Origin: Roseibium sp. TrichSKD4
GTDB lineage: Bacteria > Pseudomonadota > Alphaproteobacteria > Rhizobiales > Stappiaceae
Reading direction: 5' to 3'
DNA: 64,000 nt
Assembly (NCBI RefSeq): GCF_000148725.1
Contig: NZ_GL476311.1
Coordinates: 69,501 to 133,500 of the forward strand
Part shown: one piece after another, positions 1 to 64,000 of the stretch
How the letters are laid out: each line of letters begins with the position of its first letter
Numbering within the stretch: position 1 is the stretch's first letter
Notes under the pieces: generated by a model
The model's input: only the letters and a program-made list of their open reading frames with translations
Database searches by the model: none
Told to the model about the DNA's origin: nothing
Made by a program: the position numbers and the translations under genes

Positions 1-869
1 TGCCCGGCTACATCCACCCGGACACCAAGCGTGTGCACACCTCATACGCCTTGGCCGCCACCACAACGGGCCGGCTGTCTTCATCTGAGCCGAACTTGCA
101 GAACATTCCGGTTCGCACCGCTGCCGGGCGCAAGATCCGGCAGGCGTTTGTGGCCGAAAAGGGCATGAAGCTGATTTCGGCTGACTACAGCCAAATTGAA
201 CTGCGCGTACTGGCGCATATGGCAGATATTCCGCAGCTCAAGAAAGCGTTTGAAGAGGGCCTCGACATTCACGCGATGACGGCGAGCGAGATGTTTGGCA
301 CTCCGATTGAGGGCATGGACCCGATGGTCCGTCGTCAGGCCAAGGCAATCAATTTCGGCATTATCTACGGTATTTCCGCGTTTGGCCTTGCAGCCCAGCT
401 CGGCATATCGCGTGGTGAGGCCAGCGACTACATCAAAACCTATTTTGAGCGTTTTCCGGGTATCAAGGAGTATATGGAAGCGACCAAGAAGCAGGTTCAC
501 GCGACCGGATATGTGACGACCATTTTTGGCCGCAAGGCGCATTATCCGGATGTGAACACCAAGAACCCGAATATGCGCAACTTTTACGAGCGCGCAGCCA
601 TCAACGCTCCCATTCAGGGGTCAGCCGCCGATATCCTGCGCCGAGCCATGGTGCGGATGGAGGATCGCCTGTTGTCCTCAAAGCTTGATGCACAAATGCT
701 GCTGCAAGTGCACGACGAGCTTATTTTTGAAGTACCGGAAGTTCAGGTGGACGCCACAATCCCGCTCATCAAGGACGTCATGGAAAACGCATGCGACCCG
801 GTGCTGAAACTCTCCGTTCCCTTGCAAGTGGACGCCAGAGCCGCCGACAATTGGGACGAAGCGCACTAA
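1..869 (+). CDS. polA: DNA polymerase I, C-terminal part (cut by window edge)
   Basis: The reading frame is open from base 3, so only the last ~289 residues of a ~930-970 residue protein are present. This is the palm/fingers polymerase domain of family A DNA polymerase, used in Okazaki fragment processing and repair synthesis. Visible motifs, in order: TTTGRLSSSEPNLQNIP; motif A DYSQIELR, with the metal-binding Asp; motif B RRQAKAINFGIIYG in the O-helix; motif C QVHDELIFEV, with the second catalytic Asp. The 5'-nuclease and any 3'-5' exonuclease domain lie outside the window and cannot be judged. The gene ends just before a hairpin and faces a convergent lipoprotein gene. Confidence 0.97.
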   Translation, partial: PGYIHPDTKRVHTSYALAATTTGRLSSSEPNLQNIPVRTAAGRKIRQAFVAEKGMKLISADYSQIELRVLAHMADIPQLKKAFEEGLDIHAMTASEMFGTPIEGMDPMVRRQAKAINFGIIYGISAFGLAAQLGISRGEASDYIKTYFERFPGIKEYMEATKKQVHATGYVTTIFGRKAHYPDVNTKNPNMRNFYERAAINAPIQGSAADILRRAMVRMEDRLLSSKLDAQMLLQVHDELIFEVPEVQVDATIPLIKDVMENACDPVLKLSVPLQVDARAADNWDEAH

Positions 870-875
870 TAGAAA

Positions 876-896
876 AGAGCGCTGGTGAAGCGCTCT
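876..896. terminator. Hairpin between convergent polA and lipoprotein gene
   Basis: A perfect 8-bp inverted repeat, AGAGCGCT / AGCGCTCT, has a 5-nt loop and lies 7 bases after the polA stop. The minus-strand side is followed by a short U-rich run (reverse complement of aatagaaa), so it best fits termination of the minus-strand lipoprotein gene. It may serve both directions. Confidence 0.5.
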
Positions 897-925
897 GATC
901 ATTCGCTTGTTTCGGAAAAGCGCGA

Positions 926-1414
926 CTAGCTACCCTGCTGTCGTGCCACCGCATCAGATTGCTCTTTCTTTTTAGCCTCAATTTCCGCCCGAACTGAGGA
1001 CAAATCACCCTTCGGCGTCTTCGGATCTTTCGGGTTGGTCGGTACAAGCTCGATCAAGACCGGGTTAGGATAATGATCTCGTGATGCGCCCGAAATTGCA
1101 TCGACACCTATACCGATCACACCACCTACCAATACGTTTCCAGCCATGCCCGCCGCTCCCTTGCCAGAAACGCTGCTTGTGACCGCGACGACCTTCTTCA
1201 CGTAACCAGTCTTGCTAGCAATGACGTCAAAAGACTCTTTACGCGGCATTTTCAGAATGCACGGTGATTGAGTGCAGGTTCGACCGTTTGATGTAATCAC
1301 CTGAGCATCTTCAGGCGAATAATAGATCTTCACATCGTCTTGAGTGCCCCGAGTTACGGTTGCGCACCCGACCAGTGCCATTGCGGTACCAATTGACAAA
1401 ACTAACTTGAGCAA
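926..1414 (-). CDS. Small lipoprotein with PEGA-like region, unknown function
   Basis: The 162-residue protein has a lipoprotein signal (hydrophobic stretch, then lipobox LVGC with Cys at about residue 17), so it should be lipid-anchored in the periplasm. After the lipobox comes a short beta-rich segment (KIYYSPEDAQVITSNGRTC...CILKMPRKESFDVIASKTGY) resembling PEGA-type repeats in surface lipoproteins. A Gly/Ala-rich stretch (GKGAAGMAGNVLVGGVIG) could insert in or pack on a membrane, and the C-terminal tail is charged. The start is TTG at 1414, supported by a G-rich Shine-Dalgarno (AAGGGGGG) just upstream. Function is unknown; related proteins are common in Proteobacteria as conserved hypotheticals. 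Confidence 0.75.
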   Translation of the reverse strand: MLKLVLSIGTAMALVGCATVTRGTQDDVKIYYSPEDAQVITSNGRTCTQSPCILKMPRKESFDVIASKTGYVKKVVAVTSSVSGKGAAGMAGNVLVGGVIGIGVDAISGASRDHYPNPVLIELVPTNPKDPKTPKGDLSSVRAEIEAKKKEQSDAVARQQGS

Positions 1415-1587
1415 AACGCCCCCCTTAAAAAGTGCAGCTGCTGCTGCCTGCCAAGCATTAACGTTGAGTTAAGCTCAATGGACTTGCTCCAAAACGAGTA
1501 GATTTGACAATAAATCAAACCGTGTAACTCTACTTACATGCACGCAATTTTCCGGAATCAAAAAGTGAATTTGTTCCATATTTGTTC

Positions 1588-1615
1588 TTGACATAAGGCG
1601 GTGGCATGTTAACGT
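1588..1615 (+). promoter_or_regulatory. Probable sigma-70-type promoter of yifB
   Basis: A consensus -35 TTGACA (1588-1593) is followed after 16 bp by TAACGT (1610-1615), a weak -10. Transcription would start about 20 bp before the yifB ATG at 1644. The -35 is exact; the -10 matches only three positions, so this is a candidate. Confidence 0.4.
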
Positions 1616-1643
1616 TTTTGCAACTTTTACGGGAGCTGCAGGG

Positions 1644-3170
1644 ATGGTAAGCCGGGTAACGACTGTCGCCTTTCAAGGCATTGAAGCTGTGCCTGTTGAT
1701 GTACAGGTTCAGGTCGGGCCGGGGATGGTTGCCTTTACGATTGTCGGTTTGCCGGACAAAGCTGTCGGAGAAAGCCGGGAACGGGTACGCGGCGCACTCC
1801 ATGCGTCCGGGCTGGCTCTGCCTGCCAAAAGGGTGACCGTGAACTTAGCCCCGGCAGACTTGCCGAAGGAAGGTTCGCATTATGACCTTCCCATCGCTCT
1901 CGGCGTCATGGCTGCCATTGGCGCGATTCCTGCCGATCAGCTGAGTCAATATGTTGTCTTGGGCGAACTGGGCCTCGATGGCGATCTTGCTCCAGTGACA
2001 GGCGTTCTTCCCGCCGCAATGGGCGCCAACGGCCTTGGCAAGAGTCTTATTTGTCCGAAGGCGTGTGGCAGCGAGGCAGCATGGGCCGACCCGGATATGG
2101 ATATTCTGGCACCACAATCGCTCATTCAACTCGCCAATCATTTTCAGGGAACACAGGTCTTGTCCCGCCCAAGCGCCAAATTGCGCGGCCCGGCGACCGA
2201 TTTGCCGGATCTCGGCGATGTTAAGGGACAGGAAAGTGCCAAACGGGCGTTGGAGATCGCTGCAGCTGGCGGCCACAATCTTCTGATGGTGGGACCATCG
2301 GGAGCCGGAAAATCGATGTTGGCCAGCCGCCTTCCCTCCATACTTCAACCGTTGGAGCCGAGAGAATTGCTTGAGGTTTCCATGATTACCTCACTGGCGG
2401 GAGAGCTTGCAGACGGGCGTTTGACGGATCGTCGCCCCTTTCGCGCACCGCATCATTCTGCGTCCATGGCAGCTCTTGTCGGCGGCGGAATAAAAGCCAA
2501 ACCCGGTGAGGTTTCCCTTGCCCATAACGGCGTTCTTTTCCTGGACGAGTTGCCCGAGTTTAATCCGCAAGTTCTGGACAGTTTGCGACAGCCACTGGAA
2601 ACAGGAGAAGCTGTTATTGCGCGGGCCAATCACCGGGTCAGCTATCCGGCCCGCATCCAATTGATCGCCGCCATGAACCCCTGCCGCTGTGGCCATGCAG
2701 GCGAGCCCGGCCATCAGTGTCGCCGCGGCCATAAGTGTCAGTCCGACTATCAAGCGCGCCTGTCCGGCCCATTGCTCGATCGGATTGATCTTCGCATTGA
2801 AGTGCCAGCGGTTACCGCGCGGGATTTGATCAATCCGGGTTCACAAGAAACATCGAAAAGTGTCGCAGCGCGGGTTGCAAGGGCAAGACGCATACAGGAA
2901 GACCGGTTTCGGGAACGAGGGCTTTCGGGGCGAACGAATGCCCATACACCGGCTGGGCATCTGGAAGACCTCGTCCCTCTCGATCAACCAGCCCGCGCCT
3001 TTCTTTCCGATGCAGCAGATACTTTGGCCTTGAGTGCCCGCGGATATCACCGGGTTTTAAAACTGGCGCGCACCCTTGCCGATCTGGATGACGTTGAAAC
3101 TGTCGGCCGGATCCATATCGCTGAGGCGCTCAGTTTGCGCGGCGAAACCCTTTTCCGACAGGCGGCATGA
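1644..3170 (+). CDS. yifB: YifB/ComM family Mg-chelatase-like AAA+ ATPase
   Basis: The 508 residues match the usual length of the YifB/ComM family, whose characterised member ComM is a hexameric helicase promoting branch migration during natural transformation. The N-terminal ChlI-like domain spans about 1-165. The AAA+ core follows, with Walker A GPSGAGKS at 217-224, Walker B LFLDELPEF near 300 and the sensor region LIAAMNPCRCG. A Cys/His cluster (CRCGHAGEPGHQCRRGHKC) after the sensor region could bind a metal. The C-terminal Mg-chelatase domain includes the arginine-finger region SGPLLDRIDL. The ATG start has GGGAG upstream. A role in DNA uptake is inferred from family knowledge; no competence genes are nearby. 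Confidence 0.92.
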   Translation: MVSRVTTVAFQGIEAVPVDVQVQVGPGMVAFTIVGLPDKAVGESRERVRGALHASGLALPAKRVTVNLAPADLPKEGSHYDLPIALGVMAAIGAIPADQLSQYVVLGELGLDGDLAPVTGVLPAAMGANGLGKSLICPKACGSEAAWADPDMDILAPQSLIQLANHFQGTQVLSRPSAKLRGPATDLPDLGDVKGQESAKRALEIAAAGGHNLLMVGPSGAGKSMLASRLPSILQPLEPRELLEVSMITSLAGELADGRLTDRRPFRAPHHSASMAALVGGGIKAKPGEVSLAHNGVLFLDELPEFNPQVLDSLRQPLETGEAVIARANHRVSYPARIQLIAAMNPCRCGHAGEPGHQCRRGHKCQSDYQARLSGPLLDRIDLRIEVPAVTARDLINPGSQETSKSVAARVARARRIQEDRFRERGLSGRTNAHTPAGHLEDLVPLDQPARAFLSDAADTLALSARGYHRVLKLARTLADLDDVETVGRIHIAEALSLRGETLFRQAA

Positions 3171-3306
3171 CCAAATAAACTTGGCGAACCACAAGCGGAA
3201 AGCACACCTTGTGGGTTTCTGACCGTGGCTCTTTTTCAAAGTGCAACGGTTTTTCAAAGATTTAAGCGCACAATCACAGCAGTATCGACTGTTGTGAGTA
3301 ACGGAA

Positions 3307-5697
3307 TTGAGTCTTCAGTCCAAAAAGTCGCCACCGCAAATGGATGCGGATCACAGCTCTGCGCGTCCTTCGGACGCCGAATTGTCGAGCCCGTCACAAT
3401 CGTCACCTGGTCCATCTGAATTCCCGATCCAGATTGACCCGATCGGCTCATCAGAAGCACCAGATGCATTTGCCGAGCGCGAAACTGTCTCACCAAAACT
3501 GATCAACGTTTTGGCCATTGTCGGCATGATTGGAGGTACAATTGCCGCTTTTCTCCTCCTGAGCGCACCCTCTCCCTTGCGGCTTATGGCCGTCACCGCT
3601 GCCTTTTTTGCCGGCGGTCTCGCTGTTTGGCGCTTGATGGATGATGACCTTTTGCGCAAATCACGGGACCGCGAGGCGGATCAGGAAAAAATAAAACGGC
3701 TTTTGGACCGCTGCGAGGAATTGGAAGACCGTTTGTGGGAACGCCGCGAATCCGATGAACGGCAAGCCAGCATTCTTTCGACACTCGGCGATGTTATCAT
3801 CCGCCGCGACACGTTGGGAAAGGTTGTCTATGCAAACGCAGCCGCCCGCGAGATCTTCGGAGAAAAAGACTCACCCAAAATAGGTGAAGCCTTTTCTTTG
3901 AGCGGATTGGCGGTTTTTGACGACTTCTCCTTTAATGAGGACCAACAACCTTCTGCGGCTATGGGTTTCGGCGACCTTCACCTGACCACCGTCGAAGGAG
4001 AACGCTGGTTCTCGCGCTTTGATAGCCCGGTTCGCGATGCCATTTCACAGGAACCGCTGGTTCAAACGGTCCTTCGGGATGTGACCGACAGGCGAATCAT
4101 TGAAGAGGAACTGCTGGCGGCCCGCCATTCGGCAGAAAGTTCAAACGAAGCCAAATCACGTTTCCTTGCAACGGTCAGCCACGAAATCCGCACACCCCTG
4201 AATGGCATTCTGGGCATGGCTGCCTTACTGCGTGATACACGCCTGACCAAGGAACAGATCGCCTATATCGAAGCCCTTGAAACGTCCGGCGAAACATTGT
4301 TGTTCCTGATTGATGAAGTTCTTGACTTCTCCAAGGTGGAAGCTGGCAAGCTGGATATCCAAACAGCGCCGACGCGTTTGTCCTCGCTCGCCGATAGCGT
4401 CGTTGAACTCCTTGCGCCAAAAGCTCACGCCAAATCCCTTGAAATCGGCACACGGATCGACCCTCGTCTGCCGGAAACCGTTACTCTGGATGCAACGCGC
4501 GTTCGACAGATCCTATTTAATCTGGCAGGAAACGGGGTCAAATTCACCGACACAGGCGGTGTTTCGATTGAAGTTGACGGTGTCGAAAACGGATCGGACG
4601 GCAGTCTTCTGGTCATTCAGGTCCGTGATACCGGCATTGGCTTCAATGATGCGGAAGCCGAGCGCCTGTTTGAAGAGTTTGAACAGGTGGATCATGGTCC
4701 GGCCCGCAAGTTTGGTGGAACCGGACTTGGTCTGGCAATTGCCCAACGCCTGACGCAGCTGATGGGCGGCCAGATTCGCGCTGCAGCGGTTGCAGGAGGC
4801 GGAGCGCTTTTTGAAGTGGTGTTGCCTATCCCGGAAATGCTAGCGGAAGGCCCACTTGAAACGCTGTTGCCCTATTGCGGAAAACACATTCTCCTGATCG
4901 GCTCAAAAGGTGTCGAATACCAACTGCTTGAGGACCGTTTGACACAAGAAGGTGCGGATGTGGACATTCGGGCACCTGGGGCGGGCGACCTTGAGGAATT
5001 GTTGGCGCGGACGGATCTGGTTTTGGTGAGCAACGCCAGCGTTGATGACAGCGGGGCGTGGATTGCAACAGCACGGCTGGCCGGGTGCACAGCACCAGCT
5101 GTGGTCATGATCTCCCCGCCTGAGCGTGAACGTCTCAATCGGCTGCGTGAAGCGGGGTATGGTGCCTATCTGATCCGCCCTGTCAGAACGGATACGCTCA
5201 GCCATGTCGTCGTTGGTCTTCTGGACGATCCGGAGGCTGATCGCCTTTGGGATACAGATGCGCAGTATCACAGCAAGAACAAGTCTGACGCGTCAGACCG
5301 TTTGCCTCAACGCCCCCTAAAAATGCTCGTTGCCGAAGACAATGACATCAATCGGCTCCTGTGTGAGGCGCTCCTGCGCAAACTTGGCCATGAAGCGGTC
5401 ATGGTCGCTGATGGTGAAGCCGCAGTAGTCGCTGCTGCAAAGGAAGACTTTGATTTGATCCTGACGGACCTTCACATGCCCGGCCTTGATGGCCTTGAGG
5501 CTGTTCGCCAAATCCGCCGTCAGGAGCAGGAAAACGGCAAAGCCCCGGTTCCCTTCGTGATTGTCTCTGCTGATGTGATGGAAGATGCGCGGGAAAAGGC
5601 CCTAGAGGTTGGTGCGCTTGGTTACATTACTAAGCCGCTCACGGAACACGCCATACAGACCACGCTTTCCAAGGTTGCAGCAGCTCGGTCTGCTTAG
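3307..5697 (+). CDS. Membrane-bound hybrid sensor histidine kinase with PAS domain and C-terminal receiver
   Basis: The protein has 796 residues from a TTG start at 3307; an in-frame ATG at 3340 is an alternative. Two membrane segments lie near residues 62-115, followed by a charged coiled coil. Next is a PAS domain (from about 155), then a HisKA dimerisation domain with phospho-acceptor His292 in SHEIRTPLNG. The HATPase domain shows N-box NLAGNGVKFTD, G1 box DTGIGF and G2 box GGTGLGLAI. A degenerate receiver-like segment (about 525-640) and a true receiver follow, with phosphorylation site Asp721 in LTDLHMPG and the conserved Lys in ITKPL. This should autophosphorylate and relay internally to the receiver, perhaps onward to an unlinked Hpt protein. 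The signal is unknown. No partner regulator is adjacent; the next gene is an OlsB-type acyltransferase 223 bp downstream. Confidence 0.9.
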   Translation: MSLQSKKSPPQMDADHSSARPSDAELSSPSQSSPGPSEFPIQIDPIGSSEAPDAFAERETVSPKLINVLAIVGMIGGTIAAFLLLSAPSPLRLMAVTAAFFAGGLAVWRLMDDDLLRKSRDREADQEKIKRLLDRCEELEDRLWERRESDERQASILSTLGDVIIRRDTLGKVVYANAAAREIFGEKDSPKIGEAFSLSGLAVFDDFSFNEDQQPSAAMGFGDLHLTTVEGERWFSRFDSPVRDAISQEPLVQTVLRDVTDRRIIEEELLAARHSAESSNEAKSRFLATVSHEIRTPLNGILGMAALLRDTRLTKEQIAYIEALETSGETLLFLIDEVLDFSKVEAGKLDIQTAPTRLSSLADSVVELLAPKAHAKSLEIGTRIDPRLPETVTLDATRVRQILFNLAGNGVKFTDTGGVSIEVDGVENGSDGSLLVIQVRDTGIGFNDAEAERLFEEFEQVDHGPARKFGGTGLGLAIAQRLTQLMGGQIRAAAVAGGGALFEVVLPIPEMLAEGPLETLLPYCGKHILLIGSKGVEYQLLEDRLTQEGADVDIRAPGAGDLEELLARTDLVLVSNASVDDSGAWIATARLAGCTAPAVVMISPPERERLNRLREAGYGAYLIRPVRTDTLSHVVVGLLDDPEADRLWDTDAQYHSKNKSDASDRLPQRPLKMLVAEDNDINRLLCEALLRKLGHEAVMVADGEAAVVAAAKEDFDLILTDLHMPGLDGLEAVRQIRRQEQENGKAPVPFVIVSADVMEDAREKALEVGALGYITKPLTEHAIQTTLSKVAAARSA

Positions 5698-5920
5698 GGT
5701 CAGGATCCTAAATCCACGGCCAATTCGTTCATTTCCAAGGTCGCGCGAATACGCACTGAGGCTTTGATGACTGTCATTGTTCTGTCGGAATTTTATGGTT
5801 TACAGATCTTTAATCTGAAAGCTGTCGTGGCTATGTGTTGTGGCAAATCAGATCTTTCCGGGCTATCAAGAGCCCCGATGCTTTTGAATGTGAAGCGACT
5901 GAGAAAAGGAACCGGTTGTC

Positions 5921-6856
5921 ATGATGCGGTCGGGTATGTTTTCACCTAGAAAATTGGTTCAAAAACTCTCCCCCACAGCACGTTTCAAGACTGCGGCATC
6001 ACATGCCCTTGAGGATCAAACACAATCCGTTTCAAAACCTGGCTTGAGCTTTGGACGTATTGGTTCGCTGGAAGTACGCCTCGCCAAAAACACCAAGGAA
6101 ATCCGGAAAGCCCAACGCCTTCGCTATCAGGTGTTTTATGAGGAAATGTCCGCGATTGCCGATGCACAAACATTGGCAACACAGCGGGACACCGATCCAT
6201 ATGACGCGTTTTGCGACCATATGCTGGTTGTGGATCACTCATCCATGAAGCGGAACAAACTGGGCCGCCTCAAGCCTGAGATCGTTGGAACCTATCGCTT
6301 GCTCAGACAGGACGTCGCCGACCGCCATGGGGGGTTTTACACTGCCAGTGAATTTGACATTCAACCCCTGATCGACGCCAACCCGGGCAAGCGCATTCTG
6401 GAACTAGGACGCTCTTGTGTGCTGAAGCCCTACCGGAACAAGAAAACCGTAGAATTGCTCTGGCATGGTATCTGGTCGTATGTCCTAACCCACAATATCG
6501 ACGTGATGCTGGGCTGTGCTTCCATTGAAGGCACAGATCCGCAAACTCTGGCGACACAACTTTCCTTCCTGCATCACAATGCCAGCGCACCTGACATGTG
6601 GCAGGTTTCTGCCTTGCCGGAAAAATATGTAGACATGAACCTGCTACCAGCTGATCAGCTGAACCCGAAAGAAGCGCTGAGGGCCCTTCCGCCGCTGGTA
6701 AAGGGCTATCTTCGTCTAGGCGCCTTCATCGGTGACGGAGCTGTGATCGACCATCAGTTTGGTACCACCGATGTTCTGATTATCCTGCCGGTCTCAGAGC
6801 TCAATTCACGCTATGTAAATTACTATGGTGCTGACGCCAGCCGGTACACGAGTTGA
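5921..6856 (+). CDS. olsB: OlsB-type L-ornithine N-alpha-acyltransferase (GNAT fold)
   Basis: The 311-residue protein belongs to the hemolysin-like/OlsB acyltransferases, which make lyso-ornithine lipid from ornithine and 3-hydroxyacyl-ACP. Family motifs are visible: RLRYQVFYEEM at about 66-76, then YDAFCDHMLVVD, VGTYRLLR, and the ELGRSCVLKPYRNKKT core. The C-terminal half contains a second family motif, LPPLVKGYLRLGAFIGDGAV. A candidate Shine-Dalgarno AAGGA lies 10 nt before the ATG. The partner OlsA (second acyl transfer) is not beside it. Ornithine lipids replace phospholipids under phosphate limitation in many alphaproteobacteria, but no Pho box was identified here. Family assignment is firm; substrate is inferred. 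Confidence 0.82.
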   Translation: MMRSGMFSPRKLVQKLSPTARFKTAASHALEDQTQSVSKPGLSFGRIGSLEVRLAKNTKEIRKAQRLRYQVFYEEMSAIADAQTLATQRDTDPYDAFCDHMLVVDHSSMKRNKLGRLKPEIVGTYRLLRQDVADRHGGFYTASEFDIQPLIDANPGKRILELGRSCVLKPYRNKKTVELLWHGIWSYVLTHNIDVMLGCASIEGTDPQTLATQLSFLHHNASAPDMWQVSALPEKYVDMNLLPADQLNPKEALRALPPLVKGYLRLGAFIGDGAVIDHQFGTTDVLIILPVSELNSRYVNYYGADASRYTS

Positions 6857-6900
6857 CGGCAAGCGGCGGCCTTTCGCGAAAACCGGCTCATACCAGATGT

Positions 6901-7215
6901 TTAGGCCTGATCTGTAGGTTGCGGGCCGTCATAGCCTTCCACAATGATCAGGTCGGCCACGGACACGGGTTGGCGCAAGGCAAGCGCCTTGGCGTATTCC
7001 GGTGATTTGTAACACGCCAATGCCTTCTCATAGCTTTCGAACTCAATCACAACATTGCGTTGCCGCGGCGACCCTTCCATTGACGTGAAATCTCCGCCGC
7101 GCACCACAAAACGTGCACCATATTTGGCGAAAGCTTCAGCATTGGCCGACACGTAGGCCTTGTAGCCTTCGGCATCCGACACATCGACCCGTCCGATCCA
7201 ATATCCTTTGGCCAT
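6901..7215 (-). CDS. DUF1330 family small protein
   Basis: The 104-residue protein is a dimeric alpha-beta barrel of the DUF1330 type, with YWIGRVDVSDAEGYKAY at the start, GGDF in the middle and VVIEFESYEKALACYKSPEY further on. The start at 7215 is preferred over 7227 because GGAGAA lies just before this ATG and overlaps the upstream one. DUF1330 proteins are about 95-105 residues and their biochemical role is not established. It is transcribed divergently from the penicillin-binding protein gene and ends close to the convergent olsB. Confidence 0.85.
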   Translation of the reverse strand: MAKGYWIGRVDVSDAEGYKAYVSANAEAFAKYGARFVVRGGDFTSMEGSPRQRNVVIEFESYEKALACYKSPEYAKALALRQPVSVADLIIVEGYDGPQPTDQA

Positions 7216-7355
7216 TTTTTCTCCCATCTTGAAGTTGCCTAACAGGCGTCAAGACATCACCCTTAACGCCCCGTTAAATCGCCGTATTCTATTGTCACAT
7301 TCGGGGACACCGGCAATTTTGCTGATTTCTTGGTATTGGGTAAATCGGAACATCG

Positions 7356-9554
7356 ATGGCTAGCAAGAGGAAACGGGGTCAAAAGATCGAACCGTCCTTT
7401 GACGGCTCGGGAAAAGGCGCATTAAACCTGCGCCCGACCGCACGCGACCGCGCCACAAGCGATCCTAAAACGCCAAAGAAGTCTGCGAACAAATCGCCAA
7501 AATCCGCGAAATCAAAAAGGACGGCGACCTCGGCCAAAGGGCGAGGCGGAGCCAAGGGCAGATCGGGTGCCAATCGCCGCCAGAAAAAGAAAACCTCTCA
7601 GCGGTCTTCTGGCTTTTTCGGCAAGCTTATTCGCAAGAGTGTTTATTGGGGCGCTGTTCTTGGAATTTGGGCCGGCATCTTCGTGGTTGGCCTTGTTGGC
7701 TATTATGCAGCCTATTTGCCGCCGAAATCCGAGTGGGCCGTTCCAGATCGCCCCCCCAATATCAAGATCGTTTCAGCCAGCGGTGAGTTGATTGGAAACC
7801 GCGGCGATACAGGCGGCGAAGCCGTTCGCCTTGAACAACTTCCCCCTTATCTACCCAATGCCGTGATTGCCATTGAGGATCGCCGCTTCCGCTCTCACTT
7901 TGGGCTAGACCCGGTTGGCCTTGCGCGCGCGCTCTATACGAACCTGACCTCCGGCAGATTGGTGCAAGGGGGGTCGACCCTAACCCAACAGCTCGCCAAG
8001 AACCTGTTTTTGGAGCCTGACCGCACCCTCAAACGGAAAATTCAGGAGCTGGTTTTGGCGTTTTGGCTAGAAGCAGAATTTTCCAAAGACGAGATTATGG
8101 AGATGTATCTGAACCGGGTTTATCTCGGCGCGGGTGCCTATGGGGTCGATGCAGCGTCACGGCGCTATTTCGGCAAATCGGCTCGTCTTGTCACGGTTTC
8201 AGAAGCTGCCATTCTGGCCGGGCTGCTGAAAGCCCCTTCACGTTTTTCGCCTGCACGTAACCCGGATCTTGCCGAGGAGCGGGCGCAACTGGTTCTCGCA
8301 GCCATGAGTCAGGAGGGCTATGTCACTCCCTCCGAGGCGCAGACCGCCATTGCCTCGCCTGCAACTGTAGTGACCCGCCACACAACAGCGGCCAAGAATT
8401 ATGCCGCTGACTGGGTGATGGATGTGCTGCCGAAATATATTGGCGCCATCGACACGGACATCATCGTGGACACCACGATCGACCTGAACCTTCAAAAAGC
8501 AGCCGAAACAGCGCTTCGCAACGGAATTGCGACGAACCGAGAGAAGCTTGGGGTCTCGCAAGGCGCGATTGTTACTCTGGACACGGCGGGCGCTGTCAAA
8601 GCTCTTGTTGGCGGCGTTGATTATGGCCGAAGCCAATTCAACCGTGCCATTCAGGCAAAACGTCAACCCGGCTCGGCCTTCAAACCGTTTGTGTATCTGA
8701 CGGCCCTTGAGCATGGGATGACGCCCCAAACTGTTCGCCAAGACCGTCCGGTCAAGTTCGGCAATTGGTCGCCAAAGAACTACACGAAAGAGTATTATGG
8801 CGATGTCAGCCTGACGCGCGCTCTGGCTCTTTCCCTGAATACAGTGGCAGCACGACTTGCCTATGAGGTTGGAACAGACAGCGTCATTGAGACCGCCAAG
8901 CGACTTGGGGTCAACTCCGAGATGACCCGAAACCTGTCACTGTCCCTCGGCACCTCAGAAGTTACACCGCTGGAAATCGCCAGCGCCTATGTTCCGTTTT
9001 CAAACGGCGGCTATGGCGTCATCCCGCATGTCATTCGCCAGATTCGGACAATCGACGGCAAAGTCCTCTATGCGCGAACCGGAGACGGGCGCGGACGCGT
9101 CATTTCCCGTGAACATGTCGGGCAAATGAACGTCATGATGAGCCAGACGCTTACGACAGGCACAGCCCAAAAGGCAAAGCTTGCCAGCGGGCGGGCAGCC
9201 GGTGGCAAGACCGGCACTAGCCAAAACTTCCGCGATGCCTGGTTCATTGGCTACACTGGCAATCTGACAACGGCCGTGTGGCTTGGAAACGACGATAACT
9301 CTCCAACGAAGAAGGCAACAGGCGGAAGCCTTCCAGCTGAAATCTGGAGAGAGACCATGGACAGGGCACATGAAGGCTTGCCCGTTGCAGATCTTCCGGG
9401 CGTTGGAAGCACCGGCATGGTGGTGGCAACGCCCAAACCGCGTGCACCGCGCCCAACAGCGTCAGTTGGCGCGCGCGGCGACTGGGTGCCCCCGCAAGCT
9501 GGTGACGGCTCAGGCGGACCAATGAACCTCTTTAAAAGCCTGTTCGGCGGTTAG
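7356..9554 (+). CDS. Class A penicillin-binding protein (bifunctional transglycosylase/transpeptidase, PBP1A type)
   Basis: The 732-residue protein polymerises and cross-links peptidoglycan in the periplasm. Residues 1-95 form a very basic Lys/Arg/Ser-rich cytoplasmic tail, and a membrane helix spans about 97-120. The GT51 transglycosylase domain shows catalytic Glu174 in AIEDRRF, GGSTLTQQLAKN and KRKIQELVLAFWLE. The transpeptidase domain has nucleophile Ser440 in GSAFKPF, the SLN motif (ALSLNTVAARLAY) and Lys618 in GGKTGTSQ. All catalytic motifs are intact. The C-terminus is a short Pro/Gly-rich tail. It is monocistronic by context, with DUF1330 divergent upstream and a metallopeptidase gene convergent downstream. 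Confidence 0.94.
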   Translation: MASKRKRGQKIEPSFDGSGKGALNLRPTARDRATSDPKTPKKSANKSPKSAKSKRTATSAKGRGGAKGRSGANRRQKKKTSQRSSGFFGKLIRKSVYWGAVLGIWAGIFVVGLVGYYAAYLPPKSEWAVPDRPPNIKIVSASGELIGNRGDTGGEAVRLEQLPPYLPNAVIAIEDRRFRSHFGLDPVGLARALYTNLTSGRLVQGGSTLTQQLAKNLFLEPDRTLKRKIQELVLAFWLEAEFSKDEIMEMYLNRVYLGAGAYGVDAASRRYFGKSARLVTVSEAAILAGLLKAPSRFSPARNPDLAEERAQLVLAAMSQEGYVTPSEAQTAIASPATVVTRHTTAAKNYAADWVMDVLPKYIGAIDTDIIVDTTIDLNLQKAAETALRNGIATNREKLGVSQGAIVTLDTAGAVKALVGGVDYGRSQFNRAIQAKRQPGSAFKPFVYLTALEHGMTPQTVRQDRPVKFGNWSPKNYTKEYYGDVSLTRALALSLNTVAARLAYEVGTDSVIETAKRLGVNSEMTRNLSLSLGTSEVTPLEIASAYVPFSNGGYGVIPHVIRQIRTIDGKVLYARTGDGRGRVISREHVGQMNVMMSQTLTTGTAQKAKLASGRAAGGKTGTSQNFRDAWFIGYTGNLTTAVWLGNDDNSPTKKATGGSLPAEIWRETMDRAHEGLPVADLPGVGSTGMVVATPKPRAPRPTASVGARGDWVPPQAGDGSGGPMNLFKSLFGG

Positions 9555-9586
9555 AAAAACGTCCATCTTGGTTGCAACGTCGGTGA

Positions 9587-10327
9587 TCAGCCGTAAGCGT
9601 GCAGATGTGCACCGTTGGTTTTCAGCCACTCACGAGCATGGCGTGTGTGCGGGGCAAGCTCTTCGCAAATCCGCCAGAACCGGGCCGAGTGGTTCATTTC
9701 CGCCAGATGCGCGACCTCATGAGCGGCCACATAATCCAAAATTTCAGGCGGCGCCAGAACAAGCCGCCACGAGAAGGATAGCCGTCCATTTGAAGCACAG
9801 GAACCCCAGCGGCTTTTTGTATCGCGAATGCTGATCGCAGAGAATTTTCGCCCCAGGGTCTCAGAATGCTGCGTGCAAGCGAGAGTCAGATCCTTGCGCG
9901 CTTCTTCTTTGAGATAGTTGGTCAGTTTCCGCGAAATATGCTCCGGCGCACCCGGAACATGAAGCTCGGGCATTGGTCCGTTTTCAGAGGACCTCACCGA
10001 AATCAATCCTCTTAAACCACCCAAAGCAATGATCTGATGACCTTCGCCGCGCAATGGAATAATGCTGCCGTCTTCAAAAGGAACGGAGTCCGGTTTCTGG
10101 TTTAATCGGCTGACCAACCACTCCAGATGTTGACGGGCAAATTGTTCGGCACGTTTCAAGTCACCAGACTTGGGAACCGTCATGATGGGGCCGGACTGGT
10201 CTGTCGGGATACGCAGAAGATACCGCCGCGCTCTTGCATCTTTGCGCAATCGGATATGCACATCTCCGTCGTCAGATGACAGCGTCAGCCGCTCCGGCAA
10301 TGGTGTGCGTTTGGCCCTCATTCGCAT
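9587..10327 (-). CDS. YgjP/SprT-like zinc metallopeptidase (DUF45)
   Basis: The 246-residue protein has the gluzincin signature HEVAHLAEMNHS (HExxH plus downstream His), preceded by the family motif KSRWGSCASNGRLSFSW. The fold is that of YgjP-like minimal metallopeptidases; substrates are unknown. There is no signal peptide, so it is probably cytoplasmic. A second in-frame ATG lies two codons downstream of the annotated one (10321). It converges with the penicillin-binding protein gene, with 32 bp between stops. Confidence 0.85.
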   Translation of the reverse strand: MRMRAKRTPLPERLTLSSDDGDVHIRLRKDARARRYLLRIPTDQSGPIMTVPKSGDLKRAEQFARQHLEWLVSRLNQKPDSVPFEDGSIIPLRGEGHQIIALGGLRGLISVRSSENGPMPELHVPGAPEHISRKLTNYLKEEARKDLTLACTQHSETLGRKFSAISIRDTKSRWGSCASNGRLSFSWRLVLAPPEILDYVAAHEVAHLAEMNHSARFWRICEELAPHTRHAREWLKTNGAHLHAYG

Positions 10328-10402
10328 GGATGTCTGACTTTCGAATCCCCGTCTATGTTTTCAAGATACAAGTGAGTTTTAAAATTTCAGCCCCAAAACG
10401 GA

Positions 10403-10430
10403 CGAAAGCGGCGCTAAAGCGCCGCTTTCG
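10403..10430 (-). terminator. Strong GC-rich hairpin downstream of the DUF2852 gene
   Basis: A perfect 12-bp inverted repeat (CGAAAGCGGCGC with its reverse complement) closes a 4-nt TAAA loop. It lies 29 bp past the stop of the DUF2852 gene and before the next leftward gene. The minus-strand exit sequence contains TTTT but no long T run, so terminator strength is uncertain. Confidence 0.6.
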
Positions 10431-10458
10431 GTCCAAGTTCACTGATTTTTCAATCAGA

Positions 10459-10875
10459 TCACGAGTCTTCTGGAGCCGGGCCGCGTCCACGGTTGTTCAT
10501 GAACCGATCAAATTCCTCTTGATCGCGCGCACGGCGCAAGTCTTTCAGGAAGTCGTCGAATTCATTGCGCATGGCTTCCAGACGGGCACGCTCTTCTTCA
10601 AGGCGTTTGATTTCCTTATCACGGTACTCGTCAAAAGCGGCGTTTCCAGTCCGCGCATAGGCACCACTTGCCATCTGATCTACTGCTCCCTTGAATGGGC
10701 TGCTCCGCCACTGAGACTTGGCATCACGTGCCATGTCCTGAAAACGATCGCCCCACAAAATATAAGCCAACATGGCAAGGCCGAGCGGCCAGAACACCAC
10801 GAAACCAAGGACCATCAGACCAATGGTCATCGGGGTCCATGCAGGCTTGATCATGCAACTTGCTGACGTTGTCAT
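10459..10875 (-). CDS. DUF2852 membrane protein
   Basis: The 138-residue protein has one hydrophobic segment (about residues 17-42, GLMVLGFVVFWPLGLAMLAYILWGD). A cytoplasmic-looking charged region follows, with a coiled coil (EYRDKEIKRLEEERARLEA), then a low-complexity tail. This is the alphaproteobacterial DUF2852 family, of unknown function, usually near this length. The ATG has GGATAGGA just upstream. It sits between terminators on both sides, so it is likely transcribed alone. Confidence 0.85.
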   Translation of the reverse strand: MTTSASCMIKPAWTPMTIGLMVLGFVVFWPLGLAMLAYILWGDRFQDMARDAKSQWRSSPFKGAVDQMASGAYARTGNAAFDEYRDKEIKRLEEERARLEAMRNEFDDFLKDLRRARDQEEFDRFMNNRGRGPAPEDS

Positions 10876-10985
10876 AGTCCTATCCGTAAGTTGACATCTA
10901 CAGCTATCACGTGGGGGTTCACGGCTTCGTGTTCAAGTTTAAGTCGGAAATATTTTGAACGCTCTGGCTGTTCTGCGCGCAATAA

Positions 10986-11014
10986 AAAACCCCGCCAGAC
11001 CGGCGGAGGTTTGT
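10986..11014 (-). terminator. Rho-independent terminator of phaZ
   Basis: The stem is CCGCC/GGCGG with a 5-nt loop, extended by an A/T-paired lower stem with one bulged A. On the minus strand it is followed by TTTTTTATT. It lies 26 bp after the phaZ stop. The plus-strand side also ends in T-rich sequence, so it could act in both directions. Confidence 0.75.
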
Positions 11015-11039
11015 TTTATCAGCAGCAAATTTTGGCTGT

Positions 11040-12683
11040 TCAAGCCGTTTCGCCGGAGAGCTTTTTCGCTTGATCCAGCCAATTGTCCCGCATCATGCGG
11101 CCCCGGAAATCCAGCTTGGTATCAAGGGCTTCAATCTGCTTGTCCGTCAGACCCGCGATCTGCCAATAATGAAATATGCCTGCTTCATTGAGGGATTTTT
11201 CCAGCTTCGGACCAACGCCCGAAATTGCCTTCAAATCATCTACCGCACCCTGCGGTTTATCGAGCATAATTTTCTCAATCGGATCAGCCGTTTTTTTGGC
11301 TAACGGCGCTTTGGCCTTCACTGTGGCCGCTTTTTTTGCGGGCGCTGGCTTGGCACCGGAGGCTGTTTTCGCTGGCTCAGATTTGGGCGGGCTGCTTTTT
11401 GCAGGAGCGGCTTTTGCTGCAACAGCGGGTTTCGCAGTTTTCGGCTTTTTGGCAATCTCACGATGCGTCTTGATGAAATCAAGAACTCGAGGTGCGATCT
11501 CCGAGCGCCAACGTGAACCGTTAAACACGCCGTAGTGACCAACACCTGGTTGCGTGTAATGCGCCTTTTTGTCGTCCGACAAATTGCTACAGAGCTTGTG
11601 CGCGGCCTCTGTTTGACCACCACCGGTGATGTCGTCCTTCTCACCTTCCACCGTCAAAAGCGCTGTTCGGGTGATCTTGGAGCAATCGACCAGTTGGTCG
11701 TGATGTTTCATCGTTCCCTTTGGCAAGGAATGCTCAATGAACACCGTTCGCACCGTTTGCAGGTAAAATTCAGCCGTCAGATCCATGACAGCCAGATATT
11801 CATCATAGAAATCGCGATGCTTTTCTGCACTGTCGCCATCACCTTCAATGAGGTGCTGGAAGAACTCACGGTGTGCCGATACGTGCCGGTCAAGGTTCAT
11901 GCCCATGAACCCGGACAGCTGCAGGAAGCCGGGATACACATCTCGCATGAACCCCGGATGCGGGAACGGCACCTTCATGATGACGTTGCTCTCGAACCAG
12001 TCCATACCCTTGGATACAGCGAGATTGTTCACAGCCGTTGGCGCTACACGCGTGTCAATCGGTCCGCCCATCAGCGTCATTGTGGCTGGAATGTAAGGAT
12101 CGTTGCGTCCTTCCATGGCCGCAACAGCTGCAAGCACCGGAACGGAGGGCTGACACACGCCAATGACGTGCGAGTTCGGGCCGAGGAATTGCAGCATCCC
12201 GATGACGTAATCGATATAGTCATCCAGATCGAATTTGCCGTCCTGCAACGGCACCATGCGCGCATCCACCCAATCGGTGATGTAAACCTCGGCATGGGGC
12301 AGGAGCGTTTCCACGGTTCCCCGCAACAGAGTTGCATAGTGGCCCGACATTGGGGCAACGACCAGAATTTTCGGATCATTCCGGTCCCCGACCGACCCAC
12401 GTTCAAAATGAATCAGATCGCAGAACGGGCGTTTCCAGACGACGTTCTCGCTGACAGGAACTGTCTGTCCGCCAACCACAGTCTCATTGAGACCGAACTC
12501 AGGTTTGCCGTATCGCCGAGTAACCCTCTCCAGCACCTCACAGCTTGCTGCAATGGAGCGACCATAGCCGGTGTGGCTCAGTGGGTTGAGCGGATTTTGA
12601 AAGTAAAGCCGTGTCATATCCGCAGCAGCCCGCACCGGGCCCATGGCGGCATGATTTAATTCGTAAAGGTGATAATACGGCAC
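11040..12683 (-). CDS. phaZ: Intracellular polyhydroxyalkanoate depolymerase with C-terminal helix-hairpin-helix extension
   Basis: Residues 1 to about 405 are the PhaZ-type intracellular PHB depolymerase: N-terminal YHLYELNHAAMGPVRA, Cys177 in VIGVCQPSVP (the nucleophile position known for Ralstonia PhaZa1), and C-terminal VGHYGVFNGSRWR with the probable catalytic His. It releases 3-hydroxybutyrate units from stored PHB granules. The family is usually 400-430 residues; this one has 547. The extra part is a Lys/Ala/Pro-rich linker (about 407-476) and a helix-hairpin-helix domain (about 480-547) with ISGVGPKLEKSLNEAGI and FRGRMMRDNWLDQAKKL. That tail resembles C-terminal extensions on alphaproteobacterial NuoE and ribosomal L21. 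It lies downstream of hemW with a 275-bp gap and its own terminator. Confidence 0.92.
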   Translation of the reverse strand: MPYYHLYELNHAAMGPVRAAADMTRLYFQNPLNPLSHTGYGRSIAASCEVLERVTRRYGKPEFGLNETVVGGQTVPVSENVVWKRPFCDLIHFERGSVGDRNDPKILVVAPMSGHYATLLRGTVETLLPHAEVYITDWVDARMVPLQDGKFDLDDYIDYVIGMLQFLGPNSHVIGVCQPSVPVLAAVAAMEGRNDPYIPATMTLMGGPIDTRVAPTAVNNLAVSKGMDWFESNVIMKVPFPHPGFMRDVYPGFLQLSGFMGMNLDRHVSAHREFFQHLIEGDGDSAEKHRDFYDEYLAVMDLTAEFYLQTVRTVFIEHSLPKGTMKHHDQLVDCSKITRTALLTVEGEKDDITGGGQTEAAHKLCSNLSDDKKAHYTQPGVGHYGVFNGSRWRSEIAPRVLDFIKTHREIAKKPKTAKPAVAAKAAPAKSSPPKSEPAKTASGAKPAPAKKAATVKAKAPLAKKTADPIEKIMLDKPQGAVDDLKAISGVGPKLEKSLNEAGIFHYWQIAGLTDKQIEALDTKLDFRGRMMRDNWLDQAKKLSGETA

Positions 12684-12958
12684 GCGTCTTGCTCCTTAGC
12701 ACCTGTCCCGAACGCTTTCTGATCACTCGCCGTGATGTATCCGCGACCGATCAGGAAACGTTTTGCATTGCACCAGCATAGGCAAATGTTTGAGTGCGCT
12801 GCAATACCGCTTATTGGCTAAGACGAAACAATATGCTGTTCCCAAGCAAACTTAGCTAAGATCATGCAGATATTCGGGAAACTTATGCACTCTACCTATT
12901 GTTATTTCTCTATATATAACAACAAGGTAAAGAATTTTCTCTCATGAGTGCAACTTTG

Positions 12959-14125
12959 TCAGGCAGCGAGGTCAGCAACAACTGCATCCAGAACCATAAA
13001 CCCATCTCTGGTTGCACGAACGCGAGTTTCGTCGATTTTTTCTACCATACCGTGCTCGATCAATGCCGAGAGCCGACGCGGATCTATTGCTCTGCAGGCG
13101 ATTTTTTCATAACGCTGCAGATCAATACCCTCAGTCAGACGCAAGCCCATCAGCAGGAACTCATCGCCTTGTTCCTCCTCCGACAGACCCTGGTCTTCAA
13201 CCTTGCCATGACCATGCGTCTCAACATTTTCCAGCCATGTTTCCGGATGGCGTTCGATGGCGGTTGCCAGTTTGCTGGCCCCAACCGTGATGCGACCATG
13301 GGCGCCAGGGCCTACCCCAACATAGTCCCCATATCGCCAGTAGACCTGATTGTGCCGACATTCAGCACCAGGCCGGGCATGATTTGATACCTCATAAGCT
13401 GGAAGCCCATGCGCGGTGGTGATGTCCTGCGTCAGAGCATAAAACTCTGCCCCGACATCTGGTTCCGGCACGACAAGCTTTCCGGCATGGTAGAGCGTGT
13501 AGAATGGAGTGCCTGGCTCAATTGTCAGCTGGTAGAGCGACAAATGATCGGCGGCCAGATCAAGGGCCTGTTGCAGTTCGGCCCGCCAATCCTCTAACGA
13601 CTGGTCCGGACGGGCATAAATCAGATCAAACGAGAGGCGCGGGAACGTGCTTCGGGCTGTTTCAATTGCCTTTAACGCTGTTTTGACGTCATGAAGGCGG
13701 CCCAGCAGCTTCAAATCACGGTCATGGAGCGATTGCACGCCCAAAGAGACCCGGTTGACGCCAGCAGCGCGATAGCCACGAAATCTCTCAGATTCCACAC
13801 TCGACGGATTAGCCTCAAGGGAGATCTCAACCTCATCATCAATCGACCAAAGCCCGGAGACTTTGCTCAAGATGCGCTCAACGGTTTGTGGTTTCATCAG
13901 GGATGGTGTGCCACCCCCAAAGAAAATCGACTGGACCGTCTTGCCTTTGGTGAGGTCTGCAAAATGCGTCAGCTCGCGCTCAAACGCTGCTGCAAAACGG
14001 TCCTGATCGACGGCCTGGTGCCGCACATGGGAGTTGAAGTCACAATAAGGGCACTTGGCTGCACAAAACGGCCAATGAATATAGATCCCGAACCCGCCAT
14101 CCGGCGCAGTGCCCTTTGTGTTCAT
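12959..14125 (-). CDS. hemW: HemW-like radical SAM heme chaperone / coproporphyrinogen oxidase homologue
   Basis: The 388-residue radical SAM protein has the cluster motif CAAKCPYCDF near residue 20 after YIHWPF. The family motif IFFGGGTPSLM and a C-terminal HemN-type domain follow. HemW proteins bind heme and deliver it to respiratory enzymes; most annotated 'oxygen-independent coproporphyrinogen oxidases' of this length are HemW, not HemN. The start is placed at ATG 14125, which overlaps the rdgB stop by one base (TAATG) with GGAGGGG just upstream. A GTG at 14140 would read through that Shine-Dalgarno. It is the third gene of the leftward rph-rdgB-hemW run. Confidence 0.9.
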   Translation of the reverse strand: MNTKGTAPDGGFGIYIHWPFCAAKCPYCDFNSHVRHQAVDQDRFAAAFERELTHFADLTKGKTVQSIFFGGGTPSLMKPQTVERILSKVSGLWSIDDEVEISLEANPSSVESERFRGYRAAGVNRVSLGVQSLHDRDLKLLGRLHDVKTALKAIETARSTFPRLSFDLIYARPDQSLEDWRAELQQALDLAADHLSLYQLTIEPGTPFYTLYHAGKLVVPEPDVGAEFYALTQDITTAHGLPAYEVSNHARPGAECRHNQVYWRYGDYVGVGPGAHGRITVGASKLATAIERHPETWLENVETHGHGKVEDQGLSEEEQGDEFLLMGLRLTEGIDLQRYEKIACRAIDPRRLSALIEHGMVEKIDETRVRATRDGFMVLDAVVADLAA

Positions 14126-14763
14126 TACCCCTCCAGACACGCCTTGGCGAACATCTGGAATGCGCGGGCGCGGTGAGAAAGTGCCGGCTCGGTTCTGGAC
14201 CAGCCATGTTTTTCTTCACTCGTCATCTCGCCAAATGTGCGCTCATGGCCATCGGGTCGGAAAACCGGATCGTAGCCAAACCCCTTGTCGCCGCGCGGGG
14301 GCCACACGATTTCGCCCTCTACTTCACCGCGGAACTGTTCCATATGCCCATCCGGCCAGACAAGCGCCAGAACAGCCACAAATGATGACCGGCGTTGTTC
14401 TGGTGAGGTTGCACCCTTTTCCTGCAGCTTTTCTTCCACATTGCGCATTGCCATGGAAAAGTCCTTATCCGGACCGGCCCAGCGCGCTGAGTAGATGCCC
14501 GGCGCCCCATCGAGTGCAGCAACGCAGAACCCGCTGTCATCGGCAAGCGCGGGCAGATTTGCGACCTCAGCAGCAGCGCGTGCCTTCAGTTCGGCATTTG
14601 CTTCAAACGTCGTTCCGGTTTCTTCCGGTTCCGGCAGGTCTAGATCTCCCGCCGAGACCACATCAAACCCGAAAGGTGCAAGCAGTTCGTTGATTTCGCG
14701 GATTTTGCCCTTGTTGTGACTGGCCACAACAAGGCGCCCCGGTTCAAGTTTGCGATGGCTCAT
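14125..14763 (-). CDS. rdgB: RdgB/HAM1 non-canonical purine NTP pyrophosphatase
   Basis: The 212-residue protein hydrolyses dITP, ITP and XTP to monophosphates, keeping deaminated purines out of DNA. The substrate-binding motif [10 protein letters not shown] lies near residue 15, the metal-binding segment [13 protein letters not shown] follows, and the C-terminal GYDPVF...TFGEM motif is present. It lies 24 bp downstream of rph and overlaps hemW, so the three are probably cotranscribed. The rph-rdgB pairing is common in alphaproteobacteria. Confidence 0.95.
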
Positions 14764-14787
14764 GCGGGAATGCCTTTTGAACGCGCC

Positions 14788-15501
14788 TTACAGGATTGAC
14801 ATTTTTTGAAGGTCAACCAGACGACCGATGCCTGCCTTGGCCAGACCCATCAATTGGCCGAATTCTTCTTCAGAGAATGGCGCACCTTCAGCTGTGCCCT
14901 GAATTTCGACAATCCCGCCAGAACCCGTCATCACAAAGTTGGCATCGGTTTCAGCGGTGCTGTCTTCTGCATAGTCCAGATCGAGCACCGGCGTGCCGTC
15001 ATGAATGCCGCAGGAAATTGCTGCGATGTGGTCTTTGAGGACATCCTTTTTGACCATATCCCGCGCTTTCATCCACTCGATGCAGTCGCGTAGGGCGACC
15101 CAAGAGCCGGTGATTGCCGCTGTGCGTGTTCCGCCATCAGCTTGAATGACATCACAATCCACGCTTATTTGGCACTCACCCAAGGCTTCAAGATCTACAA
15201 CAGCCCGCAGGGAGCGACCGATCAGACGCTGAATTTCCTGTGTGCGGCCTGATTGCTTGCCAGCGCTTGCTTCCCGGCGCATACGGTCACCGGTTGCCCG
15301 TGGCAGCATGCCGTATTCAGCGGTCACCCAGCCACGCTGCTGACCACGCAACCACGGCGGCACGCGCTCTTCCAAACTGGCGGTACAAAGGACATGTGTA
15401 TCCCCAAACTTGACCAGGCAGGAGCCTTCTGCATGCTTCGAAACTCCTCGCTCAAGAGTTACGGCACGGAGTTCATCGTTGGCGCGTTTAGAAGGACGCA
15501 T
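14788..15501 (-). CDS. rph: Ribonuclease PH
   Basis: The 237-residue phosphorolytic 3'-5' exoribonuclease trims tRNA 3' ends. Visible family features are [20 protein letters not shown] at the start, the RNA-binding segment [19 protein letters not shown], and the phosphate/metal region [18 protein letters not shown]. The length is typical. It is divergent from hrcA with 163 bp between starts, and first in the rph-rdgB-hemW run. Confidence 0.96.
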
Positions 15502-15664
15502 GATCTGTTTCCTGATTTGGACTGGTCAAAACGGCAACGCAAATTCGCTGCCCTGTGGACGCGTTGTAGCCTTGTGACCCCTGCAACGTAAAGCGCCGCT
15601 TGCATGCTACGGAGAAATTGTCCCTATATCTTATAAGGTCAGCTATCACGCGGAGTGTCCAAAG

Positions 15665-16714
15665 GTGAGTCTCGTAGACCTCGACAAACGTTCCCGGGAG
15701 ATTTTCCGGTCAATTGTAGAATCTTACATGGAAACCGGAGAGCCGGTCGGATCCAGAAATGTGTCTCGAAACCTCGGCGTTACCCTGTCACCGGCTTCGG
15801 TTCGCAATGTCATGTCCGATCTGGAGCATATGGGCCTTTTGCACTCGCCCCACACAAGCGCAGGGCGCCTGCCAACAGAAATTGGGCTCAGGTTCTTTGT
15901 CGATTCCCTTCTTGAAGTGGGCGATTTGTCCCCGGATGAGCGCACACAAATTGAAGCACAGGTCCGCGCTTCCCAGGAGGCAAGTACGGTTGAACAGGTT
16001 CTGACAGAAGCAAGCCAAATGCTCTCAGGCTTATCTGCCGGGGCCGGCGTTGTTCTAACCCACAAAACCGATATGCGCCTGAAACACATAGAGTTCGTTC
16101 GAATTGAACCGCTCAAAGCGCTGGCGGTGCTCGTTGGCGAAGATGGAACCGTTGAAAACCGGATCATTGATCTTCCGCCCGGCCTTCCCGCATCTGCTCT
16201 TGTGGAAGCGAGCAATTATCTGAACGCCCATTTGCAGGGACGGTCAATCAATGATGTGAAGCTTGAACTGGAAAAGGTAAAGGCTGCGGGTGAGGCCGAG
16301 CTTGATCAACTCAGCCGCAAGGTTGTCGATGCGGGACTTGCCGTTTGGAGCGGAGACAACGGAGATGATGCGGGGACATTGATTGTCCGGGGACGCTCTA
16401 ACCTTTTAACGGATGTGGAAGCCGCCGAAGATCTGGAGCGCATTCGGCTGTTGTTTGATGATCTGGAAAGCAAGCGCGACTTTATCCAACTGCTTGGTCT
16501 GGCTGAAAGTGGAGAAGGGGTGCGGATTTTCATTGGCTCGGAAAACAACCTGTTTTCGCTGTCGGGTTCGTCTTTGGTGGTGTCACCTTACCGGGATCAA
16601 AATCAGCGGATTGTCGGTGTTCTGGGTGTTATCGGCCCAACCCGGTTAAACTATGCCCGCGTGATCCCGATGGTGGACTACACGGCGCGCATGGTCAGTC
16701 GCATATTGCGGTGA
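15665..16714 (+). CDS. hrcA: Heat-inducible transcription repressor HrcA
   Basis: The 349-residue repressor has an N-terminal winged helix ([19 protein letters not shown], about residues 45-63), a GAF-like middle domain and the C-terminal [21 protein letters not shown] signature. HrcA binds CIRCE elements upstream of groESL and similar operons, with GroEL modulating its activity. The start is GTG at 15665. I see no CIRCE repeat upstream, so autoregulation through CIRCE is not supported. In many relatives grpE follows; here a MoeB-like gene follows 53 bp later. Confidence 0.95.
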
Positions 16715-16767
16715 TATGACTGCGGTTTATTTTCGCTCCCAAAGCTCAGACAACACATGGAGTTTTC

Positions 16768-17577
16768 ATGCTCTCACCAGCTGAACTGGAACGTTATGCA
16801 CGCCACATCATCATGCAAGATATTGGTGGGGCAGGGCAGCAAAAACTCAAACAGGCCCGTGTTCTAGTTATTGGCGCCGGAGGGTTGGGCGCGCCAGTCT
16901 TGCAATATCTGGCAGCAGCAGGGGTTGGAACTCTTGGCATTGTGGATGACGACACGGTGTCACTCTCGAACCTTCAGCGACAGGTCATTCATGACACGGA
17001 CCAGTTGAGCGAACCCAAGGTGGCGAGCGCCGCGGAGGCTATTGCCCGTCTTAATCCGAATGTGAAGGTGGAACCACACCTCACGCGCATTGCAGGCCAC
17101 AATGCGATGTCGCTAATCTCAGACTATGACATCGTTGCCGACGGGTCTGACAATTTCGACACCCGTTACCTTGTTTCTGATGCTTGCTATTTTGCCAAAA
17201 AGCCACTGGTAACGGCGGCTGTCGGCCAGTTTGACGGATCAATCACAACCTTGCGCCCGTTTGAGGCAACGACGGACGGCACTCCTAATCCCACCTACCG
17301 GTGCCTTTTTCCGAACAAACCCAAGGATGGTCACCTGCCAACTTGTGCAGAAGCAGGCGTTCTGGGTGCGCTGACGGGAATTTTGGGCACCATGCAGGCC
17401 ATGGAAATCATCAAGGAAATCGTCGGATTTGGCGAAAATCTGGTTGGCCGCTTCATCATGTTTGACGCCAAAAGCTTTCGAATGGAAACCATCCGCTACA
17501 AGCATTCGAAAAAGAACCCGCTGAGTGGCGATGCGCCGAAGTCCTGGCCTGAAATGCTGGAACTGGAGAGTTCGTAG
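16768..17577 (+). CDS. moeB: MoeB/ThiF/HesA family adenylyltransferase (E1-like)
   Basis: The 269-residue E1-like enzyme adenylates the C-terminal Gly of a small sulfur carrier such as MoaD or ThiS. The nucleotide site GAGGLGAPVLQYLAAAGVG lies at about 37-55, the adenylation region DGSDNFDTRYLVSDAC near 126, and the conserved catalytic-type Cys in TCAEAGVLGALTG near 192. There is no rhodanese domain. Three of the four zinc-binding Cys of E. coli MoeB are missing: the first pair is reduced to YRC and the C-terminal CxxC is absent. Whether it serves molybdopterin, thiamine or tRNA thiolation cannot be decided, since no carrier gene is adjacent. Confidence 0.82.
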   Translation: MLSPAELERYARHIIMQDIGGAGQQKLKQARVLVIGAGGLGAPVLQYLAAAGVGTLGIVDDDTVSLSNLQRQVIHDTDQLSEPKVASAAEAIARLNPNVKVEPHLTRIAGHNAMSLISDYDIVADGSDNFDTRYLVSDACYFAKKPLVTAAVGQFDGSITTLRPFEATTDGTPNPTYRCLFPNKPKDGHLPTCAEAGVLGALTGILGTMQAMEIIKEIVGFGENLVGRFIMFDAKSFRMETIRYKHSKKNPLSGDAPKSWPEMLELESS

Positions 17578-17639
17578 ATCGACCTTCTGAACCACTGAAT
17601 ACGACGCGCACATTGGCGCGCCGCATAAGCATTGAATAT

Positions 17640-18059
17640 CTAGCGAATTCTGGCATGACCCATAGTCACAGAATGACGCTTGCACCAAATCAGAACATGG
17701 GATGCGCCTTTGAAGCCTCTCGGCTTCTTGATCCGGTAGGTTTGCCCACCCTTGTTTCTCTTCAGCTTGCCACCCACCACAATTGGTTTTCTCGTCCCGT
17801 TTGCCAGTGCAATAAACGGATCCGGCCCGCCACTGAACGAGAAATTTCGACCAAGCGTCACGGTGATCGTGTTCCCGTTATCCTTGATCGAAACACTTCC
17901 AGACGTCCTGTATCGATTGGCACCCTTGAAAGATCCGCGAACAGATTCACTGGCGCTGGAACGATTGCTTTCCGTGGAACCGGGGCGGACCCAGTGCCCT
18001 AAAGCGGGCTGAACTGCCATTGCTGCAATGAGCGCTGCCAACAGGAAAAGCTTTTTCAT
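17640..18059 (-). CDS. Secreted DM13-like domain protein
   Basis: The 139-residue protein has a clear Sec signal peptide (MKKLFLLAALIAAMAVQPALG). The mature part resembles the DM13 domain, with GSFKGANRYRTSGSVSI, then NFSFSGGPDPFIALANG, and the ending VLIWCKRHSVTMGHARI with a single Cys. DM13 domains have been proposed to take part in extracellular redox, but that is a prediction for the family. The start is ATG 18059 because GGAGG lies 8 nt upstream; the TTG at 18074 would overlap this Shine-Dalgarno. It is isolated from secB by a strong terminator. Confidence 0.72.
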   Translation of the reverse strand: MKKLFLLAALIAAMAVQPALGHWVRPGSTESNRSSASESVRGSFKGANRYRTSGSVSIKDNGNTITVTLGRNFSFSGGPDPFIALANGTRKPIVVGGKLKRNKGGQTYRIKKPRGFKGASHVLIWCKRHSVTMGHARIR

Positions 18060-18172
18060 GCTTATGTCCTCCAAAAACTAACGTCAGGACATTTGCAATC
18101 GGCGATCAGGCAAAACAAGGACCACAGCGCTCTTTGCCAAACACTTCTGTTAACAGTGCCGTGATCAAAAAG

Positions 18173-18210
18173 AAAAGGGCTGCAAACCCGCTGGGTTGCA
18201 GCCCTTTTTG
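18173..18210 (-). terminator. Rho-independent terminator of secB
   Basis: A long stem (AAAAGGGCTGCA... paired with TGCAGCCCTTTT, one bulged A, 3-nt loop) lies 17 bp past the secB stop. The minus-strand exit is U-rich (CTTTTCTTTTT). The plus-strand side also ends in five T residues, so it is probably bidirectional. Confidence 0.85.
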
Positions 18211-18226
18211 TCGATAACCAAACAGC

Positions 18227-18724
18227 TTAGTTCGGCTTTTGCTCGCCTTCGCCAGCTGCAGCTTGTTGCGCCATGTTCTGGCGGTAGAGTTGCGCAAAAT
18301 CGATCGGGTCCAGCAGAAGCGGCGGGAAGCCACCATTGCGTGTTGCTTCGGCCAGAATATTCCGTGCAAACGGGAAAATCATGCGTGGGCACTCGATCAT
18401 CACAAACGGATGCATATGTTCGGTCGGCACACCAGTGATGCGGAAGAGACCTGCGTAAACCAGCTCAACGTTGAACATGACCATGTCCGGACGCTCGGCC
18501 TTGGCAGTCAAGGTCAGCGTTACTTCAAACTGACCTTCACCAATCTGCTGCGCACCAACATTGACATTGATGTCAAGCTTCGGTTGCTCGCCTTGCTGCA
18601 GGGAGCGCGGTGCATTCGGATTTTCGAAAGACAGATCCTTGATGTACTGGCCAAGGATGTGCATGCCCGGTGCTGCGCCTTCGCCTTCCTGCGCTGCTGC
18701 GCCCGTCTCGTTCGTGTCAGTCAT
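18227..18724 (-). CDS. secB: Protein-export chaperone SecB
   Basis: The 165-residue tetrameric cytoplasmic chaperone keeps preproteins unfolded and delivers them to SecA. Family features are HILGQYIKDLSFENPNAP near residue 25, FEVTLTLTAKAE, LVYAGLFRI, and the C-terminal PPLLLDPIDFAQLYRQ. Several in-frame ATGs lie near the 5' end; 18724 (MTDTNE) is preferred by family similarity and length, though upstream ATGs at 18739 and 18751 cannot be excluded. It is divergent from regB. secB near regB and the origin-proximal genes is usual in alphaproteobacteria. Confidence 0.94.
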   Translation of the reverse strand: MTDTNETGAAAQEGEGAAPGMHILGQYIKDLSFENPNAPRSLQQGEQPKLDINVNVGAQQIGEGQFEVTLTLTAKAERPDMVMFNVELVYAGLFRITGVPTEHMHPFVMIECPRMIFPFARNILAEATRNGGFPPLLLDPIDFAQLYRQNMAQQAAAGEGEQKPN

Positions 18725-18905
18725 GGTGTCCCATTTCATTTCGCGGTCCAATATTGAGCGACCCGGCCAATATCACGTTCGGGTCCTCGGCCAGCAGCCC
18801 GCAGACACTGCCAACCCCTTGTGACGAGGTGGCTAGCATTTAGCGGCTCCCGACACAAGACAAACAGCCTTGCCAGCCGTTCCATAGAACGCCAAAACTA
18901 CCGAT

Positions 18906-20240
18906 ATGTTACAAAGAACAGCTTCCAACAGCTTCCTGGAGAACAGGCGGCTAAAACTCGACACATTGGTTCGCTTGCGTTGGCTTGCCGTTGCGGGACA
19001 AACGGCGGCCCTTCTGGTGGTCAATGTCGGCCTCGGGTACCCTTTGCCGATTGCGTTTGCCTTTTCGCTGATTGCGCTTTCAGCATGGATCAATGTGATC
19101 CTGAAATTACGATGGCCGTCGTCTTTGCGCCTGTCTGAGAGGGCAGCAACCGCCCAGCTGGCTTACGACATTGTGCAAATGAGCGGCCTGTTGTTCCTGA
19201 CCGGCGGGCTGGGCAATCCGTTTGCCTTCTTGTTGCTGGCCCCGGTTATGGTGTCAGCCACCGCCCTTTCTGCGCAAAAGACAATCATGCTCGGCTCCTT
19301 GGCGACGGCTTTTGCCAGCTTTTTGGCTGTTTATCACTTACCACTGCCTTGGCCGAGCGGGTCAGAATTCCAGCTGCACCCGGTCTATTCCATCGGGATC
19401 TGGATTGCACTTGTTTCCTCTCTGGCCTTTATGGCGTCCTATGCCTTTCGTGTAGCGGAGGAAGCACGGCAACTTGCGGACGCGCTGGCCGCAACAGAAC
19501 TGGTACTGGCACGCGAACAACACCTGAACGCTCTCGATGGCCTCGCGACCGCCGCAGCTCATGAGCTTGGAACGCCTTTGGCGACCATCTATCTGGCCTC
19601 CAAGGAACTGCGGGATGAGTTTGAAAGCGGCGACCACCGGGGAGAGGATATCGAGCTTATCCACTCACAAGCCGAACGTTGCCGAAAGATCCTCAAGCAG
19701 CTGACCTCGCTTTCAAGCGACGAAGACCAGACCTACCAGCGCATGCCTGTTTCCCAATTGGTGGAGGAAGTTGTGGCTCCCCATAGGATGTTATCGTCCG
19801 GCATAGTCATCCAATCCTCAGGACAGGGCCATGAGCCTATCGGAACCCGCAATGCGGCCATTCAATATGGACTGGGCAACATACTGGAAAATGCAGTCGA
19901 TTTCGCTCGCCACACGGTCAAGGTCACTGCGGTTTGGGATGAAAGGAACGTTGCAATCTCCATTATCGATGACGGGCCCGGTTTTGCCCAGGAGGTCATT
20001 GGCAAAATCGGAGACCCGTATGTCTCCAACCGCGGCGGAAAATTGTCCAAGATAAAGGCCTCTGGCGGGCTGGGGCTCGGATTTTTCATTGCCAAAACCT
20101 TGCTGGAGCGAACAGGTGCGAAAGTTGGCCTGCAAAACAGGCCAGCGCCTGAGCGTGGAGCGCATGTGCGTGTCACTTGGCCGCGCTCCGCCTTTGAAAT
20201 GACCATTGGTGTGGACGAAACTGATCCTGCGGCCCTATAA
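18906..20240 (+). CDS. regB: Redox sensor histidine kinase RegB/ActS/PrrB family
   Basis: The 444-residue kinase has six predicted N-terminal membrane segments (about 25-180). The second half contains the RegB quinone-binding signature GGLGNPF near residue 103. The H-box AAAHELGTPLA carries phospho-His219. Next to it is SQAERCRKILKQL, whose Cys259 matches the redox-active Cys265 of Rhodobacter RegB. The HATPase region shows N-box NILENAVDFA, DDGPGF and GGLGLGFFIAKTLL. RegB senses the respiratory redox state and phosphorylates RegA. No obvious Shine-Dalgarno precedes the ATG at 18906, so the exact start is uncertain. regA follows 83 bp downstream. Confidence 0.94.
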   Translation: MLQRTASNSFLENRRLKLDTLVRLRWLAVAGQTAALLVVNVGLGYPLPIAFAFSLIALSAWINVILKLRWPSSLRLSERAATAQLAYDIVQMSGLLFLTGGLGNPFAFLLLAPVMVSATALSAQKTIMLGSLATAFASFLAVYHLPLPWPSGSEFQLHPVYSIGIWIALVSSLAFMASYAFRVAEEARQLADALAATELVLAREQHLNALDGLATAAAHELGTPLATIYLASKELRDEFESGDHRGEDIELIHSQAERCRKILKQLTSLSSDEDQTYQRMPVSQLVEEVVAPHRMLSSGIVIQSSGQGHEPIGTRNAAIQYGLGNILENAVDFARHTVKVTAVWDERNVAISIIDDGPGFAQEVIGKIGDPYVSNRGGKLSKIKASGGLGLGFFIAKTLLERTGAKVGLQNRPAPERGAHVRVTWPRSAFEMTIGVDETDPAAL

Positions 20241-20323
20241 GTACGTAGAAACATGCACAGGCAAAGTTTCGCCGGTTTTGGCGGGACGTCTACCTATCAA
20301 ACATGAAAATCGGAACGACCGGC

Positions 20324-20881
20324 ATGACTGACGCAAATCCGGCCCTGAGCGAGATGGACGAGAAGAGCCTTTTGATCGTCGATGACGACAAGCCTTTTCA
20401 ACAGCGCCTGGCTCGGGCGATGGAAAAACGCGGATTTGAAGTGAGCACCGCTGATGGTGTTCGCGAAGCTGTTTCGGTCGTCAACGCCGCCTCTCCTGCC
20501 TTTGCTGTGGTCGACATGCGGCTGGAAGATGGCAATGGTCTGGATGTGATTGAAGCAATCCGCCAGCGCCGCCCCGAGTGTCGGGCTGTTATCCTGACGG
20601 GATACGGAAACATCGCCACTGCCGTCACAGCTGTTAAGCTCGGTGCTGTTGACTATCTCGCCAAGCCAGCTGACCCGGATGACATCATCGCTGCGCTGGC
20701 CCGAAAGCCGGAAGACAAGGCTCCCCCCCCGGAAAACCCCATGTCAGCCGACAGAGTTCGCTGGGAGCACATTCAACGGGTTTTCGAACTGTGTGATCGC
20801 AATGTTTCTGAAACAGCCCGCCGTTTGAACATGCATCGGCGGACCCTTCAACGCATTCTTGCCAAAAGAGCCCCGCGTTAG
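20324..20881 (+). CDS. regA: Response regulator RegA/ActR/PrrA
   Basis: The 185-residue regulator has an N-terminal receiver with acidic pocket LLIVDDDKPF, phosphorylation site Asp64 in VVDMRLEDGNGL, and Lys in DYLAKPAD. A proline-containing linker (APPPENP) leads to a Fis-type helix-turn-helix (NVSETARRLNMHRRTLQRIL). RegA controls energy-generating, carbon- and nitrogen-fixing genes in response to oxygen/redox state. The start at 20324 is preferred over 20303, because GGAA lies 8 nt upstream and the resulting length matches RegA proteins (about 184). It is expected to be cotranscribed with regB. Confidence 0.94.
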   Translation: MTDANPALSEMDEKSLLIVDDDKPFQQRLARAMEKRGFEVSTADGVREAVSVVNAASPAFAVVDMRLEDGNGLDVIEAIRQRRPECRAVILTGYGNIATAVTAVKLGAVDYLAKPADPDDIIAALARKPEDKAPPPENPMSADRVRWEHIQRVFELCDRNVSETARRLNMHRRTLQRILAKRAPR

Positions 20882-20949
20882 CACGCTTGGCCCTTGCCCT
20901 TTCTTCGCCATTTTGCGTAGGTACGGGCTAGGGAATCAGGTTTGCATAA

Positions 20950-21705
20950 ATGGGCGACGTTTGGATGAAGGCTGGAAACGAGATCGTACGTTCTGCGAGA
21001 CGATTTGTTCCGATTGCATTATTGGCCACTGCCGGATGCCTGAGCGCTCCCATCGCCAATGCTCAAACTGCACCAGAAACAGTTCGGATCAATGTCGATC
21101 CGCCTTCTCCCGGTATACGATCGGTTTTGATCGACAAGAAATATCGCCCGATTATCAATCGGGACAAGGACGGCGTCATCATCGACACGCTCGGCAGCAG
21201 TGACAAACTGCCTCCTTGCGATGTGAAACTGGAAGTGACGCTTGAAAACAGCCGCGTCCTGCACCGAAACGCTCATCTATGCAGTGGAGATACGCTGACA
21301 GTTGACGTGGAACTGGACGGAAAACCCGGGCAAGCGCGCGTTATCCGCGGCACCGGCGGCGTAGTTTCTGGAAGCCAAACACCGGATACGCCCACAACGC
21401 AGGCCGAGACAAGCAGCACTCCCTCTAGCCAGCAAAGCGAAACATCCGCACTCACTCCTGTCACACCGGATCAGGAAAACAGCACGCTCAAGCCACTGGA
21501 ACGGGCTGAAACACCTATAGACGCTCCCGGTCCACTGATCAAACCGGGTTGTCTTCATTGGATCCTGCCCAGACCGGCGTCGCCGTCACATCCGGTTTCT
21601 TGCCCTCAACCCCATCTGACGCGCGGACTTGGGATGCCACAACCGGTACAGGGCCAGGATCTCCGTCCAAACTTTTTCATTCAGGCGCCGGCACAAACGA
21701 CATAG
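20950..21705 (+). CDS. Secreted VHL/MliC-domain protein, N-terminal part before a frameshift
   Basis: This frame encodes a signal peptide (hydrophobic FVPIALLATAGCLSAPIANA, with cleavage likely after ANA or acylation at the Cys). A beta-rich domain with two Cys (LPPCDVKLEVTLEN...HLCSGDTLTVDVEL) and a Ser/Thr/Gln-rich linker (about 150-185) follow. After about base 21,548 the frame becomes low-quality Pro/His-rich sequence to the stop at 21705. Plausible protein continues in the frame starting at 21549. One lost base near 21,535-21,550 would join both into a ~585-residue protein. No slippery heptamer is seen at the junction, so it is either a real mutation or an assembly error. Confidence 0.55.
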   Translation: MGDVWMKAGNEIVRSARRFVPIALLATAGCLSAPIANAQTAPETVRINVDPPSPGIRSVLIDKKYRPIINRDKDGVIIDTLGSSDKLPPCDVKLEVTLENSRVLHRNAHLCSGDTLTVDVELDGKPGQARVIRGTGGVVSGSQTPDTPTTQAETSSTPSSQQSETSALTPVTPDQENSTLKPLERAETPIDAPGPLIKPGCLHWILPRPASPSHPVSCPQPHLTRGLGMPQPVQGQDLRPNFFIQAPAQTT

Positions 21706-22706
21706 ATTTTGCAGCCCAATGCGACACGCAGTCCGGGGTCGCCACCATTACCCTGCGCCGGACATCGAACGACATTCGGTCAGGGCTTTCCCACCCGGTC
21801 CGCATTTCGACTGAAACCTCGACATGGAGCCATTCGGCGATTGGATCGACGGCCAACAACCCTTATGGCCTCTCATTTCCGGAAATCGTCCTCACCATGA
21901 CCGATCCACTTTGGCAGGGCTTGATCAAGGACTCGACGGTCCGCGTCGAAGTGGAGGGGCTACCGGCCTATGTCATTTCACTAAAGGGCAGCGCGACACC
22001 GGTTCGGCTCTTCGTCGCCGCATGTTCTGAAGCGCAAACAATTGTCGGGGAAGAGAACACCCTTCCAGGAGCCACCGCTGATGCCGGTGATCTCGCCTGC
22101 TCGCAAGCCGGAAATGTGTTCTCAGCCGAAGGGACGCGTCCGGGTCAAATCATCTTCCGAAACAGCTCAAACTCTGCCGTTGATGTGAACTGGGTCGACT
22201 ATTATGGCGGCGAACGGCCTTATGCCCGGCTTGAGCCGGGCCAAATTCTCGAACAGCAAACCTATGTGTCTCATGCCTGGATCGTACGTGGAACACAAGG
22301 ACAGTGCCGCGGGATCTATGTGAGCCGGACACCGTATCGGGAAGTGGTCATTCAAGATGCTGCCCAATCTGCGCCATCGCAATGGGATACGCCTGCGCCA
22401 TCCGGCTTTGGAAATCCGGTCCCACCTGCCGATGTTGGAGGCTCTGTGAGCCAATCCACCGCCACCGGCCGCCGGACTGTCGCCAACTACCTCTGCACGG
22501 CCGGAGTTGATCTCAATGTCGTTTATGAGGCAGATGGAACGACAGCAACGGTGGCTGAAATCGGCTACCGCGCCATCACCTTGCAAAATCTGAATGCTGC
22601 TTCCGGATTTCACTATTCTGGCGAAGGCCACACATTAAAGGGGCAGGTGAATAATCTGACTTGGAGCCGTCCTGGATTGCGTGAAGTGTTTTGCTCCCGT
22701 CGCTGA
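21549..22706 (+). CDS. VHL-beta and MliC-like domain protein, C-terminal part after a frameshift
   Basis: This frame is closed by a TGA at 21507 and its only nearby initiator is a TTG at 21549, with no Shine-Dalgarno and no signal peptide. The sequence is protein-like: a beta-rich domain; then a VHL-beta-type segment (IIFRNSSNSAVDVNWVDYYG...YARLEPGQ...TYVSHAWIVRG, about residues 205-250); then a C-terminal MliC-like domain (YLCTAGVDLNVVYEADG...LKGQVNNLTWSRPG). MliC proteins inhibit C-type lysozymes; VHL-beta domains mediate protein binding. It most likely forms one gene with the preceding frame. If so, the intact product would be a periplasmic or surface protein, possibly protecting against lysozyme; that role is inferred. 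Confidence 0.6.
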   Translation: MSSLDPAQTGVAVTSGFLPSTPSDARTWDATTGTGPGSPSKLFHSGAGTNDIDFAAQCDTQSGVATITLRRTSNDIRSGLSHPVRISTETSTWSHSAIGSTANNPYGLSFPEIVLTMTDPLWQGLIKDSTVRVEVEGLPAYVISLKGSATPVRLFVAACSEAQTIVGEENTLPGATADAGDLACSQAGNVFSAEGTRPGQIIFRNSSNSAVDVNWVDYYGGERPYARLEPGQILEQQTYVSHAWIVRGTQGQCRGIYVSRTPYREVVIQDAAQSAPSQWDTPAPSGFGNPVPPADVGGSVSQSTATGRRTVANYLCTAGVDLNVVYEADGTTATVAEIGYRAITLQNLNAASGFHYSGEGHTLKGQVNNLTWSRPGLREVFCSRR

Positions 22707-22921
22707 TAAGGTCACACAAAGGATTTGCTACCAAATTCGCCGCCCAAATGTTACAGCGTCAAAAAACGCCATGTAACTCTAACTAACGTGAATTATTCAC
22801 CCTTGTGACTTTTCACTTGTTACTATGTTTTTTATCAAGGCAACTTTTTGCTAGAAGCGAAATTTTTTATTTTTACTGTATTTATTAAGCTCTAAGTTTA
22901 ATACTCACGTAACCGCACAAA

Positions 22922-22958
22922 GTTTAGTTCCCCATCAGGGTTTCACCGGGGACTAAAC
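22922..22958 (+). promoter_or_regulatory. Hairpin sequestering the Shine-Dalgarno of the chemoreceptor gene
   Basis: GTTTAG (22922-22927) pairs with CTAAAC (22953-22958), and TCCCC (22929-22933) pairs with GGGGA (22948-22952), leaving one bulged T and a 14-nt loop. The GGGGA is the only Shine-Dalgarno for the ATG at 22959, and the stem ends at the base before it. Such a fold would limit ribosome access unless opened. A regulatory role is inferred from position only. Confidence 0.45.
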
Positions 22959-24650
22959 ATGACCTATAAAAACTGGCCATTGTCGTGGAAGATCTGCCTT
23001 CCAGTCATCACCATTCTGTTTTTCACCGTATCGCTGTCCGTCTTCAGCTTGAACACGCTTCACGGATCTATGCATCAGGAACGGCTGAACCAGATCAAAC
23101 ACGTTTCGGATAGCGCAAAGTCGATTGCGGCACACTATCAGCGTCTGGAAGCGTCTGGAGACATGACGAAATCGGAGGCGCAAAATGCCGCTTTGGCCAC
23201 GATCAAGGCCATGCGCTATGAGGGCTCGAACTATGTATATGTTCTTGCCTATGATGGGACTGTGCTTGCACATGCCAAAGATGATGTCATCGGCAAAAAC
23301 CTGATGGGCGCCAAGGACCCTGACGGTATTACGTTCATCAAATCCCTCATCGAAAAGGCCCAAACGCAAAGTGAAACGGCCATCGTCTACAAATGGCCGC
23401 GAGCTGGAGACAGCCAACCTGTTGAGAAAAACGGTTGGGGCACGAACTTCAAGCCATGGGGCTGGGTGCTTGGCACCGGTGTTTATGTTGATGACATTCA
23501 TGCCGCCTACTGGAACGAGGCACTTGTGCTTCTCATACTCATGGTGACCGGCACAGTTATCGCACTTTCAATTGCCCTATGGGCTGTGCGCAGCACCGTG
23601 AAGCCTTTGAAGACCTTTGTTCGGAACATCAATGCACTCGCCAATGGCAACGTCGAGATTGTGCTTGAAGACGACACCAGGACCGACGAAATCGGCCAAA
23701 TGGCAGCGTCCATGAAGGTCTTCCATGCAAATGAACTGAAGCGCAAGGAACTGGAACAAGAGCAGGAATCCCTTCGAAACCGGGACATCGAAAAAGCCAA
23801 CTACATTCGCCAGCTTGGCGCGGATTTTGACCTGCAAATCGTTAATCTGGTCTCCGAGTTCGAAACCTCTGTTTCCACCTTGCGCGAAGCCTCCACCGAC
23901 ATGGTCAATGGTGCGCAAAACACAAACGCGGAGAGCAACAAAGTATCTGCGGCCTCCCTTAAGGCGTCCGGTAACGCTGAGGCTGTTGCTGCTGCCGCAG
24001 AAGAGCTTTCCTCTTCGGTTCTGGAAATCGGTCGTCAGGTTCAATCCTCCAGCGAGATTGCAGAACAGGCAACTCAAGACGCACGTTCAACAAGTGAACG
24101 GATGGCAAGCCTGTCTCAGGCGGCAGAGCGCATTGGAGAGGTTGTCATTCTCATTCAAACGATCGCCGAGCAGACCAACCTGTTGGCACTCAACGCAACC
24201 ATAGAGGCAGCCCGTGCAGGAGAGGCTGGCAAAGGGTTCGCCGTTGTGGCTGCGGAAGTAAAGGAGCTGGCGACACAGACCTCCAAGGCGACGGAAGAAA
24301 TCTCCAGCCAGATCAATGCGATCCAGAGTGAAACCCGCGACACTGTACAAGCCATTTCATCAGTCGAAAGCATTGTCGAGAAGATGAACGAAATCGCTCG
24401 GTCCATCGCGGATTCTGTCGAAGAACAGAAACTGGCGACACAGGAAATTGCAGAAAATGCAACGCTAGCCTCACAAGGCACCAGCCAAGTTACGGAAAGC
24501 ATCCAGTCGGTCTCGAGCGTGACGGAAGACACGCAAAAAACCGCGCTCGACTTGAGCGACTCAGCCCGCCAGCTGGATGATATCGCCAACACCCTGAAGG
24601 CTCAGGTGCATCACTTCAGCGGTGAGATCCGCTCAAGCTCGGCAGCCTAA
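22959..24650 (+). CDS. Methyl-accepting chemotaxis protein with periplasmic single Cache domain
   Basis: The 563-residue transmembrane chemoreceptor begins with a membrane helix (about 9-31). A periplasmic sCache_2 domain follows (about 35-180) with [19 protein letters not shown] and [14 protein letters not shown] second helix lies at about 188-210, then HAMP (about 211-265) and the signalling domain with the hairpin tip [31 protein letters not shown]. sCache_2 domains often bind small carboxylates; the ligand here is unknown. No C-terminal CheR-tethering pentapeptide is seen. No che genes are adjacent, so it is an orphan receptor. It converges on coaA, the two stops overlapping by 4 bp. Confidence 0.93.
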
Positions 24651-25612
24651 ACTTTCCGGAGAGCCACCTTTGCAATCCGGTGGCTCCGATCCTTTGTCAG
24701 GATCAGATCAGCCCGTGGCCGGGTCGGGAGAATGTTTTCCCGAAGGTTCAACAGGTTGATTTCACGCCAAATCCGGAGCGCTGTTTCCAGCGCTTCGGCA
24801 TCATCAATCCGGGAGTACCGGTGAAAATAGGAACTGGGATCGCGGAATGCCGTTTCGCGCAGGCGCATGAAGCGCTCGACATACCAGTCTTCCAAAAGCT
24901 GTTCATCCGCATCAATATAGACTGAAAAGTCAAAGAAATCGGAGACAAAAGGCACGGCACGGCCATCTTTCGGCAGCTCGCGGGTCTGCAGGACATTCAG
25001 CCCTTCAACAATCAAAATATCCGGCTTGTCGACGGTGACCGTATGCCCCGGCATCACATCATAATAAAAATGCGAATAGACCGGCGCCTTCACATAGCGC
25101 TTGCCAGCTTTGATGTCGGACAAGAACTTCAAAAGGCGTGGGCGATCAAAACTCTCCGGAAAGCCCTTTTTGCCCATCAAGCCTTCTTGTTCCAAAACTA
25201 AATTTGGATGCAGAAAGCCATCCGTGGTGATCAAATCAACCTTGGGGCTGGCAGGCCAACGGGCCAGAAGCTCTCGCAAGACACGAGAGGTTGTTGATTT
25301 GCCGACCGACACAGACCCAGCAACACCAATGATGAACGGGATCTTGCCACCCTTGGCGTTCAGGAATTTTTGTGTTGCCCGATGGAGCCCAAAGGTGGAC
25401 TCCGCATAAAAGGCCAAAAGTCGGGACAAGGGCAGGTAGATTTTCTCGACCTGATCCATGGACATGGGATCGTTGAGACCCTGAAGCTGCGTCACCTCGG
25501 ATGCCGACAAGGTCATCGGCGTGTCAGCACGCAGACGAGACCACTGCTTGTCGTCAAAGACGCGGTACGGCGACAGGTCCATATCCTGCTTCATGGCAAC
25601 TGCTTGATCCAT
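24647..25612 (-). CDS. coaA: Pantothenate kinase, type I
   Basis: The 321-residue type I enzyme phosphorylates pantothenate, the first and usually feedback-controlled step of CoA synthesis. The P-loop [15 protein letters not shown] lies near residue 100. [24 protein letters not shown] and [20 protein letters not shown] follow, all typical of CoaA. The start is ATG 25612 with GGGG upstream; a GTG at 25633 is possible. It is last in the his operon, 35 bp after hisE, an arrangement conserved in rhizobia. The stop overlaps that of the convergent chemoreceptor gene. Confidence 0.95.
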
Positions 25613-25647
25613 GACGGCTTTACCCCGTGGCACGCACAGGCCGCTCC

Positions 25648-25971
25648 CTAATCGGTTGGCCTTTGCGCCTTTTCTTCCAATCCGGTTTGCGCTGTTCGCC
25701 GCTCCAACTCCGCCATGACATTGGCAAGCGGAACATTCGTTGCTTTCAGCACGACCAACAAGTGATAGAGAACATCCGCCGCTTCACCTGTCAGCTCTTC
25801 TTTATCGTCCTGCACGGCGGCAATGGCAGCTTCCACAGCTTCCTCACCCAGCTTTTGGGCGCATTTGGCAACACCCTTGCCGATCAGCTTGCGCGTGTAG
25901 GACTTTTCATCATCGCTGACAGCACGCGTGGCAATAATGGCGTCGAGATCGGACAGTGTGAAGTTCGTCAT
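25648..25971 (-). CDS. hisE: Phosphoribosyl-ATP pyrophosphatase
   Basis: The 107-residue protein catalyses the second step of histidine synthesis, PR-ATP to PR-AMP. The all-alpha MazG-like fold shows the metal site pattern [10 protein letters not shown] followed by [16 protein letters not shown]. It is a separate HisE and not fused to HisI, as usual in alphaproteobacteria. It follows hisF after about 40 bp on the same strand and precedes coaA. Confidence 0.96.
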
Positions 25972-26011
25972 TGGTCGAGTGCCCCCTGAGCTGCGGCCCT
26001 AAAAAGTGAAC

Positions 26012-26791
26012 TTAAGGGTCGAGCCGCACGGGCAAACCAGCCTCGCGCATATGCTGTTTGGTTTCCTGGATCGAATATTCCCCAAAGTGGAATATCGACG
26101 CGGCCAGAACAGCCGTTGCATGTCCGTCACGGATCCCTTCGACCATGTGATCGAGGGTTCCGACACCGCCGGACGCGATAACCGGCACTGGAACAGCGTC
26201 TGCAATTGCCTGTGTCAGTGCCAGATTATACCCGGACTTGGTGCCGTCGCGGTCCATCGAGGTTACCAGCAACTCGCCAGCACCGAGGTCCACAACCTTT
26301 TTGGCAAATTCTACAGCATCAATTCCGGTCGGCGTGCGGCCACCATGTGTGAAAATTTCAAACTTATCCGGCTCACCCGGTGCATTGACCTGCTTGGCAT
26401 CAATGGACACGACGATGCACTGGGACCCGAATTTTTCAGCCGCTTCGCGCACAAAATCAGGATTTTTGACCGCAGCTGTGTTGATGGACACCTTGTCCGC
26501 CCCAGCCAACAATAGCTTGCGAATATCCTCAACGGCTCGAACACCCCCGCCAACGGTGACAGGCATGAAGCAGGCTTCCGCCGTCCGTCGCACGACGTCA
26601 TAGATTGTGTCGCGGCCTTCATGGCTGGCCGTGATATCCAGAAAACACAGCTCGTCTGCGCCTGCTGCGTCATAGGCCTTGGCAGCTTCCACCGGGTCAC
26701 CGGCATCAACCAGATCGACGAAATTGACGCCCTTGACGACACGGCCATCCTTGACATCAAGACAGGGAATAATGCGGGCTTTGAGGCTCAT
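26012..26791 (-). CDS. hisF: Imidazole glycerol phosphate synthase, cyclase subunit
   Basis: The 259-residue (beta/alpha)8 barrel subunit uses ammonia from HisH to convert PRFAR into imidazole glycerol phosphate and AICAR. Catalytic Asp residues are in [15 protein letters not shown] (near 12) and [11 protein letters not shown], and phosphate-binding segments include [12 protein letters not shown]. Its start overlaps the hisA stop by 4 bp (ATGA), implying translational coupling. Confidence 0.97.
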
Positions 26792-27531
26792 GATGCTGCC
26801 TTTCGCGCTTGGCGGATCAGATCCATGGCTTCAGCCGGATCAAGACGTCCATCATAAAGCGCTCGACCTGAAATCGCACCTTCGAGGATCGCACAGTCCG
26901 GTTCCAGGAGGCGTTTAACGTCGTCAATGGAGGCAAGACCGCCAGAGGCGATCACCGGAATGGATACAGCGTTGGCGAGTTCCAGCGTTGAAGGAATGTT
27001 TAAGCCTTTCAAGACGCCATCACGATCAATGTCGGTGTAGATAATCGCCGAAACGCCCGCGTCTTCAAACTTCTTGGCAAGATCAATAGCCGTCAACTCG
27101 GAAGTTTCCGCCCAGCCTTCCACCGCGACATACCCGCCTTTGGCGTCGATGCCGACAGCAACTTTGCCCGGAAATTTCTTGCAGGCTTCTTTGACGAGTT
27201 CCGGATCACGCACGGCCACAGTTCCAAGGATCACTCGCGTGATGCCCTTGTTGAGCCAGGCCTCGATATGGTCCAGCGTGCGGATGCCGCCGCCCAGTTG
27301 GACTGGGTTCTTCCTGGCCGACAGGATTGCCTCAACTGCTGCGCCATTGACGCTTTCACCGGCAAAAGCTCCGTTCAGATCCACCACATGGAGCCATTCA
27401 AAGCCCTGATCTTCAAAGGTCTTTGCCTGAGCACCCGGGTCATCGTTGAATACGGTCGCCTGGTCCATATCGCCCAATTTCAGGCGGACGCACTGGCCAT
27501 CCTTGAGATCAATTGCCGGAAACAGGATCAT
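26788..27531 (-). CDS. hisA: ProFAR isomerase
   Basis: The (beta/alpha)8 barrel enzyme catalyses the Amadori rearrangement of ProFAR to PRFAR. Catalytic Asp is in [14 protein letters not shown] and the second in [14 protein letters not shown]; the phosphate site is [12 protein letters not shown]. The start is set at MILFPAID (27531), the conserved N-terminus; an ATG at 27552, which overlaps the hisH stop as ATGA, would add seven residues. It lies in the operon between hisH and hisF. Confidence 0.96.
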
Positions 27532-27548
27532 GCTTTTTTCTTTTCTAC

Positions 27549-28202
27549 TCATGGTGCCCAGTCAAGGAAATTTGCAATCAGGGCAAGGCCCAGACGCTGG
27601 CTTTTTTCCGGGTGGAACTGGGTGCCCACCATGTTGTCTTTCGCCACCATTGCGGTGAAGGTGCCGCCGTAGTCAAAACGCGCCAGCCGGTCTTCCTCAT
27701 TCGTGCAGGCAAAGTGATAGGAATGCACGAAATAGGCATGCAGGCCCTTGTCTCCGGTCTCAATGCCTTTGAGGATCGGATGCGCTGCATTGGACACGTT
27801 GATCGTGTTCCACCCCATATGCGGAATTTTCAAGTCCGGATTGTCAGGGGTCATGGCCGTGACATCGCCAGCAATCCAGCCAAGGCCATCGCTTGTTTCA
27901 AACTCCAACCCGCGTTCAGCCATCAACTGCATGCCAACGCAGATGCCTAGAAACGGTTTGCCCTGGCGGCGAACCGTTTCCTCAAGCGCATCCGCCATGC
28001 CATCAACTGCCCACAGACCGCGCTTGCAATCTGCAAAGGCGCCGACGCCCGGAAGGACAATTCTGTCTGCTCTGGCAACGCGGTCGGGGTCGGATGTGAC
28101 CACAACATCCGGAGAACTGGCATGAGAACGGGCCGCCCGTTCGAACGCCTTGGCTGCAGAGCGCAAATTGCCCGAGCCATAATCGATGATTGCTACTGTC
28201 AT
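27549..28202 (-). CDS. hisH: Imidazole glycerol phosphate synthase, glutamine amidotransferase subunit
   Basis: The 217-residue class I amidotransferase supplies ammonia to HisF. It has the nucleophile Cys in [14 protein letters not shown], the oxyanion/ligand region PGVGAFADC and the His-Glu pair in [10 protein letters not shown]. The start overlaps the stop of the upstream DUF2628 gene by 4 bp (ATGA). Confidence 0.97.
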
Positions 28203-28708
28203 TGACGTCTATCCGGCCCAAGGGAGAGGCCGACAACCTTTTCTGTTCCAACACGTGGAATTATCGGATTGGGTTTTGTAGGAGTGGCCTGCTCAGGAAC
28301 CCGCATCGGCTGAGGCGATGCCATGCCCAGCGCTGCATGTTGCAGCACGCGCGCTTCGGCCTCTTCAGCACTGGCAGCGACCACATGGTGCACCACTTTC
28401 CAGCCCTGACGCTCAAGGGACCAGCGGCGCAGATTTTGCGCTTCAAAGCCCAAAAACAGTGAGATGACAAAGGTAACGGCGACTGTGGCAGCGCCGCCTA
28501 CCTGAATTGCGATGACTTCAAGCACCAGTGTCACCGCCAGATAGCCCAAAAACAGCATCCAAAGGCGGTGATACAAAATCCAGAGGATCGAAAAGGCGAA
28601 CGCGCAAAAACTGAACTTGTCTGGCACCAGAACGAGACGGTCCACATCCGAACCTGTTCGGACTTTTCCTCCCGCTTCCGGAGGAACCATGGCGAGGAAT
28701 GTTGTCAT
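28199..28708 (-). CDS. DUF2628 membrane protein within the his operon
   Basis: The protein has 169 residues from ATG 28708, 4 bp after the hisB stop; upstream codons in the same frame overlap hisB and are not protein-like. Its N-terminal soluble stretch ([15 protein letters not shown]) is followed by two or three membrane segments (about 30-85). The soluble part [30 protein letters not shown] and a proline-rich tail follow. DUF2628 members commonly sit between hisB and hisH in rhizobia, but no role in histidine synthesis is established. Confidence 0.85.
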
Positions 28709-28712
28709 CGGC

Positions 28713-29306
28713 CTAGCCGCCCAATTGCCCTTTTGTCGTCGGTATCCGGTCTGCCTGACGCGGGTCGATCTCCACAGCCGTGCGCAAGGTCCGCGCCACA
28801 GCCTTGAAGCAGGTCTCTGCAATATGGTGGCAGTTTGACCCGTAAAGATTGGCAATGTGAAGGGTAATTCCTGCGTTCATTGTGAATGCGCGGAAAAACT
28901 CTTCAAAAAGCTCGGTGTCGAAGTCACCAATCTTGTCGCGATCAAAAGTCACATCCCACACAAGAAAGGGGCGCCCGGAGACATCAACTGCGCAGCGGGT
29001 GAGCGCCTCATCCATTGCAAGGTGTGTGTCCGCATAGCGTGTGATCCCGGCCATATCACCCAGCGCCTCGCGCAAGGCTTGACCAAGCGCAATGCCGGTG
29101 TCTTCAACGGTGTGGTGGAAGTCAATATGGGTGTCCCCATCCGCCCGAACCTTGATGTCGATCAGGGAATGGCGTGCCAGCTGGTCGAGCATATGATCGA
29201 AGAAGCCGACACCGGTCTGGATGTCATATGTCCCCGTTCCGTCAAGGTTCACCTCGACAGAAATTTTGGTTTCCTTCGTATTGCGCTCAACGGATGCTGT
29301 CCGCAT
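28713..29306 (-). CDS. hisB: Imidazoleglycerol-phosphate dehydratase
   Basis: The 197-residue monofunctional HisB dehydrates imidazole glycerol phosphate. The manganese-binding His-rich motifs [19 protein letters not shown] and [13 protein letters not shown] are intact. The start at 29306 has GGAGG 9 nt upstream and begins [13 protein letters not shown]; a longer frame start at 29342 lacks support. It is first gene of the leftward his operon, divergent from pyrF, so the operon promoter should lie in the 200 bp between them. Confidence 0.97.
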
Positions 29307-29509
29307 GCCAAATAACCTCCAGCCTTGGCTGCTTCGAACCATAAGCAGTCCCTGCAGCGGCGACGTTGTAGCAGGCCGGTTCGGTTATGGGAATAGGTCG
29401 CAACGTCAATGAGTTCGCCAAAGACTTGGCCGCTCTAGGCCTTGGCCACTGGCTCTTGCTGCGTTCCTTTGCTATGTCGGCTTGGATTTTTCGTGAAAAG
29501 GGTGTCCCC

Positions 29510-30235
29510 ATGTCCAGCAGTCGCTTCGCTCCGACCTCTGCCGTAGATCGGCTTGTCCTTCCTCTGGACGTCCCAACGGTCGATGACGCCCGTGCCCTTG
29601 TGAGCGCAACAAAAGGCACGGTTGGCGTTTATAAGATTGGCATGGAACTGCAATTTGCCGGTGGACTTGAGTTTGCCCGCGAATTGGCCGCAGACGGACA
29701 CAAGATCTTTTTGGACGTCAAACTGCACGACATTGACAACACCATCACGCAGGCTGTGCGCAACGTTGCCAAAATGGGCATGACCTTCATGACTATTCAC
29801 GCCTATCCGAAAACCATGCGGGCGGCGGTTAAGGCGATCACAGAAGATGGCGTTGAGGACCTTTGCCTCTTGGGTGTGACCGTTCTGACCTCCATGAGCG
29901 AAGGTGATCTGCTTGATGCAGGCTACAAGGGACCGATTTCCGATGTGGTGGAGGACCGTGCCAAGGATGCCCGGGCGTGTGGTATGGGCGGCATTGTCTG
30001 CGCGGCAACGGAATCTGCTTCAATGCGCAAGGTGCTTGGCGATGAGCTCGTGATTGTGACGCCGGGAATTCGGCCAACAGGAAGCGCGGCCGGAGACCAA
30101 CAACGGATCATGACACCAGCAGATGCGATCATCGCGGGCAGTGATTATCTCGTCGTCGGGCGCCCAATCTCCAAGGCGGACAATCCCCGTAAAGCCGCAG
30201 AAGCGATTGTTCAGGAGATCGAGGCAGCGCTTTAA
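29510..30235 (+). CDS. pyrF: Orotidine 5'-phosphate decarboxylase
   Basis: The 241-residue enzyme catalyses the last step of UMP synthesis. The catalytic Lys-Asp array is DVKLHDIDNT near residue 70; phosphate-binding segments include VTPGIRPTGSAAGDQQR and GSDYLVVGRPI. The start at ATG 29510 has AAGGGTG upstream and fits family length; the frame is open upstream to 29387 but unlike the family. It stands alone between divergent hisB and convergent ocd. Confidence 0.96.
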   Translation: MSSSRFAPTSAVDRLVLPLDVPTVDDARALVSATKGTVGVYKIGMELQFAGGLEFARELAADGHKIFLDVKLHDIDNTITQAVRNVAKMGMTFMTIHAYPKTMRAAVKAITEDGVEDLCLLGVTVLTSMSEGDLLDAGYKGPISDVVEDRAKDARACGMGGIVCAATESASMRKVLGDELVIVTPGIRPTGSAAGDQQRIMTPADAIIAGSDYLVVGRPISKADNPRKAAEAIVQEIEAAL

Positions 30236-30271
30236 CGCTGCCCCTTTTACTTAAAGCGAAATTGCCGCAGA

Positions 30272-31363
30272 TCAGGCTGCAGCGCCCGTTCCATCATTCT
30301 TGGATCGCAGCACCATACCGAACAGATCGCGTGGATCATCCGGATCGGCCAGCATGTCCAGTTTCTCAAAATGGCCGGTTTTCGGCAGAAGATCGCGCAC
30401 AAACCGCAGGGCCGAGAAATCCTCGATGGCAAAGCCGACGCTGTCGAACAGGGTGATCTGGTCGTCTGATGTGCGACCCGCAGCCTTTCCTGCATAAACT
30501 TCCCAAAGCTCTGTCACCGGATGATCCCGGTCAAGCTGCTGAACTTCCCCTTCAATGAAGGTTTGTTCCAGAAATTCTACGAAAATGTCAGAGCGCAAAA
30601 GGATGTCCTTGTGCAGCTCTGTCTTGCCCGGACAATCTCCGCCCACTGCATTGATGTGAATGCCGGAGCCAACCATGTTGTCAGTCAAAATGGTCGCGTA
30701 TTTCTTGTCTGCCGTCACCGTGGTGACAATTTGCGCGCCTTCGATAGCATCTTCCGGCGTTTTGCAGATGGTTACATCAAGGCCGGTGTTTGCGAGATTG
30801 CGGGCCAGACGCACACTTGCATCGGGATCAATGTCATAGGCGCGAATGTCCGTAATACCGAGCATGGACTTGAACGCGAGACATTGGAAATCCGATTGAG
30901 CGCCATTTCCGATAATGGCCATCGTCTTGGAACCTTTCGGAGCCAGATACTTGGCTGCAAGAGCGGAGTTGGCTGCCGTTCGGAGAGCAGTAAGAATGGT
31001 CATCTCGGTGAACAGAACCGGATATCCGGTTGAGAGCTCGGACAGAACACCGAAACCAGTGACTGTCTGACGACCGTCCTTGGTGTTGTCCGGATGGCCG
31101 TTGACGTATTTAAAGCCAAAGGTCTCACCGTCGCTTGTTGGCATCAACTCGATGACACCCTGCGGGGCATGGGCCGGGATGCGGGGCTTCTTGTCGAAGC
31201 TCTCCCATCTGAGGAAATCTTCTTCGATGTATTCGGCAATTCCGGTCATGAACGGCTCAACCCCGTAGGAGTGAACGTTCTTCATCATGTTGTCGACGCT
31301 GACAAATGGCACATAGGCGAGTTCAGATGGCTCAAGGGCCTTGGACTTGGTTGTCATGATCAA
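30272..31363 (-). CDS. ocd: Ornithine cyclodeaminase
   Basis: The 363-residue NAD-dependent member of the mu-crystallin/OCD family converts ornithine to proline plus ammonia. Visible segments are GFKYVNGHPDNT, LTALRTAANSALAAKYLAP, the Rossmann motif MAIIGNGAQSDFQCLAF, and INAVGGDCPGKTELH, which holds the catalytic Asp. The start overlaps the arginase stop by 4 bp, so arginine is taken to ornithine and then proline by a coupled two-gene operon. The divergent Lrp-type gene is the likely regulator. Confidence 0.94.
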   Translation of the reverse strand: MIMTTKSKALEPSELAYVPFVSVDNMMKNVHSYGVEPFMTGIAEYIEEDFLRWESFDKKPRIPAHAPQGVIELMPTSDGETFGFKYVNGHPDNTKDGRQTVTGFGVLSELSTGYPVLFTEMTILTALRTAANSALAAKYLAPKGSKTMAIIGNGAQSDFQCLAFKSMLGITDIRAYDIDPDASVRLARNLANTGLDVTICKTPEDAIEGAQIVTTVTADKKYATILTDNMVGSGIHINAVGGDCPGKTELHKDILLRSDIFVEFLEQTFIEGEVQQLDRDHPVTELWEVYAGKAAGRTSDDQITLFDSVGFAIEDFSALRFVRDLLPKTGHFEKLDMLADPDDPRDLFGMVLRSKNDGTGAAA

Positions 31364-32295
31364 AAGCTCCGTGTCGGGCGGTCGAAAACCTTGCGGCCAA
31401 AGAGGCTGGCGGTCAGATCCACCATCAGGCGGGCAGTCTTGCCGCGGTCATCGAGAAATGGATTGAGTTCAACAAGGTCGAGGGATGTGACGAGGCCACT
31501 GTCATGAAGCATTTCCATGACCAGATGCGCCTCACGGAACGTTGCACCGCCAGGAACCGTTGTTCCGACCGCCGGTGCAATCGACGGATCAAGGAAATCA
31601 ACGTCCAAACTGACGTGCAGAAGACCGTTGTTTCTGGCTACGCGATCAAGAAACGGTTGCAGCAGGGCCGCGATGCCGTGTTCATCAATGCGGCGCATAT
31701 CGTCAACACCCGCCCCAGCCTCCAGCAGGAACTTGTGCTCCTGCGGGTCAATTGACCTAACACCGAGAATTTCCACATGGCTCGGGTCAACAACATGTTC
31801 CAACGGCTTGCCGAGCAGCACATCGAACCCCTTCAAACCGCAAGCATAGGCCAGCGGTGTCCCATGGAGGTTCCCGCTTTCAGTTGTCTCAAGGCTGTGA
31901 AAGTCCGAGTGAGCATCCAGCCACAGGACATAGAGCGGACGGTCGAGCTCGGCTGCAGCTGCGGCCTGTCCGGGCACAGTTCCAAGGGCCAGAGCGTGAT
32001 CGCCGCCCATATAAATCGGGAACTCTCCGCTCACACCGATTTTCCGGGCTGTTTCAAAGAGAACTCGCGTCCAACCTGCGATTTCTTCCAGATGATGAAC
32101 AGCCGGGTTTTTACATGTCAGTGGGCCAGTTTGCGGGCAAACGAGGTTCCCGTCGTCATGAACCGTGTGGCCCAAGTCTTCGAGATTCTTTTCCAGACCA
32201 GCGGTCCGATAGGCATCCGGCCCCATAAGGCATCCACGCCGGCCCGCGCCTTCATCGACCGGTGCCCCAACCAGCCGTACCGTCCGTTTTGTCAC
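31360..32295 (-). CDS. rocF: Arginase
   Basis: The 311-residue ureohydrolase cleaves arginine to ornithine and urea. All manganese-site motifs are present: GGDHALALGT, LWLDAHSDFHS, and SLDVDFLDPSIAPAVGT. The start is GTG 32295, placed by the exact Shine-Dalgarno AAGGAGG 7 nt upstream; a start at 32319 would include that site. It forms an operon with ocd, arranged for arginine catabolism, and has its own promoter candidate in the divergent region. Confidence 0.95.
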   Translation of the reverse strand: MTKRTVRLVGAPVDEGAGRRGCLMGPDAYRTAGLEKNLEDLGHTVHDDGNLVCPQTGPLTCKNPAVHHLEEIAGWTRVLFETARKIGVSGEFPIYMGGDHALALGTVPGQAAAAAELDRPLYVLWLDAHSDFHSLETTESGNLHGTPLAYACGLKGFDVLLGKPLEHVVDPSHVEILGVRSIDPQEHKFLLEAGAGVDDMRRIDEHGIAALLQPFLDRVARNNGLLHVSLDVDFLDPSIAPAVGTTVPGGATFREAHLVMEMLHDSGLVTSLDLVELNPFLDDRGKTARLMVDLTASLFGRKVFDRPTRSF

Positions 32296-32327
32296 CAGGT
32301 GACCTCCTTGGGAGAACAAAGAAGTCT

Positions 32328-32356
32328 ATGATCTCTTTCAAAACTGGCGGTGTAAA
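32328..32356 (-). promoter_or_regulatory. Candidate promoter of rocF-ocd
   Basis: On the minus strand TTTACA (32356-32351) and GATCAT (32333-32328) are separated by 17 bp. Matches to consensus are 5/6 and 4/6. The start would be near 32320, about 25 nt before the GTG of rocF. Its -35 lies 9 bp from the -35 of the divergent Lrp-type gene. Confidence 0.5.
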
Positions 32357-32365
32357 TCGGCAGAC

Positions 32366-32394
32366 TTGACCAATCAGACAGTCCTTTTTATCAT
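32366..32394 (+). promoter_or_regulatory. Candidate promoter of the Lrp-type regulator gene
   Basis: TTGACC (32366-32371) and TATCAT (32389-32394) with a 17-bp spacer each match 5/6 of the sigma-70 consensus. Transcription would start near 32401, some 26 nt upstream of the ATG at 32427. Confidence 0.6.
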
Positions 32395-32425
32395 TTCGGG
32401 CAGGCATAACTGACAATTTGGTCAA
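32366..32425. promoter_or_regulatory. Spaced inverted repeat, possible Lrp-type operator
   Basis: TTGACCAA (32366-32373) and its exact reverse complement TTGGTCAA (32418-32425) are 52 bp apart centre to centre, about five helical turns. The left arm covers the -35 of the regulator promoter and the right arm lies just before its ATG. The layout fits autoregulation by a wrapping or looping Lrp-family protein; this is inferred. Confidence 0.4.
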
Positions 32426-32426
32426 C

Positions 32427-32888
32427 ATGGACGATCTGGACTACCAACTCCTCGCTCTTTTGCGCACCGATGGACGCCGGTCGATTTCTGATTTGGCAAA
32501 GGACCTGAATGCGGCGAGAGCCACTGTCAGAAGCCGGATGGAGCGGCTGATTGAGTCGGGTGAAATTCTGGGTTTCACTGCCATTTTGCGAGACGATTGG
32601 CGGGATCTCCCGATCCGCGCTGTGACGCTTGTCGAAGTCGCCGGACGAAATACAGAACCCGTCACCAAGATGTTGAGCGCCATGACGGAGGTCAGGGCCA
32701 TTCATTCCACGAATGGCAAGTGGGATCTCGTGCTTGATATCGCGACCCGGGACCTCAGCGCTTTTGATGAAGCACTGAACCGCATTCGCCTGATTGAAGG
32801 CATCGCCAACACCGAAACCAATTTGTTGCTGAACACGCGCAAAAGTCCAGTTGGTGCAGTAAACCATTTCACTGATCTGCGCGCTTGA
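32427..32888 (+). CDS. Lrp/AsnC family transcriptional regulator
   Basis: The 153-residue protein has an N-terminal helix-turn-helix (DYQLLALLRTDGRRSISDLAKDLNAARATVRSRMERL) and a C-terminal RAM/AsnC effector-binding domain (about 65-140). ATG 32427 is preferred to TTG 32418, which lies inside the inverted repeat. It is divergent from rocF-ocd. Lrp-type regulators next to arginine/ornithine catabolic genes are commonly their activators, responding to arginine or ornithine; that role is inferred here from position. Confidence 0.9.
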   Translation: MDDLDYQLLALLRTDGRRSISDLAKDLNAARATVRSRMERLIESGEILGFTAILRDDWRDLPIRAVTLVEVAGRNTEPVTKMLSAMTEVRAIHSTNGKWDLVLDIATRDLSAFDEALNRIRLIEGIANTETNLLLNTRKSPVGAVNHFTDLRA

Positions 32889-32965
32889 GCCTGTCGCTCG
32901 CAAATCGGGTAGCACCTTGCCGCCGCTGCGTTTAGGGTCTTAAAAGAGCAAAACAGCAGGCTGGC

Positions 32966-33883
32966 ATGACCAAAGCAATCAACCCCGAAACGCTGGACAA
33001 TGGTCCGACCAAAATCTCTGTCGGGCCGGAAGCAGAAGCAGACTACAAGATTGTTCGGCAAACGCTGGAACGGATCACCAGAGACTGGCGCGCCCAACCA
33101 AGCCTTGAAGAGCTTGCCGGGGAGGTAGGCCTGCAGCCAATCCAGTTGCAACGCGTGTTTTCGCGCTGGGCGGGGCTTACACCAAAGCAATTTCTGCAAG
33201 CCATTACACTCGACTATGCCAAATCGCTTTTACGTGACTCAGCTAGTGTCTTGGATACGAGTTTTGAGGTCGGGCTTTCAGGGCCAGCACGCCTTCATGA
33301 CCTATTTGTAACTCATGAAGCCATGACACCAGGTGCTTATCGCACGCGCGGTTCCGGCCTGACGGTTTTTTATGGCTTTCATCCGTGCCCGTTTGGCTCC
33401 GTCCTCATTATGGCGACTGACAAGGGCCTTGCAGGTCTCGCCTTTGCTGATCTCGGCGAGGAAACGGATGCTTTTGAAGACATGGCCTCCAGATGGCCAG
33501 CTGCAGCATATGTTGAAGATATGGCCCAGACAGCACCCTATGCCAAACGCGTGTTTGAACCGGGAAACTGGCAGCAAGACCAGCCGTTGAACGTTGTTTT
33601 GATCGGAACCGACTTCGAAATCCGGGTCTGGCAGACCCTGTTACGCATTCCCATGGGCCGGGTAACCACCTATTCGGACATTGCGGAGCATATTGGCAAG
33701 CCGTCCGCCTCTCGAGCGGTTGGAACTGCGGTCGGGAAAAACCCGATATCCTTTGTGGTTCCCTGTCATCGGGTTCTTGGGCGACAGGGAGACTTGTGCG
33801 GGTATCACTGGGGTCTGACCCGCAAACGGGCTATTCTTGGATGGGAGGCGGGTCTGTCTGCGCCTGTTCTGGAAACCGTTTAG
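32966..33883 (+). CDS. Ada-like protein: AraC-type helix-turn-helix plus methylated-DNA cysteine methyltransferase
   Basis: The 305-residue protein has an AraC-type DNA-binding domain (about 35-125; LEELAGEVGLQPIQLQRVFSRW) followed by an O6-alkylguanine-DNA methyltransferase domain. The latter ends with acceptor Cys267 in FVVPCHRVLG and a preceding helix-turn-helix (GRVTTYSDIAEHIG). The N-terminal zinc-binding AdaA domain of E. coli Ada, which senses methylphosphotriesters, is absent. It should repair O6-methylguanine directly; whether it still activates transcription is unknown. It follows the Lrp-type gene by 77 bp on the same strand. Confidence 0.9.
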   Translation: MTKAINPETLDNGPTKISVGPEAEADYKIVRQTLERITRDWRAQPSLEELAGEVGLQPIQLQRVFSRWAGLTPKQFLQAITLDYAKSLLRDSASVLDTSFEVGLSGPARLHDLFVTHEAMTPGAYRTRGSGLTVFYGFHPCPFGSVLIMATDKGLAGLAFADLGEETDAFEDMASRWPAAAYVEDMAQTAPYAKRVFEPGNWQQDQPLNVVLIGTDFEIRVWQTLLRIPMGRVTTYSDIAEHIGKPSASRAVGTAVGKNPISFVVPCHRVLGRQGDLCGYHWGLTRKRAILGWEAGLSAPVLETV

Positions 33884-33894
33884 AAGACAGGACG

Positions 33895-35139
33895 CTAGTG
33901 AATTGGTCCGGGCGGCATTGGGTACTCGGACATCACCGTCCAGCCAAAGGATACCATGTTTTGACCTGCAAGGTCCGTCACCGTACCTGTGCTGAGAAAG
34001 TCCACGGTTTTCGGCGGAAACGGTTGACCGGTCAAACCAGTATGGAGCCCTGACATCACCTTTGCGGTTGTCTCGGTCCAGGCAATCATGTCGAGCGGAA
34101 CTACAAGCGCTGCACCACCGTCAAAGCGAAGGGCAACCGGAAAACCAGCGACCATGCGAAATTGGCTCAACTGTGCCTCTGTCCGGTTATAGGTCTCTGT
34201 CAGGACAATCCGCCGCAACTGAATGTAGGCGTCTTCACGGGTTTGAGCTGCTGCAGCCTGAGCCACAAGCAGTTCACGCCCCTTGACGTTTGCAATGGCC
34301 TGCAGGCGGTAGGCAAAGACGATCCGTTCGGTTGGTGTGTAGTTTCGGTTCGACAAAAATCCGCTAATATCTCCTTCGTTTGCACCAGCGTGTCTCAGCG
34401 CGGGCGCTGCCCGTTCGTGCAGTTCGCTCGGCGTGCTGTCGACAATCAAAGTCCGTAAGCTTTCCGCTGTTCCGACAAACGAGGAAATCGCACCACCGGG
34501 GATCAACGCGGTAATCGCTGTCACTGTCCATTTTCCGATGGTCGTCACGCTGGCGGTTTCCGTCAATTTCGCAGAAAGCGGAGCGTAGGTCGTGTAAGGA
34601 TCAACACCGATCTCGACAGCCAGCTCACGGCGTGTGCGATCTGTCCCCGTCACTGCCTTGGCCAGATCTTCCGGCGATCCACCCTTTCCTGTGACCGTGT
34701 TTTCAACCCCCTGTGCCAGTCGCCCAAACACGCGCCCAACACCGGTTACCGTGCTTTTGGCCGTTCCAATCGGATCTTCAACAGTGCTTTTGACAAAATC
34801 AGCTGGCCGTTTTGCTGCTTCCTTTAACCCTTCTAGGAAGGACTGATCTGCCTTCAATCCATCAAGCGCCGTCAGAGCCTTGACCTCGGACAGGCGCAGC
34901 TTCAACAACCCATCCCCAACCACACGCTCTATGCCTTGGACGGTCTGAACCTCAAAAACCCTTAAAAATCCCTCGCTATGGACTTTGGATTCCACGAGGT
35001 AACCTGGCCCGACTTCCTTGCCATGGAGGATTGCGGCGGCAGTTTGTACCGGCGGGCGCTCATAATCCTGACCCGTTGCAGGCACCGCCAAAGCCAGTGA
35101 CACAGCACAAAATCCAGCGGTAATACGAGGTAAGGACAT
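33895..35139 (-). CDS. Unrecognised conserved-type secreted protein
   Basis: I do not recognise a family. The 414-residue product has a Sec signal peptide (LPRITAGFCAVSLALAVPATG, cleavage probably after ATG-Q). A compact region (about 25-95) with VGPGYLVESKVHSEGFLRVFEVQT follows, then a helical low-complexity stretch (SFLEGLKEAAKRPADFVKST...IGTAKSTVTGVGRVF). The middle is mainly alpha-helical and includes a Gly-containing hydrophobic stretch (TAITALIPGGAISSFVGTAE). The C-terminal domain is beta-rich. The start at 35139 is supported by GGAG 7 nt upstream. It is probably periplasmic. It is convergent with the Ada-like gene (11 bp between stops) and downstream of folC on the same strand. Confidence 0.7.
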   Translation of the reverse strand: MSLPRITAGFCAVSLALAVPATGQDYERPPVQTAAAILHGKEVGPGYLVESKVHSEGFLRVFEVQTVQGIERVVGDGLLKLRLSEVKALTALDGLKADQSFLEGLKEAAKRPADFVKSTVEDPIGTAKSTVTGVGRVFGRLAQGVENTVTGKGGSPEDLAKAVTGTDRTRRELAVEIGVDPYTTYAPLSAKLTETASVTTIGKWTVTAITALIPGGAISSFVGTAESLRTLIVDSTPSELHERAAPALRHAGANEGDISGFLSNRNYTPTERIVFAYRLQAIANVKGRELLVAQAAAAQTREDAYIQLRRIVLTETYNRTEAQLSQFRMVAGFPVALRFDGGAALVVPLDMIAWTETTAKVMSGLHTGLTGQPFPPKTVDFLSTGTVTDLAGQNMVSFGWTVMSEYPMPPGPIH

Positions 35140-35197
35140 GAAAACACTCCGCAACATCACTCAACCAATGCTGCGAAGATAGGCATTTAGGCCGTGA

Positions 35198-36514
35198 TTA
35201 GCGAGGGGGCATGTCATTCATTTTCAGAATATCGCCAGCCAGATAAAGCGACCCACAAATCAGCACCCTTGGGCTTTCTCCATCTCGCTCTGCACAGCTT
35301 CGAATGTCGGCAAATGCATCATCCAACGACGGAAACGGTGTTGCCTCCAACCCTGCCGTTCTGGCGTGATCTGCCAAGAGAAGCGGATCAACTCCATTGG
35401 ATGATGAACGGATAGGAACCGTTGCAACATGGCGTGCAAGGCCCTCGTAGGGGCGGAAATAGCCGACCGGATCCTTCGTATTGAGCATTCCGGACACCAG
35501 ATAAAGCGGCTTCGGGCTTTGTTCTTCGCGATCGCCCATAAATGCCGAAATAGAAACGGCAGCATCCGGATTGTGACCACCATCCAGCCAGACTTCTGCA
35601 CCTTCCGGCAACAGGTCAAGCACCCGCCCGCTCGTCAGGGATTGCAGACGACCGGGCCATTCGATTGACCGCAGTGCCTTGGCCGCAGCCTCTTCACCAG
35701 GCCAAAATCCAGCGGCTTTCAGCGCTGCGATTGCCATGGCTGCATTGGAAACCTGATGCGCGCCGACCAAATTGGGCAAGGGGAGATCGAACAGGCCGTC
35801 TTCATCCTGAAATGCCAGTCGCCCCTGATCGGCATAGGCCATGTAATCCTGACCATATAGTTTCAGAGGGATCCTCAAGCGCGCCACTGCCATTTCCATG
35901 ATTGGCAAGGCTTCATCTTGCTGCGGACCAATCACAGCTGGGCAAGCGGGTTTTAATATTCCAGCCTTTTCAAGCGCAATTCCAGCCAGTGTGGGGCCGA
36001 GATAATCCTGATGGTCCATTGAGACCGGCGTGATGACACAAGCCGCAGGATTTTCGATCACGTTGGTGGCATCAAGCCGCCCGCCCAATCCAACTTCAAG
36101 CAAAACCACATCCGCCGGATTTTCTGAAAAGAGCAGGAGTGCGGCAGCGGTGGTGACCTCGAAAAAGGTGATTTCCTCTCCCGCATTGGCTGTTTCGCAG
36201 CGCAGGAGGGCATCTTTCAGCTTTTCATCGGAGACGATCTGACCATCCGTGCCAAGACGGATGCGTTCGTTGAATTTAACGAGGTGAGGGGAGGTGTAGA
36301 CATGACATCGCTTGCCGCCTGCCTCCAGAAGCGCTCGCATTATGGCAGTCACAGAGCCCTTGCCGTTGGTTCCGGCAATATGAATGACCGGGGGCAAGGA
36401 CTTTTCCGGAGAGCCCAGCGCCAATAACAGACGCTCCATTCGCTCTAGGGTCAGATCAATTTCGCTTGGATGAAGGGAAAGCAGGCGATCAAGTATCTCG
36501 GAGACCTGGTCCAT
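35198..36514 (-). CDS. folC: Bifunctional dihydrofolate/folylpolyglutamate synthase
   Basis: The 438-residue Mur-ligase-family enzyme adds glutamate to dihydropteroate and to folates. The ATP site HIAGTNGKGSVTAIMRALL lies near residue 45, with SPHLVKFNERIRL, DVVLLEVGLGGRLDATN and ITPVSMDHQDYLG as further family motifs, and VWLDGGHNPDAA in the C-terminal domain. It lies 82 bp downstream of accD, completing the conserved trp-accD-folC order. Confidence 0.96.
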   Translation of the reverse strand: MDQVSEILDRLLSLHPSEIDLTLERMERLLLALGSPEKSLPPVIHIAGTNGKGSVTAIMRALLEAGGKRCHVYTSPHLVKFNERIRLGTDGQIVSDEKLKDALLRCETANAGEEITFFEVTTAAALLLFSENPADVVLLEVGLGGRLDATNVIENPAACVITPVSMDHQDYLGPTLAGIALEKAGILKPACPAVIGPQQDEALPIMEMAVARLRIPLKLYGQDYMAYADQGRLAFQDEDGLFDLPLPNLVGAHQVSNAAMAIAALKAAGFWPGEEAAAKALRSIEWPGRLQSLTSGRVLDLLPEGAEVWLDGGHNPDAAVSISAFMGDREEQSPKPLYLVSGMLNTKDPVGYFRPYEGLARHVATVPIRSSSNGVDPLLLADHARTAGLEATPFPSLDDAFADIRSCAERDGESPRVLICGSLYLAGDILKMNDMPPR

Positions 36515-36596
36515 ACGCTCTCACTCTACTCAATCACGCGGGTTGCAGGACGATGCCCCGTCCTGCGCCTCTTGTTGGGCTCGGCCTTTGGGGAGA

Positions 36597-37583
36597 TCAG
36601 GCCTTTTCTTTGTTATCTTCGCTTTCGGCCGGTTCCGCTGATGCTTCAGGTGCGTCTTCAGCTGTATCCGTTACGCCCTCGTCCGCTGCTTCCACCTCTT
36701 CGGCTTCTTCTTCGACAACGCTCGGCAGCTCAATCTCACGCTTCAACAGTATGCCGCAGATTTTTGTAATCGTGTCTTTGAGTTCATGACGGCTGACCAC
36801 CATGTCGACCATGCCATGATCCAGCAGATACTCAGCGCTTTGAAAGCCTTCTGGAAGCTTTTCACGAATGGTCTGCTCAATCACACGGCGACCGGCAAAG
36901 CCGATCTGCGCGCCCGGCTCAGCAATATGAACATCGCCCAGCATCGCATAGGAGGCCGAAACGCCGCCAGTTGTCGGATTGGTCAGAACAACGATGTAGG
37001 GCAGGCCTGCTTCGCGAAGCATCTGAACGCCGACAGTCGTGCGCGGCATTTGCATCAGGGACAAAATCCCTTCCTGCATGCGGGCACCGCCTGATGCGGC
37101 AAACAGGACAAAGGGCGTTTGATGCTCAGCGGCCTTCTGCATGCCGGTCAGGATCGCTTCTCCGGCTGCCATGCCTAGAGACCCGCCCATGAATGCAAAA
37201 TCCTGAACGGCGGCTGTCATCGCCATGCCATTTACATTGCCCTTGGCAACAAGCACAGCGTCCGTCTCTCCAGTCTTGGAGCGGTTTTCTTTCAAACGGT
37301 CCGTGTAGCGCTTTGTGTCCCGGAACTTGAGCGGATCTGCATGGGCTTCCGGTGTTTCAATCCGCTCATAAGCTGCATCATCAAAGAACGTGTCCAACCG
37401 CTTCTTGGCCGGGATCTTCATGTGATGTCCAGAGTTCGGCACAACCCAATGATTGGCTTCCAGATCGCGATGGAAAACCATCTCGCCCGTTTCCGGGCAT
37501 TTGATCCAGAGGTTTTCCGGAACTTCACGCTTCTTCAGAAGATCGCGAATTTTCGGCCGAACGAGGGAGTTGATCCAGTTCAC
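36597..37583 (-). CDS. accD: Acetyl-CoA carboxylase carboxyltransferase, beta subunit
   Basis: With AccA, the 328-residue protein transfers CO2 from biotin to acetyl-CoA, the committed step of fatty acid synthesis. The crotonase-like carboxyltransferase core shows [22 protein letters not shown] and [18 protein letters not shown]. The N-terminal zinc ribbon of E. coli AccD is degenerate: [15 protein letters not shown] keeps one Cys, and the second CxxC is replaced by VVPNSGHH. The C-terminal 35-40 residues are very acidic and probably disordered. It follows trpA by 59 bp. Confidence 0.95.
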
Positions 37584-37642
37584 GGGGAGCCTGTCCGTTT
37601 ATTGAGTTCGAGTATACGGGTTCAAATAGAAGTGGCGTTGTC

Positions 37643-38476
37643 TCACGAGCTGCGCGCGCGAGCAACACCCCCTGCCAAATCGGAAACCAATGTGGTTACC
37701 GCAGAAACAGTCTTATCCGTTGCAATTCCGGCATCATCAAGGCTGTCCTTGATCGCATTGACCAAGACGGAGCCAACAACCACGCCGTCAGCACCCTTGC
37801 CGATTTCAGCGGCTTGATCAGCGGTCTTCACACCAAAGCCGACAGCCACCGGAAGGTCTGTGTGGCCCTTGATGCGATTTACAGCCGTCGCCACGCGCGA
37901 TGTGTCGGCAATGGCAGAACCCGTAATGCCGGTCACAGAAACGTAATAGACAAAGCCGGATGTATTGGCGAGAACTGCAGGAAGGCGCTTGTCGTCCGTC
38001 GTCGGCGTGGCAAGGCGAATGAAATTGATGCCAGCTTCCAGCGCGGGAATGCAGAGCTCGTCGTCTGCCTCCGGCGGGATATCAACGATGATCAGGCCGT
38101 CAACGCCTGCGTCCTTGGCTTCCTTCACGAAAACCTTCGGGTCGCGAACGTAGATTGGATTATAATATCCCATCAGCACGATAGGGGTGTCGTTGTCCTT
38201 CTTGCGAAAGTCACGCACCATCTGAAGCGTTTTGGCCATTGTCTGACCCGCTTTGAGCGCACGCTGCGTGGCAAGCTGGATCGGCACACCTTCGGCCATG
38301 GGATCGGAAAACGGCATGCCAAGTTCAATGACATCAGCGCCAGCTGCCGGAAGGGCGTCAAGCACATCCTGAGAGGTCTTGAGATCCGGATCACCTGCCG
38401 TGATAAAGGTCACAAGCGCTGGCCGTCCAGCTTCTGCACAGGCCTTGAACCGGCGATCAATCCGCGTTTCCGTCAT
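37643..38476 (-). CDS. trpA: Tryptophan synthase alpha chain
   Basis: The 277-residue barrel cleaves indole-3-glycerol phosphate and channels indole to TrpB. Catalytic Glu is in [15 protein letters not shown] and Asp in [14 protein letters not shown]; the phosphate site is [10 protein letters not shown]. It is separated from trpB by about 590 bp containing a terminator and an independent DUF1127 gene, so it may have its own promoter in the 146 bp upstream. Confidence 0.96.
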
Positions 38477-38622
38477 TCCAATCCACCCTTGAGAGATCAG
38501 GAACTGTCCGTTCCATGCTGCAAGGGATGTAGGGGGCCAGTGTTCCTGCTGTCAATGCGCCTTTGACGGCTGCATGTAATTTTCAGCAAGATCAATCCCT
38601 GCATTGCGCATTTTTTGACCAA

Positions 38623-38844
38623 TCAGGCGTCGAAAACGCGCTGATAAACGGTTCGGGCGATGTGATCGCGTTCAAGGCCCATTTCAGCAAGCTGTTCGTC
38701 GTTCAATGCCGAAAGTTCTTCATAAAGGGCGCTGGCAGCGCGGGCGCGGCCATAATCTTCAATTATGCGGTGAAGGGAATGGCCGAAGGAGACCGCTGCG
38801 TTCGAGAAGACCTCGAACAGCGAAACGCTATGTGTCGCAGCCAT
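38623..38844 (-). CDS. DUF1127 small protein
   Basis: The 73-residue protein has a C-terminal DUF1127 motif (SALNDEQLAEMGLERDHIARTVY) and an N-terminal helix (LFEVFSNAAVSFGHSLHRIIEDYGRAR). The start is ATG 38844 with GGAG 8 nt upstream; the longer frame to 38898 lacks such support. Short DUF1127 proteins in alphaproteobacteria have been linked to RNA turnover and to phosphate/carbon and stress responses; the role here is unknown. It is inserted between trpB and trpA. Confidence 0.8.
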   Translation of the reverse strand: MAATHSVSLFEVFSNAAVSFGHSLHRIIEDYGRARAASALYEELSALNDEQLAEMGLERDHIARTVYQRVFDA

Positions 38845-39012
38845 TTTATTAGCTCCAGTTCTGTCAAAAAGGTCGATGACCGTCTTTGTCATCTGCACTC
38901 AGAAAATAAGCTTCCTTGTGCACCGCAACAACTCACGGGTTCAGGTGGCTGTGTTGCGTCTTCGACATACCTGTTGCCTGCGCGGCCTTGAGAGAATGAA
39001 CCTCTGGCCCAA

Positions 39013-39047
39013 CAAAAAAGGCCGCCACGTGCACATGGCGACCTTTC
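39013..39047 (-). terminator. Terminator after trpB
   Basis: AAAGG-c-CGCCA pairs with TGGCG-a-CCTTT (one internal mismatch, 8-nt loop). The minus-strand exit is CCTTTTTTGTT. It starts about 22 bp past the trpB stop, cutting the trpFB transcript from the downstream DUF1127 and trpA genes. Confidence 0.7.
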
Positions 39048-39068
39048 AAATTCAGTGTGATCCACACC

Positions 39069-40283
39069 TTACAAATCAAACCCAAGCATGTTGCCAACGG
39101 CGAAGACATCCTTGTCGCCACGGCCACACAGATTCATGACAATGATCTGGTCTTTGTCCATTTTAGGCGCAAGTTTTGCGACATGAGCCAATGCATGGGA
39201 CGGCTCAAGAGCCGGAATGATACCTTCCACCTTGGTGAGCATCTGGAACGCTTCCAGTGCTTCATCGTCCATGATCGGCACATAATTCACACGGCCAATA
39301 TCTTTCAGCCAAGAGTGTTCAGGTCCAATGCCCGGGTAATCAAGGCCGGCCGAAATGGAGTGGCCTTCGAGAATTTGCCCGTCGTCATCCTGCAAAAGAA
39401 AGGTGCGGTTACCATGCAAGACGCCAGGCTTTCCAGCTGCAAGTGAGGCACAGTGTTCGTCGCCGTCCAGGCCGTGACCACCAGCTTCGACACCATAAAT
39501 CTCAACGCCCTTGTCATCGAGGAATGGATGGAACATGCCAATAGCGTTGGAACCGCCGCCAACAGCGGCAACAAGTGCATCCGGAAGACGTCCTTCAGCT
39601 TCCATAATCTGTTCGCGCAGTTCTTGCCCAATGACGGACTGGAAGTCGCGGACCATTTCCGGGTAGGGGTGCGGGCCAGCTGCAGTGCCGATCAGGTAGT
39701 AGGTGCTATCAACATTAGTCACCCAGTCACGCAGAGCTTCGTTCATCGCATCCTTGAGCGTGCCAGCCCCGGCGGTGACAGGCACAATCTCAGCTCCCAG
39801 CAATTTCATGCGGAAGACGTTTGGCTTTTGCCGCTCAACATCCGTTGCGCCCATATAGACTACGCACGGAAGCCCGAAGCGGGCACACACTGTAGCGGTC
39901 GCAACCCCATGCTGCCCAGCGCCAGTTTCTGCAATAATCCGTGTCTTGCCCATGCGCTTGGCAAGAAGAATCTGCCCAAGGCAGTTGTTGATCTTGTGTG
40001 ATCCGGTGTGGTTCAGCTCATCGCGCTTGAAGTAGATTTTCGCGCCGCCGAGATGCTCAGTCAGGCGTTCGGCGAAATAAAGCGGAGACGGGCGTCCGGT
40101 ATAATGGGTGTTGAGGTTTTCAACTTCCGCATGGAACGCCGGATCCTTCTTGGAGTCGTCATAGGCCTTTTCAAGATCCAGAATAAGCGGCATGAGCGTC
40201 TCGGCGACATACCGGCCACCAAAAATGCCGAAATGTCCCCGTTCGTCCGGACCAGTCCGAATGCTGTTTGCCATCGTGGTCAT
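39069..40283 (-). CDS. trpB: Tryptophan synthase beta chain
   Basis: The 404-residue PLP enzyme condenses indole with serine. The PLP lysine is in [15 protein letters not shown], the tunnel/ligand region is [13 protein letters not shown], the phosphate-binding Gly-rich loop is [11 protein letters not shown] and the C-terminal LCGRGDKD is intact. The start is set at ATG 40283; a GTG at 40289 directly abuts the trpF stop, with GGGAG upstream serving either. It is coupled to trpF. Confidence 0.96.
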
Positions 40284-40289
40284 CGCCAC

Positions 40290-40949
40290 TCAACTCCCTG
40301 ACATATCAGCGTCTCTGACCGCAGCCATGAACGCCTTGATTAATTTCTCGTCCTTCACGCCAGGTTCGCGTTCGACCCCGGAGGACACATCCACCGCCTT
40401 GGCACCACTTTGCCGGATTGCCTCAACGACGTTATCCGGGTTTAGCCCCCCCGAAAGCATGAAGGGCTTCTTGAGGTCAAGGTCTTTCAGCAGGGTCCAG
40501 TCATAGGAAACGCCGTTTCCGCCCGGAAGCTCCGACCCTATTGGTGGTTTGGCATCAAAGAGAAGCCAGTCTGCAACAATAGCGTAGTAATCGCCTTGTT
40601 CCAGATCTGCCCTTTCGGAAACGGCCACAGCCTTCATGATTTTTGTATCATGCATCACCTTGACGGCAGCGCAGGCTTCCGGCGGTTCCGAGCCGTGCAG
40701 CTGAATAATGTCCGGGCCAACCAATTCCTTGATCCGCGACAATCCGTCCAGATCCATGTTGACGGTAACAGCTACAATTTCCGCCTTGCCGCGGGCCATG
40801 TCGGCCAATTTGCAGGCTTCTGTCAGGCTGACATGGCGAGGGCTTTTTGGAAAGAACATCAAGCCGATCATGTTGGCCCCCGCTTCGAGGGCCGCTTCCA
40901 TGGTTGCTTCGGTTTTCAGTCCGCAGATTTTTACCTTGGTATGGGTCAT
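40290..40949 (-). CDS. trpF: Phosphoribosylanthranilate isomerase
   Basis: The 219-residue barrel isomerises phosphoribosylanthranilate in tryptophan synthesis. Motifs are KICGLKTEATMEAALEAGA with catalytic Cys, VQLHG-type segment IIQLHGSEPPE, and FMLSGGLNPDNV with AVDVSSGVEREPGVKD. It is directly followed by trpB, and its start lies one base from the stop of maeB's convergent-side neighbour region; maeB precedes it on the same strand order with trpF downstream of none. Confidence 0.94.
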   Translation of the reverse strand: MTHTKVKICGLKTEATMEAALEAGANMIGLMFFPKSPRHVSLTEACKLADMARGKAEIVAVTVNMDLDGLSRIKELVGPDIIQLHGSEPPEACAAVKVMHDTKIMKAVAVSERADLEQGDYYAIVADWLLFDAKPPIGSELPGGNGVSYDWTLLKDLDLKKPFMLSGGLNPDNVVEAIRQSGAKAVDVSSGVEREPGVKDEKLIKAFMAAVRDADMSGS

Positions 40950-40950
40950 A

Positions 40951-43230
40951 TCAAGTCACGTTGTAAGCAGCGATGGCGGCCATGTTGACGATGTCGCTGT
41001 CCTTGGCGCCCATGGGAATGATCTGCACCGGTTTGTCGAGACCCACCAGAAGCGGTCCGATGACGGTCGATCCACCAAGTTCCTGCAGCATCTTGGTGGA
41101 AATAGATGCAGAGTGGAATGCTGGCATCACCAAAACGTTTGCCGGCCCTGAGAGACGGCAAAACGGATAAACCGACATCTTATCGAGGTTGAGGGCAACA
41201 TCGGCTGCCATTTCGCCATCATATTCAAAGTCTACGCGGCGGCGATCCAGAATACGAACAGCTTCCTGAACCTTTTCCGAGCGCTCGCCCTTTGGATGCC
41301 CAAAGGTGGAATAGGCCAGCATCGCGACTCGTGGCTCGTAACCAAGACGGCGTGCAACGTGGGCTGCTTCCTCGGCAATGTCAGCCAGCTCCTCAGAGGT
41401 TGGCATATCGATGACAGCCGTGTCGGCAATCAGAACCGTCCGGCCACGCGATAGGGCCAGCGATACACCAATCATCCGGTGACCTGGCTTCACATCAAGA
41501 CAGGCGCGCACCGTGTCGAGGGCCACGGAATAGTTTCGTGTAAGACCGGTGACCATCGCATCTGCATCACCGCGGGCCACCATAATGGCCGCCCAGTAGT
41601 TCCGGTCATTATTGACCATGCGCTGACAGTCACGCTGGAGATAGCCCCGGCGCTGCAAACGCCCATAGAGATAGGCTGCATAATCCTTGCTTCGATCCGA
41701 CAAGCGCGCATTTTGGATAGATATGCCCGGACGGTCGACATCAACACCAGCATGTTGAGCAGCTTCACGCACTTCATCTTCGCGGCCAATCAGAATGGCC
41801 TCGCCAAGGCTCTGGTTCACAAAGCTCGCTGCTGCGCGAATAACCGCTTCTTCCTCGCCTTCGGCAAAGACAACACGTTTTGGCTGCTGGCGCACCTTTG
41901 AGAAAATGCGCTGGAGGGTTCCAGCCACGGGGTCTCGGCGGGCCGACAATTCATGGCGATATTGATCCATATCGACAATCGGGCGCTGGGCCACACCGCT
42001 GTCCATGGCCGCTTGGGCTACAGCTGGCGGAATGGCGTGGATGAGGCGCGGATCAAACGGAACCGGGATAATATATTCTGGCCCGAATTTCGGACGTTTT
42101 CCGCGATAGGCTGCGGCCACTTCATCCGGAACTTCTTCACGCGCCAACTGGGCCAGAGCCTCGGCGCAAGCGACCTTCATCGCGTCATTGATCGTGGTTG
42201 CCCGAACATCCAGCGCGCCGCGGAAGATGTAGGGAAACCCGAGAACGTTGTTGACCTGGTTCGGATAATCGGACCGCCCCGTTGCGACGATGGCATCATC
42301 GCGCACTTCAGCTGCTTCTTCCGGGGTAATTTCAGGGTCCGGGTTTGCCATGGCAAAAATAATCGGGTTCGGAGCCATTGCCCGGAGCATGTCTGGTGTG
42401 AGTGCCCCCTTGACTGACACGCCGAAGAAGACATCCGCCCCCTTCACCGCATCATAAAGCGAGCGGTCATCGGTCTCGATGGCATGAGCCGACTTCCACT
42501 GGTTCATGCCTTCCGGGCGGCCTTTGTAAATCACGCCCTTTGTGTCGCACAAAGTAACGTTTTCATGCGGAACACCCATCGCCTTGACCAGTTCGATACA
42601 GGCGATGCCGGCCGCACCCGCGCCATTACAGACAATCTTGGTGTCTTTCATGTCGCGGCCCGTCAGGTGAAGGGCATTGATCAATCCGGCTGCTGCAATA
42701 ATGGCTGTTCCATGCTGATCGTCATGAAAAACCGGAATATCCATCAACTCACGCAGACGCTGTTCGATGATGAAGCAATCTGGTGCTTTGATGTCTTCCA
42801 GATTGATGCCACCGAAGGATGGGCCGAGATAGCGGACGGAATTGATGAACTCTTCGACTTCCTGGGTATCGACTTCCAGATCAATGGAATCCACGTCAGC
42901 AAAACGTTTGAAGAGAACCGACTTGCCTTCCATCACAGGTTTGGAGGCCAGAGCGCCCAGATTGCCAAGCCCCAAAATGGCCGATCCGTTGGAAATCACG
43001 GCGACCAGATTGCCACGAGTTGTGTAATCGAATGCGCGGCTAGGGTCTTCAGCAATGGCCCGTACCGGCACCGCCACCCCCGGCGAATAGGCGAGCGACA
43101 GATCCCGCTGCGTTGCCATGGGTTTGGTCGGGGTGATTTCCAGCTTACCGGGACGCCCGTCCTGGTGGAAATTCAAGGCTTCCTGATCAGTGAAGCTAAC
43201 GGCGGTTTTCGAGGTGTCCTTGGAGGCCAT
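40951..43230 (-). CDS. maeB: NADP-dependent malic enzyme with C-terminal phosphotransacetylase-like domain
   Basis: The protein has 759 residues from ATG 43230; the frame is open to an ATG at 43320, but neither start has a good Shine-Dalgarno. The N-terminal malic enzyme domain (about 1-430) shows SLAYSPGVAVPV, FHDDQHGTAIIAAAGLINAL and the NADP site IVCNGAGAAGIAC. The C-terminal phosphotransacetylase-like domain (about 440-755) resembles Pta but is usually regulatory in this family, allowing acetyl-CoA to inhibit the enzyme. It decarboxylates malate to pyruvate. It is divergent from mutS and ends one base before the trpF gene region, which lies downstream on the same strand. Confidence 0.93.
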   Translation of the reverse strand: MASKDTSKTAVSFTDQEALNFHQDGRPGKLEITPTKPMATQRDLSLAYSPGVAVPVRAIAEDPSRAFDYTTRGNLVAVISNGSAILGLGNLGALASKPVMEGKSVLFKRFADVDSIDLEVDTQEVEEFINSVRYLGPSFGGINLEDIKAPDCFIIEQRLRELMDIPVFHDDQHGTAIIAAAGLINALHLTGRDMKDTKIVCNGAGAAGIACIELVKAMGVPHENVTLCDTKGVIYKGRPEGMNQWKSAHAIETDDRSLYDAVKGADVFFGVSVKGALTPDMLRAMAPNPIIFAMANPDPEITPEEAAEVRDDAIVATGRSDYPNQVNNVLGFPYIFRGALDVRATTINDAMKVACAEALAQLAREEVPDEVAAAYRGKRPKFGPEYIIPVPFDPRLIHAIPPAVAQAAMDSGVAQRPIVDMDQYRHELSARRDPVAGTLQRIFSKVRQQPKRVVFAEGEEEAVIRAAASFVNQSLGEAILIGREDEVREAAQHAGVDVDRPGISIQNARLSDRSKDYAAYLYGRLQRRGYLQRDCQRMVNNDRNYWAAIMVARGDADAMVTGLTRNYSVALDTVRACLDVKPGHRMIGVSLALSRGRTVLIADTAVIDMPTSEELADIAEEAAHVARRLGYEPRVAMLAYSTFGHPKGERSEKVQEAVRILDRRRVDFEYDGEMAADVALNLDKMSVYPFCRLSGPANVLVMPAFHSASISTKMLQELGGSTVIGPLLVGLDKPVQIIPMGAKDSDIVNMAAIAAYNVT

Positions 43231-43362
43231 GGATGCAGCGATTCCTTGCTTGGCATTATTTGCGACAGGAGGGCCGACCTTATCCCCTGAAAATTCGGCA
43301 CTCAAGCAATGATCTCTCATACCTAATGTGAAAGCTGTCGCATCGTTTGCTAGGTTCGCGCC

Positions 43363-46083
43363 ATGTCACAGGCGAGCGTCAAGAAAGCCCAGCCGGCGGA
43401 CTCCAAAGTCACGCCGATGATGGCTCAATACATTGAGATTAAAACTGCCAACCCGGACAGCTTGCTGTTCTACCGGATGGGCGACTTTTATGAACTCTTC
43501 TTTCATGATGCGGAGGTTGCGGCGCAAGCGCTTGGCATCACGCTGACCAAACGCGGCAAGCATCAGGGCGCGGATATCCCGATGTGTGGTGTGCCGGTAC
43601 ACGCTGCTGACGATTACTTGCAAAAACTGATTTCGCTGGGCCACCGGGTTTCCGTATGCGAGCAAACCGAAGATCCGGCTGAGGCGAAAAAACGCGGATC
43701 CAAATCGGTGGTTCGCCGCGATGTCGTGCGCCTTGTTACTCCCGGAACCCTGACTGAGGACCGACTTCTGGATGCTGGTGCCAATAACTTTCTGGCAGCG
43801 CTCTCCAGATTGAAAGCAGGCTCGCAAGAAGGGGATGCCATTTACGGCCTTGCCTGGATCGACATGTCCACCGGCAGCTTTCAGGTGTCTGAAACCGATC
43901 ATCAACGCTTATCTGCCGATCTGGCCCAAATTGCTCCCCGTGAACTGATCCTTGCTGACAATCTGCTTCAGGAAACAGAACTTCGCCAATTGGTGGAGCT
44001 GACCGGCAGTGCGTTGTCTCCAGTTCCTCGGGCCTTTTTTGACGGTTCCACCGCGGCGGATCGACTGGCGCATTATTTCGGTGTGAAGACGCTCGACGGT
44101 TTCGGAACGTTTTCGCGTGCAGAACTGACAGCAGCCTCCGGCATCCTTGCGTATATCGAAAAGACCCAGCTTGGCGAACGCCCGCCCCTGGACCCGCCAA
44201 CACGAGAAGCCGGGTCTGGCAGAATGCTGATCGATCCGGCGACACGGGCCAATCTGGAACTGTCCCGGACCCTTTCTGGTGAAAAACAAGGCAGTCTGCT
44301 CACCACGATCGACAGAACGGTCACTGGTGGCGGTGCCCGCCTTTTGGCCAGCAGATTGGCCGGGCCACTCATCCGACCTGACATTATCAATCAACGCCAT
44401 GATTCCGTGGATTTCTTTTTGAACAACGAAATCATGCGCGAGCACTTGCGCCAAACTCTTAAAGGCGCACCGGATATGGCTCGCGCCCTGTCCCGCATTG
44501 CCCTTCAAAGGGGCGGGCCCCGTGATATCCTTTCCATTGCACAAGGTCTGGAAGCTGCTCAGTCTCTTTTAGACATGACCGGGCAGGGTGGGAACATCCC
44601 GACCGAGCTGGCCGCAGCACGCACCAGTTTGGAAAAGGCTCCGCATGCGCTGGGCGCAGAGCTTATGGTTGCCATCAAAGAAGACCCGCCGCTATTAAAG
44701 CGGGATGGCGGATTTGTCGCCAGCGGCTATGACGCAAACCTTGATGAATTACGGGCTTTGCGTGATGAGAGCCGAAAGGTCATTGCGCAGCTCCAGGCAA
44801 ACTATTCTGAGCAACTCGGCCTTCGTTCGCTCAAGATCAAGCACAACAACGTGCTTGGCTGGTTCATCGAAACCCCGACCGCTCAGGCTGACAAACTGCA
44901 GGATGACCCAGCGCGGTTCATTCACCGGCAAACCATGGCCGGAGCAATGCGGTTCACAACAACCGAATTGGCCGACCTTGAATCCAAAATTGCGAGCGCC
45001 GGTGAACGGTCCATGGCAATCGAGCTGGAGGTCTTTGACCGGCTCACGTCTGAAATTGTGTCCGCAGGTGATGCGATCAAGGCTGCTGCCCACGGCCTCA
45101 GCGTGCTCGATGTTTCTGCAGCCCTTGCAAAATTGGCGCAGGATGAGAACCACTCCCGCCCCCTCATCGATGAAAGCCGCGCCTTTGACATCAAAGGCGG
45201 TCGCCACCCCGTGGTGGAGCGCGCCCTCAAACACTCTGGCGGCGACAGCTTCGTTGCCAATGACGCGAACCTTGGTCCGCAGGCCGATAGGGAAAGCGGC
45301 TGCATCTGGCTGATTACCGGGCCCAACATGGCCGGTAAGTCCACATTCTTGCGTCAAAACGCCTTGATTGCTGTGATGGCTCAGATGGGTGCATTTGTGC
45401 CAGCAACCTCAGCTCATATCGGTATTGTCGACCGGCTGTTTTCCCGTGTTGGGGCAGCTGACGATCTGGCGCGCGGGCGCTCGACCTTTATGGTTGAGAT
45501 GGTCGAAACGGCTGCAATCCTCAATCAGGCAGGGGATCGATCCCTAGTCATTCTGGACGAAATTGGGCGGGGCACGGCAACCTTTGACGGGCTTTCAATC
45601 GCTTGGGCCACAATTGAGCACCTGCATGAGGTCAACAAATCCCGAGCCTTGTTTGCCACCCACTATCATGAACTAACGGCACTGTCTCAAAAGTTGGACC
45701 GGCTCACAAATGCGACAGTCTCGGTCAAAGAATGGGACGGAGAGGTGATTTTTCTGCACGAGATTGTTCCAGGTGCAGCGGACCGGTCTTATGGCATTCA
45801 GGTCGCCAAACTTGCGGGGCTGCCGGCAAGCGTGGTCGAGCGCTCCCAACAGGTTCTCAGCCAGTTGGAAGAACAGGACCGACAATCGCCCTCACAAAGC
45901 CTAATTGACGAACTGCCACTCTTTGCTGCTGTTCCAACACCTCAAACGGCGAAAAGCCCTGAGCAGCCGGATCCCTTGTCTGAAGAGCTTTCGATCCTTG
46001 ATCCCGATGATATGACACCGCGCGAAGCGTTAGATGCCCTTTACCGGCTCAAGGCAATTAGAGCAAAGGCGTCCGCTATTTAA
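43363..46083 (+). CDS. mutS: DNA mismatch repair protein MutS
   Basis: The 906-residue protein recognises mismatches and recruits MutL. The N-terminal mismatch-reading Phe-x-Glu is in [11 protein letters not shown] (near residue 40). The ABC-type ATPase shows Walker [19 protein letters not shown] near 650, Walker [24 protein letters not shown] and H-loop [11 protein letters not shown]. The C-terminal MutS tetramerisation-type segment ([15 protein letters not shown]) is present. Length is within the normal alphaproteobacterial range. AGG lies 9 nt before the ATG. It is divergent from maeB. Confidence 0.97.
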
Positions 46084-46146
46084 ACAGATGACAAGATGGG
46101 ATTAGCAACGTAGGGTTTATGCCTATTCCATTTTCAGGCGATTTCC

Positions 46147-47322
46147 ATGCGTGTTTTGACCGGGCTTCCAAAGCAGGTTGCCCTTATTTGTTGTCTTCAG
46201 CTTTTCTATAGCGCTTGTCTTTCCATGCTTGTCCCCTTGATGAGCTTTTTCATCGTGGAAGGCTTAGGGTCAGAGCCATGGCAAGCCGGGCTTTATCCCG
46301 GCATCTTGTTGCCGCTGACGCTTGTTGCAAACCGATGGATTGGGGAGAAGCTGGATCAAAATGCCCTCGTTCGTCGCTTTCTCCTCCTTTCCGCTTTTGC
46401 CATTCTAGTTGCCGCGCTGTCGCTGACCCAGGTCTCCAGTTTGCTTGCCCTCATTCTGGTGGTTATCCCGTTCATGGTTCTGGCGAACACCGGAGCAGGC
46501 ACGGTCTTCACCTTTGCCCGGTTCTTTGCCGAAAGCCGATCGTTCGATATAGACAAGACAAATGCCTGGGTTCGAATGACCGTTTCTCTTGGCTGGATGA
46601 TCGGACCGGCGCTCTCCTACATAATCGTTGATCAGTCAGGATTTGACGCAGCATTTCTCACAGCCTTTGGGCTGGGGCTGGTCTATCTGGTGTTGTGCTG
46701 GATTGTTGTTCCAGGTGATTTTCACAAGGCACAAAACCAGTCACAGAAAAAAGATAAGGGCGGGGTCAATATAGGCCTGCTTGTTGCTGGCCTGGCGTGT
46801 GTTGGTTTCACAGCAACAAACTCACTGTTTGTGTCGTCCATGCCGCTGTTTTTTGTCACGGAAACCGGTCTGCCAACCTCTACACCTGGTCTGGCCCTTG
46901 CCGTAAAGTGTTTTATGGAAGTGGTCGTGATTTTCGTATCGGTACCACTTGCCAGAAGAATTGGCCCGAGACCGGTCCTGATGATTTCAGCAGCAATGGC
47001 CAGCGGCAGCATGTTTCTGTTTGCGCAGGTAGAAACCGTCTTTCAGGTCGTCTTGGTCTCAATCGTAGAGGGCGTTTATTACGGCCTGTTTGCCGGGGTC
47101 GCCATTACATTTGTCCAAAGTTTTGCGCCGGACCGGCCTGGGCGAGCAACGGCTGTTTACATGAACAGCCTGTTTTTGGGAGGCCTGATTGGAAGTGTCT
47201 CAATGGGATTTATCGCCAGTGCAACAGACTACAAGACTGTTCTTTATGTAGCCAGTATCTCTTCTTTGTTCGCTCTGGTCATTTTGGTTGGGACCAAACG
47301 GGTCACGCTAAAACCAGCGTGA
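46147..47322 (+). CDS. Major facilitator superfamily transporter, SetA-like
   Basis: The 391-residue protein has about 12 hydrophobic segments, with a central hydrophilic loop (about 195-207, KAQNQSQKKDKG) separating the two halves. The segment FARFFAESRSFDIDKTNAWVRMTVSLGWMIGPAL resembles sugar-efflux (Set-type) MFS proteins, but the substrate cannot be assigned from sequence. It follows mutS by 63 bp and converges with a DUF2244 gene, two bases apart. Confidence 0.8.
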   Translation: MRVLTGLPKQVALICCLQLFYSACLSMLVPLMSFFIVEGLGSEPWQAGLYPGILLPLTLVANRWIGEKLDQNALVRRFLLLSAFAILVAALSLTQVSSLLALILVVIPFMVLANTGAGTVFTFARFFAESRSFDIDKTNAWVRMTVSLGWMIGPALSYIIVDQSGFDAAFLTAFGLGLVYLVLCWIVVPGDFHKAQNQSQKKDKGGVNIGLLVAGLACVGFTATNSLFVSSMPLFFVTETGLPTSTPGLALAVKCFMEVVVIFVSVPLARRIGPRPVLMISAAMASGSMFLFAQVETVFQVVLVSIVEGVYYGLFAGVAITFVQSFAPDRPGRATAVYMNSLFLGGLIGSVSMGFIASATDYKTVLYVASISSLFALVILVGTKRVTLKPA

Positions 47323-47324
47323 TT

Positions 47325-47843
47325 TCATACTCCTCCGGCCTTTGCTGTGGCCAGCGCATTTGCGATAGCGCCGGCAAAGCTTGTGCGGTCATCCGGGTTC
47401 AGGAAGCTTCCGATATCGACGGCCTGTCCTCGGTTCATCAATGAGATTTTTGTCACACCCTCATCTTCCAGCTTGGTGATGGAAAGGCGAACCCAGGCTG
47501 GATTAAACCTGTACTCTTGCCGGCGCTTGCCCGGCCCAACCTTGCGGATCAAAATTTCGGTCCGCGAGACACAAACTTCCTCGAAACTGCGTCCAGACGC
47601 ATAGTTCCAGCGAAACGCCAGATAAATCAGCAGCATATCCAGCCCGAAGAAACCCAGAACCGGCCATGCGCCAACCATCAAAAACAGCATTCCCGATACA
47701 AAACTGATGGCCCCAAGGCATAACATCAGGATCAGAAAGCCGTTTTGGTCAAGGGATCGGTAAGGCGTCAGGATCGCAGAAAAGAAGGGCGTATCCGGAT
47801 CTACTCCCAATCCGTCAATATGTTTCGCATTGTCCTCGTTCAT
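47325..47843 (-). CDS. DUF2244 membrane protein
   Basis: The 172-residue protein starts with a short soluble N-terminus (DTPFFSAILTPYRSLDQNGF). Two adjacent membrane helices (about 36-82) follow, then a C-terminal cytoplasmic domain with RWNYASGRSFEEVCVSRTEILIRKV and FNPAWVRLSI. This matches the alphaproteobacterial DUF2244 family, of unknown function, which often lies beside nth. It is divergent from nth; the start codons are close enough to overlap if nth begins at 47842. Confidence 0.86.
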   Translation of the reverse strand: MNEDNAKHIDGLGVDPDTPFFSAILTPYRSLDQNGFLILMLCLGAISFVSGMLFLMVGAWPVLGFFGLDMLLIYLAFRWNYASGRSFEEVCVSRTEILIRKVGPGKRRQEYRFNPAWVRLSITKLEDEGVTKISLMNRGQAVDIGSFLNPDDRTSFAGAIANALATAKAGGV

Positions 47844-47865
47844 GGAGACGGATTATAGAGTGGGT

Positions 47866-48678
47866 ATGGAGAAAACAAAGACCCCACCTCGCACAAACGC
47901 TGCGGCAAAAAAGGCTGGCAAGCCCAAACCTCGCAAGAAGGCGCCCTCGGTTGATAATCCCGGGAAGGTTTTGAAACGGTCGCGCTACTCCAAAGCGGAA
48001 ACTGCAGAGATCTTCCAGCGTTTTCACGCGGACAACCCTGAGCCGGAAGGTGAGCTGGACTATGTGAACGCCTATACGCTTCTGGTTGCTGTGGTTTTAT
48101 CGGCTCAGGCAACAGATGTGGGGGTGAACCGGGCAACAAAAAACCTGTTCCAGATCGCTGATACACCAGCGAAGATGGTCGCACTGGGCGAAGACCGGGT
48201 TCGCGAAGAAATACGGACCATCGGTCTCTTCAAGACGAAAGCCAAAAACGTCATTTTGCTGTCAGAGCAACTCATACGTGATCATGGAGGCGAGGTTCCA
48301 GAAGATCGTGAGGCGCTGGAAAAACTCCCCGGTGTCGGACGAAAAACGGCAAATGTGGTGCTAAACATCTTCTTTGGGTATCCAACCATAGCCGTCGACA
48401 CTCACCTGTTCAGGCTTTCAAACCGGATTGGCATGGCTCCTGGAAAAACACCGCTGGATGTTGAAAAAGCGCTAGAAAAAGTCATTCCCCAAGAGTTCAG
48501 CCAGCATGCGCACCATTGGCTGATCCTGCATGGTCGTTACATCTGCAAAGCCCGCAAACCGGAATGTCGTCGCTGCGTTATTTACGATCTCTGCCGCAGC
48601 CCCGAACGTGAGCCATTTGACTCCATCCCGGAAGTTGCTGCGAAAACCGCTGCCAAAGTTACACGGGCTACAGGGTGA
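47866..48678 (+). CDS. nth: Endonuclease III
   Basis: The 270-residue (from 47866) bifunctional DNA glycosylase/AP lyase repairs oxidised pyrimidines. A Lys/Pro-rich N-terminal extension (about 1-35) precedes the HhH-GPD domain. Catalytic Lys lies in LPGVGRKTANVVL and Asp in AVDTHLFRLSNRIG. The 4Fe-4S Cys ligands are in CKARKPECRRCVIYDLC. Alternative starts at 47842 and 47830 would overlap the divergent DUF2244 gene, so 47866 is preferred with modest confidence. The downstream GNAT gene starts 7 bp after the stop. Confidence 0.95.
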   Translation: MEKTKTPPRTNAAAKKAGKPKPRKKAPSVDNPGKVLKRSRYSKAETAEIFQRFHADNPEPEGELDYVNAYTLLVAVVLSAQATDVGVNRATKNLFQIADTPAKMVALGEDRVREEIRTIGLFKTKAKNVILLSEQLIRDHGGEVPEDREALEKLPGVGRKTANVVLNIFFGYPTIAVDTHLFRLSNRIGMAPGKTPLDVEKALEKVIPQEFSQHAHHWLILHGRYICKARKPECRRCVIYDLCRSPEREPFDSIPEVAAKTAAKVTRATG

Positions 48679-48685
48679 GTTTGGG

Positions 48686-49204
48686 ATGATCGCAACGCCA
48701 TCAGACACAGATCGGCTGCGTTTCCGCGAGCCGGAAACCGACGATGCACCCTTTTATCTGAGACTGATGAATGACCCGGCCTATCACCACTTTATCGGTG
48801 ACAAAGGCATTCGCGATGAAGCGGCGATGCGGGCCTACATCCTTGAAACCTTGCGGCCGAGCTTTGAAACACACGGGTTTGGGCTCTGGCTGATCGAGCG
48901 GCTTGATACGGGCAAGCCTTGCGGGATGTGCGGGCTTGTCAACCGTGAGGGTTTCTCTCAGTCAGACCTTGGTTATGCATTATTGGAAGATGCCCGCGGG
49001 CAGGGCCTTGGGCTGGAAGCGGCCTGATCCGTGCTTGCATTTGCGGCGGAGAAGCTGAAGCTCACCGCTGTTCCAGCCTATACGCATCCTGAAAACAATC
49101 GGTCCGGGCAGCTGCTCAAAAAACTTGGATTTCTCCATGTGGGCCAAATTGCATGGACATCAACAGGTGATACCGCCGAACGCTATGAATGGCACGCGGC
49201 ATAA
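48686..49204 (+). pseudogene. GNAT (RimJ/RimL-type) acetyltransferase interrupted by an in-frame TGA
   Basis: From ATG 48686 the frame encodes an N-terminal GNAT domain (DRLRFREPETDDAPFYLRLMND) and the acetyl-CoA loop DARGQGLGLEAA, then stops at TGA 49025-49027. The same frame continues without a shift for 58 further codons to TAA 49204. That part encodes the expected C-terminal half of such enzymes: AFAAEKLKLTAVPAYTHPEN, NNRSGQLLKKLGFLHVG and a short tail. A C-to-T change in an Arg codon (CGA) would explain the break, because Arg follows EAA in many relatives. The truncated 113-residue product lacks half of the fold. The gene is thus probably inactive, or the base is an assembly error. Confidence 0.75.
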
Positions 49205-49235
49205 GCCTAGATTGAGAAGGCCACGAATGTGAGAG

Positions 49236-49667
49236 TCAGGACTTCGGTCGGACGCGCACGACAACATCTACACGCACAACTTCCATGCCTTCAGGAGCTT
49301 GCGGAACGCGGTCAATTCCAACACCTTCACCTGGAATATCGACCACCTTGTTTTCCCCTTCTATAAAGAAGTGGTGGTGATCGGTGACATTCGTGTCGAA
49401 ATAGGTTTTGGTTCCGTCAATCGCGACTTCGCGCAAAAGACCAGCCTGAGTGAACTGGTGCAACGTGTTGTAGACCGTTGCCAAAGACACGGGCACATTC
49501 GCACCAACCGCTTCTTCATGAAGATGTTCGGCGGAGATGTGACGATCTCCCTTGGAGTAAAGAAGTTCAGCCAATGACATCCGTTGGCGCGTCGGGCGCA
49601 AACCGGCATTTCGCAACATGTTGGATACGTCGGTATACTGAACGTGTATCGGCGTAGATGCTGTCAT
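49236..49667 (-). CDS. irr: Iron response regulator Irr (Fur family)
   Basis: The 143-residue Fur-family protein represses and activates iron and heme genes when iron is low in Rhizobiales/Rhodobacterales, and is destabilised by heme. The winged helix is LRPTRQRMSLAELLYSKGD...PVSLATVYNTLHQFTQAGL. The Irr-specific triple His (TDHHHFFIEG, near residue 95) replaces the metal-site pattern of canonical Fur. No heme-regulatory GCP motif as in Bradyrhizobium Irr is present at the N-terminus. It is divergent from fabA, a pairing conserved in rhizobia. Confidence 0.93.
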   Translation of the reverse strand: MTASTPIHVQYTDVSNMLRNAGLRPTRQRMSLAELLYSKGDRHISAEHLHEEAVGANVPVSLATVYNTLHQFTQAGLLREVAIDGTKTYFDTNVTDHHHFFIEGENKVVDIPGEGVGIDRVPQAPEGMEVVRVDVVVRVRPKS

Positions 49668-49993
49668 GTCAGGCCTTTATTGGTCTTCGGATCAGGTTGA
49701 GCAATCATCAGAGGCAAATTCCCCTGCAGGTTGTCCCAGCCGTCTAGTCTATAAATGCCATTTCTTGCATGCAAAATGCAAGTTTTTCGTCGAAACCCCA
49801 CCCCAACTGCGCTGAAATGCCGTATTTAGCCATCGCAATTGTGATTAGAACGCACAAACGGAGCGTGATCAGCGCCGCTAACACTTTCAGTGACGTTTCC
49901 CCTGTGGTAGGAAGTCGGCCAGTCACAAGGATCAAAAACACGGACTGTCGCGCCTTTGAGCAAAACAGGCTCCTGAGACAAAACGGATATTGA
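49668..49993. other. Intergenic region between divergent irr and fabA
   Basis: This 326-bp gap should hold both promoters. The clearest structure is the inverted repeat CTTGCAT-gcaaa-ATGCAAG (49764-49782) followed by TTTTT; it might be an operator or a weak plus-strand hairpin. I did not find a convincing iron-control element or a clear -35/-10 pair, and short ORFs here do not look like proteins. Confidence 0.4.
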
Positions 49994-50500
49994 ATGACCG
50001 AGCGTCGCTCCAGCTACGATTACGAGGATCTCCTCTCTTGCGCCCGCGGTGAATTGTTTGGCCCGGGAAATGCCCAGCTTCCACTTCCGCCCATGCTGAT
50101 GTTCGACCGGATAACGGACATTTCAGAAACCGGTGGCGAATACGACAAGGGTTATGCGCGCGCTGAATTTGAAATCAAGCCGGATCACTGGTTCTTCCCG
50201 TGCCACTTTCAGGGCAATCCGATTATGCCGGGCTGCCTTGGATTGGATGCACTGTGGCAGCTGACCGGTTTCCATCTCGGTTGGCAGGGGTTGCCGGGTA
50301 AAGGCATGGCGCTTTCGACCGGAGAAGTGAAGTTCAAGGGCATGGTCACTCCAGAGACCAAACTCGTTGAATACGGCATCGACTTTAAACGGGTCATGAA
50401 AGGACGCCTGGTTCTCGGGATTGCCGACGGTTGGATGAAGGCTGACGGCGAACAGATTTATAAGGCCACAGACCTGCGCGTTGGCCTTTCGACCGGCTGA
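49994..50500 (+). CDS. fabA: 3-hydroxydecanoyl-ACP dehydratase/isomerase
   Basis: The 168-residue hot-dog-fold enzyme dehydrates 3-hydroxydecanoyl-ACP and isomerises the trans-2 to the cis-3 product, the branch point to unsaturated fatty acids. Catalytic His is in [24 protein letters not shown] (near 72), with the second catalytic acidic residue in the same motif. It begins the fabA-fabB-fabI cluster; a terminator-like hairpin separates it from fabB. Confidence 0.96.
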
Positions 50501-50528
50501 ACCATTTCGTTTCAGACAGAGAATTCTG

Positions 50529-50560
50529 CCGGCGCTTCCTTCAAAAGCGCCGGTTTGTCT
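50529..50560 (+). terminator. Hairpin between fabA and fabB
   Basis: A perfect 9-bp stem, CCGGCGCTT/AAGCGCCGG, with a 7-nt loop is followed by TTTGTCTATT. It lies 29 bp past the fabA stop and would give full or partial termination, making fabB-fabI partly independent. Confidence 0.6.
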
Positions 50561-50620
50561 ATTATTTGAGCTTGGCCGCATACGAAAAGTTCGGCTCAAA
50601 CCAACATATGGGAGACCGCA

Positions 50621-51844
50621 ATGAGACGCGTTGTCGTCACCGGGATCGGGATCGTTTCCTCCATCGGCGCAAATGCAGACGAAGTTCTGACCAGCCTGAA
50701 AGAAGGCAAGTCGGGCATCAGTTTTGCGCCGGATTATGCAGAACATGGCTTCCGAAGCCAGGTTCACGGCATGCCAAATGTTGACATTGCCTCCCTCGTT
50801 GACAAACGCCAACTGCGTTTCATGGGTGACGGTGCTGCCTATAATTACATCGCCATGGAACAGGCGCTCAAGGACAGTGGTCTTGAAGACAAGGACGTCT
50901 CCAACGAGCGGACCGGTCTGATCATGGGCTCTGGCGGCCCGTCCACCAAAAACCTGTTTCAGGCGCATAAAATCGTCGTGGAGAAGGGCTCACCAAAGCG
51001 CATGGGGCCATTCATGGTCACACGCGGCATGAGCTCGACCAACTCTGCGTGTCTGGCGACCCCTTTCAAGATCAAGGGGATCAACTACTCCATTACGTCG
51101 GCTTGCTCCACATCTGCACATTGTATAGGTGCAGCCACTGAACAAATCCAGTTCGGCAAACAAGACGTGATGTTTGCCGGTGGCGGTGAAGAACTTGATT
51201 GGACACTGTCCTGCCTGTTCGATGCCATGGGCGCCATGTCTTCCAAATATAATGGCACTCCAGAGACAGCATCCCGCGCTTATGATGCAACGCGCGATGG
51301 TTTTGTGATTGCCGGCGGCGGCGGTGTGGTTGTTCTGGAGGAGCTGGAACACGCCAAGGCGCGCGGGGCAAAAATCTACGCGGAAGTCACCGGATATGCA
51401 GCCAACTCTGATGGCTACGATATGGTGGCCCCGTCCGGTGAAGGCGGCGAACGCTGCATGCGCCTTGCCACCAGCACACTGGGTGATCGCAAAGTCAGCT
51501 ACATCAACACCCACGGCACATCGACGCCAGTTGGCGATGTTGGCGAAATTGAAGCCATTCGCCGGGTGTTTGGGGAAGACCAGCCTAAAGCCTCTTCAAC
51601 AAAGTCGCTGACCGGTCACAGCCTTGGCGCGACCGGTGTTCAGGAAGCAATCTACTGCCTCCTAATGCTCGAAAACGACTTCATGACCGCTTCTGCAAAC
51701 ATCAATGAGCTTGATCCTGCCATCAAGCCGGAAGAAATCGTAACGGAGCGGATTGATAACGCCGGTCTCGACTCGGTGCTTTCCAACAGCTTCGGTTTCG
51801 GCGGAACGAATGCGTCCCTCGTTCTGTCGCGATACCTGGGCTAA
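50621..51844 (+). CDS. fabB: 3-oxoacyl-ACP synthase I
   Basis: The 407-residue beta-ketoacyl-ACP synthase elongates the cis-3-decenoyl product of FabA. The active-site Cys is in [12 protein letters not shown] (near 162), and the two His are in [11 protein letters not shown] and [10 protein letters not shown], giving the Cys-His-His triad. [10 protein letters not shown] and GFGGTNASL are further family motifs. It is 120 bp after fabA and 10 bp before fabI. Confidence 0.96.
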
Positions 51845-51854
51845 GGAGACCTAA

Positions 51855-52667
51855 ATGTCAGACTTGATGAAGGGCAAACGCGGCCTGATCATGGGCGTGG
51901 CGAACAATCACTCCATCGCATGGGGAATTGCCGATACGCTGGCAAGCCAAGGCGCAGAACTTGCCTTTACCTATCAAGGTGAAGCCTTTGGCAAGCGGGT
52001 TAAACCGCTTGCTGAATCCGTTGGCTCAGACATCTTGCTGCCTTGCGATGTTGAGGACGAAGCTTCTCTTGATGACGTGTTTGATACACTGAAATCAAAG
52101 TGGGGCTCAATCGACTTTCTGGTTCACGCCATTGCGTTTTCCGACAAGACAGAGCTTCGCGGAAAATATGCGGAAACGTCGAAAGACAACTTCGTCCGCA
52201 CCATGCTGATTTCCTGTTACTCGTTCACCGATATTGCGCGCCGCGCCGCGGAAATCATGCCGAATGGCGGGTCCTTGATTACCCTGACCTATGGTGGGTC
52301 CACGCGGGTTATGCCGAACTACAATGTCATGGGTGTTGCCAAGGCCGCTCTTGAAAGCTCTGTTCGCTACCTGGCCGTCGACTATGGGGATCAGAACATT
52401 CGCGTAAACGCTCTGTCAGCTGGCCCGGTTCGCACTTTGGCTGGTTCTGGCGTTTCCGATGCGCGCCTCATGTTCAACTTCCAGAAGCGCAATTCTCCGC
52501 TTTGCCGCACCGTCTCTCTGGAAGAGATCGGAGGCACAGGCCTTTATCTTCTTTCAGACCTCTCCGGCGGTGTGACCGGTGAAGTTCATTTCGTAGATAG
52601 CGGTTACAACATTATGTCGATGCCGCGCATCGAAGAACTCAAAGCTCAAGAAGGGGCATCCGATTAA
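51855..52667 (+). CDS. fabI: Enoyl-ACP reductase (NADH), FabI
   Basis: The 270-residue short-chain dehydrogenase-type enzyme reduces the enoyl-ACP in each elongation cycle. It has the N-terminal GVANNHSIAWGIADTLASQGAEL nucleotide site. The catalytic pair is the second Tyr and Lys in YNVMGVAKAALESSVRYLA. SD AAGGAG precedes the ATG. It is coupled to fabB (10 bp) and followed by a strong terminator. It is the triclosan/isoniazid-type target family, and several alphaproteobacteria carry two copies; only one is in this window. Confidence 0.96.
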   Translation: MSDLMKGKRGLIMGVANNHSIAWGIADTLASQGAELAFTYQGEAFGKRVKPLAESVGSDILLPCDVEDEASLDDVFDTLKSKWGSIDFLVHAIAFSDKTELRGKYAETSKDNFVRTMLISCYSFTDIARRAAEIMPNGGSLITLTYGGSTRVMPNYNVMGVAKAALESSVRYLAVDYGDQNIRVNALSAGPVRTLAGSGVSDARLMFNFQKRNSPLCRTVSLEEIGGTGLYLLSDLSGGVTGEVHFVDSGYNIMSMPRIEELKAQEGASD

Positions 52668-52692
52668 GGATTGTCTTCTTGGGGTCAAAAGC

Positions 52693-52723
52693 AAAGGGCG
52701 GCCCATCAGGACCGCCCTTTTTT
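52693..52723 (+). terminator. Rho-independent terminator of fabBI
   Basis: AAAGGGCGG (52693-52701) pairs with CCGCCCTTT (52712-52720), extended by CC/GG inside, and is followed by further T residues. It lies 26 bp after the fabI stop and faces the convergent SH3-domain gene. Confidence 0.85.
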
Positions 52724-52748
52724 CAGGTCTGGAGGAATATTCGATAAC

Positions 52749-53285
52749 TTATTCGAACAACTCATCCGGATAGACGCCAAAAAGCCGCGTTTGATCGAGC
52801 CAGCCTTCGAATCCCTCGCCCTGCACCTTGCACCAACCGCCGGAACACTCGGTCACTGTAGCCAATACAAACGGATCAAGTTCTGCAACGATGATGGCAT
52901 CAGACTTCGACCGTTGCCGCAAAGGTGTCCGATTGCTCTTTTCCCATGGCGTGACAAGGGCAGTGCGCCGTCCGGACAGGAGGGAGTGAAACACCCAACC
53001 TTCCTTGCCTTCCCAATCTCGAATACGACGCCAGTTGTCAAATTCCTGAATAATTTCAACCGGCAATCCGGATTTTACAAATGTCCAGGCAATGTCATGT
53101 TCCCGTGACGGACCAAGCCGAACATTCACCCGATCCGACTTCAAACTGACAAAGCGAGGAAGCGGATACCCGGAGGGGCCGGTCTTTGTTGCTTGTGCCT
53201 GTGCGAGTTCGGGAACAAACAAAAGCAGGGACAAACACAGCCCGGCGAGGAGTTTCATGACTGACTTAGAGGTCGACCCAATCAT
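52749..53285 (-). CDS. Secreted protein with two SH3-like domains
   Basis: The 178-residue protein has a Sec signal peptide (LLAGLCLSLLLFVPELAQA) followed by two bacterial SH3-type repeats. The first is RVNVRLGPSREHDIAWTFVKSGLPVEIIQEF...EGWVFHSLLSG; the second is TPLRQRSKSDAIIVAELDPF...CSGGWCKV...EGWLD. Such domains often bind peptidoglycan stem peptides, so it probably acts in the periplasm on cell wall. The start is placed at ATG 53285; MKLLAGL at 53258 is an alternative. It is convergent with fabI. Confidence 0.84.
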   Translation of the reverse strand: MIGSTSKSVMKLLAGLCLSLLLFVPELAQAQATKTGPSGYPLPRFVSLKSDRVNVRLGPSREHDIAWTFVKSGLPVEIIQEFDNWRRIRDWEGKEGWVFHSLLSGRRTALVTPWEKSNRTPLRQRSKSDAIIVAELDPFVLATVTECSGGWCKVQGEGFEGWLDQTRLFGVYPDELFE

Positions 53286-53519
53286 ATTATTCGCTTGTCC
53301 AATTGTTCTGCAGGCGTTTCTCTTGCACAAAGCTTTATTGAAAGCCGTCTCAAAAAACCAGCATGCACTCTGCAGGTCCTCGTGACCAGCCAGGTAATCC
53401 CAAGCGTCCACTTGTTTCTACGCGCTCATCTGGTAAGGAAAAGCAACGATCCGTGTTTGGCGGGCCGGTGATTGAAATCATGGCGGGGCCAGCCCCGAGA
53501 GAAGACAAAGGCGTGAAGC

Positions 53520-54506
53520 ATGGTGAAAAAGAAGCCCGTCGTCGTCGTCACTCGTAAACTACCCGATGTCGTTGAAACGCGCATGCGGGAGTTGTTCGAG
53601 ACCCGGCTCAATGAAACCGACCGGCCCTTTACACAGGCTGAATTGGTGGAAGCCGTGCGGACAGCCGATGTGCTAGTGCCAACTGTGACTGACCGGATTG
53701 ATTCTTCGGTCCTCGCGCAGGCAGGCCCGAACCTGAAACTGATTTCAAACTTCGGCAACGGTGTCGACAACATTGACGTTGTCACTGCGAACAATCGTGG
53801 CATTAACGTAACCAACACGCCGGGTGTGTTGACCGAAGATACAGCCGACATGACCATGGCTCTGATCCTCTCGGTGCCGCGTCGTTTGGCCGCCGGTATC
53901 AAGGCCCTTGAAACAGACGAATGGTCCGGCTGGTCGCCGACATGGATGCTGGGGCACCGGATCTGGGGCAAACGTCTTGGGGTCATTGGCATGGGCCGGA
54001 TCGGTCAGGCTGTTGCCCGCCGGGCGAAGGCCTTCGGAATGTCGATCCACTATCACAACCGCCGCCGGGTTCCATCCGACATCGAAGAGTCTCTCGAGGC
54101 CACTTACTGGGAGAGCCTCGACCAAATGTTGGCGCGGATGGACGTGGTGTCCATCCACTGTCCGCATACGCCGGGAACATTCCACCTGCTATCTGCGCGA
54201 CGCTTGAAGCTCCTGAAAAAAGACGCCTATGTCGTGAACACAGCTCGTGGTGAAGTCATTGATGAAAATGCCTTGATCCGCATGCTTGAAAGCGGTGACC
54301 TGGCAGGGGCCGGGCTGGATGTTTTTGAACACGAGCCGGCGGTTAATCCAAAGCTTACAAAGCTCGAAAACGTTGTGCTTCTGCCTCACATGGGGTCTGC
54401 CACGATTGAGGGCCGTATCGAAATGGGCGAGAAGGTTATCATTAATATCAAGACCTTCATGGACGGGCACCGTCCACCAGACCGTGTTCTGCCATCCATG
54501 CTGTGA
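53520..54506 (+). CDS. D-isomer-specific 2-hydroxyacid dehydrogenase (glyoxylate reductase-like)
   Basis: The 328-residue NAD(P)-dependent dehydrogenase shows the Rossmann motif LGVIGMGRIGQAVARRAKAFG near 157. The catalytic residues are Arg in VNTARGEVIDENAL, Glu in VFEHEPAVN and His in LLPHMGSAT. The close family is glyoxylate/hydroxypyruvate reductase (GyaR/GhrA-like), but substrate cannot be fixed. No operon partner lies downstream on the plus strand; a terminator follows. Confidence 0.9.
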   Translation: MVKKKPVVVVTRKLPDVVETRMRELFETRLNETDRPFTQAELVEAVRTADVLVPTVTDRIDSSVLAQAGPNLKLISNFGNGVDNIDVVTANNRGINVTNTPGVLTEDTADMTMALILSVPRRLAAGIKALETDEWSGWSPTWMLGHRIWGKRLGVIGMGRIGQAVARRAKAFGMSIHYHNRRRVPSDIEESLEATYWESLDQMLARMDVVSIHCPHTPGTFHLLSARRLKLLKKDAYVVNTARGEVIDENALIRMLESGDLAGAGLDVFEHEPAVNPKLTKLENVVLLPHMGSATIEGRIEMGEKVIINIKTFMDGHRPPDRVLPSML

Positions 54507-54531
54507 CCAATAAATCACAGTCGATAATCCG

Positions 54532-54562
54532 AAGCCGTGGGTCTGAGCCTCGCGGCTTTTTT
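54532..54562. terminator. Terminator between the 2-hydroxyacid dehydrogenase gene and dnaQ
   Basis: AAGCCG (54532-54537) pairs with CGGCTT (54553-54558) around a 15-nt loop, followed by eight T residues. The plus-strand orientation fits the end of the dehydrogenase transcript. dnaQ's stop abuts it on the other strand. Confidence 0.7.
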
Positions 54563-54563
54563 T

Positions 54564-55283
54564 TCAAGAGCCGTATTTGTTCCAGATGGCGTTCTCACCC
54601 ATGCCTTCGATAAAGGCTTTGTGAGCTGCAAATTCTGCCTCAGAAATCGGACGGGTGAGGGGCGACGGGCGCTGCTTTGCGTTGAAATTACCCAATTCTC
54701 CCGGTTCTGCAGCAGAACCGCCGGAAGACGCAGTCTGGGCATCCTCGTCGGCAGTCAATCCAAGTGCGGTCTGGCGCCCGCCGATCAGCTCCAGATAAAC
54801 TTCGGCGAGGATTTCCGCATCCAGCAACGCGCCGTGTTTGACACGTTTAGAGTTATCGATGCCATAACGCGAACATAGCGCATCGAGGGAATTGGGCCCG
54901 GTCGGATGTTTGCGGCGTGCAAGGTCGAGCGTATCGAGGACCTGGTCATTGGAAATGATGCGACGACCAGAACGCTCGAGTTCCATATTAATGAAACCCA
55001 TATCAAACGCAGCGTTGTGAATGACGAGGGTGGCATCTCCGACAAAATCCAGAAATTCATCTGCGACTTGATCAAAAAGCTGTTTGTCGGACAAAAACTC
55101 TTCTGAAAGGCCGTGAACGCGGAAGGCTTCCTCCGGCATGTCCCGCTGGGGGTTGATATAGACGTGATAGGACTTGCCTGTTGGAATGTGGTTCCACAGC
55201 TCGACGCCACCTATTTCAACCAACCGGTCGCCGCCGCGCGGGTTCAGTCCTGTCGTTTCCGTATCGAAGGAAATCTCACGCAT
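54564..55283 (-). CDS. dnaQ: DNA polymerase III epsilon subunit (proofreading exonuclease)
   Basis: The 239-residue 3'-5' exonuclease belongs to the replicative holoenzyme. The ExoI motif is ISFDTETTGL near residue 4, ExoII VIHNAAFDMGF near 85, and ExoIII-epsilon HGALLDAEILAEVYLEL. The C-terminal half is a short linker with no UvrC/other fusion. The start at 55283 (MREISF) has GAGG upstream; 55337 is unlike the family. It belongs to the ori-proximal leftward set. Confidence 0.95.
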   Translation of the reverse strand: MREISFDTETTGLNPRGGDRLVEIGGVELWNHIPTGKSYHVYINPQRDMPEEAFRVHGLSEEFLSDKQLFDQVADEFLDFVGDATLVIHNAAFDMGFINMELERSGRRIISNDQVLDTLDLARRKHPTGPNSLDALCSRYGIDNSKRVKHGALLDAEILAEVYLELIGGRQTALGLTADEDAQTASSGGSAAEPGELGNFNAKQRPSPLTRPISEAEFAAHKAFIEGMGENAIWNKYGS

Positions 55284-55379
55284 TCTTTGCCTCGCTTGTC
55301 TGTTCTCCCACTTTGCCGTGTTGGTTTGGAGAAGCAAGACTGCACCCGCGTTTTCCAGAATCGGATTGACCAGTGGATG

Positions 55380-55967
55380 CTAACCCATCCCTGCAATCGC
55401 TCGGACAACGGAGGCGACGCTGCGGCGGGTCATGTCCAGACTATACCCGGTCTCAATTACAAAATGCGCCCGTGCACGCTTTTCACTATCTGGCATCTGC
55501 TTGGAGCAAATGGCTTCAAACCGCTCTTCACTCATGCCCGGCCGTTCCAGAACCCGTTGTCTTTGAACATCTTTTGGAGCCGAGACGACAACACACACAT
55601 CGACGCGGACCCCACCGCCCGTTTCGAACAACAATGGAATGTCCAAAAGAACAGCTCTCCGCCGATCCTGTTTGGCAACTTCTAGAAAAGCCTGTTCTTC
55701 TTCCCGCACAAGCGGATGGACAATGACCTCAAGTTTTTTCATCGCCTCGGGTTTCCCCAGAACATTTGGGGACAACAATGTCCGATCTACTTTCCCATCT
55801 CGGGTGGTTCCGGGGAAGGCGTCTTCAATCATCGGTGCCGCACGACCTGAATAGAGTTTGTGGACCGTGGCATCTGCATCGTGTCCGGGTATTCCGTGAT
55901 CGGCGAACATCCGGGCGACCGTCGATTTTCCCATACCGATAGATCCAGTGAGGCCAATGCGGATCAT
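55380..55967 (-). CDS. coaE: Dephospho-CoA kinase
   Basis: The 195-residue last enzyme of CoA synthesis has its P-loop near residue 8 in GLTGSIGMGKSTVARMF. Further motifs are HDADATVHKLY and VLLDIPLLFETGG. It overlaps aroE by 4 bp, so coaE, aroE and maf are translationally coupled. Confidence 0.96.
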   Translation of the reverse strand: MIRIGLTGSIGMGKSTVARMFADHGIPGHDADATVHKLYSGRAAPMIEDAFPGTTRDGKVDRTLLSPNVLGKPEAMKKLEVIVHPLVREEEQAFLEVAKQDRRRAVLLDIPLLFETGGGVRVDVCVVVSAPKDVQRQRVLERPGMSEERFEAICSKQMPDSEKRARAHFVIETGYSLDMTRRSVASVVRAIAGMG

Positions 55968-56809
55968 GCGGACACACCGAGGTCCTTGAGAATAATCCGG
56001 CGGAGTTCATCATCGACCACCGGACGAACACCAAACCATTTTTCAAATCCGGGAACAGCTTGATGGAGCAGCATGCCCAACCCGTCAACCACCGGATTAC
56101 CCCGTTCTTTGGCAATGCGAAGGAGATCCGTTTCCAATGGAGCGTAGACGATATCAGTAACCAAGGCGGTCGTCGGTAAATTCCCAAGATCAATTTCAAG
56201 CGGTGCCTTACCGGTCATTCCCAATGCAGTGGTGTTGACCAAGACATCCGCTTTTCCAAGAGTTTCCCCCAACTGATCCCATGGATGTGCGATTGAACCG
56301 GCTCCGAATTCAGACACTATTTTTGAGGCTTTTTCATAGGTCCGATTGAAGATATGCACTTCTGTGAAGTTTCGAGATAAAAGGGCCCAGACAATGGCAC
56401 GCGTAGCCCCACCAGCCCCCAAAACGATGGCTGTCTTTGCCTGTGTATCCCAACCGGGCTGCATTTGGTCCAGATTGCCCAAGAAGCCAAGACCATCAGT
56501 ATTGGCACCACAAAGTTCGCCGTTTTCATTCAGCCAAAGTGTATTCGCAGCTCCCATAGCCTTTGCTGCGTCATCGAGATGAACACAGGCCTTTGCGGCG
56601 ACTTCCTTATGGGGAACAGTCACATTGCAACCAACCAGACCGTTTTTGCCGAAATTTTTGTAAAAGTCTTCAGCTTGCTCCGGCTCAACGCCGCATTTGC
56701 CGTAATGCCCTGCTAAACCGTGCTTCTTCAACCAATAGCCATGAATCAGCGGTGACCTGGAATGGGTCACTGGCCATCCGGTGACTGCTGCTTTCGCTTC
56801 ACTGGTCAT
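55964..56809 (-). CDS. aroE: Shikimate dehydrogenase
   Basis: The 281-residue NADPH-dependent enzyme carries out the fourth step of chorismate synthesis. The shikimate site [16 protein letters not shown] lies near residue 12 and the catalytic Lys in [13 protein letters not shown]; the Rossmann motif is [16 protein letters not shown]. Its start overlaps the maf stop and its stop overlaps the coaE start, both by 4 bp. Confidence 0.96.
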
Positions 56810-57399
56810 CGATCTATAACCTTTTGATTGCGCAACTCTTCAAGAAGCGGAAGAAGCGGAAGTCCAAGAATGGTGAAATAGTCACCTTCAATTTTTTCAA
56901 ACAGTTGGATTCCCCGGCTTTCCAGCTGATATGCTCCGACACTTGTCAGCGCCACATCGCCGACAGCTGCAAGGTAGCGACCAACAAATTCTGGTCCAAA
57001 GGACCGTATGGTCAACCGGGCTACCGATAAATGGCGCCACACTGTTTCGCCGTTTTTGGCGATAACGACAGCAGATAGGAGTTCATGGGTTTTCCCTGAA
57101 AACTCAATCAGTTGCCGTCTGGCCACTTCCATATTCTCTGGTTTGGTGTAACGCTCACCTTCATAGGCCAAGATCTGATCTGCCCCGATGACAAGATCAT
57201 CCGGCCGGCGCTCGCTGACGTCTTGGGCTTTGGCTTCTGCGAGAACCGTGGCCAGATCCTCAGGACAGAATCCTGCCTCCAAAAGAGGTGCTTCAACAGC
57301 GCGCTCGTCAACTTGTGCTGGGTCGATATCAAAAGTCAGCCCTGCATTATGCAGGAGATCAGCGCGCACGCGGCTCCCGCTTGCCAGCACCAGGGTCAT
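56806..57399 (-). CDS. maf: Maf-like nucleoside triphosphate pyrophosphatase
   Basis: The 197-residue protein is a house-cleaning pyrophosphatase acting on modified or non-canonical pyrimidine NTPs. Typical segments are [28 protein letters not shown] and [28 protein letters not shown]. It lies between ppsR and aroE in the conserved ori-proximal order; the ATG is at 57399. Confidence 0.95.
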
Positions 57400-57428
57400 G
57401 CATCACCTCACGTTTTCAAAATTTTAGA

Positions 57429-58271
57429 TCATTCATCCAAGGGCCTGCGCGCTTGGAAGACCTTGAACAAGGTCAGGATTTCTGCAGCTGTTTCTTCAAC
57501 AGACCGCCGGGTTACGTCAATCAAGGGCCAATTGTTTTCTGAACAGAGCCGCCGAGCCATGGTTATTTCCCGTGCAATTTCCTTCCGATCAATATAGGCT
57601 TCATTATAACCTTCTGAATTCAATGATAGAATTCTGTTCTTTCGGATTTGTTGAATCCTCTCAGCCGATGCCACAAGTCCTACGATCAGCGGCTTTTTCA
57701 GCTCTTTAACATGGGAAGGCAGTGGAATTTGCGGAACCAATGGAATGTTCGCCGCCTTGATGCCACGGTTTGCGAGGTAGATGCATGTTGGTGTCTTTGA
57801 GGTTCTGGATATTCCCAGAAGAACAATATCTGCAGATTCCAGATCATCCCAAATCTGACCATCGTCATGCATCATTGTGTAGTTCAAGGCTTCCATGCGC
57901 TTGAAATACTCCGCGTCCAACTCATGCTGCCCGCCGATGCGATGTGTTTGCGTTACGTTGAGATAGGACTGGAAGACCGCGAAGACCGGATCAAGAATGT
58001 TGACGAAAGGAACACCCAGTTCCCGGCATTTTTGCTCCAGACGACCGGAAATCTCCTCATCAACAAGGGTGTAGAGCACAATGCCCGGCGCAGCCTCAAC
58101 TTCCGAGATCACCCGATCTAGCTGTTTATGCGCCCGAACGAGCGGATAAACATGCTCAATCGCCTGCACATTTTCGTATTGCGCGGTGGCTGCGCGCGAC
58201 ACTGTCATCAGCGTTTCACCGGTGGAATCTGACACGAGATGAAGGTGAAAATAGTGTCTCGATTTGCTCAC
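57429..58271 (-). CDS. PPSR-type kinase-phosphorylase (RP001/DUF299 homologue)
   Basis: The 280-residue DUF299 protein uses ADP-dependent phosphorylation and phosphorolysis to switch pyruvate phosphate dikinase or PEP synthase in characterised members. The N-terminus HLHLVSDSTGETLMTVSRA and the P-loop-like VLLGISRTSKTPTCIYLANRG are family signatures. The start is GTG 58271 with GGGG 8 nt upstream. It is the left boundary of the replication-origin gap, matching the RP001 side of Caulobacter Cori. Confidence 0.92.
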   Translation of the reverse strand: MSKSRHYFHLHLVSDSTGETLMTVSRAATAQYENVQAIEHVYPLVRAHKQLDRVISEVEAAPGIVLYTLVDEEISGRLEQKCRELGVPFVNILDPVFAVFQSYLNVTQTHRIGGQHELDAEYFKRMEALNYTMMHDDGQIWDDLESADIVLLGISRTSKTPTCIYLANRGIKAANIPLVPQIPLPSHVKELKKPLIVGLVASAERIQQIRKNRILSLNSEGYNEAYIDRKEIAREITMARRLCSENNWPLIDVTRRSVEETAAEILTLFKVFQARRPLDE

Positions 58272-58428
58272 ACTCTCATCCCCAGTCCTGTTGATGAATT
58301 GGGTCTATCTCGTTCAACACCGCAAAGCCTGCTCAAGATATGCCCGATAACTGAATCTTATGAACAGCATGGGGTTTTCCGATGACTCCACCCGTAACGA
58401 ATATGGTTGGTTGTTGATTAACATGCAG

Positions 58429-58444
58429 GTCGAAATATTTCGAC
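58429..58444. repeat. Perfect 16-bp palindrome in oriC
   Basis: GTCGAAATATTTCGAC reads the same on both strands, with an A/T core. It lies 3 bp before the DnaA box at 58448. It could be a protein-binding dyad or cruciform element; I know no named alphaproteobacterial motif it matches. Confidence 0.7.
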
Positions 58445-58447
58445 AGT

Positions 58448-58456
58448 TGATCCACA
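58448..58456 (+). promoter_or_regulatory. DnaA box (Caulobacter G-box sequence)
   Basis: TGATCCACA differs from the consensus TTATCCACA at position 2 only. It is identical to the moderate-affinity G-boxes described at the Caulobacter origin. Confidence 0.75.
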
Positions 58457-58469
58457 CCGAACAAATTCG

Positions 58470-58484
58470 TTAATGAATGGTTAA
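58470..58484. promoter_or_regulatory. CtrA binding site
   Basis: TTAA (58470-58473), seven bases and TTAA (58481-58484), followed by C, is a full match to TTAA-N7-TTAA(C). It lies 13 bp from the G-box. CtrA represses initiation at the Caulobacter origin by binding such sites; by inference the same may occur here. Confidence 0.7.
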
Positions 58485-58598
58485 CACCTCAGCAACCCGT
58501 TGCGACAAGATGCTTTTTTGAGTTATCGACTCTTGGGGAGTATATGTTGTCCAGAACTTCAGGAAACTTGTTCTGAGGCGAAGTTGGACGGGAGAGTT

Positions 58599-58607
58599 TG
58601 TGGACAA
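58599..58607 (-). promoter_or_regulatory. DnaA box, reverse orientation
   Basis: The plus strand reads TGTGGACAA, so the minus strand is TTGTCCACA, 8/9 to TTATCCACA with A replaced by G at position 3. Confidence 0.6.
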
Positions 58608-58697
58608 CAATTGATCCCGGCTATTCACGCACAATAAGAATAAACAGACTCAAGAAAGACTCTTTTTGGGTTTGAAGTTGGAAAAGGCAGAGATCTC

Positions 58698-59726
58698 ATG
58701 AAATCGGAAGACCGTGCACTCATGCGCGTTTTGGCGGGTGAAAAACTGTGGCCGCCACCAATCTGGATGATGCGCCAAGCCGGTCGATATCTCCCTGAAT
58801 ATCGGGAAGTTCGGAAGAAGGCAGCCAACTTCCTCGAGTTCTGCTATTCACCCGATTTGGCAACAGAAGTCACACTTCAACCTATTCGAAGATACGGCTT
58901 TGATGCATCCATCCTGTTCTCGGACATCTTCGTTGTTCCAGATGCAATCGGTTATCCAGTTCGCTTTGAAGAAAGACGTGGTCCTGTTCTTGAACCTCTT
59001 TGCACTGAACTCGTCGACAGGCTCGACCAGGAGAGGGCAGAGAAGCATCTGGAACCGGTCATAGAGACGGTTTCCCGTCTTCGGGCGGAGCTTCCCCCTG
59101 AGACCACTCTCTTGGGCTTCTGTGGCGCTCCTTGGACCGTTGCATGCTATTCTGTTGCTGGACACACAACCCAAGATCAAGTGGCTGCCCGTGTAGGCGC
59201 TTATCGAGATCCTGAGTTGATGGCGAGATTTATCGATCAGCTTGTAACAGCATCTATCCGGTATCTTGTTCGACAGCTTGATGCGGGCGCGGACGCGGTT
59301 CAGATTTTCGATACCTGGGCCGGTGTGCTCGATGATGCCGGGTTTGAGCGCTGGTCCATTCAGCCAACACGTGCGATCGTAGATGGCGTCAAGGCGCAGC
59401 GCCCGAATGCAAAGATCATCGGGTTCCCGAAAGCATCATCAGCCCGGATGGCAACATACATTGCCCGGACGGGTGTTGATGCGGTTGGATTTGATTGGAC
59501 GGCTCCGGATCATCTTGCGCTGGAGATCCAAAAGAAAGTTCCAATTCAGGGTAATCTTGACCCCATGCGTTTGGTCGCTGGAGGCAAGGCATTGGACGAA
59601 GGGATTGATCATATTCTGCAAACGTTCAATGAGGGTCCGTTCATTTTCAACCTCGGCCACGGTGTAACGCCTGATGCTGATCCTGAGAATGTGGCCCGTA
59701 TGGTTGAACGCGTGAAGCGGGGGTAA
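58698..59726 (+). CDS. hemE: Uroporphyrinogen decarboxylase
   Basis: The 342-residue enzyme removes the four acetate carboxyls of uroporphyrinogen III in heme synthesis. The N-terminal motif PPIWMMRQAGRYLPEYR near residue 20 and ILFSDIFVVPDA with the catalytic Asp are intact; GFCGAPWTVACYSVAG is the further family signature. It is the right boundary of oriC and begins the rightward hemE-hemJ unit. Confidence 0.97.
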   Translation: MKSEDRALMRVLAGEKLWPPPIWMMRQAGRYLPEYREVRKKAANFLEFCYSPDLATEVTLQPIRRYGFDASILFSDIFVVPDAIGYPVRFEERRGPVLEPLCTELVDRLDQERAEKHLEPVIETVSRLRAELPPETTLLGFCGAPWTVACYSVAGHTTQDQVAARVGAYRDPELMARFIDQLVTASIRYLVRQLDAGADAVQIFDTWAGVLDDAGFERWSIQPTRAIVDGVKAQRPNAKIIGFPKASSARMATYIARTGVDAVGFDWTAPDHLALEIQKKVPIQGNLDPMRLVAGGKALDEGIDHILQTFNEGPFIFNLGHGVTPDADPENVARMVERVKRG

Positions 59727-59729
59727 GAC

Positions 59730-60158
59730 GTGGATCTTTACAGTTGGGTCAAGTCTTTGCATGTCATTTCGATCATCGCGTGGATGGCCGGAATGCTCTA
59801 CCTGCCGCGTCTTTTCGTTTATCACGTGGATGCAGCTGTCGGCTCTGACAAGTCTGAGACCTTCAAGATCATGGAACGCCGGTTGTTGAAGGCAATCATC
59901 AATCCGGCGATGATCTCCTCCTGGATATTTGGACTATGGGCGGCCTATGAAATCGGTGCATTTTCACAAGGCTGGTTTCACGCAAAGCTGACTCTGGTTC
60001 TCTTGATGTCGGCAGCTCACGGGTATCTCGCTCGGTGCGTGAAGGTTTTTGCGCGAGATGAAAATGAAAAGTCTACCAAGTTTTACCGTATCTTGAATGA
60101 AGTTCCGACAGTACTGATGATTGTTATTGTCATACTTGTCATCGGAAAGCCGTTTTAG
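59730..60158 (+). CDS. hemJ: Protoporphyrinogen IX oxidase HemJ
   Basis: The 142-residue membrane protein has four hydrophobic helices and the family's conserved His in KSLHVISIIAWMAGMLYLPRLFVYH. HemJ is the oxygen-independent-type protoporphyrinogen oxidase of many alphaproteobacteria. The start is GTG 59730 with GGGGG 6 nt upstream, 3 bp after the hemE stop, so translational coupling with hemE is likely. A hairpin terminator follows. Confidence 0.94.
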   Translation: MDLYSWVKSLHVISIIAWMAGMLYLPRLFVYHVDAAVGSDKSETFKIMERRLLKAIINPAMISSWIFGLWAAYEIGAFSQGWFHAKLTLVLLMSAAHGYLARCVKVFARDENEKSTKFYRILNEVPTVLMIVIVILVIGKPF

Positions 60159-60190
60159 GCGCTGGTAAAAACACACCTTGTCAAAAACAT

Positions 60191-60228
60191 GCCCCGGATG
60201 AACCTTTTCTCCGGGGCTGTTTATTATT
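60191..60228 (+). terminator. Terminator of hemEJ
   Basis: GCCCCGGA (60191-60198) pairs perfectly with TCCGGGGC (60210-60217) around an 11-nt loop and is followed by TGTTTATTATTC. It is 32 bp after the hemJ stop. Confidence 0.8.
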
Positions 60229-60432
60229 CTTTTTACGGACTTGCGAAGAAAACAAAATACGCTTATCGTCGCGACAACTTCCATATGGCGTGCGCTCAGT
60301 TTGTCATTGCGCCCCGCCGCTGTCCGAATACAGATCTGACTGGTAGTTCCCTCAGTACACTTTTGTCGGCCAAACCGGTTCCAGGCAGAAGTCCTCCCTA
60401 GATACATTATAGATAGAGACGATCCCAACTTG

Positions 60433-61698
60433 ATGCGGGAAATGAAACTCAAAGATCTCAAAGAGAAATCTCCGACCGAGCTGCTTCAATTTGCTGAAGA
60501 GCTGGAGGTCGAAAACGCCAGCACAATGCGCAAACAAGAGCTTATGTTTGCCATTTTGAAGAACCTGGCTGCCCAGGATGTGGAAATTATCGGCGAAGGT
60601 GTTGTCGAGGTTCTGCAGGACGGGTTCGGGTTCCTGCGGTCACCAGATGCAAACTACCTACCGGGTCCGGATGACATTTATGTTTCTCCGTCTCAAATCC
60701 GGCGGTTTTCGCTTCGAACCGGTGACACGGTTGAAGGTCAGATCAGAAGCCCGAAAGATGGCGAACGCTATTTCGCGCTTTTGAAGGTCAACACGATCAA
60801 TTTCGAAGACCCGGACAAGGCTCGGCACAAAGTTCACTTTGATAACCTGACCCCGCTTTATCCGGATGAACGCTTCAAGATGGAAATTGAAGATCCGACG
60901 CGGAAAGACATGTCTGCACGGGTCATCGATATGGTTGCGCCTCTTGGTAAAGGTCAGCGTGGTTTGATTACCGCGCCGCCGCGGACTGGTAAGACCGTCT
61001 TTTTGCAGAATGTTGCCCAATCCATCACGACCAACCATCCGGAATGCTATTTGATCGTTTTGCTGATCGATGAACGACCGGAAGAAGTGACAGACATGCA
61101 GCGGACAGTGAACGGGGAGGTGGTGTCTTCAACGTTTGATGAACCTGCTGCCCGTCACGTTCAGGTTGCTGAAATGGTCATCGAAAAAGCCAAGCGCCTG
61201 GTTGAGCATGGCCGTGATGTTGTGATCCTGCTGGATTCCATCACTCGTCTGGGCCGGGCCTACAACACGGTTGTTCCGTCCTCCGGTAAGGTTTTGACCG
61301 GTGGTGTGGATGCAAATGCCCTGCAGCGCCCGAAGCGTTTCTTTGGTGCTGCTCGTAACATTGAAGAAGGTGGCTCGCTCACCATTATTGCGACAGCCTT
61401 GATTGATACCGGCAGCCGTATGGACGAAGTCATCTTCGAAGAGTTCAAGGGCACCGGTAACTCCGAAATCATCCTTGATCGTAAGATCTCTGATAAACGG
61501 GTCTATCCGGCGATTGATATTCAGCGCTCCGGTACACGTAAGGAAGAGCTGCTGGTTGATCCGGAGAAACTGAAGAAGACCTTTGTTCTACGCCGGATTC
61601 TCAATCCGATGGGCACAGTCGATGCAATCGAGTTCCTGCTGGACAAACTGAGGCAGACCAAGTCGAACGACGATTTCTTCGACAGCATGAACACCTGA
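60433..61698 (+). CDS. rho: Transcription termination factor Rho
   Basis: The 421-residue hexameric RNA helicase begins with the N-terminal helical domain ([21 protein letters not shown]). The RNA-binding cold-shock-like domain ([23 protein letters not shown]) and the ATPase follow. Walker A is [16 protein letters not shown], Walker [17 protein letters not shown], and the Q/R-loop region includes [20 protein letters not shown]. The start near 60430 is ambiguous among TTG 60430, ATG 60433 and ATG 60442. It is separate from hemJ by a terminator and has its own terminator. Confidence 0.97.
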
Positions 61699-61729
61699 TT
61701 AGATTCGGGTCTGTATCAAAAAATTGGTC

Positions 61730-61768
61730 AGAAAGGCGCAGTACAGACTGCGCCTTTCTTCTTTTCAG
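61730..61768 (+). terminator. Terminator of rho
   Basis: A perfect 12-bp stem, GAAAGGCGCAGT/ACTGCGCCTTTC, with a 4-nt loop (ACAG) is followed by TTCTTTTC. It lies 32 bp past the rho stop and 7 bp before the first parS-like site. Confidence 0.85.
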
Positions 61769-61774
61769 TCCGAC

Positions 61775-61790
61775 TGTTTCACGTGAATCG
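61775..61790. other. parS: parS-like site 1
   Basis: TGTTTCACGTGAATCG is 14/16 to the bacterial parS consensus TGTTNCACGTGAAACA. It is in the rho-GNAT gap, about 3.2 kb from the oriC region. Confidence 0.8.
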
Positions 61791-61817
61791 CATTTTCTTT
61801 TAATCGGGAGCAAAACA

Positions 61818-62399
61818 ATGATTTCGGCCCCAACAATGGAAACGGATCGATTGATCCTTCGTCCCTGGCAAGAAGATGACTTGGATGATCTGGCTGCTCT
61901 CTGCTCAGATCCCGATGTCATGAGACACTTCCCAATGATTATGTCGTATGACCAGTCAAAAGCCTATCTTGAGAAGATTCTGAAAAAGCGAGTTTCGGAG
62001 GGATTTTGCATGGATCCTATCATCGTTAAGGAAACGGGAGAATTTGCCGGGTTCGTTGGATTGAACATTCCAGCCTATAAGGAGCCTTTGCCATTTGACC
62101 CCTGTGTTGAAATCGGATGGCGCCTGCATAAGAAGGTATGGGGGAAGGGATACGCAACAGAGGCCGCAAATGCCTGGCTTAGATTCGGGTTCGAAACTCT
62201 GAACCTTCCCGAAATTGTTGCTTTCACCATTCCCGCGAATACAAGCTCTCAAAGGGTTATGGAGAGGCTTGGAATGATCCGGGATATCGACGGTGATTTT
62301 CAACATCCCAATCTGGCATTGGATCACCCGATGTCTCAACATGTGCTCTACCGGTTGTCGGAAAAGGCTTGGCGAACCTCAATGCAGAATGATAGCTGA
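61818..62399 (+). CDS. GNAT family acetyltransferase (RimJ/RimL-like)
   Basis: The 193-residue GNAT protein has an N-terminal TDRLILRPWQEDDLDDLAAL and the acetyl-CoA motif KKVWGKGYATEAANAWLRFGF near residue 110. The C-terminal QRVMERLGMIRD is also typical. Relatives are protein or small-molecule N-acetyltransferases; the substrate is unknown. It is intact, unlike the similar gene near 49 kb, and its coding region lies between parS-like sites 1 and 2. Confidence 0.85.
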   Translation: MISAPTMETDRLILRPWQEDDLDDLAALCSDPDVMRHFPMIMSYDQSKAYLEKILKKRVSEGFCMDPIIVKETGEFAGFVGLNIPAYKEPLPFDPCVEIGWRLHKKVWGKGYATEAANAWLRFGFETLNLPEIVAFTIPANTSSQRVMERLGMIRDIDGDFQHPNLALDHPMSQHVLYRLSEKAWRTSMQNDS

Positions 62400-62414
62400 G
62401 ATCCTGGAGCGGAT

Positions 62415-62430
62415 TGATTCACGTGAAACA
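62415..62430. other. parS: parS-like site 2 (reverse orientation)
   Basis: TGATTCACGTGAAACA is the exact reverse complement of the 16-mer at sites 3 and 4. It lies 16 bp after the GNAT stop, before mnmE. Confidence 0.85.
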
Positions 62431-62494
62431 CGGCGAAACGGAATCGGATCCGGAATGGTTGAATTCAGCAGACTGAATGATAACGGGCCAAATC

Positions 62495-63838
62495 ATGACT
62501 GATACGATTTACGCTTTGTCGAGTGGTGTTGTCCCGTCGGGCGTGGCGGTTATTCGCGTATCTGGGCCGGAAACTCAAGCTGTTGTTCGGTCGCTGTGTG
62601 GTGACGTCCCGCCCGTCCGTAAGGCCTCTGTGAGGGTTCTGCGAGATGGGGAAGGGACAGCACTGGACGAAGCGCTTGTGCTTTACTTTGAAGGGCCCGC
62701 CAGCTTTACGGGGGAAGATGTTGCGGAGCTTCATTGCCACGGGGGTCGTGCAGTAGTCGCTGCTGTCTTGAATACCCTGGCTGGTTTTCAAGGATGTCGC
62801 CCCGCAGAGCCTGGAGAGTTCACGCGTCGTGCATTTGAGAAAGGCCGGTTGGATCTGACAGAGGTCGAAGGCTTGTCGGATTTGATTGCGGCAGAAACCG
62901 AGCAGCAGCGCCGTCAGGCACTGCGACAAATGGGTGGAGCGTTGGGTGCGCTCTATGAAGATTGGCGCAAGCGGCTCATCCATATGAGGGCCTTGATCGA
63001 GGCAGACTTTGATTTTGCTGATGAAGAAGACGTGCCGGGCAGCGTCGCCGATGAAGTTTGGGCTGAGGCTGACCAATTGGCACGTGATATTGCGGGTCAT
63101 CTGGAAACATCGAAGAGCGGGGAACGGCTTCGCTCAGGCCTTCAGGTGGTCCTCATGGGTGCCCCCAATGCTGGCAAGTCCAGCCTGCTAAATGCGCTGG
63201 CGGGGCGAGACGTTGCTATCGTAACGGAGGAAGCAGGTACAACACGGGATGTGATTGAGGTTCATCTGGATTTGGGCGGTTATCCTGTGACCCTCATTGA
63301 TACGGCTGGGCTAAGACAGACCGATGGGATAGTCGAGCGCGAGGGTATTCGCCGGGCAGAAGAGCGGGGACGGGGAGCTGATTTGATTTTGTGGGCAGTT
63401 GAACCGGAGGGGGTGAAGCCGTCGGATCCTGATAGTGGATTGGATGACAGCATCCGGTCGTCTGTTCCAGTGAGATCTGTGCGAACAAAGCAGGATGAAA
63501 TTCGTTTCGATATCCGACTCGATCAGTCTGCTGAAGAGATTTTATGCTCCACCAAGGTGGAAGGTGGGATGCGTGATCTCTTGGATTTCCTCACTCGATT
63601 CGCACAAGAAACCATTTCGATTTCTGAAGCGCCTTTGGCGACACGAGCGCGTCATCGATATTTTTTGAATGAGGCGCATGCCTGCTTGATCAAGGCAGTG
63701 GAATTAAAGCACCTTCCAGAGGAACTAAGGGCGGAAGATCTGCGCCAGGCAGCTGACGCTCTCGGGCGCATCACTGGCCGGATTGATGTTGAAGATTTAC
63801 TGGATGTGATCTTTCGGGATTTTTGCATCGGAAAATAA
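62495..63838 (+). CDS. mnmE: tRNA uridine-5-carboxymethylaminomethyl GTPase MnmE
   Basis: The 447-residue GTPase works with MnmG to modify the wobble uridine. The N-terminal folate-binding domain begins TIYALSSGVVPSGVAVIRVSG, and the middle helical domain follows. The G domain has G1 GAPNAGKSSLLNALAGRD, G2 EEAGTTRDVIEVHL, G3 DTAGLRQTDG and a degenerate KQD-type G4 (RTKQDEI). The C-terminal catalytic motif CIGK is intact. The start at ATG 62495 (MTDTIYAL) is preferred over 62477. In relatives mnmG-rsmG-parA-parB follow; here the window ends. Confidence 0.96.
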   Translation: MTDTIYALSSGVVPSGVAVIRVSGPETQAVVRSLCGDVPPVRKASVRVLRDGEGTALDEALVLYFEGPASFTGEDVAELHCHGGRAVVAAVLNTLAGFQGCRPAEPGEFTRRAFEKGRLDLTEVEGLSDLIAAETEQQRRQALRQMGGALGALYEDWRKRLIHMRALIEADFDFADEEDVPGSVADEVWAEADQLARDIAGHLETSKSGERLRSGLQVVLMGAPNAGKSSLLNALAGRDVAIVTEEAGTTRDVIEVHLDLGGYPVTLIDTAGLRQTDGIVEREGIRRAEERGRGADLILWAVEPEGVKPSDPDSGLDDSIRSSVPVRSVRTKQDEIRFDIRLDQSAEEILCSTKVEGGMRDLLDFLTRFAQETISISEAPLATRARHRYFLNEAHACLIKAVELKHLPEELRAEDLRQAADALGRITGRIDVEDLLDVIFRDFCIGK

Positions 63839-63845
63839 TCGTTTC

Positions 63846-63861
63846 TGTTTCACGTGAATCA
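63846..63861. other. parS: parS-like site 3
   Basis: TGTTTCACGTGAATCA is 15/16 to the parS consensus. It lies 8 bp after the mnmE stop. Confidence 0.85.
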
Positions 63862-63894
63862 TTGCGATCTCTCGGTCGATTCAGATTCGAAACA

Positions 63895-63910
63895 TGTTTC
63901 ACGTGAATCA
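63895..63910. other. parS: parS-like site 4
   Basis: This is identical to site 3 (TGTTTCACGTGAATCA), 49 bp further on, in the gap that should precede mnmG. The remaining 90 bp of the window show no recognisable gene. Confidence 0.85.
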
Positions 63911-64000
63911 TTTTTTGACCATACGGTACCCACGTTCACTGTGTAGGCCGGTTATCTTTGACCAACGGGCTCTCCCATATTATAAGCTTGGTGCAGATAA

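Follow-up and report, generated by a model that had tools for sequence, protein, structure and literature searches.

A conserved CtrA-type site in the probable chromosomal origin between ppsR and hemE of Roseibium and related Stappiaceae

In Caulobacter crescentus and in R. prowazekii the chromosomal origin was placed at the junction of ppsR and hemE (PMC1914354). The Caulobacter origin, Cori, carries weak DnaA boxes with CtrA sites close by; five CtrA sites and two G-boxes are described in it, the two G-boxes lie near or over CtrA sites, and exclusion of DnaA by CtrA is held to be the simplest mechanism (PMC4468827). One IHF site is also reported for Cori (PMC1914354). In the Rickettsiales (R. 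prowazekii and Wolbachia) CtrA sites were reported or predicted at hemE-linked origins, although most of these sites are predictions and the Wolbachia origins border COG1253 and not ppsR (PMC1914354). It is stated in a 2015 review that CtrA sites were not seen in origins beyond the caulobacters and possibly R. prowazekii (PMC4468827), a limit that is already stretched by the predictions for Wolbachia and its kin (PMC1914354) and by ChIP-seq in Hyphomonas neptunium, where a CtrA peak adjoins the origin (PMC7200025). The best-studied members of the Hyphomicrobiales differ from these. The origin of Sinorhizobium meliloti is described as having no CtrA motif and as not being bound by CtrA (PMC4433202), and it was reported that CtrA does not bind the origin of Brucella abortus chromosome I (PMC2877005). 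Loss of CtrA in S. meliloti leads to over-replication despite the unbound origin, and for this reason the control by CtrA was called indirect, with an unknown mechanism (PMC4433202).

In this paper we looked at the gap between ppsR and hemE in a window (the whole stretch of DNA that was analysed, 64,000 nucleotides long) from Roseibium sp. TrichSKD4. The gap covers 58272..58697 (426 bp) and separates the divergent starts of ppsR at 58271 (complement) and hemE at 58698. On its left, ppsR (57429..58271, minus strand) encodes a protein of the Kinase-PPPase family (DUF299/COG1806; PF03618, E 1.9e-91), and on its right hemE (58698..59726, plus strand) encodes uroporphyrinogen decarboxylase (PF01208, E 4.7e-110). 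The gap has a GC content of 43.7%, vs 54.2% for the whole window. It resembles Cori in its gene junction and in its weak DnaA boxes with a CtrA-type site close by, but it has one clear CtrA-type site where Cori has five, the letters of its boxes vary in the family and it has no IHF match. It is like the Rickettsiales, which are another order, in that CtrA sites are reported or predicted at their hemE-linked origins, and H. neptunium, which lies outside the Hyphomicrobiales, is comparable through its published CtrA ChIP-seq peak. S. meliloti and B. abortus belong to the same order as the window, and Sinorhizobium and Brucella-group loci (L011 and L067) share the ppsR–hemE gap. The predicted origin is thus of a known kind; what is new is a conserved CtrA-type site in the Hyphomicrobiales, together with a clear comparative test. 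Among the matches listed for the open literature, no title dealt with CtrA at a Stappiaceae origin.

Based on gene order, GC skew and an array of box-like blocks, the gap is very probably the oriC of this Roseibium-like member of the Stappiaceae, and the first-pass annotation, which had placed a probable origin at this junction, is supported by the same three lines of evidence. The genes dnaQ, coaE, aroE, maf, ppsR, hemE, hemJ, rho and mnmE follow each other in the window's order in 11 of 11 loci (L001-L011), and in 73 of 80 named loci ppsR and hemE are neighbours, 378-543 bp apart. GC skew, which had been named as a check on the annotation, is -0.05 on the left of the gap and +0.10 on its right in 4-kb windows; the cumulative minimum of the window is at 58393, inside the gap, and is weak on its own because the window ends 5.3 kb further on. 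A closed relative with a 6.35-Mb contig (G074) gives a clean result, with positive skew in 10/10 samples at 0-2.99 Mb, negative skew in 10/10 samples at 3.30-6.28 Mb and the switch of sign at hemE (6.27 Mb). In another relative (G078) nine of 11 samples as far as the one that holds hemE are negative, the other two are near zero and only five of the eight to the right of hemE are above zero, which makes its skew mixed. A third relative, G023, is of the Pseudovibrio type, and its skew shows no clear turn. The local skew is lower on the left of hemE than on its right in 63 of the 70 named loci that are long enough for the test.

For motif scoring we used strings that we take to be the CtrA, DnaA, IHF and GANTC consensus sequences, and the letters of the Caulobacter G-box are likewise our assumption. 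Every motif of the first-pass annotation was found at its place in the gap: an exact CtrA-type site, two DnaA boxes that match at 8/9 positions and five GANTC sites (58353, 58384, 58528, 58647 and 58658). The significance of these counts was estimated with 5000 dinucleotide-preserving shuffles of the 426-bp gap, in which at least two DnaA boxes with at most one mismatch occur with P 0.006, at least one exact CtrA site with P 0.0058 and at least five GANTC sites with P 0.092 (shuffle mean 2.47); all three together occurred in 0/5000 shuffles. An A-rich stretch (58622..58681) is a candidate for DNA unwinding and/or for the hemE promoter, and the highest AT content of the gap (68%) is found in the 40-bp windows starting at 58622 and 58632. 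We treat an IHF site as a frequent but non-defining feature of hemE-type alphaproteobacterial origins. With the assumed consensus, none with at most one mismatch is present in the window gap and an exact match is found in 2/87 family gaps, and the IHF site was dropped as an origin feature here.

The family comparison covers 87 gaps, that of the window and those of 86 genomes out of the 87 in the family search; the absent genome (G063, locus L126) has no ppsR match with its hemE. We call the family Stappiaceae because of the names of L001-L006, and by it we mean the family of Roseibium sp. MMSF_3412 (G001). The HemE of the window is 84-87% identical to that of three Roseibium loci (L001-L003), and its nearest row on the protein trees is L089, from the same family search. 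All 87 gaps are 420-447 bp long, and this near-constant length, in gaps whose sequence is largely variable, hints that spacing may matter.

Within these gaps the CtrA-type site is a strongly conserved element, and the comparison supports that it is kept at the predicted origin by the family and is not there by chance. In the window it is an exact TTAA-N7-TTAA (TTAATGAATGGTTAA) at 58470-58484, and 71 of the 87 gaps have such a site, exact or with one mismatch, at a distance of 215-240 bp upstream of hemE; the CtrA-type site of the annotation is supported both by the shuffles and by the comparison with related genomes that had been proposed as a check. In the aligned columns, the 71 gaps outside a Pseudovibrio clade comprise 32 exact sites, 38 with one mismatch and one with two, and in the 16 gaps of that clade none falls below four mismatches. 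When conservation is weighted for relatedness (effective number 42.6), the eight half-site columns hold the most information among all 411 placements of the same comb, which makes this the best-conserved placement in the family gaps. The N7 spacer is also prominent: exact TTAA dyads are found at N7 in 39 of the 87 gaps, at N14 in 12, at N3 and N6 in nine each and at every remaining spacer within 0-20 in 0-2. The N14 excess is perhaps the result of overlap with a neighbouring TTAA. In 400 kb of samples there is one exact N7 site in G074 and there are two in G078, one of which is G078's own origin site. The window gap has no second CtrA-type site when one mismatch is allowed; about 337 bp before hemE a second site of this quality was observed in 39/71 gaps outside the Pseudovibrio clade.

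DnaA-like blocks stand at fixed places across the family gaps, beginning in the window at 58276 (E), 58412 (D), 58448 (A), 58523 (F), 58599 (B) and 58621 (C), and these recurring blocks, together with the shuffles, also support the two candidate DnaA boxes of the annotation. Box A (TGATCCACA, 58448-58456, plus strand) precedes the CtrA-type site by 13 bp and has at most two mismatches to TTATCCACA in 50/71 gaps, with letters that vary, and in 0/16 gaps of the Pseudovibrio clade. The annotation had also pointed to an exact Caulobacter G-box; its letters are indeed present at 58448, but they are not kept in the family, so that TGATCCACA was rejected as a family feature and the exact match is incidental to TrichSKD4 and some of its relatives. 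Box B (TTGTCCACA, 58599-58607, minus strand) is kept with at most two mismatches in 63/71 gaps (2/16 in the Pseudovibrio clade), and so is box D, which is degenerate in the window (TAATCAACA, 58412..58420, minus strand), in 53/71 (0/16). The others are weak and on the plus strand: box C (CTATTCACG, 58621..58629) has three mismatches in the window and at most two in 47/71 gaps, box E (TCATCCCCA, 58276..58284) has two mismatches in 64/71 gaps and in 15/16 of the Pseudovibrio clade, and box F (TTATCGACT, 58523..58532), which overlaps the GANTC site at 58528, has two mismatches in 44/71. By the conservation profile, the block at 58612-58629, which contains box C, ranks at or near the top of the gap. 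The block reads TGATCCCGG and then box C, and a TGATCCC-like sequence is seen in Pseudovibrio as well.

The GANTC sites give a different result. The whole window holds 76 of them (152 strand hits), and with the shuffle P of 0.09 the cluster in the gap was rejected as evidence of function and kept only as three recurring positions. Two of these form a pair near hemE (58647..58662) that may be a promoter feature; its sites at 58647 and 58658 are found in 66/71 and 49/71 gaps (1/16 and 2/16 in the Pseudovibrio clade). The third, at 58528, is found in 43/71 gaps outside the clade and 15/16 inside, and those at 58353 and 58384 recur in 1/71 and 11/71 gaps outside it. It was shown in Caulobacter that GANTC methylation is not required for the control of initiation (PMC3973325), and in Agrobacterium the effect of CcrM on ori2 goes by way of repABC and gcrA (PMC11514494). 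Because the GANTC count is non-significant and methylation is dispensable for this control in Caulobacter (PMC3973325), the annotation's idea of a CcrM link between initiation and the cell cycle is weak and finds no support here.

The 16 family gaps that have no CtrA-type site form one clade (SH-aLRT 100), which includes both named Pseudovibrio loci, and on a tree built from PpsR and the start of HemE a single change accounts for the trait. These 16 rows were first chosen by the absence of the site; the later tree was built from protein columns only and is for this reason an independent check of the clade. At the aligned columns none of these 16 gaps has box A or box D, as is the case for the CtrA-type site, in an alignment that is less sure there. 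CtrA itself has hardly changed in the two Pseudovibrio genomes that were examined, in which 97 and 98 of the 101 residues of the DNA-binding part match those of Roseibium G001. Seven of eight genomes of relatives encode a CtrA that shares 91-93% identity with that of Caulobacter; the eighth, a Stappia draft (G004), has the origin site and a best CtrA match of only 42%, and its CtrA is perhaps missing from the draft assembly. GcrA and the RAMA domain of CcrM were found in 10/10 relatives searched, with PF07750 and PF18755 as what we presume to be their marks; both controls were positive for Caulobacter, and PF07750 was positive for Sulfolobus as well.

The explanation that we find rather likely is that the gap is an oriC at which CtrA~P on the central site hinders the assembly of DnaA and so holds off initiation. 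DnaA would assemble on boxes E, D, A, F, B and C, most of which are weak, and would open the A-rich stretch near hemE. CtrA~P would bind the central TTAA-N7-TTAA, and since the geometry of this site and box A is like that of Cori, the bound protein may hinder DnaA from assembling around box A, an effect that would end with the clearance of CtrA; initiation would be held off as long as CtrA~P is high. At the level of sequence this explanation is supported by the box array, the junction, the turn of the skew, the family-wide CtrA-type site and its single loss, and what counts against it is that there is one clear site vs five in Cori and that 38 of 71 sites have one mismatch. In Caulobacter with weakened origin CtrA sites the replication cycle is nearly normal, with a mild disturbance in constant culture, and the cells are sensitive to antibiotic pulses and nutrient shifts (PMC4468827). 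This mild phenotype suggests that the effect of the CtrA-type site may be small and that its role may lie mainly in changing conditions.

One other option is that the gap is an oriC while the site serves the transcription of ppsR and/or hemE and has no part in the control of initiation. TTAA-N7-TTAA is a general CtrA promoter motif (PMC9437464), and the gap must also hold the ppsR and hemE promoters because it lies between two divergent starts. One-mismatch CtrA-type sites were also found before ccrM in 2/2 loci and before ctrA in 3/3 Roseibium and 0/2 Pseudovibrio loci, and these count for little because such sites are common by chance. We regard this option as unlikely, as the distance to the start codons is about 200 bp on both sides (199 for ppsR, 228 for hemE), box A is 13 bp away and the Pseudovibrio clade has lost the site along with boxes A and D, although the site may still have a promoter role. 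It is less probable still that another factor that prefers TTAA dyads binds the site, or that a constraint on DNA structure maintains it. The assignment to CtrA comes from sequence comparison, other OmpR-type regulators are present (a CtrA query gives 31-56 matches per genome) and spacers 3, 6 and 14 show some excess in the family too, but N7 is outstanding over all spacers from 0 to 20, both in the family and in a wider draw from the order (below). That the gap is only a conserved intergenic region near the origin is the least probable reading of all and hardly credible, since the skew minimum falls within the gap, the G074 switch is at hemE, the length of the gap is near-constant and the box-like blocks stand at fixed places; what speaks for it is that among three sampled relatives the skew is clear-cut in G074 alone and not in G078 or G023.

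Returning to the proposed hindrance of DnaA by CtrA~P at the origin, another question is how far such a site extends beyond the family. The order draw contained 108 genomes with hemE, of which 87 new loci were used and 73 had a gap; the class draw contained 87 genomes, with 49 new loci and 40 gaps. The gap counts leave out 31 of 298 loci that have no ppsR match with hemE (L126 included). An exact N7 site is present in 21/73 usable gaps of the order and any other spacer within 0-20 in at most six. Among the named loci with an exact site are Pleomorphomonas, Oryzibacter and an Ancalomicrobiaceae draft. In the class draw there is no clear N7 enrichment (3/40 gaps, with 0-2 at other spacers). Only exact sites were counted outside the Stappiaceae because other spacers give similar counts with one mismatch, for which reason one-mismatch sites were rejected as evidence there; exact matching undercounts real sites. 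A 63-row clade with Rhizobium, Mesorhizobium and Brucella has the exact site in two rows (L038 and L078). On a tree of 215 rows, from which 52 of 267 gaps were omitted because too little protein sequence came with them, 39 positives need 25 changes, part of them because 7/8 sites in the Stappiaceae are scored as absent, and the control spacers 6 and 14 give 13 and 10 positives with eight changes each. As the positions differ between groups, turnover of the site is likely, and an order-wide ancestral site is not claimed.

A tentative but quite possible view is that direct control of the origin by CtrA was inherited in the Stappiaceae and recurs through the Hyphomicrobiales with repeated turnover. 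The indirect control of S. meliloti would then be derived, since a single loss took the site but not CtrA from the Pseudovibrio clade and the Rhizobium–Brucella clade is nearly without the site. Nearly all sampled Stappiaceae keep the candidate CtrA site in place, and their best-studied relatives in the Hyphomicrobiales are without such sites. If this is true, Roseibium vs Pseudovibrio is a natural experiment on freeing an origin from CtrA, and a fixed CtrA-type site in oriC, together with a clade that lost it and has a near-unchanged CtrA, allows a comparative test of how direct control of the origin is gained and lost.

Some further observations were made on the loci and on the window. Three loci of Aureimonas and Aurantimonas (L013, L044 and L060) have no ppsR match beside hemE, and because of this their origin border may differ. 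A record titled Bacillus subtilis strain SK6B4 (L079) groups with Phyllobacterium and Brucella and is probably mislabelled or contaminated. The only other exact TTAA-N7-TTAA sites in the window are at 1458-1472, before a Mg-chelatase/ComM-like gene (1644-3170), and at 7263-7277, before a gene for a penicillin-binding transglycosylase/transpeptidase (7356-9554); both genes, which were identified with Pfam, are possible CtrA targets.
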